38,822 nt of DNA from assembly GCA_016182425.1 (NCBI GenBank), contig JACPGP010000024.1, positions 1 through 38,822 on the forward strand. Reading direction: 5' to 3'. Below the pieces are notes generated by a model that saw only the letters and a list, made by a program, of their open reading frames with translations, was not told the DNA's origin and did no database searches. Made by a program: the position numbers and the translations under genes. Numbering within the stretch: the first letter of the stretch is position 1; every line of letters begins with the position of its first letter. Of this stretch, positions 1 through 38,822 are shown piece after piece. The DNA is from Candidatus Levyibacteriota bacterium. GTDB lineage: Bacteria > Patescibacteriota > Microgenomatia > Levybacterales > UBA12049.

Positions 1-119
1 ATTACATTTTTACTTGAACAATAGGCACAACCATATCTTTTTTCATGACATTGATTTTACTCTTCACCGAGTCATTTGAATACTGTTAACCGAAGAACAG
101 GTAAAAACATACTAAAAAA

Positions 120-281
120 GTGACCAAATTACAACGGTGCCAACGAAAAACTGTTCATGACTTTGGTGTGGAAACAGAAAAGTTATTGGTCGATTTTTTG
201 AGTGGAAGGATTAGGTTAGATGAGGTTCCAGGAAGGGTAACTTTAGACGAGGATGTTACCGGTGCTGACTTGGGGGACTAG
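120..281 (+). CDS. possible small hypothetical protein (53 aa, GTG start)
   Basis: Open frame VTKLQRCQRKTVHDFGVETEKLLVDFLSGRIRLDEVPGRVTLDEDVTGADLGD*; no clear RBS. Confidence 0.35.
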   Translation: MTKLQRCQRKTVHDFGVETEKLLVDFLSGRIRLDEVPGRVTLDEDVTGADLGD

Positions 282-415
282 GTACAGTGCCCCAGGTGAG
301 AGACTGATAATCGGATAATAAGAATGGTCAAAGAATTGGTATAATAACTAGATTTTATGCCTGAGTAGCCCAGCCTACGCTAGGGCTACGGCTGGTAAAT
401 CAGTTGGTAGATAAT

Positions 416-491
416 GCCTGAATAGCTCAGTTGGTAGAGCAGCTGTTTTGTAAACAGCAGGTCGTCAGTCCGAGTCTGACTTCAGGCTCCA
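416..491 (+). tRNA. tRNA-Thr (anticodon TGT) with encoded CCA
   Basis: Cloverleaf read by eye: acceptor GCCTGAA/TTCAGGC, D stem GCTC/GAGC, anticodon stem GCTGT/ACAGC with loop TTTGTAA, T stem GTCAG/CTGAC, then T and CCA. Confidence 0.95.
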
Positions 492-1648
492 TGGGTAAAA
501 AGCGGATTTTAGTATTAACTGATCATATGCCGTGGGGTCATCGGGCAATTGCTAAAGCAATACATGGCTATCTAAAGCCAGTAGAGGCTAAATACGGCTG
601 GCAAGTTGACTATGATGAAGTAGAACTGCAATTTAAGGCAGCCAATGAGCTCTACGTGTTTATCTATCGTTTTTGGCCATCTATAGGAAAAGTTAACTTG
701 AAGATGATGGAAAATGAAACGTTACGTAAGGCGTTTGTAGAGGTACTGGACAGTGATTTACCTAATTTGATCGAGAAAATTGAAGGTTATGAGCCTGACT
801 TGGTAATCTCAACTTATTTTATGCACTCGCACGCATTGGCAAAGTGGCGTAAAGAACACAGACAAAAGTTCAAACTATGGAATGTGGTGGCAGATCCGTG
901 GACGATCAATCCAGTGTCGTTCGTTCCAGGAGCAGATATTAATTTAGTTTATGACGAGGCAGGTGAGGAACTGGCTTTAAAATTGGGTATAGAAAAAAAT
1001 AAAGTTTTTAAAAGTGGTTGGTGGGTGCGGAAAGAAATGTACCGGCCAGAGCTAAACGATCCTGCTTTTAGATTTAAAATAAGAAAAAAACTAGGTTTTG
1101 ATGATAAACAGCCAGTAATCTTTGTGGGTGGTGGAAGTTTGGGTACAAATTCGATTGCTAAATTGTTTCCGGCGTTGCTTTTGATTAAAAGGGATGTTGG
1201 GGTTGTGTTTAATTCGGGAACGGACAAGATGACGTATGCAATGGTTGAAAGATTTTCTCAGTTATTGGAAAGACTCAAGTTAACCAAGAGAGTCAAAATA
1301 GTTAATTTAGGTTGGATTGAAAATATGGGTGAAATACTGTGTGCTTGTGATGTAGTGTTTGGGAAAGCAGGTCCAAACTTTTTGTTTGATGTGGTGGCGG
1401 TGGGCAAGCCATTTGTGGCCATCACTCATGTGGGTGGTCAGGAAGATGGCAACCTAGAGCTTATAAAACGGAAAAAGCTGGGGTGGGTTAGAGAAAAGCT
1501 AGCTCAACCAGTTGATTTTTTACTAAAATATTCGCGATCGCCGAAGAAATATAATGATAAATATAGGATTACGATATCTGAAGAAGCAAAAAGAAACCAA
1601 AAAACGGAATCAAATATAGTGGAGTTGGTGAAAAAGGTGATGGAGTAG
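491..1648 (+). CDS. MurG/UgtP-like glycosyltransferase (diacylglycerol glucosyltransferase-like)
   Basis: Start MGKKRILVLTDHMPWGHRAIAKAI; C-terminal GKAGPNFLFDVVAVGKPFV donor-binding-like motif. The 431 start in the ORF track lies inside the tRNA. Confidence 0.8.
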   Translation: MGKKRILVLTDHMPWGHRAIAKAIHGYLKPVEAKYGWQVDYDEVELQFKAANELYVFIYRFWPSIGKVNLKMMENETLRKAFVEVLDSDLPNLIEKIEGYEPDLVISTYFMHSHALAKWRKEHRQKFKLWNVVADPWTINPVSFVPGADINLVYDEAGEELALKLGIEKNKVFKSGWWVRKEMYRPELNDPAFRFKIRKKLGFDDKQPVIFVGGGSLGTNSIAKLFPALLLIKRDVGVVFNSGTDKMTYAMVERFSQLLERLKLTKRVKIVNLGWIENMGEILCACDVVFGKAGPNFLFDVVAVGKPFVAITHVGGQEDGNLELIKRKKLGWVREKLAQPVDFLLKYSRSPKKYNDKYRITISEEAKRNQKTESNIVELVKKVME

Positions 1649-1823
1649 AAAAAACACCCACCAAAGGCGTTGCTTCAATAGCGGCTTTTCCACGCTATAA
1701 GACGTGGTGGATGGCTGGTCTCTAGGGCAAGGCCTTGCTGACACAGTACCTTCCATTTTAGAAGTTTAGCTAGAAAAAACACCTTCTTAAAGATCGCCTT
1801 TGGTAGGATGGTAAAATTGTATC

Positions 1824-2213
1824 ATGATTACCATACCAAAGAAAGTCGAGTATAGTATTATATTAATAGCTTACTTGGCAAAAAACAAGCAAGGTTCCGT
1901 GTCTTTAACACATGTTTCCAAGAGATTAAAGCTGCCATATCGGTTCTTGGGACAGCTGGCGGGAAAGTTGAAAGAGGCGGGGATTGTAACAAGTCGAGAA
2001 GGTAAGAGTGGCGGTTATGAATTGGTTGCTGGCTGGCAAAAGAAAAACCTGTATGATCTAATGGAAGCTTTGGGTGAGAATAAACGAATGGTTAAGTGTT
2101 TGGGAGACGGTGAATGTAGTCGGGCTGCCGAGTGCGATTTGAGAACGATTTGGAATAAGGTTGAAAAGAACTTTATTGATCAGTTAAAACAAATTAAGTT
2201 AGAAGAAATATAA
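1824..2213 (+). CDS. Rrf2 family transcriptional regulator
   Basis: Winged-helix MITIPKKVEYSIILIAYLAK...LPYRFLGQLAGKLKEAGIVTSREGKSGGYEL with C-terminal cysteines (CLGDGECSRAAECDL). Confidence 0.9.
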   Translation: MITIPKKVEYSIILIAYLAKNKQGSVSLTHVSKRLKLPYRFLGQLAGKLKEAGIVTSREGKSGGYELVAGWQKKNLYDLMEALGENKRMVKCLGDGECSRAAECDLRTIWNKVEKNFIDQLKQIKLEEI

Positions 2214-2215
2214 TT

Positions 2216-2479
2216 ATGAAAGTAAAAAGTCAAAATTCAAAAGTCAAAACAAAACAGTACATTACCGAGAATACCTTGATTGCAGAAGTGGTGGAAAGGT
2301 ACCCAGATATAGCGGAGATATTGACTGAAGATTATGGCTTTCATTGTGTCAGTTGTTTTGCTGCTGAAATGGAAACTATTGGTATGGGAGCTGGTGGGCA
2401 TGGAATGTCCGCAGAGGAAATCAAACGGATGTTGACAGCTCTAAACAAATTAATTGGTCAAGATAGTAAAAATAAATAA
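2216..2479 (+). CDS. DUF1858-domain protein
   Basis: LIAEVVERYPDIAEILTEDYGFHCVSCFAAEMETIGMGAGGHGMSAEEIKRML is typical of DUF1858. Confidence 0.85.
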   Translation: MKVKSQNSKVKTKQYITENTLIAEVVERYPDIAEILTEDYGFHCVSCFAAEMETIGMGAGGHGMSAEEIKRMLTALNKLIGQDSKNK

Positions 2480-2481
2480 AA

Positions 2482-2507
2482 AATCCCCCGAAAATTTTCG
2501 GGGGATT
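2482..2507. terminator. intrinsic terminator hairpin
   Basis: Perfect inverted repeat AATCCCCCGAAAATTTTCGGGGGATT directly after the DUF1858 gene. Confidence 0.85.
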
Positions 2508-2527
2508 GGTGGTCTGTTATTGGTTGA

Positions 2528-3439
2528 TTAATCAAGTTTGTCTACAATCTTGCAGACAGTGCCGGATAGTACGCAAGTTTTGTTGGCAGGTGCTTTTATT
2601 GTTGGGCATTTTAGACCAGGTCTAGTTGGAACACAAGATAGTCCACACCAACCGCAGGTAATACCGGTTCGAGTGGGGAGAAGAGAGACTCGGGGTGTGA
2701 GTCGTGGATTGAGAGTAACTTTGGGGATAGGAAGACATTTGCCAAGTGGTATGGTCTCGACTGATTCATCCTTTTGCACTCTTTTTGGTGTTTGACAATA
2801 TTGCCCTATATCGCAATCATTGTCGCCGGTACATTGTCGCGGGTCGTCTGGACGGTTGGTTGGCTTTTGGGGATTTTTGCAGGTGCCATGACCTTCACAG
2901 GCCTTGCGAGCTAGTTCACGAAGGACACTTTGACCAGCACAACTACCCTTAATTGGCTTGACTTCGCCAGTGGTCCCATCATAACAAGAATATTTGGCAG
3001 ATGAAAAACCGGTTTCAGTGTACAATGGATTAATTTGAGCACCAGTGGGAAGTCGGGGGGATTCGCAAGCAGTACCGACCTCAAATGAATTAGTACCGTA
3101 TTTACAGGCAGAAGTTGGCTTTGGACCAAGTGTTCCTTGAGGACAAAATTGGCTGGTTAATTTAAAAATATCACCGCAAAAACCTTTCGGAATTTGATCT
3201 TTATCTTGGTTTTCACCTTTTTTGCAATAGTTATCAAATAATTCAGTAACTTCATGGCAAAGTGCACTGGGAACATTGGTTGGTCTAACAACTGGAGTCG
3301 TTTTTGGAAGAATAGAACTACCACCCACGGTACTATCACCGAGAACGCCACTTTGATTGAGAGATAGAAAAGTGCTAACAACAGCTAAAGTTAATACAGA
3401 GAGAGATAAAGCTAAAACAGTTGATTTGTGTGAATCCAT
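2528..3439 (-). CDS. Cys-rich secreted/anchored hypothetical protein
   Basis: N-terminal hydrophobic segment, about 20 Cys, Pro/Thr-rich linkers, CTGDNDCDIGQYC motif. Confidence 0.75.
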   Translation of the reverse strand: MDSHKSTVLALSLSVLTLAVVSTFLSLNQSGVLGDSTVGGSSILPKTTPVVRPTNVPSALCHEVTELFDNYCKKGENQDKDQIPKGFCGDIFKLTSQFCPQGTLGPKPTSACKYGTNSFEVGTACESPRLPTGAQINPLYTETGFSSAKYSCYDGTTGEVKPIKGSCAGQSVLRELARKACEGHGTCKNPQKPTNRPDDPRQCTGDNDCDIGQYCQTPKRVQKDESVETIPLGKCLPIPKVTLNPRLTPRVSLLPTRTGITCGWCGLSCVPTRPGLKCPTIKAPANKTCVLSGTVCKIVDKLD

Positions 3440-3512
3440 TCACTTTAATAATAGTTAACTATAAAAATCTACCAGTATTTGGGGGTGTAAGTCAAGGGAT
3501 CGGGGATATCAA

Positions 3513-4097
3513 CTAGAGAATTATTTTGAGGATGAACTGGATGGCGGGTGTCAGGATTAGATTGATTAAATTTGAGCCTTTGAAGGGAAGAAATAATATA
3601 AGTGCTAAGATGATAACTCCGTACTGGTCGAAAGCCTGTTGCCAACGGAGTGAGTGTGCTTCTGGAAGTAAATTGAGGAGAATTTTGGAACCATCTAGAG
3701 GAGGAAGAGGAAGTAAGTTGAAAACGGCTAAGACTATATTGGTTTGGATAAAGATATAGAAAGGAGGAAGAGGCAGGAAGCGGATGACAATCGCGAAAAT
3801 AATGGCAAGGGAGAGGTTGCTAAGTGGTCCAGCCAGCGCGACATAAATTTCTTCACGTTTACTTAGGTTGTAAGGATCGATAGGGACTGGTTTACCCCAA
3901 CCAAAATGGACAATAAAAAGCATGAGTGTACCTAACGGGTCTAGGTGAGCGAGCGGGTTTAGAGTGACTCTGCCAAAAGAACGGGGGGTGGGATCGCCGA
4001 AATGATCGGCAACAAATGCATGTGAAAATTCGTGGATGGTAATAGCAATAATCAGTCCAACGAAGAAAATTAAGCCCTCCAAAAGTCCAATATCCAT
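3513..4097 (-). CDS. site-2 protease family (M50) membrane metalloprotease
   Basis: MDIGLLEGLIFFVGLIIAITIHEFSHAF (HExxH) and NLLPLPPLDGSKIL; start revised from 4211 to 4097. Confidence 0.9.
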   Translation of the reverse strand: MDIGLLEGLIFFVGLIIAITIHEFSHAFVADHFGDPTPRSFGRVTLNPLAHLDPLGTLMLFIVHFGWGKPVPIDPYNLSKREEIYVALAGPLSNLSLAIIFAIVIRFLPLPPFYIFIQTNIVLAVFNLLPLPPLDGSKILLNLLPEAHSLRWQQAFDQYGVIILALILFLPFKGSNLINLILTPAIQFILKIIL

Positions 4098-4098
4098 G

Positions 4099-4109
4099 TT
4101 ATAGTATAA
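4099..4109. promoter_or_regulatory. symmetric bidirectional -10 element TTATAGTATAA
   Basis: Palindrome lying in the 15-bp gap between divergent start codons 4097(-) and 4113(+). Confidence 0.6.
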
Positions 4110-4112
4110 CCC

Positions 4113-4316
4113 ATGAGAACATGTAGCTTGTGTGGTAAAGGTACTTCCATAGGTCGTAACCGCTCCCATGCCCAAAACCGAACTTCGAGAACTTATAAGG
4201 CAAATATACACAAAGTTAGCTTGCTAGTCGGCACCACTAAGGTTGGCGGTAAGTTTTGTAGTAAGTGTCTAAAATCCCTAAAGAGGGAAGTAAAACAAAA
4301 AACGGCACTTGTTTAG
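4113..4316 (+). CDS. rpmB: 50S ribosomal protein bL28
   Basis: MRTCSLCGKGTSIGRNRSHAQNRTSRTYKANIHKV...CSKCLKSLKR. Confidence 0.93.
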   Translation: MRTCSLCGKGTSIGRNRSHAQNRTSRTYKANIHKVSLLVGTTKVGGKFCSKCLKSLKREVKQKTALV

Positions 4317-4326
4317 GGTGCCGTTT
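4301..4326 (+). terminator. terminator-like hairpin overlapping rpmB 3' end
   Basis: AACGGCAC...GTGCCGTT inverted repeat followed by T's. Confidence 0.6.
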
Positions 4327-4342
4327 AATGATTTAAGAAGAA

Positions 4343-4453
4343 CTACTTTTTCTTAGCTTTTTTGACGGTCTTTTTCTTAACTACTTTCTTAACAGCTTTT
4401 TTAGCGACTTTCTTCTTAACGACTTTTTTGACGGCTTTCTTTTTTACTGGCAT
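4343..4453 (-). CDS. 36-aa lysine-rich (histone H1 tail-like) basic protein
   Basis: MPVKKKAVKKVVKKKVAKKAVKKVVKKKTVKKAKKK*; preceded by GGAGGAAT Shine-Dalgarno on the minus strand; below the ORF-track cutoff. Confidence 0.75.
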   Translation of the reverse strand: MPVKKKAVKKVVKKKVAKKAVKKVVKKKTVKKAKKK

Positions 4454-4636
4454 AAATTTTATTCCTCCTTTAAATAATTTAAGTCTTTTTTGTAAAATAT
4501 GTCAAAATAAATAGTGCCTATCTAATGGTTATATATAAGCAAATTAAGAAGAAAAAAGGACTTAAATTAATTAGGAATTAGGAATTATAAATTAGGAGTT
4601 TTACTGTAAGATAAGGTAAAAATACCAGTATTAAAT

Positions 4637-5497
4637 TTATTTTGAAAGTGAATAGTGTGATGAAATTTCAGACCAAAAAGTGGACTTTTTGCCTTCGATC
4701 TGGACTTTTTCTAATTCAAGAGTACTGTTATTTTTGGTAAAGGAAAAAATCTTCATGGTTAGTTTTGGTCCATTTTTGGGGAAAACGAAGGTCCAGACTC
4801 CAGGCCAAGGAAGGAGGGCCCTGATTTTTTTGTCTAAAATTGGGGCAAATTCTGGGTCTGATAATTTTTTTGAATCGATATATCCATCGTCTTTGGTTAG
4901 CTGCCGGGCATAAAATCCTGTGCCGGATTGGGGGAGTGGAGCTATATTGCCAGAAACTATTTCGGGAAGAGTGCTAATAATGAGATCGCCTCCAAGGTCA
5001 TAGAGTGAAGTGTAAAGAGATTCTTTAGTATCGGTGGGTAGAAGCGGTTGACTGACCTGTGTGATAAGGTCGCCTTTGTCAAACTTGGCAGACATCTTGA
5101 TGAGAGTAACTCCGATGGTCTCCTCGCCATTTAGAATAGCCCATTCAATCGGGAAACGTCCAGCATATTGGGGCAGAAGAGACGGATGGAAATTGATAGG
5201 CATAACTTTAGGAAGATTTAGCCATTTATCATTTATCATTTGACCATATCCGGCAACAACTATAAAATCAGGACGTTCGATGTTGGGAATAGTATTTAGA
5301 TCTTCAAGTGGAAACAGAGGTAAATTATTATCCTTGGCATACTGATGAACTGCGGTAGTGGTTAGTACTCCTCGATCACCTTTGCGAGGGGGAGTCGTGA
5401 CTACTCCGACAATCTGAAAGCCGGGGTGTTCATGTAGCTTTTTGAGTATCTGAACTGAGTATTGTTGAAATGAACCGAAGAATACAACTGAAATCAT
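4637..5497 (-). CDS. fmt: methionyl-tRNA formyltransferase
   Basis: VVFFGSFQQYS..., INFHPSLLPQYAGRFPIEWAILNGEETIGVTLIKM, DKGDLI, C-terminal ALLPWPGVWT. Confidence 0.93.
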   Translation of the reverse strand: MISVVFFGSFQQYSVQILKKLHEHPGFQIVGVVTTPPRKGDRGVLTTTAVHQYAKDNNLPLFPLEDLNTIPNIERPDFIVVAGYGQMINDKWLNLPKVMPINFHPSLLPQYAGRFPIEWAILNGEETIGVTLIKMSAKFDKGDLITQVSQPLLPTDTKESLYTSLYDLGGDLIISTLPEIVSGNIAPLPQSGTGFYARQLTKDDGYIDSKKLSDPEFAPILDKKIRALLPWPGVWTFVFPKNGPKLTMKIFSFTKNNSTLELEKVQIEGKKSTFWSEISSHYSLSK

Positions 5498-5529
5498 GCC
5501 TAATTATAGCTTTTTTGGTAAAATGAGTC

Positions 5530-6102
5530 ATGCGGAAGATAGTGTTTTATCCAAACGAGATCCTGAGAGTGAAGACTAGGGATATCAAATCAATTGATGA
5601 GATGCTTCAAGCTGATGTTGACGAGTTGAGGTGGGCTCTACAGAAGGAGAAAGATCATGCTGCAGGTTTGGCGGCGGTTCAGGTTGGCTTGGATCGAAGA
5701 TTTTTTGGCTTAGTCACTGGACAAAAGAGGAACTTACAAATTTTTATAAACCCCAGAGTCATTAAGACGTTTGGTCAGAAGTTACATCCGATTATGACAT
5801 TTGATGATGGCAAGCAAGAAGACTTTTTGGAGGGTTGCCTGTCTTTTCCGGGGCTTTTTGGGACAGTTAATCGATATTTGCGGATTGAAGCCGAATGGGA
5901 AGAAATCAAGGGTAAGAAACTAGAAACTAGAAACAAGAAACTGGAAGGGATTGAGGCAATCGCTTATCAACATGAACTGGACCACCTAAACGGCATTTTG
6001 TTTATTGATCATATAAAAGAAGAAGGTGGGGAGCTATATATGTGGGAGGGGGACAAGAAAAAGCGAGTTGATCTAAACCTGGTAGTGGAAAAGGAAAAAT
6101 AA
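5530..6102 (+). CDS. def: peptide deformylase
   Basis: AAVQVGLDRRFF, EGCLSFPG, QHELDHLNGILF motifs. Confidence 0.95.
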   Translation: MRKIVFYPNEILRVKTRDIKSIDEMLQADVDELRWALQKEKDHAAGLAAVQVGLDRRFFGLVTGQKRNLQIFINPRVIKTFGQKLHPIMTFDDGKQEDFLEGCLSFPGLFGTVNRYLRIEAEWEEIKGKKLETRNKKLEGIEAIAYQHELDHLNGILFIDHIKEEGGELYMWEGDKKKRVDLNLVVEKEK

Positions 6103-6124
6103 CAACAAAATACCGGGGGGAATA

Positions 6125-8032
6125 TTAGATAGCTAAATTGGAAATTTTATCCAAGTATTCTTTGGCATCGGTGTTTGATGGAGCTAGAAGTAGAGTTTTG
6201 TCAAACATTATTTTTGATTCAGAGTATTTTTTTTGTTGATAAAATATTTCTCCTAAGGCAAAGCTGGCGTGATCATAGTTTGGCTTGAGGGTTAGTGCGT
6301 GCTGATAGTTGGTTATAGCTGAGTCCATCTCTGAAATATTTTGATAAAACTTAGCTAAAAGATAAAAAGAAGAAGCGTCGGTGGGAGCTAATCGGGTTGC
6401 TTTTGTAAGAGCGTCAACAGTGTAGACATAATATTTTGAGTCAATCAGAGAAAGGAAATAAAAACCTTGGGCGCGCTCTTTCCACAGGTTGAGGTTAAAC
6501 GGAGAAATGGAAATGGCGGTATCGAGCGCTTTGACTACGTGGGGAATTTGAGATTTGTCTTTGGTGGCAGCAGAACTTTCGGCTAACACTAGGGCGTATT
6601 TGCTAAGATAGACCGGTTCGTCGGGGCGGAAGTTTAGAGCGTATCTTAACTCAGTTAAGGACTGTCGGTGGTAGGCAATATCGGCCAGAAAGTACTTAAA
6701 AGTAACTAGTAACCAGTAACTAGAAACTAGAATAAGACAAAGTGAAAAAAACTTCTGAATAGTATTCGGTGATGTGCGGGGAATTGTGATTTGATCTTGG
6801 GCAATGAAGGTGGGGAGAAGAAAAAAGTAGAGTGAGGTGGTGACTACAGAGAAGCCAGCAAAATTTGTTATCAATATAGAGACAAATGAAGCTAATAAGG
6901 CTGGGAAGCTTTTGAGAGTATAAATCATAAAACCAATAAGAACTAAGTAGCTGATAAAACCAAAAGATCCGGAGGTGGCTAAATAGTTTAGGTATTCGTT
7001 GTGGGCTTTGTTGTAAATAAAGTTCCATTCAGAGGTGAGGTTGTGACTGGAGGGACGAGTCCAGTAGTAGCTGTAGGCGAAAGTTTCCGGACCGGTACCA
7101 AAAAGAGGAAATTGACGCCACAGATCAATGCTTCCTTGCCAGACAATTTTCCGAATATCTTTGCTGGGAGTGATTAGTAGTGGGGTGATAGTGGTCGGGG
7201 AGGTGGGTTCAAAACGTGATGGAAATAGTATGTCTTTGATAGGGTTAGTTATAGAAACTGAGAAGAAAACCAAAGTAAAAAGTAAAAGGCCATGCCTGCC
7301 GGAAGGCAGGTAAAAAGTAAAATGGGGTCTAAATCTATTTTTGTATAAGTGGATCAAACTATACATAGTAAGTGAAATTAGGGCGGCGAGGATGCCGGAC
7401 TTGGATTTGGTAAAAAGTAAACAAATATAAAATATTGAAGTAAGAAATATGAAATATGATTTATGAATAGGACGAGAAGAAGACAAAAAGCGGTCGAGGG
7501 CGAGGGGGAGGAGAATGCAAAGATAAGCTGCCAGCCAGTTTGGTTGACCTAGAGTACTAAAGACTCGGGACTGAACATCTTGGACCCAGAAGCCCTTATC
7601 TATTCCAAAATGTTCCAAAATTCCATATGAGGAGACGATTAATCCAGTAAAGAGCGAGGCGGAAGTCAACCAACTGGTAAGAGTGGGGGTGCGATAAACA
7701 GAAAAGGTCAGAAAAATAATGGAATATGATAATAAAGATAAAAGACCTCCATTGAGTCGGGAGTAATAGCCGTAGATGGAAGTGTGGGTATCAATACTGA
7801 AGAATGTGGAGACTGCTTGGGAGAGTAGAAAGATAATAAGCGGCCAAAAAAGCAGATTTTTACGAACAAGGGGAGCGTTACCCAGAAGATAGTTAAACAA
7901 ATGTGAGACGAGAAGGAGCAGGCTAATCAGATAGACTGTATACATCTTGGGAACTTCAAAAAATTCGGAGTTGGCCAAGTTGAGGATGAGGGGGACAATT
8001 AGGACTAGTGCGGTAAATAAAAAGTTGATCAT
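6125..8032 (-). CDS. O-antigen ligase/polymerase (Wzy-like) membrane protein with C-terminal TPR
   Basis: Multiple TM segments, GTGPETF...HNEYLNYLATSGSFG, C-terminal TPR-like repeats. Confidence 0.85.
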   Translation of the reverse strand: MINFLFTALVLIVPLILNLANSEFFEVPKMYTVYLISLLLLVSHLFNYLLGNAPLVRKNLLFWPLIIFLLSQAVSTFFSIDTHTSIYGYYSRLNGGLLSLLSYSIIFLTFSVYRTPTLTSWLTSASLFTGLIVSSYGILEHFGIDKGFWVQDVQSRVFSTLGQPNWLAAYLCILLPLALDRFLSSSRPIHKSYFIFLTSIFYICLLFTKSKSGILAALISLTMYSLIHLYKNRFRPHFTFYLPSGRHGLLLFTLVFFSVSITNPIKDILFPSRFEPTSPTTITPLLITPSKDIRKIVWQGSIDLWRQFPLFGTGPETFAYSYYWTRPSSHNLTSEWNFIYNKAHNEYLNYLATSGSFGFISYLVLIGFMIYTLKSFPALLASFVSILITNFAGFSVVTTSLYFFLLPTFIAQDQITIPRTSPNTIQKFFSLCLILVSSYWLLVTFKYFLADIAYHRQSLTELRYALNFRPDEPVYLSKYALVLAESSAATKDKSQIPHVVKALDTAISISPFNLNLWKERAQGFYFLSLIDSKYYVYTVDALTKATRLAPTDASSFYLLAKFYQNISEMDSAITNYQHALTLKPNYDHASFALGEIFYQQKKYSESKIMFDKTLLLAPSNTDAKEYLDKISNLAI

Positions 8033-8065
8033 AAATGGTTCAGTTTAGATATTATATAATTTTGT

Positions 8066-9172
8066 ATGAGTTGGATGAAGACAGTTAAGTCAAGGGTAAT
8101 GGGAACGATGGCCAATTTTTATTGGGATATTGGGGTTGATTTGGGAACTAGTAACACCTTACTTCTGCTTAATGAAAGGGGGATTGTGGTGGACGAGCCA
8201 ACCATTGTGGCTCGTTTAAAAAAGAAACGGTGGACAGGACTTTCTGCCCCAAAATGGGCAGGAAATAAAATTGTAGCTTACGGGTACAAGGCGAAAGAAA
8301 TGTTGAATCGGGAACCAGCACAGATAGAAGTAGTTAGTCCGATAAAGAACGGAATTATATCGGATCTAGAAGCCTTGGAGGCTTTGGTGTCGTACTACTT
8401 GAAACTAATATATGAAATTCCCAGCCGTTACCCAAAAATTTTCAAACCAAGGGTGATTGTATCGGTACCAGGATCGATTACAGATGTGCAAAAAAGAGCC
8501 GTAAAATCGGTGTTTTTGACATCTGGTGCTAGTGAAGTAGTCTTGATAGAAGGCTTGGTTTTGGCAGCGGTAGGAGTGGGGTTACCTGCTAAGAAGAATT
8601 CCGGAACGATGATAGTTGACGTGGGTGGGGGGAAAACAGAAGTCGGAGTTATTTCTATGGGTGGAGTAGTGGTGGGGAAGGGGATTAAGAGTTCGAGTGG
8701 GGACTTTGACGTGGCCATAATTAACTATATTCGAATGAAATACAGCTTGCTCATTGGTCAGACTACAGCGGAGAGAGCAAAGATTGAGTTGGGAAACGTG
8801 GGAGAGCCGAACAAATCACTAAAAGAAATGGTGATTAGGGGGAGAGACTTGGAAACAGGACTCCCAAAGTCGGTCAAAATAAATGAAAACGAGATTCGAG
8901 AAGCAGTTATGTTTGAAGTTCAGAAATTAATTAAATTAATAAAAGAAGAACTGGATGAAACACCGCCAGAATTGATGGACGACATTTTAAAAAGAGGCAT
9001 TGTTATGGTGGGAAACGGTTCTAAACTTCATGGACTGGACAGATTGGTGGAGAAGGAAACAAAAATTACTACCCAAAGAGCTGATGAGGCTGGATTATGC
9101 ATAATTAAGGGTTGTGGGCAGTTGATGGAGGATAGATACCTGTTAGAAAGTATTCGTCTGGTTACTGGATAA
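8066..9172 (+). CDS. mreB: rod shape-determining protein MreB-like
   Basis: DIGVDLGTSNTLLL, PIKNGIISD, IVSVPGSITDVQKRAV, MIVDVGGGKTEVGVIS. Confidence 0.88.
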   Translation: MSWMKTVKSRVMGTMANFYWDIGVDLGTSNTLLLLNERGIVVDEPTIVARLKKKRWTGLSAPKWAGNKIVAYGYKAKEMLNREPAQIEVVSPIKNGIISDLEALEALVSYYLKLIYEIPSRYPKIFKPRVIVSVPGSITDVQKRAVKSVFLTSGASEVVLIEGLVLAAVGVGLPAKKNSGTMIVDVGGGKTEVGVISMGGVVVGKGIKSSSGDFDVAIINYIRMKYSLLIGQTTAERAKIELGNVGEPNKSLKEMVIRGRDLETGLPKSVKINENEIREAVMFEVQKLIKLIKEELDETPPELMDDILKRGIVMVGNGSKLHGLDRLVEKETKITTQRADEAGLCIIKGCGQLMEDRYLLESIRLVTG

Positions 9173-10818
9173 TGGGAAATAACGAGAATCACGACTGGCA
9201 ATATTGGCTGATTAATTGGGGGCTGTTAACTACTCTGGGTATTTTATTGGTAGCTTTTATTCGATTGTCGGTGATTCGAGGTGGGTTTTATCGGGGTTTG
9301 GCTTTTGAAAACAAGATCGTGGAAACGATACTTCCAGCAGGTCGAGGGGACATAAAGGATCGTAAGGGAAGACTGATTGGTAAGAGTGTCTATCAGTTTT
9401 TTGAGACTGAAAATGGTGAAAAAAAGTTTATTAATAGTGGGGAATATGATGGAGCTAAGTTTGAGGGGAAAGATAGGCTGTGGGAGATAAAACGTCAATA
9501 CAGTTATAAGGAGAGTATGGGTCTAATCACAGGATATGTAGGATTGGCTGACGAAGCTGAGGTGAAGGTTGATCGGTGTGGTGGGTTGAGACTGGGGTCA
9601 GAAGATGTCATTGGTAGAGGTGGAGTGGAAGAATTTCTAGATTGCGATTTGCGGGGAGTAGCAGGACGAAGGTTGGTAGAGGTTGATGCTAAAGGAAAGT
9701 ATGTGCGCGAGTTGGGGCGAGAGGAACCGACTGTTGGTAAGACAGTAGAATTGAGTATTGATGCTTATTGGCAGGATAAAATATATCAAATTTTAAAAGG
9801 ACGAAAAGCAACCGTGATTATCAGTGAGCCTCAGACTGGGAAAATATTAAGCTTGGTGTCATCTCCCTCGATTGATGCTAACGCATTTTCGTATTTGGTG
9901 GACAATAAGTTGATCAAGTTGTATCTAGAAGACACTCAAAACTTGCCACTGTTAAATCGGTCGATAGCTACACGATATCATCCGGGAAGCGTTTTTAAGT
10001 TAGTGATGGCGACTGCTGGGTTGGAGGAGAAAGCGGTAGAAAAAGATACAACAATAGAAGATACGGGAGTAATTAAGGTAGGTGATTATAGTTTTAATAA
10101 CTGGTTGTGGACAAAGAGGGGGGGTACCGATGGAATGGTTGACATGGTTAAAGCATTGAAACGAAGTAATGACATTTATTTTTACAAATTGGGAGAGTTA
10201 CTCGGTGTTTCAAAAATCCACAAGTGGGCGGATAAGTTTGGATATGGTGAAAAAACTGGGATAGAGCTAGCGGGAGAACTACCGGGTATAAACCCGACAG
10301 ATCAATGGAAAAGAGACACCAAAGGTGATAGGTGGTATTTAGGGGACACATACCACTTGTCGATTGGTCAAGGGTTCTTAGGGGTGACGCCACTTCAGGT
10401 AAATCAAAGTACTAATGTGATAGCGAACAATGGGACAAAGTGTAAAATGAGTATTCTTAAAAATAGTAAAAATGATTGCCAATCTTTGGGGATAAAACGA
10501 GCTACAATTGAAACACTAAGGGAGGGAATGATGGAAGCTTGTCATACGGGTGGGACTGCTTGGCCACTTTTCAATTTTAAGACAAAAATAGCCTGTAAAA
10601 CTGGGACGGCAGAGGTTGGTGATGGAAGTAAAGACACTCACGCTTGGCTAACTGCGTTTGCGCCGGCAGATAATCCCGAGATATCAATAACAGTCATGAT
10701 GGAAAGGGGTGGTGAGGGGTCAGATGTGGCTGCGCCAATTGTCGGGGATATTTTAAAGGAGTGGTTTAATGAACCAAATACAACCGTTCCAAGACCGTCG
10801 GTGTCACCTACTAATTGA
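9172..10818 (+). CDS. mrdA: penicillin-binding protein 2-like transpeptidase
   Basis: HPGSVFKLVMATAGLEE (SxxK), KRSNDIYFYKLGE (SxN), CKTGTAEV (KTG); TAATG overlap with mreB. Confidence 0.88.
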   Translation: MGNNENHDWQYWLINWGLLTTLGILLVAFIRLSVIRGGFYRGLAFENKIVETILPAGRGDIKDRKGRLIGKSVYQFFETENGEKKFINSGEYDGAKFEGKDRLWEIKRQYSYKESMGLITGYVGLADEAEVKVDRCGGLRLGSEDVIGRGGVEEFLDCDLRGVAGRRLVEVDAKGKYVRELGREEPTVGKTVELSIDAYWQDKIYQILKGRKATVIISEPQTGKILSLVSSPSIDANAFSYLVDNKLIKLYLEDTQNLPLLNRSIATRYHPGSVFKLVMATAGLEEKAVEKDTTIEDTGVIKVGDYSFNNWLWTKRGGTDGMVDMVKALKRSNDIYFYKLGELLGVSKIHKWADKFGYGEKTGIELAGELPGINPTDQWKRDTKGDRWYLGDTYHLSIGQGFLGVTPLQVNQSTNVIANNGTKCKMSILKNSKNDCQSLGIKRATIETLREGMMEACHTGGTAWPLFNFKTKIACKTGTAEVGDGSKDTHAWLTAFAPADNPEISITVMMERGGEGSDVAAPIVGDILKEWFNEPNTTVPRPSVSPTN

Positions 10819-10850
10819 CTGTTGTTGTTGAAGTGATAGGATAGGGACAA

Positions 10851-11162
10851 ATGAAATTTGCGGATAGAATACGAAGGTTTGTTGGTGAGAGAACTGATCT
10901 GGATTCTATGACATTATCTTTTGCTAATGGTGGTGCAATTAGAGTGGTTCAGGTTGAGCCAGCATCGAATACTCCAGTGGTAGTGGGTACTATACCTGCA
11001 GATGGCAATGTTGAAGATGTGAGAGCGAAAGCGTTCGCAATGTTGAGAAATACAAAAATGGGAGCAAGTCGAGGAACTGTGATAATAATCGGTGAGGATG
11101 GTGCCACAAAAATGGAAGTTAGGTTCAAACTTCTACCAGACGGAAGGGTTGAAAAGATATAG
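10851..11162 (+). CDS. hypothetical protein (103 aa)
   Basis: ORF between mrdA and topA, same strand. Confidence 0.6.
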   Translation: MKFADRIRRFVGERTDLDSMTLSFANGGAIRVVQVEPASNTPVVVGTIPADGNVEDVRAKAFAMLRNTKMGASRGTVIIIGEDGATKMEVRFKLLPDGRVEKI

Positions 11163-11206
11163 AGAAAATAATGTCGGCTTGACAGTGGATGATATGATAG
11201 TTGACA

Positions 11207-13234
11207 ATGGCTAGTATGAAAAATCTTTTAATTGTCGAGTCACCGACAAAAGCTAGAACAATTGAGAAATATCTGGGAGCGGATTTTGAAGTATTGGCGA
11301 CTGTGGGACATTTAAGAGATCTGCCAAAAAGTAAAATGGGAGTTGATCTGAAACATGATTTTGAAATTGATTACCAAATAGACGCTGAAAAAAAGAAAGT
11401 AGTTAGTGGACTGATTTTGGCTGCAGCAAAGGCCACCAATATATATCTGGCTACCGACCCTGACCGTGAAGGAGAAGCGATAGCGTTTCATGTGGATTGG
11501 ATACTAAGGAATCCACCTGAAACAAAATCCAAAATTAAAAATTCTAAAGTAAAAAGGGAATTAGTAACTTCAAGAGTAAGTTTTCATGAAATAACAAAAG
11601 AAGCGGTGCAAGAAGCACTGAAACATGCGAAAGGAATTGATATGAATTTGGTCGATGCCCAGCAGGGGAGAAGGGTACTCGATAGGGTTGTGGGTTATTC
11701 TCTGTCACCTGTACTTTGGAAGAAGGTGAGGAGAGGTTTGTCGGCAGGAAGAGTACAAAGCGTAGCTCTCCGATTAATAGTCGAAAGAGAAAAAGAAGTA
11801 GAGCTGTTTAAAAGAGAAAAATATTTTAAAGTTTATACTGATTTGGGATTTAGGACTGACCTGTTTAAGGTAGATGATGAAAGTGCCTATATTTCTGACA
11901 AAATAAAATTATTTGATGGAGAATATTCTTATACTAAATCGATTTTTGACACTAGAGTGGAGGTTGACAAGTTTGTGGCAGAACTGAGTCCTGAATTTGT
12001 GGTGTCGAGTCTAAACGAGAGAGAAACAACTCGTCACCCCCTGCCACCATATACAACCTCGAAACTTCAACAGGCAGGTGGTAGACGATTCGGATGGTCG
12101 GGAAAACAAACTATGACCTTGGCCCAACGGCTGTACGAGAAAGGACTGATTACCTATCACCGGACCGATTCGGTAAATCTGTCGGTTAAGGCAATCGAGG
12201 AGTTTCGAAAATATATCTCAAGTGAATACGGAGAAAAATATGTTGCCGAAAAGGTTAGGGCTTTTAAAAATACTTCCAAAAATGCTCAGGAAGCACATGA
12301 GGCGATTCGTCCGACTAGTGTTTCAAATAAAAATCCAGATGGACTAGATGCTAAGGAATTAAAGTTGTACCAAATCATTTGGAAAAGGGCGGTAGCAACA
12401 CAAGCAGCCAGTGCAAAACTAAAAAATACCACTGCAGTATTTGGCAACGGCAGGGCACAATTTAAGTCAATTGGAGTAAGCATGTTGTTCGATGGATTTT
12501 TGAAAATTGCCGATGAAAAATTTGAAGAAGAAGTATTGCCATTAATGAAAGAAGGCGAGGTGATAAAGAGTAAGAAAATAACCATTGAAGAGAACGAGAC
12601 AAATCCACCACCTCGATACAGTGACGCTTCTTTGGTCCAGTCTTTAGAAAAACAAGGAATCGGACGACCATCAACTTATGCCTCGATTATTTCGACTATT
12701 TTAGCGAGACAGTATGTAGAACGGGATGAAGGAAAATATCATCCGACTGCACTAGGGGTGGCGGTGATTGAGTTTTTGGTTAAGAACTTTCTAAATATTG
12801 TGTCTTTGCCGTTTACCGCTGAGATGGAAGAGGAACTGGATCAAGTGGCGATGGGAAAGGTGAACTGGAAGAAGATGATGAGGAAATTTTGGGACAAATT
12901 TGAGGGTGAGGTGAAAAAAGTTGAAAGTACCGCCGACCGAGTTAAAGTAGCTGTGGAAAAGACAGGGGAGAAATGTCCGGATTGCAAGGATGGGGATCTA
13001 GTCATTCGTTTGGGAAGATTTGGTAAATTTGTATCTTGTGATAGGTTTCCTGATTGTAAATACACAGCTCAATACAAAGAAGCGGCAGGGTTTATGTGCC
13101 CAACTTGTGGCAAAGAGGGAGTGGTACGAAAAACAAAGACTGGTCGAAAATTCTTTGGATGTTCAGACTATCCAAACTGTAAGTGGGCGGGGTGGAAGAA
13201 ACCATTGGAAGAAAAATTAAAAGTAAAAAGTTAA
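11207..13234 (+). CDS. topA: DNA topoisomerase I
   Basis: MKNLLIVESPTKARTIEKYLG, ATDPDREGEAIAFH, RRFGWSGKQTMTLAQRLYEKGLITYHRTDS; C-terminal Cys4 zinc fingers. ATG at 11207 preferred to 11201. Confidence 0.96.
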   Translation: MASMKNLLIVESPTKARTIEKYLGADFEVLATVGHLRDLPKSKMGVDLKHDFEIDYQIDAEKKKVVSGLILAAAKATNIYLATDPDREGEAIAFHVDWILRNPPETKSKIKNSKVKRELVTSRVSFHEITKEAVQEALKHAKGIDMNLVDAQQGRRVLDRVVGYSLSPVLWKKVRRGLSAGRVQSVALRLIVEREKEVELFKREKYFKVYTDLGFRTDLFKVDDESAYISDKIKLFDGEYSYTKSIFDTRVEVDKFVAELSPEFVVSSLNERETTRHPLPPYTTSKLQQAGGRRFGWSGKQTMTLAQRLYEKGLITYHRTDSVNLSVKAIEEFRKYISSEYGEKYVAEKVRAFKNTSKNAQEAHEAIRPTSVSNKNPDGLDAKELKLYQIIWKRAVATQAASAKLKNTTAVFGNGRAQFKSIGVSMLFDGFLKIADEKFEEEVLPLMKEGEVIKSKKITIEENETNPPPRYSDASLVQSLEKQGIGRPSTYASIISTILARQYVERDEGKYHPTALGVAVIEFLVKNFLNIVSLPFTAEMEEELDQVAMGKVNWKKMMRKFWDKFEGEVKKVESTADRVKVAVEKTGEKCPDCKDGDLVIRLGRFGKFVSCDRFPDCKYTAQYKEAAGFMCPTCGKEGVVRKTKTGRKFFGCSDYPNCKWAGWKKPLEEKLKVKS

Positions 13235-13253
13235 AAATTAAAACTAAAAAAGC

Positions 13254-13490
13254 TTAAGGGCGGGGAGGGTGGGAATTGTAAGCTGACTTTGGTTTTCGGG
13301 GGCGAAGGGTTGATGCCGGAGTGATGGTGGCAGATTCTATGTCTGGTGGCTTTTCGCGGAGTAGATTGAGGTTATCCTGGATTAGTTGGAGCCTTTGCTG
13401 TTCGCGCTGTTGTGGAGTTAATACTTCAACTTTAATAGTTGATGGTTGACCTTTTAGTTGGTCTTTCAGGTGTCGGGTAGAGTGTGACAT
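13254..13490 (-). CDS. hypothetical protein (78 aa)
   Basis: MSHSTRHLKDQLKGQPSTIKVEVLTPQQREQQRLQ...; in line with two further small ORFs. Confidence 0.55.
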   Translation of the reverse strand: MSHSTRHLKDQLKGQPSTIKVEVLTPQQREQQRLQLIQDNLNLLREKPPDIESATITPASTLRPRKPKSAYNSHPPRP

Positions 13491-13494
13491 GGGA

Positions 13495-13626
13495 CTATTT
13501 GGTACGAGATTGTGGTAGTGAGTTTAGTTCGCCTCCCGTGGCTAATTGGTATTGTTTACCTAGATCAACCCGGGTGACTGCTCCGGTAACGGGGGAGGTA
13601 ATTTCTTTATAAAATGATTTTGTCAT
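13495..13626 (-). CDS. small hypothetical protein (43 aa)
   Basis: MTKSFYKEITSPVTGAVTRVDLGKQYQLATGGELNSLPQSRTK*; ends just before the next ATG. Confidence 0.5.
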   Translation of the reverse strand: MTKSFYKEITSPVTGAVTRVDLGKQYQLATGGELNSLPQSRTK

Positions 13627-13640
13627 AGTTATAAACTAAG

Positions 13641-13793
13641 TTATAAGTTGTTTAGATTTGATCTTTTGCTCTGGTAAGTTTGAGCAATAGCTGTCCGTAA
13701 TTCAATCGGAGTATTAGGGGAGGTAGCTGCAGCATAGATACGCTGGTTTAGGCTTAAAGTATTAAGTTCAGGAAATCCAATTAGTTCGGACAT
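13641..13793 (-). CDS. small hypothetical protein (50 aa)
   Basis: MSELIGFPELNTLSLNQRIYAAATSPNTPIELRTAIAQTYQSKRSNLNNL*. Confidence 0.5.
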   Translation of the reverse strand: MSELIGFPELNTLSLNQRIYAAATSPNTPIELRTAIAQTYQSKRSNLNNL

Positions 13794-13874
13794 AAAAAAT
13801 ATTTAATTAGTAATAATTAAATATAGGATAGCTTATAATGTATTGTCAAGGGGTAAATGTAAGACAATTACTAA

Positions 13875-16124
13875 TTATTTACGTTTACCCCATCGTTCCT
13901 GGGAAATCCTGATCAATTTGTCACGCTGTTGGTTTTTGCAATCAAGTGGAGGTAGGGAGGTGGCATAGAAGGGCTGAGTGGTCTCGGAATCAATACTTAG
14001 TTTGCAGATCATTTGGTATTTACCGATTTTGACAAGGTCATCGGCGGGGAATTTGGCGCCAAATTCTTTCTGAAGAATGTAAGCATCTTGGTTACCAACT
14101 ACAAAAGAAAGAATGGAACCGACGTTGCCAAAGATGGCGTCCTGTATTGTTCGGTCAAGCTGACTCATGTATTGGTTGGCGACGATAAGATTCAGTTTAA
14201 ACTTGCGTGCCTCAGAGAGAATTTTAATGAAGGCTTCGGTGGCAAAGTTTTGAAACTCATCGACGTAGAGATAAAAGTCAGCCCGATCGGATTGGGCTTG
14301 AAATACTCGATTCATGGCTGATAACTGGATTTTGGTAATCAACATGGCGCCAAGAAGGGCGGAGTTGTCTTCGCCTAATTTTCCAGTGGAAAGATCAGCA
14401 ATAAGAATTTTTTTCTGATCCATGATTTCTTGAATATTGATCTTTGAAACTGGATGAGCAATGGTGTTACGGATATTAGTAGAGGCGATAAATTGCCCAA
14501 CTTTGTTCAAGATAGGAGCGATGGCTTCATTTTGAAATTTGTCATCCATACGATCGTATTCATTAAGCCAGAAGTTTTTGAGAGTTTGATTCTGGAGACC
14601 GGCGACGACTTTTTGACGATAGGCCTTGTGAGTTAGAATCTCAACTATGTGGGTCATATCACTGCCGGGAGTATTGACCAGGGTTAGGACGGCGTTGCGA
14701 AGAATATGTTCAAGGCGCGGCCCCCAAGAGATATTGCCATAAAGTTTTTTGAAAATGGAGATGACCCCAGAAGCGACCAATTCTTTTTGAGAGTCATTTT
14801 GGGCTTCAAGAACGTTTAGCGGATAGACATATTCAGGGTCGGCAGGGTTGAAATAGCAACAATCATTGACCCGGGAGGAGGGGATGTAGTCGAGAATGGT
14901 GCTACACAAATCGCCATGGGGGTCGATAATAGCGATACCACGGCCTTTGCGGATATCATCAATAGCCATGTTGGCGATAAGGGTGGTTTTTCCAGTACCG
15001 GATTTTCCGATGATGTAGGTGTGGCGACGGCGGTCTTCACCTTCTTTGATGCCAAAAATAGAATCTTTGTTGCGGAATTCGGCTTTGGCAAAAAAAGTAG
15101 TTGATTGTTTTTGCTCCTCAGTAGCACCGTCGGCAATGGGGAGGTTTTCGGGTGGGTCGGCATAAAGTTTTTTGCCCCAGGCGATGTTTGGTAGCTTGGT
15201 TAGTTGGTTGGGAAAATGCCAAAGGACAGACATTTCTTCGGTGTTGAGAATTTGAGTATTAATATTTATTTCACGAGCAAGAATAGAGCGGAGGATTTTT
15301 TTCTTGGTAAAAAATCCTGGTGTGATAGAACGAATGAAGTTGCCCCGAGGACTGGTGTAGATACCAAAGGAAGATGAAACTGAGGCGATGAGCCCGGGAT
15401 TATTACTTAAAAGATTAATCTGACTTAAGAGGCCTGGAAATTGAATTTTGGTTTCAAAGACCATTTTATCGGGATGGGCTTGGCGGAAGCCTTTTTCTTT
15501 GTCGACCACGATACCATTTTGAATGATCGAGATAATTGACCCTTGCCAGTTTTTGGGGGCATTGCCAATTAGAATTTGGAAGAGGAAAAAATCAGAGGGG
15601 TTGTTGCTGCGAGAGAGAGGGGCGAGAACGGAACTAAGCGGATCAGTATCCTTGAAATCTTTGGAGGTTTTGAGGGGATAGGAGTAGGGGCGAGCTAAGG
15701 CTAGTTGGGAAAAATGGATATTTTGGCTGGTCAACGAATTTTGGCGATCCTTGCTACCTTCGGGCTCCGCTTTAGCTTGGTCGCGTTCGCTGTGGTTGCT
15801 AAAATTGTTGACTGCGCCATTATTTATAATTTTTGCTAAATAATCCTCTGGTTCTTTGATAACGGCGTAGGGGTACTGGGCGAGAATTTGGGAGCGGAAA
15901 AAATCGGCTGAGTCAGTGGGAGTGGCGATAAGAAAGTGGACTTGAGAATCAAAAAGGGCAATTTCTAGCGAAGCGATGGTGGGCTTTTTTCCGATTAATT
16001 TGTCCCAAAAAGATTGGCGGGTAAATTGGGTAAAGTTGGAAAGTAGAGAGGACATTGACTCGAGAGTGGTCTCATTGTCTTGGGGAAGGCGGATTTCGAT
16101 GAGCTTGAACACGGGGTCGGACAT
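13875..16124 (-). CDS. VirD4/TraG/HerA-like P-loop ATPase (type IV secretion/conjugative transfer family)
   Basis: YIIGKSGTGKTTLIANMAIDDIRKGRGIAIIDPHGDLCSTIL, FYLYVDEFQNFATEAFIKILSEARKFKLNLIVANQ. Start MSDPVFKLIEIR preferred. Confidence 0.85.
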   Translation of the reverse strand: MSDPVFKLIEIRLPQDNETTLESMSSLLSNFTQFTRQSFWDKLIGKKPTIASLEIALFDSQVHFLIATPTDSADFFRSQILAQYPYAVIKEPEDYLAKIINNGAVNNFSNHSERDQAKAEPEGSKDRQNSLTSQNIHFSQLALARPYSYPLKTSKDFKDTDPLSSVLAPLSRSNNPSDFFLFQILIGNAPKNWQGSIISIIQNGIVVDKEKGFRQAHPDKMVFETKIQFPGLLSQINLLSNNPGLIASVSSSFGIYTSPRGNFIRSITPGFFTKKKILRSILAREININTQILNTEEMSVLWHFPNQLTKLPNIAWGKKLYADPPENLPIADGATEEQKQSTTFFAKAEFRNKDSIFGIKEGEDRRRHTYIIGKSGTGKTTLIANMAIDDIRKGRGIAIIDPHGDLCSTILDYIPSSRVNDCCYFNPADPEYVYPLNVLEAQNDSQKELVASGVISIFKKLYGNISWGPRLEHILRNAVLTLVNTPGSDMTHIVEILTHKAYRQKVVAGLQNQTLKNFWLNEYDRMDDKFQNEAIAPILNKVGQFIASTNIRNTIAHPVSKINIQEIMDQKKILIADLSTGKLGEDNSALLGAMLITKIQLSAMNRVFQAQSDRADFYLYVDEFQNFATEAFIKILSEARKFKLNLIVANQYMSQLDRTIQDAIFGNVGSILSFVVGNQDAYILQKEFGAKFPADDLVKIGKYQMICKLSIDSETTQPFYATSLPPLDCKNQQRDKLIRISQERWGKRK

Positions 16125-16248
16125 AGAAAGATTATAGAGGAAAAAAACGATAAACGTAATCCGTGACAAGGGGAATGATCATTATAAATCTTTTTGAGAA
16201 TAGATGACAGGGATTTATTTTAATAGTATAGAGATATAGGATGGAGTA

Positions 16249-16728
16249 GTGACTTCAAAAAATTTTTTACATAAGCATGGAAACGAAACCAGGGGACGGG
16301 GAAGAAACAGAACTTGTAGTTTGGCAAGAGGACTGGCTTTGGAAGAGGGAACATTTGATGTAGTTGGTGTTGGTTGGCAAACAACGGCTGATGTGCCGAC
16401 GGCCAGATGTGATAATTGTGGTGAGGAAAAGGCAGATGTTCACCAATACCGGGTGCCAAATGAGACAGGTTATGGGATGAGGTTTTCTAAAACAGTAAGG
16501 CAAAATTTGTGTCCTGAATGTAAAGTGAATTTGAGTTTGAGTGGGACTAGTGTCTTGAGTGTTGATTGTCAGGAGCCTTTGTCTGAGGAATTATTGGCAA
16601 GAGAAGAAGCAGAAAATCGGAAAGCCAAAATGAGAAAAATTGCGGAGGCAAGTGGTCCACCGTCTAGTATATCTACGGCTAGTGAGACAGCTAGATTGAT
16701 ACGAGAAAAATTGAAAAGTAATTTCTAA
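16249..16728 (+). CDS. hypothetical zinc-ribbon-like protein
   Basis: Two CxxC knuckles (CDNC ... CPEC); start uncertain. Confidence 0.6.
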   Translation: MTSKNFLHKHGNETRGRGRNRTCSLARGLALEEGTFDVVGVGWQTTADVPTARCDNCGEEKADVHQYRVPNETGYGMRFSKTVRQNLCPECKVNLSLSGTSVLSVDCQEPLSEELLAREEAENRKAKMRKIAEASGPPSSISTASETARLIREKLKSNF

Positions 16729-16770
16729 GATTTTGTGGGAGAATTTTATGATGTACCCAAGAGTGGTTTG

Positions 16771-16799
16771 TTGACATGTATGTGACAAATATGTTATAA
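16771..16799 (+). promoter_or_regulatory. sigma70-type promoter TTGACA-17-TTATAA
   Basis: -35 16771-16776, -10 16794-16799, 7 nt before ATG 16807. Confidence 0.65.
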
Positions 16800-16806
16800 A
16801 TTTATT

Positions 16807-17028
16807 ATGTTTAGGTTGCCAAACAAGAACAATATTTGTACTGTTTCTGATTTAAGGAAAGATCCTCAAGGGTTAATTAAGAGAGTTGAAAGAGAAGAAG
16901 TTATTTATGTTTATAACAAGTCAAAGATCCAAGTGGCAATGTTGAGTATGGGATTTTTTGACAAAATGATGACCCTGTTGGAGAAAATGAAAGATGATAC
17001 TTTGGAACGATTGCTAAAAGGAAAATAG
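16807..17028 (+). CDS. Phd/YefM-like antitoxin
   Basis: TVSDLRKDPQGLIKRVEREEVIYVYNKSKIQVAMLSMGFFDKM resembles Phd/YefM N-terminal domains. Confidence 0.65.
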   Translation: MFRLPNKNNICTVSDLRKDPQGLIKRVEREEVIYVYNKSKIQVAMLSMGFFDKMMTLLEKMKDDTLERLLKGK

Positions 17029-17031
17029 CAC

Positions 17032-17066
17032 TTGACAAATTGTATTACGTTGTAATACAATATAAT
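17032..17066 (+). promoter_or_regulatory. promoter plus perfect 9-3-9 palindromic operator
   Basis: TTGACA 17032-17037, TACAAT 17056-17061 (18-bp spacer); TTGTATTAC-GTT-GTAATACAA at 17040-17060. Confidence 0.75.
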
Positions 17067-17072
17067 TAATTC

Positions 17073-17348
17073 ATGGTAGTTGATATTGATGAATTAATCT
17101 GGGATCAGGTTAATACAGAACATATTAAAAAACATGAAGTTAATCAGGCTGAGCTATATCAAGCTTGTAGGATTCAATTAAAAGTATTGTTGGTCAAGAA
17201 AAATAGGATATTATTGATCGGCAAGACAAAAACTAATCGATTATTGTCGATTGTTTTGGATTTGGTTGATAACAATAATTATTATGTTGTTTCGGCTAGG
17301 GATAGTAGCCGAAAAGAGAGGAGGCTGGTGAATGAAGAAATTAATTAA
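17073..17348 (+). CDS. BrnT-like type II toxin
   Basis: IWDQVNTEHIKKHEVNQAEL...ILLIGKTKTNRLLSIVLDL...YYVVSARDSSRKERR matches the BrnT pattern. Confidence 0.75.
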   Translation: MVVDIDELIWDQVNTEHIKKHEVNQAELYQACRIQLKVLLVKKNRILLIGKTKTNRLLSIVLDLVDNNNYYVVSARDSSRKERRLVNEEIN

Positions 17349-17607
17349 AAGTAAAATACCAGATTTTAAAAATTATGCAGAAGAAGCAAAGTTTTGGGAT
17401 ACCCATGATTTTACTGATTTTTTGGACGAGGCGAAAGAAATAAAATTAAACTTTAAGGCGAAAGAGCCAAAGGAAGATGCAGTAATTATCAGAATTCGAC
17501 GACCAATGAAGAAAAAGATGCAGGAGTTGGCTGATGAAATGGGACTAAGCTTATCGACGATGATTAGGATGTGGATGATAGAGAAGCTAAAGACGTTGTC
17601 GAAGTAA
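17332..17607 (+). CDS. BrnA/CopG-like ribbon-helix-helix antitoxin
   Basis: FWDTHDFTDFLDEAKEIKL...VIIRIRRPMKKKMQELADEMGLSLSTMIRMWMIEKL; overlaps toxin by 17 nt. Confidence 0.78.
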   Translation: MKKLIKSKIPDFKNYAEEAKFWDTHDFTDFLDEAKEIKLNFKAKEPKEDAVIIRIRRPMKKKMQELADEMGLSLSTMIRMWMIEKLKTLSK

Positions 17608-17788
17608 CTAGTACTAATTTGGTGTGAGTACCTGCTATGTAGATTTTTTGACGATGTTGTGTTAATCTAACCCCAATTCGAAACAGCAGTCCGCAACCAA
17701 ACCGTTGCGGTATGGAAACAGAAGAATTGAGCCGACTACGTCGGCTAAAGCGGGTGTTGTTTTTAGTTATTTTGGTCATGTACCAAAA

Positions 17789-17800
17789 TGTTCTTTAACA
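17789..17800 (+). promoter_or_regulatory. boxA-like antitermination sequence
   Basis: TGTTCTTTAACA matches rrn boxA consensus TGYTCTTTAACA; upstream of the 18049 operon with no rRNA nearby. Position approximate to a few nt. Confidence 0.45.
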
Positions 17801-17868
17801 ACCTGCAATATATCAAAGAAAAATCCCAAATTCTAAATCCTAAATTCTAAAAAAATAGGAGGACTTTT

Positions 17869-17930
17869 GAGTGGAATTTAACTAGCCTATAAAAACATGC
17901 CAGTATTTATGGCCTGATTAAATTTCACTC
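17869..17930 (+). ncRNA. structured leader hairpin upstream of 18049 operon
   Basis: GAGTGGAATTTAA (17869-17881) pairs with TTAAATTTCACTC (17918-17930), one G-U; inner AGCC/ATAAA...TTTAT/GGC stem. Confidence 0.5.
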
Positions 17931-18048
17931 GAAAGAGGAGCGGAATTTAAAAAATCTAAGAAGAGGTGACTATTGAAGGAAATTTTTGAAAGAAGGCTTT
18001 TGTCCAATGTTGCATCCAAATCATATTTAAGGAAAGGTATACAAAACC

Positions 18049-18399
18049 ATGAAACTTAATGTTTCCCAAGTTGGCGCTTTGACTGTTGCACCTATAATGT
18101 CCTGGATTCCATGCCCAGACAATGCAACTTGTCGCGGCCACAAAATCCACGATGGATCTGCCCGTGGATGGCATTGTAGTAACTCGGACTGTCGGTATGG
18201 CGTGGCGGAAAATAGCCTTGTTTCCATCATGATGCCAACATCAATTACGCATGTGCAGATAGTTTCCGTTGCCCCGGCTTTTGCACCAATGATGATGGCG
18301 GCTCGGAAGTGCCCTGATTGTGGTGCTTCAGTTTACAAAGATCCTCACGGCAAGGGAAAAGCCCTACGCTGTAAAAAGTGTGGCTGGAGGAGTAACTAA
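18049..18399 (+). CDS. Cys-rich zinc-ribbon hypothetical protein
   Basis: C-terminal KCPDCGASVYKDPHGKGKALRCKKCGW zinc ribbon; N-terminal IPCPDNATCRGH...GWHCSNSDC cluster. Confidence 0.7.
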   Translation: MKLNVSQVGALTVAPIMSWIPCPDNATCRGHKIHDGSARGWHCSNSDCRYGVAENSLVSIMMPTSITHVQIVSVAPAFAPMMMAARKCPDCGASVYKDPHGKGKALRCKKCGWRSN

Positions 18400-18400
18400 C

Positions 18401-18613
18401 ATGGCAAAGATAACAGCTGCTCAATTGAAAGTTATCAAAAAGGGTAAGCCCGATCAGTGCCCCGTAGAACCGTGTCCCGAGGACTGTCCTGGACTTAAGT
18501 TGTGTAAGCAGGCACATGCTCCAGAAGAAACCATTGACCTTGCGGCTGTAACTGAAGCTGCGAGAAAGAATTCGCTGGGGTCATTGCAGTTTGATGATTC
18601 GGTGCATGATTAG
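18401..18613 (+). CDS. hypothetical Cys-rich protein (70 aa)
   Basis: MAKITAAQLKVIKKGKPDQCPVEPCPEDCPGLKLCKQ...; GGAGG just upstream; start revised from 18320. Confidence 0.65.
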   Translation: MAKITAAQLKVIKKGKPDQCPVEPCPEDCPGLKLCKQAHAPEETIDLAAVTEAARKNSLGSLQFDDSVHD

Positions 18614-18672
18614 TTCCACACCCTGGAGAGATTTGGGCTAGCTTTATTTCGAAAGCTTGAATCCCGCCTTGG

Positions 18673-18737
18673 AGGTGGATCTGTTGTGAAGATGGGGGCT
18701 GGGGACTTTCCCTAGCCTCCTACCAACAGAGCCGCCT
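18673..18737. repeat. large stem-loop at end of 18049 operon
   Basis: AGGTGG/CCGCCT + TCTGTTG/CAACAGA + GGGGGCTGGGGA-CTT-TCCCTAGCCTCC, no U-tract. Confidence 0.65.
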
Positions 18738-18903
18738 TCGCCGAGCTTCGGCGAGCCACAGCAAAACAAAACAAGATTCCGGTAGTCCGGACCAAAACGA
18801 TATATTGCAGGTTTTAAAAATAATTGATAATTAATAGTTAAGAGTGAATAGTTAAATATTCATTAGGTTGCAAAAGTTTTTTAATAATTTATATTATTAG
18901 AAA

Positions 18904-19155
18904 ATGACAGGAAGAAAAGTTCAAAAAGAAGCAGAAGCAGTACAACCAGGGTTTGATGTGATGTTGGTGCAAGAGAAACTACCTGAACCAGAAAATGAAT
19001 TGTTGAAGTTGATGGCTCGTGAGGGTGTGAAAGGCAAGAAGAGAGCGACCCAAACAACTGTGGCACAAAGAGTGGCTATGAATGCATTTAAACCAAGAAT
19101 TGTAATCCATACTGGGACACCAGTACTTGGAGGAGCGCAGGTGGATAAGGATTAA
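18904..19155 (+). CDS. hypothetical protein (83 aa)
   Basis: Continuous ORF; no recognised family. Confidence 0.5.
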   Translation: MTGRKVQKEAEAVQPGFDVMLVQEKLPEPENELLKLMAREGVKGKKRATQTTVAQRVAMNAFKPRIVIHTGTPVLGGAQVDKD

Positions 19156-19787
19156 GATAAGTAGGTTTTTCCCAGCCGAAGTGATTCGGAAATAAGAAAC
19201 TTTTTGACTTCATCCCAAGAGATATCAGCCAGCATTTCGGGCATAGCGTCAGCATCTGCGTCTTCAAAATAGGTCATGCTCTTGATAAGGGTATATTTGT
19301 TTTCTTCCAGAACGTGGTACTTTTTGTTGTATAGCTCAAACATTTCCTCGATTGATATATTTTTTTGGTGACAAATTGTATATAGATCGATGAAATCTTT
19401 TTTGGTATTTCGATCGGATATAGCAACTAATTTCATAGCAATGATGTCGTCGATACTAGCAATTTTGATGCCCTGATAATCGTCAGTTGGATTCAATAGG
19501 GGATATTCGTATCGGAAATAACTAAATTTAACATTATTAAATTGGCCGATTAGTGTAGTTCCGGCAGCGGTATCAATATCAAACTTACCAGTAGTTTTTA
19601 GTGAATTGGCTAAAATAATAGGATCAAATTTTAAAGGTGAAAAAAAGTCAAAGTCGATTGAAATACGGTGACCTAAACGTAAGGCGAGTGAGGTACCACC
19701 AGCAAGATAGGCATTATTTAACAATTCACCTTGGCCTAAAATGTCCAGAGCTGTTTTCGCATTTGGCGATAAGACTGTTTCAAACAT
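19152..19787 (-). CDS. AbiEii/AbiGii-like nucleotidyltransferase toxin
   Basis: AYLAGGTSLALRLGHRISIDFDFFSP and DIIAMKLVAISDRNTKKDFIDLYTI motifs; start MFETVLSPN preferred. Confidence 0.85.
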   Translation of the reverse strand: MFETVLSPNAKTALDILGQGELLNNAYLAGGTSLALRLGHRISIDFDFFSPLKFDPIILANSLKTTGKFDIDTAAGTTLIGQFNNVKFSYFRYEYPLLNPTDDYQGIKIASIDDIIAMKLVAISDRNTKKDFIDLYTICHQKNISIEEMFELYNKKYHVLEENKYTLIKSMTYFEDADADAMPEMLADISWDEVKKFLISESLRLGKTYLS

Positions 19788-20032
19788 GCTACCTCCGTAA
19801 GGGGAATATTTAAATAATTTGCCCAAAAAGTACCGGATTTGGCAGAGAAATCCCGTCGCGATTTTAGTGTTTCGACAACTTTATTTATTGAATAATTATG
19901 TAATACCCAGTTAGCAGCGACTAGGTCTCCTTTGTCTAAAAGTCGATTAATTACGTACTGATAATCGCCCTCGAAATCAATTTTATTGATATCGACATCC
20001 CAGAAATATTTGGATAAATTAGCTTTATTCAT
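19736..20032 (-). CDS. AbiE-partner antitoxin-like protein (DUF6922-like N-terminus)
   Basis: LSKYFWDVDINKIDFEGDYQYVINRLLDKGDLVAANWVLHNYS; overlaps the AbiEii-like start. Confidence 0.65.
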   Translation of the reverse strand: MNKANLSKYFWDVDINKIDFEGDYQYVINRLLDKGDLVAANWVLHNYSINKVVETLKSRRDFSAKSGTFWANYLNIPLTEVACLKQSYRQMRKQLWTF

Positions 20033-20142
20033 TACTCCACATTATACCAATTTTGAGAAGTTATTTGCCTAGTAAAATGGTATAATAAATGATATGAGAT
20101 AAGCGGTGGTATGGTCAAAAAACAAGGATAAACTCGATAAAA

Positions 20143-20238
20143 ATGATGATAAGGTCTATGTTTGGAAATTTGGAAGAAATAAAAGCACTTAAAAAAGAGT
20201 ATGGTGAAGAAGAGGTGAGAAGGGTTGCTATTTGTTGA
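20143..20238 (+). pseudogene. possible remnant or 31-aa ORF resembling the C-terminal part of AbiE-partner proteins
   Basis: MMIRSMFGNLEEIKALKKEYGEEEVRRVAIC*. Confidence 0.25.
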
Positions 20239-20266
20239 CAAATGCAATTTGGTGCAAGATTGTATC

Positions 20267-20294
20267 TTGACAGAATACAAAATGATAGTAAAAT
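20267..20294 (+). promoter_or_regulatory. promoter TTGACA-16-TAAAAT, 6 nt before ATG
   Basis: -35 20267-20272; -10 20289-20294; ATG 20301. Confidence 0.6.
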
Positions 20295-20300
20295 GATACT

Positions 20301-21452
20301 ATGGACATGCTGAAACGGGCAATAGAAGATAGTATAAATACGTATTTATCAGGCGAAGATACGAAGATATTGTTTGTATGGGGTCCGCGACGTTCAGGAA
20401 AGACGACATTGATTGATAAGTTGTCTAGAGCACTGAAGGTAACAAAATATAACTTTGACTTGGCTTCAGATAGGGACAAGTTTATTCCTCGTCGAGAAAT
20501 ATTGGAAAGAATTGTAGCTGATAATAGGGTTATCTTAATAGATGAAGTTCAAAGCTATCCTGAAGCCACAGTAATATTAAAAATACTTCATGATGAGTTT
20601 AAGATAAAAATCATTGCCACTGGTAGCTCGGAACTGAGACAAAAGTCAGGCAAAGAGTTTGACACTTTGGCTGGTAGATTTAGTGAGATTTACTGCTTGC
20701 CATTATCTGTAACCGAAATTGTAGCCAACGAAAAACCAAAGATGTCTGACGAGTTGGGTTTTTACAAACAAACAATGATAAATTCCCAAATATGGGGTGT
20801 TTATCCGGAAATATTTACCAAAGCTAATTTGGCGGAAAATGAAAGAATTGATCTCTTGCAAAAAGTTTTGGATACGTATGTTCTTAAAGATGTAGTAGAC
20901 ATATATGAATTGAAGAACCAAAAGCTAGCTAAAGATATTTTGACCAAGATTGCCTTACAGCTTGGACAGGAGGTTTCAATCCGAGAAATCGCTGATTCTT
21001 TGGGAGCATATCCGGCGACTGTATCAAACTATATTGAAATATTTATCAAAAATTATATTTTGATAGAGTTACCATCGTTTAAAACAAATATCAGAAAAGC
21101 TGTGTCGGAAAACCGTAAGCTATATTTTTATGATTTGGGGATTAGAAACATTTTGGTTAAAGATTTTCGGGAAATGGAACTACGACCTGACAAGGGTGGA
21201 GTGTTTGAAAACTTTATTATTTCCGAACTGGAAAAGTTGCGGAGACTAAAAAATGTTAAAGTGAATTTTTATTTTTATCGGGAATATGGAGGTAAAGAAA
21301 TTGATCTGATTATTGAGGATTATAAAAAAAATTATGTGACAGTGGAGATAAAAACGAATAAAGGTAATGCAAATAAGATCTTTCCAATAGAAAGCAAATT
21401 GGAAATGATAACGAGTCAAAATTATTTTGAGAAATTGAACAGTATCTTATAA
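20301..21452 (+). CDS. AAA_14/DUF4143 ATPase
   Basis: LFVWGPRRSGKTTLIDKL, ILIDEVQSYPEATVILKILHD, IIATGSSEL; C-terminal DUF4143-like FENFIISELEKL...EIDLIIED. Confidence 0.9.
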   Translation: MDMLKRAIEDSINTYLSGEDTKILFVWGPRRSGKTTLIDKLSRALKVTKYNFDLASDRDKFIPRREILERIVADNRVILIDEVQSYPEATVILKILHDEFKIKIIATGSSELRQKSGKEFDTLAGRFSEIYCLPLSVTEIVANEKPKMSDELGFYKQTMINSQIWGVYPEIFTKANLAENERIDLLQKVLDTYVLKDVVDIYELKNQKLAKDILTKIALQLGQEVSIREIADSLGAYPATVSNYIEIFIKNYILIELPSFKTNIRKAVSENRKLYFYDLGIRNILVKDFREMELRPDKGGVFENFIISELEKLRRLKNVKVNFYFYREYGGKEIDLIIEDYKKNYVTVEIKTNKGNANKIFPIESKLEMITSQNYFEKLNSIL

Positions 21453-21465
21453 TTAAGTTCTATTG

Positions 21466-21494
21466 TTGACAAATGTGTATCTGCGGTGTATAAA
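21466..21494 (+). promoter_or_regulatory. promoter TTGACA-17-TATAAA
   Basis: -35 21466-21471, -10 21489-21494. Confidence 0.7.
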
Positions 21495-21543
21495 AGCTCA
21501 TGTTGCAAAATGTGGCAAAGCGCTACAAAGTAGTACATCACAG

Positions 21544-21589
21544 AGTCCTAAAATTTATCCTATAATGGGAAAATTTTGAGGACTTTTTT
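21544..21589 (+). terminator. intrinsic terminator or attenuator
   Basis: AGTCCTAAAATTT ... AAATTTTGAGGACT followed by TTTTTT. Confidence 0.7.
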
Positions 21590-21873
21590 GGTTTTTGAGG
21601 TTGGCGTATACCTTGAACATTGCGTTTGAGGAAAAAGCTTGCCGAGAAAGCACGTTAACAATCTGAATACGAAAATAAGGGCTTCTAAAATAATGGTTTG
21701 AAAAGAGTTATTTTTGAGGGGCCGAAAGATATCTACCACTGTTTTTTGGTGATAAGTATCGACGGTTTCCCTCAAGAAAATACTAGTTTGGGAAATCGAC
21801 TGGCTGCATAGTCGGGTAACATACCCGTTTTTTACTTTTTCTGTCGTGCCGAATCAGATCAAATGGAGGTCCT

Positions 21874-22758
21874 ATGAGTAGGCGAATGTTGTGGTTGAAA
21901 GCGTTAGGGGTCCTTTACCTCCTAATGTCTGTGTTTGGCAGTGTATTTCCAGTAAAGGCGCAAGGCGAAGGGTTTTTGTGGCCGTATGTTGGGGTGTCTG
22001 GCAGGGATTGGTATCCGACCCAAGGTTGCCATAGTGATGGCTGGGGAGGTGCTGTTGGTGGCATTCCAAGTACCTGCGCAGTCGATTTTACTCGCTACTC
22101 AGGTGGTGAGAAAGTCAATTGTGGTGAACCAGCCATGGCTCCAGTTTCAGGAGACTTTACGAATTTTGGAGCTGACGCTGGAGGAAGTACTACGGCGGTG
22201 ATTAAAGGCCAAGCCTATTGGGTGTTTTTTGTGCACGGAGATTTTGTCCCTAGCGGATATTTGAAGCAGGGCGATATTTTCGGCTATGAAAATACTCATG
22301 GTAACAGCTCTGCTTGTCACTGGCACATGTCTGTGTTTGATGTAAATCAGAGTAGCTGGGTAAATCCAAATACTTTGCAGACAGTTGGCGTGCCAGCGGG
22401 GGCAGGACAAGTTGTCAACCTCGATGTTGCCAAAGTCCAGTTCCAGATGCAAACATGGACAGTGGTTGGCCCGGATTACCTGGATGGACTTATTCCGCCC
22501 ACGGTGACGTCCGTAACGGCTCCTGATCCAAATAAGGTCCAGATTGATGTCGAAAATCCAATTGATGGCTCTGAGTCGTCTTGGACATTTGACCAGTCTA
22601 AACTTCCCTATCAAGTTGATACGGGTAAAGTTGAACAATTAGTTGAGGAGAAGAAAGACAATTTCCTCACCTGGATTGTGGTCGCTATTGTTGCGTATAT
22701 GTTGTTCAAAAAAAGTCCGAGTCGTCACCGTGAAGATGATGATGAAGAAGAGGAGTAA
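21874..22758 (+). CDS. secreted, C-terminally anchored M23-like (degenerate LytM) protein
   Basis: Signal peptide; CAVDFTRYSGGEKVNCGEPAMAPVSG; ENTHGNSSACHWHMSVFDV (HxH); C-terminal TM then DDDEEEE tail; SD GGAGGT. Confidence 0.65.
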   Translation: MSRRMLWLKALGVLYLLMSVFGSVFPVKAQGEGFLWPYVGVSGRDWYPTQGCHSDGWGGAVGGIPSTCAVDFTRYSGGEKVNCGEPAMAPVSGDFTNFGADAGGSTTAVIKGQAYWVFFVHGDFVPSGYLKQGDIFGYENTHGNSSACHWHMSVFDVNQSSWVNPNTLQTVGVPAGAGQVVNLDVAKVQFQMQTWTVVGPDYLDGLIPPTVTSVTAPDPNKVQIDVENPIDGSESSWTFDQSKLPYQVDTGKVEQLVEEKKDNFLTWIVVAIVAYMLFKKSPSRHREDDDEEEE

Positions 22759-22763
22759 AAAAA

Positions 22764-24362
22764 ATGAACGCGTATTTTGATAATGTGTCAAAGTATTTCC
22801 TTCCTAAGGTCGTTAGCTCTTTCCCTGTCGGATGGGAAGACTGGATGGAAAATAATCCCCAAAGTGAACTGGCGATTGAGGTGATGTACCTTGGTGCAGC
22901 CCTGAGTCCAAGTGACCAACACAGATTTGAACGCGAGTTGAAAATGGCTATGGGTGGCAAAGCACAAGCTGTGCCTCCGCCCCCGCCTCAACAAGCACAA
23001 GCTGCACCCGCACAAGCTGTGCCTCCGCCCCCGCCTCAACAAGCACAAGCTGCACCCGCACAAGCTGTGCCTCCGCCCCCGCCTCAACAGGTAAAACCGG
23101 CGGAAGCTGAAAAAGGTCCTGGGTTCATGGCGGCAGTTCGAGAAAAGGCTGGGAACGCTTTGGGTGGTGTGAAAGATTTCGCGTCTCGCCCTATTTTTGG
23201 TGGGATCCCGTTGTGGATCGTCGTCGTTGGCGCTTTGCTGCTCTTTAACTCGGGAATCCTGAATGGGCTTGGTGATTTGCTTCCCAAAGGATCGAGTGGC
23301 GGTACTTCAACTGGTTTGACTGGCAGTCCGAGCGTGTGGATTAAGACGGCGGCTGGAGTGACGGTTCCGATCAATAAGATGCCATTTCCCAAGATTCCGT
23401 TTGCCGATATGGAAATGCGCAAGCTGATTGCGGCTCTATTGCTGTTGGTCAACCCGATTTTGGTTGCTTTCGACAATGCCGCAGCACGCCCAAACCAGGA
23501 ACCAAATCACAAAAGCAACATTGGTTTCGTGCTGTACTTTGTCGCAGCGATGTTGTGGGGTTATTGGGCGGTGATCATTGCTGGTTTTTCCTTGTTTTTG
23601 ACCTTAAGGAGTCGGGAGGGCAATACATCTTCGATTGGAAACCAGTTTTTCCTGCTGATTTTAGGTTTGTGGATTTGGTTCTCCAAGTTAGCCCCGATTG
23701 TAAATGGCTACCTGGACGGACTGCACAACCCGATGATTAGCTGGCTGCCCACATTGCTGCGCTACTTGTTTAATGGCGAGAACCTCAGACCTCTGGCGGC
23801 GATTGCCTTGGTTGGTTTCCTCATCTATTCAGTGCTGAGCGATATGTATGACAGCTCGACACTGATTACTTTGATGGGCTTCCAGCTGGCATGGTTCCTT
23901 GGAACTGGCGTGTTTCTCTTCTGGGAAAAAATGCCAATGCTTTACCAGATGCCGTTCTTCTATTTCCAGTTTGCGCTGGTAGTGATTGCGATTTTTATCG
24001 AACAGAAACAGGTTGGTTTGTTGAACTTGCCGAAGGGTATCCTGATTTTGTTTGGGGTGATGTACTTTGTCTCCCTTGGAATCCGCGATTATTTTGACAT
24101 TGATCCAAACGGGACTACTGTCTGGCGCTACATGACTCAGCCGGTTATCTTCCTGTACATGATCGTCCTCTGGCTGTCCTATGCCTTTGGCAAAGCTGTC
24201 TCAGGAGGGTCGAAAGTGTTCGCTGGGTTGTACCAGACGCTGGGAAGCTGGTTTGGTCAGTTGGTGCCGATTGCTGGACTTCAAGTACCGTCAGACGGAT
24301 TGATTACCCTCAACCTGGTTTTGGCTGGCGTACTGGTGTTTACTCAAGTTATTTTATATTGA
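22764..24362 (+). CDS. polytopic membrane protein with Pro/Gln/Ala repeat linker
   Basis: Soluble N-terminus, AQAVPPPPPQQAQAAP repeats, then many hydrophobic segments. Confidence 0.75.
   Translation: MNAYFDNVSKYFLPKVVSSFPVGWEDWMENNPQSELAIEVMYLGAALSPSDQHRFERELKMAMGGKAQAVPPPPPQQAQAAPAQAVPPPPPQQAQAAPAQAVPPPPPQQVKPAEAEKGPGFMAAVREKAGNALGGVKDFASRPIFGGIPLWIVVVGALLLFNSGILNGLGDLLPKGSSGGTSTGLTGSPSVWIKTAAGVTVPINKMPFPKIPFADMEMRKLIAALLLLVNPILVAFDNAAARPNQEPNHKSNIGFVLYFVAAMLWGYWAVIIAGFSLFLTLRSREGNTSSIGNQFFLLILGLWIWFSKLAPIVNGYLDGLHNPMISWLPTLLRYLFNGENLRPLAAIALVGFLIYSVLSDMYDSSTLITLMGFQLAWFLGTGVFLFWEKMPMLYQMPFFYFQFALVVIAIFIEQKQVGLLNLPKGILILFGVMYFVSLGIRDYFDIDPNGTTVWRYMTQPVIFLYMIVLWLSYAFGKAVSGGSKVFAGLYQTLGSWFGQLVPIAGLQVPSDGLITLNLVLAGVLVFTQVILY
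22962..23090 (+). repeat. 48-bp tandem repeat, about 2.7 copies
   Basis: Unit GCACAAGCTGTGCCTCCGCCCCCGCCTCAACAAGCACAAGCTGCACCC at 22962, 23010 and partial at 23058. Confidence 0.95.
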
Positions 24363-24379
24363 CCTAAAGGAGGGTCGGT

Positions 24380-25063
24380 ATGTCGAAGAAAAAGTCTACC
24401 GACCCTACGGTTGGTATCGGAACGATTGCACTGGTGGTGATTGTGCTGGGTCTGTACTCGGGAAATCTGAAAGTTTCCGTGCCGCAGGCTTCTACTCAAT
24501 TGCCACCAACAAACTCCGTAGCCACAAGCAGTGTTCTTGAGGCTGCCAACGGAGCTGACGTCCCCAACCCACTTTCTGAACGGGTTGACGCAAAACAACT
24601 ACCCCCTTCACATCAAGGTGGTGAAGTTATATACAATGGCGGTGTACTTAGGGGTTTCCCTGACGCTGGTGTTGAAACTTCAGTAATTCCTGAAAGCGCC
24701 AAGAAAGTATCAGCAATTTTTAGCTGGTACTGGCCAAATCTGGGAGGAACAAACTGCAGTAGTTTCCGCAGTGATCTTCCTGATCGGGCCTTTAGTTTTC
24801 CTGATGCCGACCACTCAAGTGGTTGGTGTTGGTCGAGAATGAGCTCTGGGGAGAATTGGGAATACTACGTTGGTAGAGCAGTCGCTTGCCCCCAAGAATG
24901 GCCGTTTGGAACAAAGGTGTATGCCTTTGGACGTGAATGGCTGTGCTTGGATCATGGCGGAGCGATTGTGACTGAAAATGGTGAGTCTTGGATAGATTTT
25001 TTGACCCCAAGTCCACCGATGAGCTATCGAACCCATTTTGATGTTTGGGTGCTTTACCCTTAG
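24380..25063 (+). CDS. anchored 3D-domain / double-psi beta-barrel-like exoprotein
   Basis: N-terminal TM; VACPQEWPFGTKVYAFGREWLCLDHGGAIVTENGESWIDFL resembles 3D-domain proteins; SD GGAGGG. Confidence 0.6.
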   Translation: MSKKKSTDPTVGIGTIALVVIVLGLYSGNLKVSVPQASTQLPPTNSVATSSVLEAANGADVPNPLSERVDAKQLPPSHQGGEVIYNGGVLRGFPDAGVETSVIPESAKKVSAIFSWYWPNLGGTNCSSFRSDLPDRAFSFPDADHSSGWCWSRMSSGENWEYYVGRAVACPQEWPFGTKVYAFGREWLCLDHGGAIVTENGESWIDFLTPSPPMSYRTHFDVWVLYP

Positions 25064-25077
25064 AAAGAGGATTACCA

Positions 25078-27266
25078 TGGCTACAATTCCATATCGAGAA
25101 ACAATAATTGAATATTTCAACAAGTTGAACGTGTCGTATCAAATTTCGTCAACGGCGAAGGTTGATGTCGATTTTCCAGCTGCGTTCGTGGGGGCAATAA
25201 TTGCGCAGAAGGGAACCGTGATCTGGTTGGAAAATGAACATGCTTGGGCGGTGCAATTTGGCAGTGAACCTGCGAAGTTGTTAACTCAGCCCAAAGCACA
25301 ATCGGCGCCGGTGCCTGCAAAAGCAAAAGCAGTTGCCGCGGCTGTCGTGAAACCAGTTCGAAAGGTTTCGAAAAAGTCGTCTTTTGGAATTCCCCAGTTT
25401 GGATTGTTGGCGGCGGTGCTGTTTTTTGCCCTCTCTGGCGGAAAGCTGAACCTTCCTGGAGCATCAACACCTGACGATCCTAATGCTTACCAATCCATGG
25501 CTACAGCCAGTGCCACCCCGGAACTCGTGGGTGATCCTGATGCATTTTGCAGTCAGGAACTGGGCAAGACCGTAACTGGTGTGAAGGTTTTTGAAGTTAC
25601 TGAGAGCGGTTTGACTGGCACAACGAAGGATTTATACCCTCAGGCTGAGATGGCGACATATTTTTATGCCAAAGAAGTTGAGCGAGGGATGCCATTTCTG
25701 ACCGTAAGTTGGTTGTTTCAGAGCGCCGATGCGAACGCAGAATTTGAAAAAGCGATTGCTCTGGATACTGCCAAGATGGACCCCAACGTTGACTGCGTAG
25801 ATCAGAGTTGCAGTAAGTTGTGGACGTCCTCGATTAACCTCGCCAATGATTACAGAATTGAGACGTTTTATAACGAGAACCGTGATCTGACTGACCCGCT
25901 CTATTACAAAAACGTTCCCGCGGAAATGTTTACTGCTTTCCGCGAATGGATCGTAGAAGTGGTCGCGGCCGGAAAGAATGGTACATCGTATCCTCGGTGT
26001 ATTGAAATTCCGGCGGTTAAGGATATGGCTGAGGTTTCCAAAGAAGCAAAAGACTGGCTATTAAACAATCAGCCTCAGCGCGGGAACGCACAACTGCCCT
26101 CATCAGGATCAAAAGGTCCTCGACCGACCGATCAGCCGCTGATCATTACCGCAACCCCGACCTTGGGGTATGTTGGGTCAAATGCTCCGGCATTTGATAA
26201 GTACGCGGCGGTAGTTGGTGCAACAGATGCCCAAACGGCATTTACAGCCGATCCTGACCAGCAGTGCTATGTCAACCTGACTGTGAACTGGCCCGACTTT
26301 ACCATGACCTCAAGTTTGAATGAGGTGATTCGCATTTTGGGCCCGAGCTCGTGGACTTTTCGTTCCATAGGGGACGGGACATTTCAGGCTCGGAGTTATG
26401 AGACTGATGCGAACGGCTATGCCGCTTGTGCCAAGGTGTTGAACCTTGAGACGGAATACTCGGCAGGCACATGGAGGATTGGCAACACTGGAGTGGTGGC
26501 GACTTTGCATTGGGAGAACTACGGTCTGCCCGACGAAATAAAAGTAGGTAGTGCGTTTATTTTCCCAGTCTACTCGGACCAAGTTGTCGCCGAGAGCGAG
26601 AGTTACGACATCATCCCGACAAGTACTCCGTCGGTCAGTTCAGCTTCGATCTACGATCTGTATGATGTTATGATCAGCAAAGGCTGGACAGAACTGGTAT
26701 CAACGGGATGCCCATTCGAACCTATCAATGGGTCGGTGACTACAAGCAGTGCGTTTACCGTTGATTTCGGTTACAACGATGTCCTCGCCGGGCAAAAGTA
26801 CTCGAAGGATGGGTGTGACCTTTTTGGGGGGTTGCATTTTACGACTTACGACCCGGGGCAAGGGGATTCGCAAGTATTATATGGCGGTAAGTTATATGTC
26901 TACCCTTATACCAAAGTCCAGTACCAACCCTCTCCCACTCCTGGTGGACCAACCTATCCACCGGACGGATCGCAGATTAGTCTCGCAGATCTATTAAAAT
27001 ACGAGACTGGGTATGGTGAAAAGGCAAACTCTGTGGGTTGTAAGAATGGGTCGATCCCTGGTTGGCCGAATCATGTTCCTGTCAAGACCAATGTTTATAA
27101 CTATTTGGTGGATTTCAGCGCAATTGCAGGACAAACCAATGGGTTGTGTGTTTATGACCCCGTAAAGATGACTACTTCCTCAGTCCTGTACTGGAGCATT
27201 TACGAGTACCAGGGTTACGGAAGTATAATCCAGTATGGTGGGTATTGGTTTGCTCCATTCAAATAA
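25078..27266 (+). CDS. single-TM large exoprotein with cytoplasmic N-terminal domain
   Basis: MATIPYRETIIEYFNKL..., Lys/Ala/Pro linker, one TM (FGLLAAVLFFALSGG), about 600-aa exported Cys-containing part; start revised from 25038. Confidence 0.7.
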
Positions 27267-27273
27267 ATTTTAG

Positions 27274-27320
27274 GTTGGTCGCAGGGCTCATAGCTTCATC
27301 GTAGCCACCCTGCTACCAAC
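27274..27320 (+). repeat. intercistronic stem-loop
   Basis: GTTGGTcGCAGGG ... CCCTGCtACCAAC with inner GGCT...AGCC. Confidence 0.6.
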
Positions 27321-27337
27321 AAGGAAGGAAGTAAGGC

Positions 27338-28618
27338 ATGAAAAGTTCAACTTTGAAAATGATCATGGTGTTAATCGTCGGTTGGTATTTAGTGACCAAT
27401 GGAGTAATTTCAAAAAACGATAACGCGATCGATCCAACTTCTACCCCAGCCGAGGCTGGTTCAAATGCGGCGGCGGTCCAAACTGCTGTTGAAAATGTGG
27501 CACAAATGACGCCTACCCCAGGATCTGCTGGTGCAGGCCAGATGGAAACAGCCGTCCCGACCCAAACCATCATCGTCGACCTTGGTGATGCCAATAAGAT
27601 GATAGAACTTATGCAAGGGAAAATGACCCGAGAAATGGTCAACTGGCTAATAACGGCACGATTGTCTACGGGTGGTGGAGCTCATGCTTGCTTCGTCGCT
27701 TGGTATGATGAGCCGTTTGATGATATCACTGTACCTGCTGGTCACCCTGGTATTCCTATGTGGCAGGTCATTGATGGTGGAAACGTCATCACAGCCGAAA
27801 AAATGGGTCTTGGCGGATGCAAGACGACGATAAAACTGGGCGACTTGCTTTCTGGTATCCCGCCGAGTTTTTTGCAAGACCCCGCCAACTATCAATTAAA
27901 CGAGGTTCCTTATACCTGGACAACTGGTACAACCACCATTACCGAAAGTCGGGTGGAAGTCACCGTGACAGTGCCCTATGCTTTTGGTGGACTGGTAGTT
28001 CAGCCTGGTAACGAGGTAACTCTCCAGACAGTATTGCCAAACGAAGCGGCTGCCTCAGTTCAGGACTTCTGGAAATATGTACTATCCCTTGGGGGAGATG
28101 TTTCCAAGGTCTGGGTTAAGTACGGGGCACTCGACAATTCCGCTGACAATCTGGCAATATTGGATGTCATTGCTCCGATTACGGACTGGCGCACAGGGGC
28201 TCGTTCGACCGATCACCTTGACGCACTGCGCGAACTGACCATGCAATCGGTATTGCCAGGGAGTCCTGCTTATGAAACAATCCGCAAGATCGTTTGCGAA
28301 AGTGCGGACGAGGCAGGGTTCAAAGATATTAGTGGTTTTGATCAAAGCGGCGCCCCAGTTACACTGGATAAGTGCACCGTTAAGGTGAACTTAGTTCCGA
28401 TCAACCCGAATGAACCCAATACCTGGTACCAACTGGATTCGTTGCCTCAGACCTGGTCCACGACTCCTGAGCAAATTGCCCAGCTCCGACCCGTAATTAT
28501 TCCGGCAGATTTTGAAGCTTATAACTTCGACAATGCGTACGTTTTATATGCGCCGGAAATAAACCAATCTAACTGGTGGAGTCAAGTACCTGAAGCTTTG
28601 CGTCAGTACGCTCCGTAA
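27338..28618 (+). CDS. secreted/anchored hypothetical exoprotein
   Basis: N-terminal hydrophobic anchor MKSSTLKMIMVLIVGWYLV then Thr/Pro/Ala linker and large extracytoplasmic region. Confidence 0.7.
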   Translation: MKSSTLKMIMVLIVGWYLVTNGVISKNDNAIDPTSTPAEAGSNAAAVQTAVENVAQMTPTPGSAGAGQMETAVPTQTIIVDLGDANKMIELMQGKMTREMVNWLITARLSTGGGAHACFVAWYDEPFDDITVPAGHPGIPMWQVIDGGNVITAEKMGLGGCKTTIKLGDLLSGIPPSFLQDPANYQLNEVPYTWTTGTTTITESRVEVTVTVPYAFGGLVVQPGNEVTLQTVLPNEAAASVQDFWKYVLSLGGDVSKVWVKYGALDNSADNLAILDVIAPITDWRTGARSTDHLDALRELTMQSVLPGSPAYETIRKIVCESADEAGFKDISGFDQSGAPVTLDKCTVKVNLVPINPNEPNTWYQLDSLPQTWSTTPEQIAQLRPVIIPADFEAYNFDNAYVLYAPEINQSNWWSQVPEALRQYAP

Positions 28619-28700
28619 AAAATTTCGTATTCAGATACACTCTCGCTGTATTCAGTCAACAATTTTTGTTTTGCTGGGTACAGCTTGGGGGCAATTCTTG

Positions 28701-28759
28701 CCTGTTGTGGTTCGTGTCTGGCTTCCCCTTTGGGAAGCCAGGCAAACGAACGCAACAGG
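28701..28759. repeat. long stem-loop at end of the 21874-28618 cassette
   Basis: CCTGTTGTGGTTCGTGTCTGGCTTCCC pairs imperfectly with GGGAAGCCAGGCAAACGAACGCAACAGG; no U-tract. Confidence 0.7.
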
Positions 28760-29146
28760 TGAGAAATAAAAAATTTATTGATCAAATATATTTTAATAAT
28801 GTTTTTGATGAGTAAATTCTGAAGATGAAGTAAGGTGGAATGTGGTATGCACAACACTTATCTTAGGATTGTAAATTTATTGATGGTGGTCTGAAGAATT
28901 GAAAGCTAATAGTAAACCAGTATTGTATGCAACTGATCTTGATGCAGTAAGGAGTATTGAGGTGGCACCGTTGGTGCCTAGAGTGGTAGGAAGAGTTGGA
29001 ATGCAGATAGGAGTAAAATGTCAGGACAAGCTGTGAGGGAATTTGGAGAAGTGAGAAATCCTTCGACCCACCAGGGTAGACAGGCAAGCTCAGGACGAGT
29101 GAGGCCGATGCCTAAGATTCGGGGGTTGATTGGGGAGTAGGAAAGG

Positions 29147-30307
29147 TTAAATTAGGTCAATCCAGTTTTTATTGACGATATTGGCGGAGATAGGGCAGGT
29201 TTTTGAATTGGAAATGAGATAACTTTGATTGATTTGTTTACCAAAGATTTTTTGAGCTTTGACTAAGGATGAAGCGTGAATGGGGCGAATTGTGGCAGTG
29301 GATTTTATTTCGACCAGATCAACTTGTCCGTTGTTTTCCAGAATGAGGTCGACTTCAAGTCCATCTCGGGTGCGGAGGAAATACATTGATGGTTTTTGGC
29401 CATGATGATAGTACTGTTTCCAGTAATCAATGATAATAAAAGTCTCAAAAAGTGAACCAAAATAAGGACTGTTGGTAAGTCCGGCGCTAGAGGTAATTCC
29501 CAAAAGGTGACTGACTAAACCAGTGTCGGTAAAATAAATCTTGGGACTTTTGATTACTCTTTTGCCAATATTTTGGAAATAGGGATAAAGTAAAAAGATC
29601 TGATAACTAGCTTCGAGAAGAGAAAGCCAACGTTTAGCAGTAGGCACGGAAACACCGATTTCTCGAGCAATTGAACTTAGGTCTAAGATTTGACCAGTAC
29701 GAACAGCAACTGATTTTAAGAAAATTTGAAATAAATTTAAATCACCTACTTGACTCAGGTTTCTAATGTCTCTTTCAAGAAAAGTTCTGATATATGAAGA
29801 TTGCCACAGATTGTGATCAATTTTATGATTGTTGGCAACTTCAGGATAATTACCCCGTAAAATAATGCCAGACAAATCGATAGATTTTTTATTGGTACCG
29901 ATGAGTTGTTCTGATAGTGAAAAGGGGAGTAAAGAGAGAATGGCAGCGCGTCCGGCAAGGGATTGGTTGACATGGTGCATTAGAGAAAAATTTTGAGAGC
30001 CGGTGAGAATCCAGCGTCCAGGCTGACGGTGGTCATCAATATCGGTTTTGATATAGGAAAGTAACTCGGGAACATACTGAATTTCGTCGATAATGGCTGG
30101 TTTCTTGATGTTGTTTAAAAAAGTGTGGGGGTCACTTTTTGCTAAAAGTTGGATGTCAGGGTTTTCGAGATTATGATAATCGTATTTTTTGCTAAAAGTA
30201 TTTTTAAGAAGGGTGGTTTTGCCTGATTGACGGGGACCAGTCAAAATTACAGCGGGAAATGTTTTGATTATTTTTTTGATGATATTGGTAATATCTCGGG
30301 GTTTCAT
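29147..30307 (-). CDS. AAA_14/DUF4143 ATPase
   Basis: VILTGPRQSGKTTLLKNTF, AIIDEIQYVPELLSYIKTDID, WILTGSQNFSLM, C-terminal FETFIIIDYWKQ...LEVDLILENNGQVDLVEIKS. Confidence 0.93.
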   Translation of the reverse strand: MKPRDITNIIKKIIKTFPAVILTGPRQSGKTTLLKNTFSKKYDYHNLENPDIQLLAKSDPHTFLNNIKKPAIIDEIQYVPELLSYIKTDIDDHRQPGRWILTGSQNFSLMHHVNQSLAGRAAILSLLPFSLSEQLIGTNKKSIDLSGIILRGNYPEVANNHKIDHNLWQSSYIRTFLERDIRNLSQVGDLNLFQIFLKSVAVRTGQILDLSSIAREIGVSVPTAKRWLSLLEASYQIFLLYPYFQNIGKRVIKSPKIYFTDTGLVSHLLGITSSAGLTNSPYFGSLFETFIIIDYWKQYYHHGQKPSMYFLRTRDGLEVDLILENNGQVDLVEIKSTATIRPIHASSLVKAQKIFGKQINQSYLISNSKTCPISANIVNKNWIDLI

Positions 30308-30621
30308 CAGAGTATTATATATCCTGCAAGTTTAATATTCAATGTTAAAATGGTGGGGTTGAATTGGGGATTGGTTGAGGGTAAGGATTGGAGCTTGACT
30401 ACAATAAACCGGAAATCAGGAGCAATAACTTTGGCTAATAAGTTAACAAAGGAGAATTGATGGTGTAGTAGGTTTATCCTATAATCTTGACAAAAGGGAT
30501 GGTTTTTGATAGGATTATTAAAATAATCAAAGTACGCATCTGCTGTGTATGTATTGATTGTTTTTGGCAACGCCCGATGTGAATTGTTCGGGAAGTACAT
30601 TAACAGTCAAAAAGAGTTGTA

Positions 30622-30688
30622 GAGGTTGGGTCAAACCTGCCCTGTAATATGTACAGGGTAAATTTGACTCAACCTCAAAATTTTGAGG
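30622..30688 (+). ncRNA. structured leader with mutually exclusive hairpins
   Basis: GAGGTTGGGTCAAA (30622-30635) / TTTGACTCAACCTC (30663-30676), inner CCCTGTA/TACAGGG; overlapping palindrome CCTCAAAATTTTGAGG (30673-30688). Confidence 0.55.
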
Positions 30689-30727
30689 ATTTTAAACCTG
30701 TCTGATGGACATAAAAAGGAGAATGCC

Positions 30728-31369
30728 ATGATTGAAATACCGGTTTTCGGAACAAATTGTAAAGTACTGAATCATATGTATACATATTTAGTGGTATCGG
30801 TGGTTTTGGCAATTGAGTTGTTCGTTGAAAGTGTGGGATTTAGTTTGAAGCTGGTTGAATTTGTGATCCTGCTGATTTCAGCAGTTGCGCTTATTTACAG
30901 TGAGAGGAGCCCGATTCATAAAGGCGTTAAGGTCATGTGGATTGCGATTGTTTGGTTGAGCTTGTATTTCGGTTATTACATGAGTGGGATTGTAGTAATG
31001 ACTTTTTATGTCTCATTGGGAATTGGTGAAATCATCAACGTGTCACGAGATTACAAGAAGTACTCGAAGATGGCCATTAAAGACTGGGTAATGCTGGTAA
31101 TTGCAGTATCTGCTGTGTTGGTAAAGACCTTGCTTGATAGTTGGTCTATGTACCAAGGTGGAGAATTTATTGCTGCAATACTTATTATTGCGATGGCCTG
31201 GGTCACCATAGTTGGGAAGGATGTTTTTAATCGAAACATTCAAATAACACTGCTGATTCTGTCATTGCCGTTTGTGGGTTCACCGCTTTTTCTATTTGCG
31301 GTCATTGTCACTGTTGCGGTCATCAATGCATCGATACGTTTTGCTCACCATGTTGGTGATATCCAATAA
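30728..31369 (+). CDS. multi-pass membrane protein, unknown function
   Basis: Several hydrophobic segments; SD AAGGAG before ATG 30728; start revised from 30683. Confidence 0.75.
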   Translation: MIEIPVFGTNCKVLNHMYTYLVVSVVLAIELFVESVGFSLKLVEFVILLISAVALIYSERSPIHKGVKVMWIAIVWLSLYFGYYMSGIVVMTFYVSLGIGEIINVSRDYKKYSKMAIKDWVMLVIAVSAVLVKTLLDSWSMYQGGEFIAAILIIAMAWVTIVGKDVFNRNIQITLLILSLPFVGSPLFLFAVIVTVAVINASIRFAHHVGDIQ

Positions 31370-31371
31370 CT

Positions 31372-31420
31372 TTTCATGGAAAGGTACGGGTGAGGACTTT
31401 GTCCTCACCCGCCCATGAAA
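31372..31420. repeat. stem-loop at end of 30728 gene
   Basis: TTTCATGG/CCATGAAA outer stem plus perfect CGGGTGAGGAC-TTT-GTCCTCACCCG. Confidence 0.75.
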
Positions 31421-31532
31421 CCACAACACAACAACTCTTTTTGACTGAAATTTATAAATAGTTGGGTTAATAATTTGGGAAGTACTTTTTGATTTAGCAT
31501 TTGGTTGGAGATCAAGTTAGTATAAATTGGGC

Positions 31533-31561
31533 TTGACATGTTGCCTAGTTTAGTATATATT
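31533..31561 (+). promoter_or_regulatory. promoter TTGACA-17-TATATT, 7 nt before ATG
   Basis: -35 31533-31538, -10 31556-31561, ATG 31569. Confidence 0.7.
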
Positions 31562-31568
31562 AGGGAAT

Positions 31569-32702
31569 ATGTATATTCAAAGAGAGGTTGAGTCGGCAAT
31601 TAAAAAAAGTCTGTTTAAAGGTAAAATAGTGATTGTTTATGGCGCCAGGCAGGTTGGTAAAACAACTTTGGTAAAAAAAATGGCGGAGAGTTTTGGTAGA
31701 CCTTATGGTTATTTAAATTGTGACGAGCTGGATATTTTAAGTCAATTTCAGAGAGCGGGGAACTCGGTAGCGTTAAGGCAAATGTTGGGACAGAATCAGT
31801 TGATAGTTATTGATGAAGCACAGAGAGTCAAAAATATTGGTCTGAAGTTGAAACTATTGATAGATAATTATCCCGAGATTCAACTGTTGGTGACCGGTTC
31901 TTCTTCTTTTGATTTGGCAAATGAGGTGAGTGAACCGCTGACTGGCAGAAGTGAAGAATTTTGGTTGTTCCCTTTTTCAGTTAGGGAGCTGTGGAAGGAA
32001 AGTGACAGGATAACGCGGGAAAGGCAGCTCGAAAAATGGCTGATTTACGGAAGTTATCCAGGGGTATGGAACCTGACTTCCGAAGAGGAAAGAGCGGTGA
32101 AAGTAAAGCAGTTGGCGGCAAACTATTTGTATAAAGATGTCATAAAGTTTAATGAAATAAAAAACTCTGAACTGGTACTGAAACTGTTGCAAGCCTTAGC
32201 ACTCCAAATAGGTAATGAAGTATCCTATAACGAGTTGGCGAAGACAATTGAGGTTAGTAAACAAACTGTGGCATCGTACGTTGAGTTATTGGAGAAGGCG
32301 TTTGTGATATTTGCTATTAGACCATTTTCGGGGAATATGAGACAAGCTTTGAATAAGAAGAGGAAAATATATTTTTTGGATGTTGGGATTCGGAACGCAA
32401 TTATAAACAACCTAAACCCAATGTCGATTCGTGATGATGGAGGGAGGCTGTGGGAGAACTTTGTCGTAGCTGAAAAGTATAAACAACAATTGGGACTGGG
32501 GTACAAGACCAATCTTTATTTTTGGAGAACGTATCAGGGTCAAGAAGTTGATTTGGTGGAAGACATTGGGGGAAAGTTGATTGGCTGGGAGATAAAACTT
32601 AAGGGAAAGAGAAACAAACAACCTAAGGACTGGGGGACTTATGAAAATTCAAGCTGGAAGGTGGTTGATAAAGAAAATTTTTGGGAATCGGTAAATTTCT
32701 AA
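31569..32702 (+). CDS. AAA_14/DUF4143 ATPase
   Basis: IVYGARQVGKTTLVKKM, LIVIDEAQRVKNIGLKLKLLID, LLVTGSSSFDLANEVSEPLTGR; C-terminal LWENFVVAEKYKQ...GQEVDLVED. Confidence 0.92.
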   Translation: MYIQREVESAIKKSLFKGKIVIVYGARQVGKTTLVKKMAESFGRPYGYLNCDELDILSQFQRAGNSVALRQMLGQNQLIVIDEAQRVKNIGLKLKLLIDNYPEIQLLVTGSSSFDLANEVSEPLTGRSEEFWLFPFSVRELWKESDRITRERQLEKWLIYGSYPGVWNLTSEEERAVKVKQLAANYLYKDVIKFNEIKNSELVLKLLQALALQIGNEVSYNELAKTIEVSKQTVASYVELLEKAFVIFAIRPFSGNMRQALNKKRKIYFLDVGIRNAIINNLNPMSIRDDGGRLWENFVVAEKYKQQLGLGYKTNLYFWRTYQGQEVDLVEDIGGKLIGWEIKLKGKRNKQPKDWGTYENSSWKVVDKENFWESVNF

Positions 32703-32754
32703 AGAGAATTTTAGTTGGTTTGTGCTACAATACTAGGATTAAAAATTAGATTGA

Positions 32755-32801
32755 TTTTAACGTCCAAATTATCCTGGTGAGATCACCTAGGCACGTTAAA
32801 A
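32755..32801 (+). promoter_or_regulatory. stem-loop in the rpsB leader
   Basis: TTTTAACGT...ACGTTAAAA outer stem and CTGGTGA-GA-TCACCTAG inner stem, downstream of extended -10 TGCTACAAT. Confidence 0.55.
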
Positions 32802-32803
32802 AA

Positions 32804-32842
32804 GATTGCCACGTCCCTGCGCTCCTCGCAATGACGTGTATT
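32804..32842 (+). repeat. dispersed palindromic repeat (GATTGCCACGTCCCTGCGCTCCTCGCAATGACGTG)
   Basis: Recognisable widespread short intergenic repeat; a fragment (TTCGCAATGACGTTAG) recurs near 36641. Confidence 0.5.
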
Positions 32843-32859
32843 ATAAAAAGGATAAATAT

Positions 32860-33810
32860 ATGGCAGACACAAAAAAAAATAAAGGAAGTCAAGCCGCCTC
32901 CGTTAAAACTACGGCGAGCCGCGGAAAAACCGTTAATCGGACTGGTAAGAAGTTGATCGAGAAAGCATTAGTGGTCAAAGCTAAAACAGTAGCCAAGGTC
33001 AATGCTGAAAATATCAAAAAACATAACGAAAAACTGATTAAAGACAAAAAGGAACTGGAGAGAAAAAAAATAGAGGGTGAAACCGCCTACGTGGTTACTT
33101 CGGCGGTCAAACAAGATAAAAAATACGACCTAACTATTGATCTAAAAGACTTGTTGGAAGCGGGTTGCCATCTAGGACACAAAGTCAGCAAGACCCATCC
33201 CAAAGCCAAGGTAAACATCTATATGGCCAAAGACGGAATTCAGATAGTCGATCTTCTCAAAACTAAAACAGCTTTAGAAAAAGCCTGTAATTATATTTAC
33301 AACGCCAGACGAAATGGTAAACAAATAGTGCTCTTGGGCACCAAAAGACAAGCAAGGGAAGTAGTTAAGAGAGTCGCGCTTGATGCTGGAGTGGGGTATA
33401 TAACTGACCGTTGGTTGGGTGGAACCATCAGTAACTGGGAACAAATCAAGAAAAACATCAAAAAATACAATGATATTAAAGATGGTCTTTCGAAAAATAA
33501 ATTCACCGATAAATCTAAAAAAGAACTAGGTGATCTGGCCAAAGAGCAAATCAGACTAGAAAAAATGATTGGCGGTCTGGCAACTACCGAAAAAATGTTT
33601 GACATTTTGATGGTGGTTGATGCTGGCTTTGAAAAAACAGCGTTGAAAGAATGCAAGATGAAAAATGTGAAGACAGTAGCCATTACTGATACTGATTCTG
33701 ACCCACGAAAAGTTGATTTTGCAATTCCGGCTAATGACGACTCGGTCAAATCAATCAATATCATTATTGAAGAAATCGGAAAAGCTATCAAAGCTGCTGG
33801 TACGAAATAG
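32860..33810 (+). CDS. rpsB: 30S ribosomal protein uS2 with Lys-rich N-terminal extension
   Basis: LLEAGCHLGHKVSKTHPKAKVNIYMAKDGIQIVDL, GTKRQAREVV, RWLGGTISNWEQI; ATGGCAGAC start preferred to 32806. Confidence 0.93.
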   Translation: MADTKKNKGSQAASVKTTASRGKTVNRTGKKLIEKALVVKAKTVAKVNAENIKKHNEKLIKDKKELERKKIEGETAYVVTSAVKQDKKYDLTIDLKDLLEAGCHLGHKVSKTHPKAKVNIYMAKDGIQIVDLLKTKTALEKACNYIYNARRNGKQIVLLGTKRQAREVVKRVALDAGVGYITDRWLGGTISNWEQIKKNIKKYNDIKDGLSKNKFTDKSKKELGDLAKEQIRLEKMIGGLATTEKMFDILMVVDAGFEKTALKECKMKNVKTVAITDTDSDPRKVDFAIPANDDSVKSINIIIEEIGKAIKAAGTK

Positions 33811-33862
33811 AAACTTGAAAATAAGATAAAAAATAAAAATTCAAAAGTAAAAAGTAAAAACT

Positions 33863-34321
33863 ATGGATAATAAACAAATAATTGAATTAGTAAAAAAAAT
33901 TCGTGGCGCCACTGGTTATTCAATTGGTGAAATTAAAATCGCGGTCGAGAAAGCTGAAGGGGATGAGAAAAAGGCCATGGAGTTTTTGAAAGAACTGGGT
34001 ATAAAACAAATGGAAAAAAGAGCCGAGAAGGAAGTCCATCAGGGAAGAGTGGCGACCTATACTCACACTACTGGAAAGATTGGGGTTATGGTTGAGTTGC
34101 TTTGCGAGACTGATTTTGTGGCTAAAAACGAAGAATTTGTTAGTGTAACTAGGGATCTGTGTCTGCAAATTGCGGCAATGAACCCAGCCACTGTTGAAGA
34201 GCTTCTGGAGATGGATTTTGTCAAAGATCCTTCTAAAAAGATCAAAGATCTAGTAACTGCCTTAGTCGGTAAGTTTGGTGAAAATATTAAGATCGGTACA
34301 ATGGCTAGGTTTGAGATATAA
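33863..34321 (+). CDS. tsf: elongation factor Ts (short form)
   Basis: ELVKKIRGATGYSIGEIKIAVEKAEGDEKKAMEFLK, GVMVELLCETDFVAKNEEF. Confidence 0.95.
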   Translation: MDNKQIIELVKKIRGATGYSIGEIKIAVEKAEGDEKKAMEFLKELGIKQMEKRAEKEVHQGRVATYTHTTGKIGVMVELLCETDFVAKNEEFVSVTRDLCLQIAAMNPATVEELLEMDFVKDPSKKIKDLVTALVGKFGENIKIGTMARFEI

Positions 34322-34327
34322 TCGACA

Positions 34328-34561
34328 ATGGAGTTGTTTCCTGAGATATTGGATTATGTACCGGATACACGGGAGGAAATAGGTCGAGTGGTGACGGGGG
34401 TGGTGGCGGTTTTGTCAATGAATGCTCAAATGGGTGAAGCGGCAGGAACAATGGTTTGGGCAAAATTGGTGGAGGGTCGGGAGAAACGAACTAAACCGGT
34501 AGTAAGTAGTGTTGGGTTGCGTCAAGACAGTGTAAAAAGTTCTAGTAATTTTGTAGAATAG
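34328..34561 (+). CDS. hypothetical protein (77 aa) between tsf and frr
   Basis: ORF fits between neighbours (ATG 34328; stop just before frr). Confidence 0.55.
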   Translation: MELFPEILDYVPDTREEIGRVVTGVVAVLSMNAQMGEAAGTMVWAKLVEGREKRTKPVVSSVGLRQDSVKSSSNFVE

Positions 34562-35119
34562 GTGTATATGCTAAATTTTGTAGAAATTAGTTCACGGATG
34601 ACGAGAATTGTGGGATTGTTTGCCGAAGATATTTCATCAATTCGCACCGGACGAGCCACTCCAGGTCTAATTGAAAATGTGGTAGTAACTGTCTACGGAA
34701 CGCAAAAGATGAAGTTGATTGAGCTGGGAACTATTGGTGTACCGGATGTTAGAAGCTTAACTTTTCAACCATGGGATTCGGGACTGATTCGGGAAATTGC
34801 CAATGGAATTGCAGCTGCTGGACTGAATATGAATCCAGCGATTGATGGTCAGCTAATTAGACTATCATTACCAATGTTAACTCAGGAACAAAGAGAGGAT
34901 TATGTCAAATTGTTGGGTCGAAAGCTGGAAGGTGCTCGGGGTATGATTCGGGATGCCAGAGCTGACTTTAGAAAAAAATTAATGGATGCCAAAAACACTA
35001 AGACTATTTCTGAAGATGAATTTAAGCGGGATGAGGGGGAACTTCAGAAGATCACTGACACTTTTATGGGAAAGTTGGAGGAGGTGTCGAAGAAGAAAGA
35101 GGTGGAAGTGAGAGGGTGA
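34562..35119 (+). CDS. frr: ribosome recycling factor
   Basis: SIRTGRATPGLIENVVVTVYG, PWDSGLIREIANGIAAAGLNMNPAIDGQLIRLSLPMLTQEQRED. Confidence 0.95.
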   Translation: MYMLNFVEISSRMTRIVGLFAEDISSIRTGRATPGLIENVVVTVYGTQKMKLIELGTIGVPDVRSLTFQPWDSGLIREIANGIAAAGLNMNPAIDGQLIRLSLPMLTQEQREDYVKLLGRKLEGARGMIRDARADFRKKLMDAKNTKTISEDEFKRDEGELQKITDTFMGKLEEVSKKKEVEVRG

Positions 35120-35175
35120 AAACGATAAACGTAAAACGATAAAAGATAAACGAGGAACGAAGGGGGGGTGTAAAA

Positions 35176-35544
35176 TTGTCTGTGATAAATGATTTTTATG
35201 ATCTTGATGCATGGAAAGAATCCCATAAATTAGTGCTAATGATTTATAAATTATTTAGCTCTTTTCCAAGGGAAGAAAAATATGGAATTGTTGACCAGCT
35301 TAGGAGGGCTGTAACATCGATAAGTGCAAATATTGCTGAAGGTTTTGGAAGATACAGTTATAAAGACAGGAATCATTTTAACTATCAGGCCAGAGGATCA
35401 GCCAAAGAAGTCCAAGATTTTTTATTGATATCGAGGGACTTGGGAATAATAGATAAAACAATGTTCAAAGACGTCTGGCAGCAGGTCAAAAAAACAGAAA
35501 TGATAATTAATGGTTTAATTAGATCAACAGATAAACTAAAATAG
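35176..35544 (+). CDS. four helix bundle protein (S23/IVP family)
   Basis: LDAWKESHKLVLMIYKLFSSFPREEKYGIVDQLRRAVTSISANIAEGFGR. Confidence 0.93.
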   Translation: MSVINDFYDLDAWKESHKLVLMIYKLFSSFPREEKYGIVDQLRRAVTSISANIAEGFGRYSYKDRNHFNYQARGSAKEVQDFLLISRDLGIIDKTMFKDVWQQVKKTEMIINGLIRSTDKLK

Positions 35545-35583
35545 AGGACGTTTAACGTTTTACATTTATCGTTTATCGAAAAT

Positions 35584-36639
35584 ATGGATATATTAATTTT
35601 TGTAATAGCACTGTCAATACTAGTTATTGTTCATGAGTTTGGGCATTATTTTGCGGCAAAATTTACCGGAGTAAAAGTTGAAGAATTTGGTCTAGGGTTG
35701 CCGCCAATGATATGGGGTAAAAAAATTGGCCAAACTATTTGGAGTTTGAACTGGTTGCCGATTGGTGGATTTTGCAAACTGGAGGGGGAGAGCCCTGAGG
35801 ATACCAAAAAAAGTACGACTTCGTTCATGTATAAGAATCCTTGGCAAAAAGGACTGATAGTTTTGGGCGGGGTACTAATGAATATAGTGTTGGCAGTGGT
35901 CATCTTTTCGACAGTGTATACAATTTTGGGTGTACCAACCCAAACAAATAAGGTAAAAGTGATTGGAGTAGTTAAAAATTCGCCAGCAGAAACGGCGGGA
36001 ATTAAGGAAAAAGATTGGGTGTTGTCGGTAAATGATGTTTATATATCAAAGCCGGAAGAGCTAACCAAGGAAGTGATTAAGGATAAGGGTAATGAAACAA
36101 ATCTTTTGATCAATCGTGATGATCAGATACTATCTTTTAAGGTGATGGTTCGTGATAATCCACCGGCAGGTGAAGGAGCAATGGGAGTGGCTATATCAAA
36201 TACGGAAATGACTAAAATTGCTTGGTATGAGTTTTATAAAGGAATTGGAGCCGGGTTTAAAGAGGCCTACTTTTGGGGAAAAATCATACTCGGTGGCGTT
36301 ACTAAAATGATCGGAGGACTGTTGATGGGTAAGGTGCCGTCAGATGTAGCTGGTCCAATAGGAATGTTTGAAGCGACCTCAAGTATAAAAAAGAGTCAGG
36401 GATTTTTGGCGGTGATTCATTTTTTTGGAATTGTGTCGGTCAACTTGGCAGTGGTGAATGTTTTGCCTTTCCCGGCACTTGATGGGGGGAGAATTATATT
36501 TGTACTTTACGAGATGTTTACAAAAAAACGAGCCAATCAAAAGTTTGAGGGTTGGGTGAATAATATTGGGATGATGATTTTGTTGACTTTGATACTAGCG
36601 ATCACAGTTGGGGATGTTGCTAGATTGGTAAAAAGATAA
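35584..36639 (+). CDS. rseP: RIP metalloprotease RseP
   Basis: IVHEFGHYFAAKFTGVKVEEFGLGLPP, PDZ domain, NVLPFPALDGGRI. Confidence 0.93.
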   Translation: MDILIFVIALSILVIVHEFGHYFAAKFTGVKVEEFGLGLPPMIWGKKIGQTIWSLNWLPIGGFCKLEGESPEDTKKSTTSFMYKNPWQKGLIVLGGVLMNIVLAVVIFSTVYTILGVPTQTNKVKVIGVVKNSPAETAGIKEKDWVLSVNDVYISKPEELTKEVIKDKGNETNLLINRDDQILSFKVMVRDNPPAGEGAMGVAISNTEMTKIAWYEFYKGIGAGFKEAYFWGKIILGGVTKMIGGLLMGKVPSDVAGPIGMFEATSSIKKSQGFLAVIHFFGIVSVNLAVVNVLPFPALDGGRIIFVLYEMFTKKRANQKFEGWVNNIGMMILLTLILAITVGDVARLVKR

Positions 36640-36651
36640 TTCGCAATGACG

Positions 36652-38022
36652 TTAGATCTTGGTGAGCTCGATGATAACGGCGGAGTTTGGTTCGAGATAG
36701 ATCATTTCCCGATAATTAGTGGTAGTAGTGATTTTCTTGGTGGTTGACCTGCCCAGATAAGTAGTTGTTTTCATTTGATAAGTACTGGGAATTAGGCTTT
36801 GGATTGTCAGTGGAAAAGTCTCGGCATGGGTACCTCGAGGGTCATAGTTGACTAACAGGATTTGGATTTTTCCTTGATTTTTTGAAGCTAGGGTTGATAC
36901 CCAGGAACCATTTCCAGATGAAGTTAGTTGGTTACCTTCAAGTAAATTGAGAAATTGGAGAGCATAAAAACGAGGTTTTGGTTTTTGACCTTTGCTGGGA
37001 TGGGTAATTAGTCCCCAACCAGATGATTTGTCGGAACGACTGGTGGGTCCGTCAACTGGTTCAAAAGTGAATGCCCGATGAATTTTGCCGGTAAGATTGG
37101 TAGACATAGCCATCAGATGGATTCCGGAAAGCTTGGAGTCGTACCAAGGGTCGGGCTCGGGATTTGGTCCGACTTCGGTAATAATTCTTTCGATATCAAA
37201 ATAGCGTGGATAATCAGAGAGAATTTGATTTAAACTCTCAAAATCTTTGTTGTAATCTTCGATATTTTTACTGTATTTGTGCCAAGAGATAAAATCGAGG
37301 CGAAGATTATTTTTAGTGGCGGTGGCAAATAAAGATTTAATCCAGTTGGCATAGTAGGCGGTGATGGCGGGGCCACCTATTTTAAAATTGGCACCAGGAG
37401 CACCGTCGACAATTGCCCGAGCGGTTTGGATGTATAAAGTCGAATAATTTGGCTCTTTGCCGTAGTGCCAACCACCAAAAAGATCGGGTTCGTTCCAGAC
37501 CTCATAATAAATACCAGTGATTTTTTTCTCAATAGAATAATGATGAGCAGTGGCTTTGACCAAGCCATACCACTGATTCCAATCTTTAGGTGGGCCGGCA
37601 TTTTGGCCATTGGCGGCCATATCATTGGTAGTGTAGGAGATTGATAACATTGGCTTGGCGCCGGTGAGGAGAATACTATTAACCGCTTCGTCAAGACGAC
37701 TAAAATCGTAATTTCCAGGACCATTGTAGACTTTGTAATAGTCGTAGAGATGGTCGATGCGAATTAGTTCTGGGTGGAGAGAACGAACCTGGGAAATGAC
37801 CGGCTTAATCATATCGGCGGGTTCTTCTCCGCCTTGGGATAGATTTTGCCAAAATGATGAGGGTATTTTGCCTTGAGTCTGAGCAGTATCAATGACGATA
37901 TCGGCGGGGGTACCAGCGGCGCCTTTGCGGATATCGAGAACGGTTTTGATGGCTAAAACGATGAAAGGTAGGGCGAGAAGTAAAAGTAAGGTTTTGAACA
38001 ATTTTTGTTTTTGGTGAGGCAT
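36652..38022 (-). CDS. anchored glycoside hydrolase (GH39-like TIM barrel)
   Basis: N-terminal TM; GIYYEVWNEPDLFGGW acid/base motif; RIITEVGPNP nucleophile-like region. Confidence 0.8.
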   Translation of the reverse strand: MPHQKQKLFKTLLLLLALPFIVLAIKTVLDIRKGAAGTPADIVIDTAQTQGKIPSSFWQNLSQGGEEPADMIKPVISQVRSLHPELIRIDHLYDYYKVYNGPGNYDFSRLDEAVNSILLTGAKPMLSISYTTNDMAANGQNAGPPKDWNQWYGLVKATAHHYSIEKKITGIYYEVWNEPDLFGGWHYGKEPNYSTLYIQTARAIVDGAPGANFKIGGPAITAYYANWIKSLFATATKNNLRLDFISWHKYSKNIEDYNKDFESLNQILSDYPRYFDIERIITEVGPNPEPDPWYDSKLSGIHLMAMSTNLTGKIHRAFTFEPVDGPTSRSDKSSGWGLITHPSKGQKPKPRFYALQFLNLLEGNQLTSSGNGSWVSTLASKNQGKIQILLVNYDPRGTHAETFPLTIQSLIPSTYQMKTTTYLGRSTTKKITTTTNYREMIYLEPNSAVIIELTKI

Positions 38023-38110
38023 TATATAAATAGTAGCACAATTGATCTATTGACCCGGTTTGGGAAAAGTGTTTTACTTTTCGTATTAGTACGCATTATT
38101 AAACTTTAGA

Positions 38111-38822
38111 ATGATAAAAATAATTAGAAAGGGAATGGCCTTATTTGGTGAGCAAAAAGGATTGGCCCAAATACCGTTGATGGTGGCTTTGTTATTGATG
38201 GCAGTGGCGGTACCGGCAGTAACAAAGTTATCACAGCAGAATCAAGATAATCGAAATAAGGCGGCTGGGTGTCCAGTCTGTCCTGAGGATTTTCACTGTA
38301 GTTCCAGTACTGGTTATCGTTGCGTTGAGGATGGAACTCCAACAAAAAGACCGCCAACTAAACCCCCGTCTACGAAAACACCTGTAAATAGTCCTAAGCC
38401 ACCGACTTCGAAGCCAATTCCTTCAAATGTGATCTGTGGTTCAAGTGGATGTATTACCAGAACTCCAACAAAAAGACCAACCTCAATTCCAATTCCTTCA
38501 AATGTGATCTGTGGTTCAAGTGGATGTATTACCAGAACTCCAACAAAAAGACCAATCCCGACAGGCTGTACTTGTGTTAATGGAGTTCCTGTCGGTACTG
38601 GATGTGGTGGTGTGGGTGTAGGTGGTGGCTGTCGAGTAACGGCTGTGCCTACCTTGAGACCAACAATTAAAATTTTGCCATCAATCACACCAAAGCCTAC
38701 ATCTTCTGGTAAAACGATTAATGGTGATTTTTGTTATCTTGATGGAGATTGTCTTTCTGGAGTTTGTAGTGGAAATGCACTTTTAGGAAATCGAAAATGT
38801 GTAGCTAAAAAGGTTAATGGTG
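38111..38822 (+). CDS. partial Cys-rich, Pro/Thr-rich surface protein, runs off window
   Basis: ATG 38111, MIKIIRKGMALFGEQKGLAQIPLMVALLLMAVAVPAV then Cys-rich/Pro-Thr-Lys repeats, no stop before 38822; missing from the ORF track. Confidence 0.75.
   Translation, partial: MIKIIRKGMALFGEQKGLAQIPLMVALLLMAVAVPAVTKLSQQNQDNRNKAAGCPVCPEDFHCSSSTGYRCVEDGTPTKRPPTKPPSTKTPVNSPKPPTSKPIPSNVICGSSGCITRTPTKRPTSIPIPSNVICGSSGCITRTPTKRPIPTGCTCVNGVPVGTGCGGVGVGGGCRVTAVPTLRPTIKILPSITPKPTSSGKTINGDFCYLDGDCLSGVCSGNALLGNRKCVAKKVNG
38414..38554 (+). repeat. 75-bp tandem repeat (about 1.9 copies)
   Basis: CCAATTCCTTCAAATGTGATCTGTGGTTCAAGTGGATGTATTACCAGAACTCCAACAAAAAGACCA at 38414 and 38489. Confidence 0.95.

What the first reader, a model, noticed from the sequence alone, without database searches (positions are those of the whole stretch)
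21874..28618. Candidate new five-gene envelope/secretion cassette
Five consecutive same-strand genes with short gaps and strong SD sites, every product predicted exported or membrane-embedded: degenerate M23-like anchored protein, polytopic protein with PPPPPQQ repeats, 3D/DPBB-like protein, a large bitopic exoprotein with a small cytoplasmic domain, and a secreted exoprotein. Two putative wall-remodelling domains beside a multi-TM core suggest an apparatus crossing or remodelling the cell envelope (attachment, DNA/protein transfer, or predation/symbiosis). No ATPase lies inside the cassette. I recognise no described system with this order. Function is inference.
Basis: partly seen in the sequence, partly recalled or inferred. 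Interest (0 to 1): 0.82.

Follow-up and report, generated by a model that had tools for sequence, protein, structure and literature searches.

The report
Acquired wall-opening gene cassette
A tiny-genome bacterium carries a foreign-looking block of five genes for membrane and secreted proteins, two of which look like enzymes that cut the cell wall, and a distant relative has those two enzymes fused into one protein; the other three proteins have no known relatives, so what the block builds or attacks is not yet known.

Summary
In detail: five same-strand genes (21874-28618; gaps 5, 17, 13 and 71 nt), all predicted exported or membrane-bound, in an island of 48-50% G+C against about 40% outside. 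Corrections: gene D starts at ATG 25077 (729 aa). Gene A is not catalytically degenerate: its M23 zinc/catalytic set (H53, D71, H121, H149xH151) is complete.
Gene C carries a 3D/MltA-type lytic-transglycosylase domain of an undescribed subfamily (profile match 98%, E 1e-14, to proteins passing Pfam 3D; fold search returns MltA). It keeps the catalytic Asp and two of the three defining Asp. The subfamily is common in uncultured phages, including one complete 7.6-kb filamentous phage where it overlaps the Zot/pI gene.
In another genome of the same class (G240), the M23 and C-type domains are fused as M23-TM-cytoplasmic loop-TM-3D, exactly joining the topologies of A and C: real evidence that they work together.
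The full five-gene order was found nowhere else. B, D and E are orphans, and C is absent from 81 order-mates, so recent acquisition is likely. Best reading: an acquired module in which two membrane-tethered enzymes open peptidoglycan for a B/D/E membrane-exoprotein assembly. A new secretion machine is not shown.

The parts
21813..21827 (+). terminator-like hairpin plus T-run just upstream of the cassette, separating it from the upstream AAA gene
   Evidence: number of terminator-like sites overall is at chance level; sequence
21874..22758 (+). Gene A: signal peptide, M23-type (LytM) metallo-endopeptidase domain (about residues 34-170) with complete H53/D71/H121/H149xH151 set, C-terminal TM 262-278 and acidic cytoplasmic tail
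   Evidence: phi29 gp13 3csq, E 0.044; PF01551 E 0.12, below cut-off; alignment to two real M23 domains
22764..24362 (+). Gene B: cytoplasmic N-terminus, PPPPPQQ repeats, about 10 TM helices; orphan
   Evidence: no relatives
24380..25063 (+). Gene C: N-terminal TM, about 85-residue linker, 3D/MltA-like double-psi beta-barrel domain (residues about 101-227), Asp191 and catalytic-equivalent Asp206
25077..27266 (+). Gene D: about 100-residue cytoplasmic domain, one TM (about 102-120), about 600-residue Cys-containing exodomain; orphan
   Evidence: no relatives
27338..28618 (+). Gene E: N-terminal TM, Thr/Pro linker, exodomain with an internal duplication (residues 125-216 against 295-392)
   Evidence: score 82 against 42.7 +/- 7.1 in 2000 shuffles, maximum 78
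28640..28761 (+). Two long GC-rich hairpins right after gene E, single copy in the genome; probable transcript end or a folded DNA element carried with the cassette
   Evidence: window 28640-28780: z -9.9, 0 of 200 shuffles; no second copy in own genome, nothing convincing in 127 relatives

Best explanation
A laterally acquired cell-envelope module. A (M23 endopeptidase) and C (3D/MltA-type lytic transglycosylase), both tethered to the membrane with catalytic domains outside, cut the peptide cross-links and the glycan strands respectively, and so open the peptidoglycan at one spot. The opening lets the polytopic protein B and the anchored exoproteins D and E assemble into, or reach through, the wall. 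Shown by computation: gene order, topologies, domain identities of A (weaker) and C (stronger), complete predicted active sites, A-C functional link by fusion, foreign composition and absence from order-mates. Inferred: that the enzymes are active, that they act on the cell's own wall, and that B, D and E form a complex.
For: Operon-like spacing and ribosome sites. C: 44% identity to a phage protein; E 3e-38 and 3e-34 in two same-class genomes; hhalign 98.3%, E 1.3e-14 to 3D proteins that pass Pfam PF06725; AlphaFold pLDDT 82 with MltA as 4 of the 5 best PDB matches, though at E 0.1-0.2, and 3D/lytic-transglycosylase proteins as viral matches at E 3e-4 to 3e-3. D191/D206 sit where YuiC D151/D162 and MltA D297/D308 sit; D162 and D308 are the catalytic residues (PMC4499186). 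A: M23 set conserved. G240 fusion M23-TM-loop (13 K/R, 2 D/E)-TM-3D puts both enzymes outside. A second wall association: VanW-type domain fused to a C-like domain in G588. Foreign origin: G+C and codon shift and C absent in 81 order-mates.
Against: A is below Pfam's M23 cut-off and its single-sequence model failed (pLDDT 41). C lacks the first of the three Asp of the 3D motif (Cys170 in that position), so activity is unproven. The five-gene order is seen once. B, D and E have no relatives, so their membership of one machine rests on adjacency only. No energy source is in the cassette.
Confidence: 0.45

Rival explanations
1. Remnant of a virus or other mobile element: the five genes are the wall-crossing or egress part of an integrated phage-like element (tailed or filamentous) whose replication and ATPase genes are lost or encoded elsewhere.
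For: C relatives are overwhelmingly viral: about 27 IMG/VR contigs, several with terminase or portal genes, and a filamentous phage with 123-nt terminal overlap, Zot/pI, G2P-type Rep and the C-like gene overlapping Zot. Foreign G+C, cassette of 6.7 kb, hairpins at its end. Inoviruses are reported in CPR hosts (PMC6813254).
Against: No Rep, integrase, Zot, coat or terminase gene in or beside the cassette; A, B and D have no viral relatives; the G240 relative lies among chromosomal genes near nusG-rplK-rplA.
Confidence: 0.2
2. Weapon or tool against another cell: A and C, with exoproteins D and E as adhesins, act on the wall of the cell on which this bacterium lives.
For: Two complementary wall enzymes displayed outside a small-genome bacterium; MltA-like enzymes are used on prey walls by Bdellovibrio (PMC10127604, title and abstract); large Cys- and Thr/Pro-rich exoproteins.
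Against: Both enzymes are membrane-tethered rather than released; no host-binding domain is recognised; no experimental data.
Confidence: 0.15
3. Accessory of the Patescibacteria type IV secretion system: A and C do the VirB1 job, B is a divergent VirB6 and D a divergent VirB8-like bitopic protein, powered by VirB4/T4CP encoded elsewhere.
For: Recognisable VirB6 is scarce in Patescibacteria class Microgenomatia, VirB8 is nearly confined to another class, and VirB1-like enzymes often lie away from virB4; monoderm VirB1 pairs a lytic transglycosylase with a peptidase (PMC12102498). A TrwB/TraG-like ATPase lies 5.7 kb away on the other strand.
Against: No Pfam, NCBIfam or PHROG match of B or D to any T4SS family; C is absent from order-mates, whereas the T4SS is described as widespread; no pilin or VirB3 recognised next to it.
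Confidence: 0.1
4. Assembly chimera: the cassette belongs to another organism and was joined to this contig by mistake.
For: Sharp G+C step, single occurrence in the order, draft of 38 contigs.
Against: Both borders lie inside one contig with low-G+C genes on both sides; cassette codon usage is not far outside the range of resident genes; C relatives exist in two other same-class genomes.
Confidence: 0.07

Closest known systems
3D domain / MltA-YuiC (Sps) lytic transglycosylases (PF06725; PDB 2ae0, 2pic)
   Same: double-psi beta-barrel prediction, conserved C-x-D-x-G-x-x-I and W-x-D motifs with the catalytic Asp and the second Asp
   Different: first Asp replaced by Cys, insertion between the two Asp (4 residues in gene C), extra N-terminal SxYWPxxGGxNC motif and four Cys; no Pfam model matches
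M23/LytM endopeptidases (PF01551; phi29 gp13, 3csq)
   Same: HxH, catalytic His, upstream His and Asp
   Different: below Pfam cut-off; inserted Cys; C-terminal membrane anchor with acidic cytoplasmic tail
VirB1-type two-domain hydrolases of monoderm type IV secretion (e.g. pIP501 TraG, PrgK)
   Same: pairing of a lytic transglycosylase with a peptidase, next to a membrane complex
   Different: different enzyme folds (3D plus M23 instead of SLT plus CHAP); split over two genes here; no T4SS genes beside them
G240 chromosomal locus L016:7177-9682 (same class, other family)
   Same: M23 and C-type domains, both outside by the positive-inside rule, followed by a TM-anchored exoprotein gene
   Different: one fused polypeptide (an assembly gap lies inside the M23 part); no B, D or E relatives

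Membership tests
3D/MltA-like lytic transglycosylase (gene C) | sequence-profile match to the family | tested here: met
   hhalign 98.3%, E 1.3e-14 against 3D proteins, several of which pass PF06725; C itself has no direct Pfam hit
3D/MltA-like lytic transglycosylase (gene C) | double-psi beta-barrel fold | tested here: met
   model pLDDT 82; MltA is 4 of the top 5 PDB hits but at E 0.11-0.24; 3D proteins in BFVD at E 3e-4 to 3e-3
3D/MltA-like lytic transglycosylase (gene C) | catalytic Asp (MltA D308, YuiC D162) | tested here: met
   D206, invariant in the 7- and 8-sequence alignments, aligned; residue roles from PMC4499186
3D/MltA-like lytic transglycosylase (gene C) | all three Asp that give the domain its name | tested here: not met
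   two of three present; Cys170 lies where the first Asp is expected by the motif (inference from the alignment); so C is filed as a 3D-related subfamily, not a canonical 3D domain
M23 endopeptidase (gene A) | curated profile score | tested here: not met
   PF01551 E 0.12, 13.1 bits against a cut-off of 28.7
M23 endopeptidase (gene A) | zinc and catalytic residues | tested here: met
   H53, D71, H121, H149xH151; the position of H53 is the least certain
M23 endopeptidase (gene A) | LytM fold | tested here: inconclusive
   single-sequence model pLDDT 41
Type IV secretion system | VirB4/T4CP ATPase in the cluster | tested here: not met
   none in 21874-28618; TraG/HerA-like gene at 13875-16169 on the - strand
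Type IV secretion system | VirB3, VirB6 and VirB8 homologues | tested here: not met
   no Pfam, NCBIfam or PHROG match for B or D; extreme divergence not excluded
Filamentous phage (Inoviridae) | Zot/pI ATPase, Rep, small coat protein | tested here: not met
   absent in the cassette; present in the related L029 phage (Zot and Rep matched, coat by appearance only)
Functional secretion or transfer apparatus | substrate passage across the envelope | not testable with these tools
   needs experiment

The most novel reading that the evidence does not exclude
The five genes encode a previously undescribed envelope-spanning apparatus: B is the membrane channel, D and E form the extracellular conduit or adhesin, and A and C open the wall, powered by an ATPase in trans.
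Probability: 0.12. Interest if true: 0.85.

Novelty: new variant of a known kind. Interest (0 to 1): 0.45.

Why it matters
How small-genome epibiotic bacteria get structures through their own wall, or a neighbour's, is open, and their VirB1/VirB6/VirB8 equivalents are largely unidentified in some classes (PMC12102498). The A-C fusion gives a concrete, testable pair of wall enzymes. The C subfamily is a phage-borne wall enzyme that no Pfam model sees, present in tailed phages, a complete filamentous phage and a few bacterial chromosomes.

Tried and rejected
B, D and A were each searched in viral contigs, and B in genome contigs, phages and plasmids: nothing. B hit in G131: only shared membrane helices. 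A hit in G419: an ordinary M23 protein with unrelated neighbours. M23 hit elsewhere in the own genome: lies in rpoB. Genome-contig scan with the C alignment found none, but its two patterns were narrow. G159 C relative has no M23 or B/D/E beside it. D tandem repeats looked real by eye but failed shuffling; E duplication passed. Structure of A without an alignment failed. Profile search of the PDB with the C alignment: none. Defence-system models: no cassette hit. Weak matches in G732 and other genomes of the phylum are short partial 3D-like stretches and were not pursued, except the G588 VanW fusion. Downstream hairpins: no Rfam family.

Full report
What is there. The window lies in a 797-kb, 38-contig draft genome. 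Five + strand genes with gaps of 5, 17, 13 and 71 nt and good ribosome sites occupy 21874-28618. D should start at ATG 25077, not the TTG at 25038. The block is 48-50% G+C; the 2-kb windows outside it are 35-44%. Around it lie BrnT/CopG and AbiEii-type toxin-antitoxin genes and three AAA/DUF4143 genes, then genes that read as rpsB-tsf-frr (by inspection), so the cassette sits in a cargo region.

Gene C. C has no Pfam, NCBIfam or direct PDB match. A guess at its motif (CPxEWP[FY]GT, recalled from memory and then tested) found a phage protein 44% identical over 119 aligned positions. With that pair as a profile, two same-class genomes rang at E 3e-38 and 3e-34, and further rounds gave 27 viral loci, the weaker ones ordinary 3D proteins. 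The alignment shows SxYWPxxGGxNC ... C ... GxxW ... CP ... T ... C-x-D-x-G-x-x-I ... D-x-L. Profile comparison with 3D-domain phage proteins gave 98.3%, E 1.3e-14. The AlphaFold model (pLDDT 82) retrieves MltA as four of the five best PDB matches, at weak E-values of 0.11-0.24, and 3D and lytic-transglycosylase proteins in the viral library at E 3e-4 to 3e-3. Asp206 corresponds to the catalytic Asp of MltA and YuiC and Asp191 to the second Asp; the first Asp is replaced by Cys (PMC4499186). C is therefore a 3D-related putative lytic transglycosylase of a subfamily that no model library tried here recognises.

Gene A. The sequence scores below the M23 cut-off, but aligned to two ordinary M23 domains every metal and catalytic position is filled (H53, D71, H121, H149, H151). 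So 'degenerate' applies to the sequence, not to the predicted active site. The fold could not be confirmed.

A and C belong together. In G240 (same class, different family) an M23 domain ending in the HxH motif, a TM helix, a 72-residue loop with 13 K/R and 2 D/E, a second TM helix and a C-type domain follow in one open frame. The first half of the M23 domain lies before a 24-N assembly gap. By the positive-inside rule both enzymes face outward. This is A's C-terminal anchor joined to C's N-terminal anchor. In G588 a C-like domain is fused to a VanW-like domain. The G240 fusion is the strongest single piece of evidence beyond the window.

Genes B, D, E. No relatives were found in 148 relatives (B), 389 phylum genomes and 73 family genomes (D), phages, plasmids, viral contigs or genome contigs, and B was absent from the genomes and viral records that carry C relatives. 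E was compared only with the fetched loci. The genome-contig and viral scans need near-exact 8-residue matches, so distant relatives are not excluded. E contains an internal duplication.

Origin. C was found in no other genome of the order (82 searched). Its relatives are mostly viral: tailed-phage contigs with terminase or portal genes, and one filamentous phage of about 7.6 kb with terminal overlap, Zot/pI and G2P-like Rep, in which the C-like gene overlaps Zot. Their hosts were not determined. With the composition step this points to lateral acquisition of at least C. Right after E two long GC-rich hairpins fold 9.9 sd below shuffles and are single copy.

How it most likely works (inference). 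A cuts peptide bonds and C cuts glycan strands next to the membrane; B holds the assembly in the membrane; D and E extend outward. This works like the VirB1 step of monoderm type IV secretion, where a lytic transglycosylase and a peptidase are paired (PMC12102498), but with different enzyme folds and no T4SS genes beside it, so it is not filed as a T4SS. Remnant phage egress module, action on a host wall, T4SS accessory and chimeric assembly remain open in that order.

Verdict. A real, foreign-looking, five-gene envelope cassette with one well-supported and one moderately supported wall enzyme and a fusion-backed link between them; as a five-gene system it is a single observation with three orphans. 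Interest 0.45.

Noticed in passing
window 28640-28780: Two long hairpins directly after gene E (z -9.9), GC-rich, single copy in the genome, no Rfam family; unexplained (transcript end, or a folded DNA element).
   Followed up: partly
L029 (IMGVR_UViG_3300009614_000096): Complete circular filamentous phage (123-nt terminal overlap) with Zot/pI, G2P-type Rep and a 3D-type wall enzyme gene overlapping Zot: a filamentous phage carrying its own putative lytic transglycosylase.
   Followed up: partly
window 20301-21452, 29147-30307, 31569-32702: Three divergent AAA/DUF4143 ATPase genes (PADLOC candidate PDC-S01) within 13 kb flanking the cassette.
   Followed up: no
window 17073-17607 and 19152-20032: BrnT/CopG-type and AbiEii/DUF6922-type toxin-antitoxin genes upstream of the cassette.
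   Followed up: no
window 30604-30631 / 31420-31447 and 17794-17814 / 18799-18819: Inverted repeats (28 nt, 82%; 21 nt, 90%) bracketing the small TM gene 30683-31369 and the zinc-ribbon gene 18049-18399: possible small mobile units.
   Followed up: no
L031:3768-5618 (-): VanW-like domain fused to a divergent C-type domain in a genome of the same phylum.
   Followed up: partly
window 13875-16169 (-): TraG/HerA-like ATPase with a strong match to phrog_5156 (E 3e-57).
   Followed up: no
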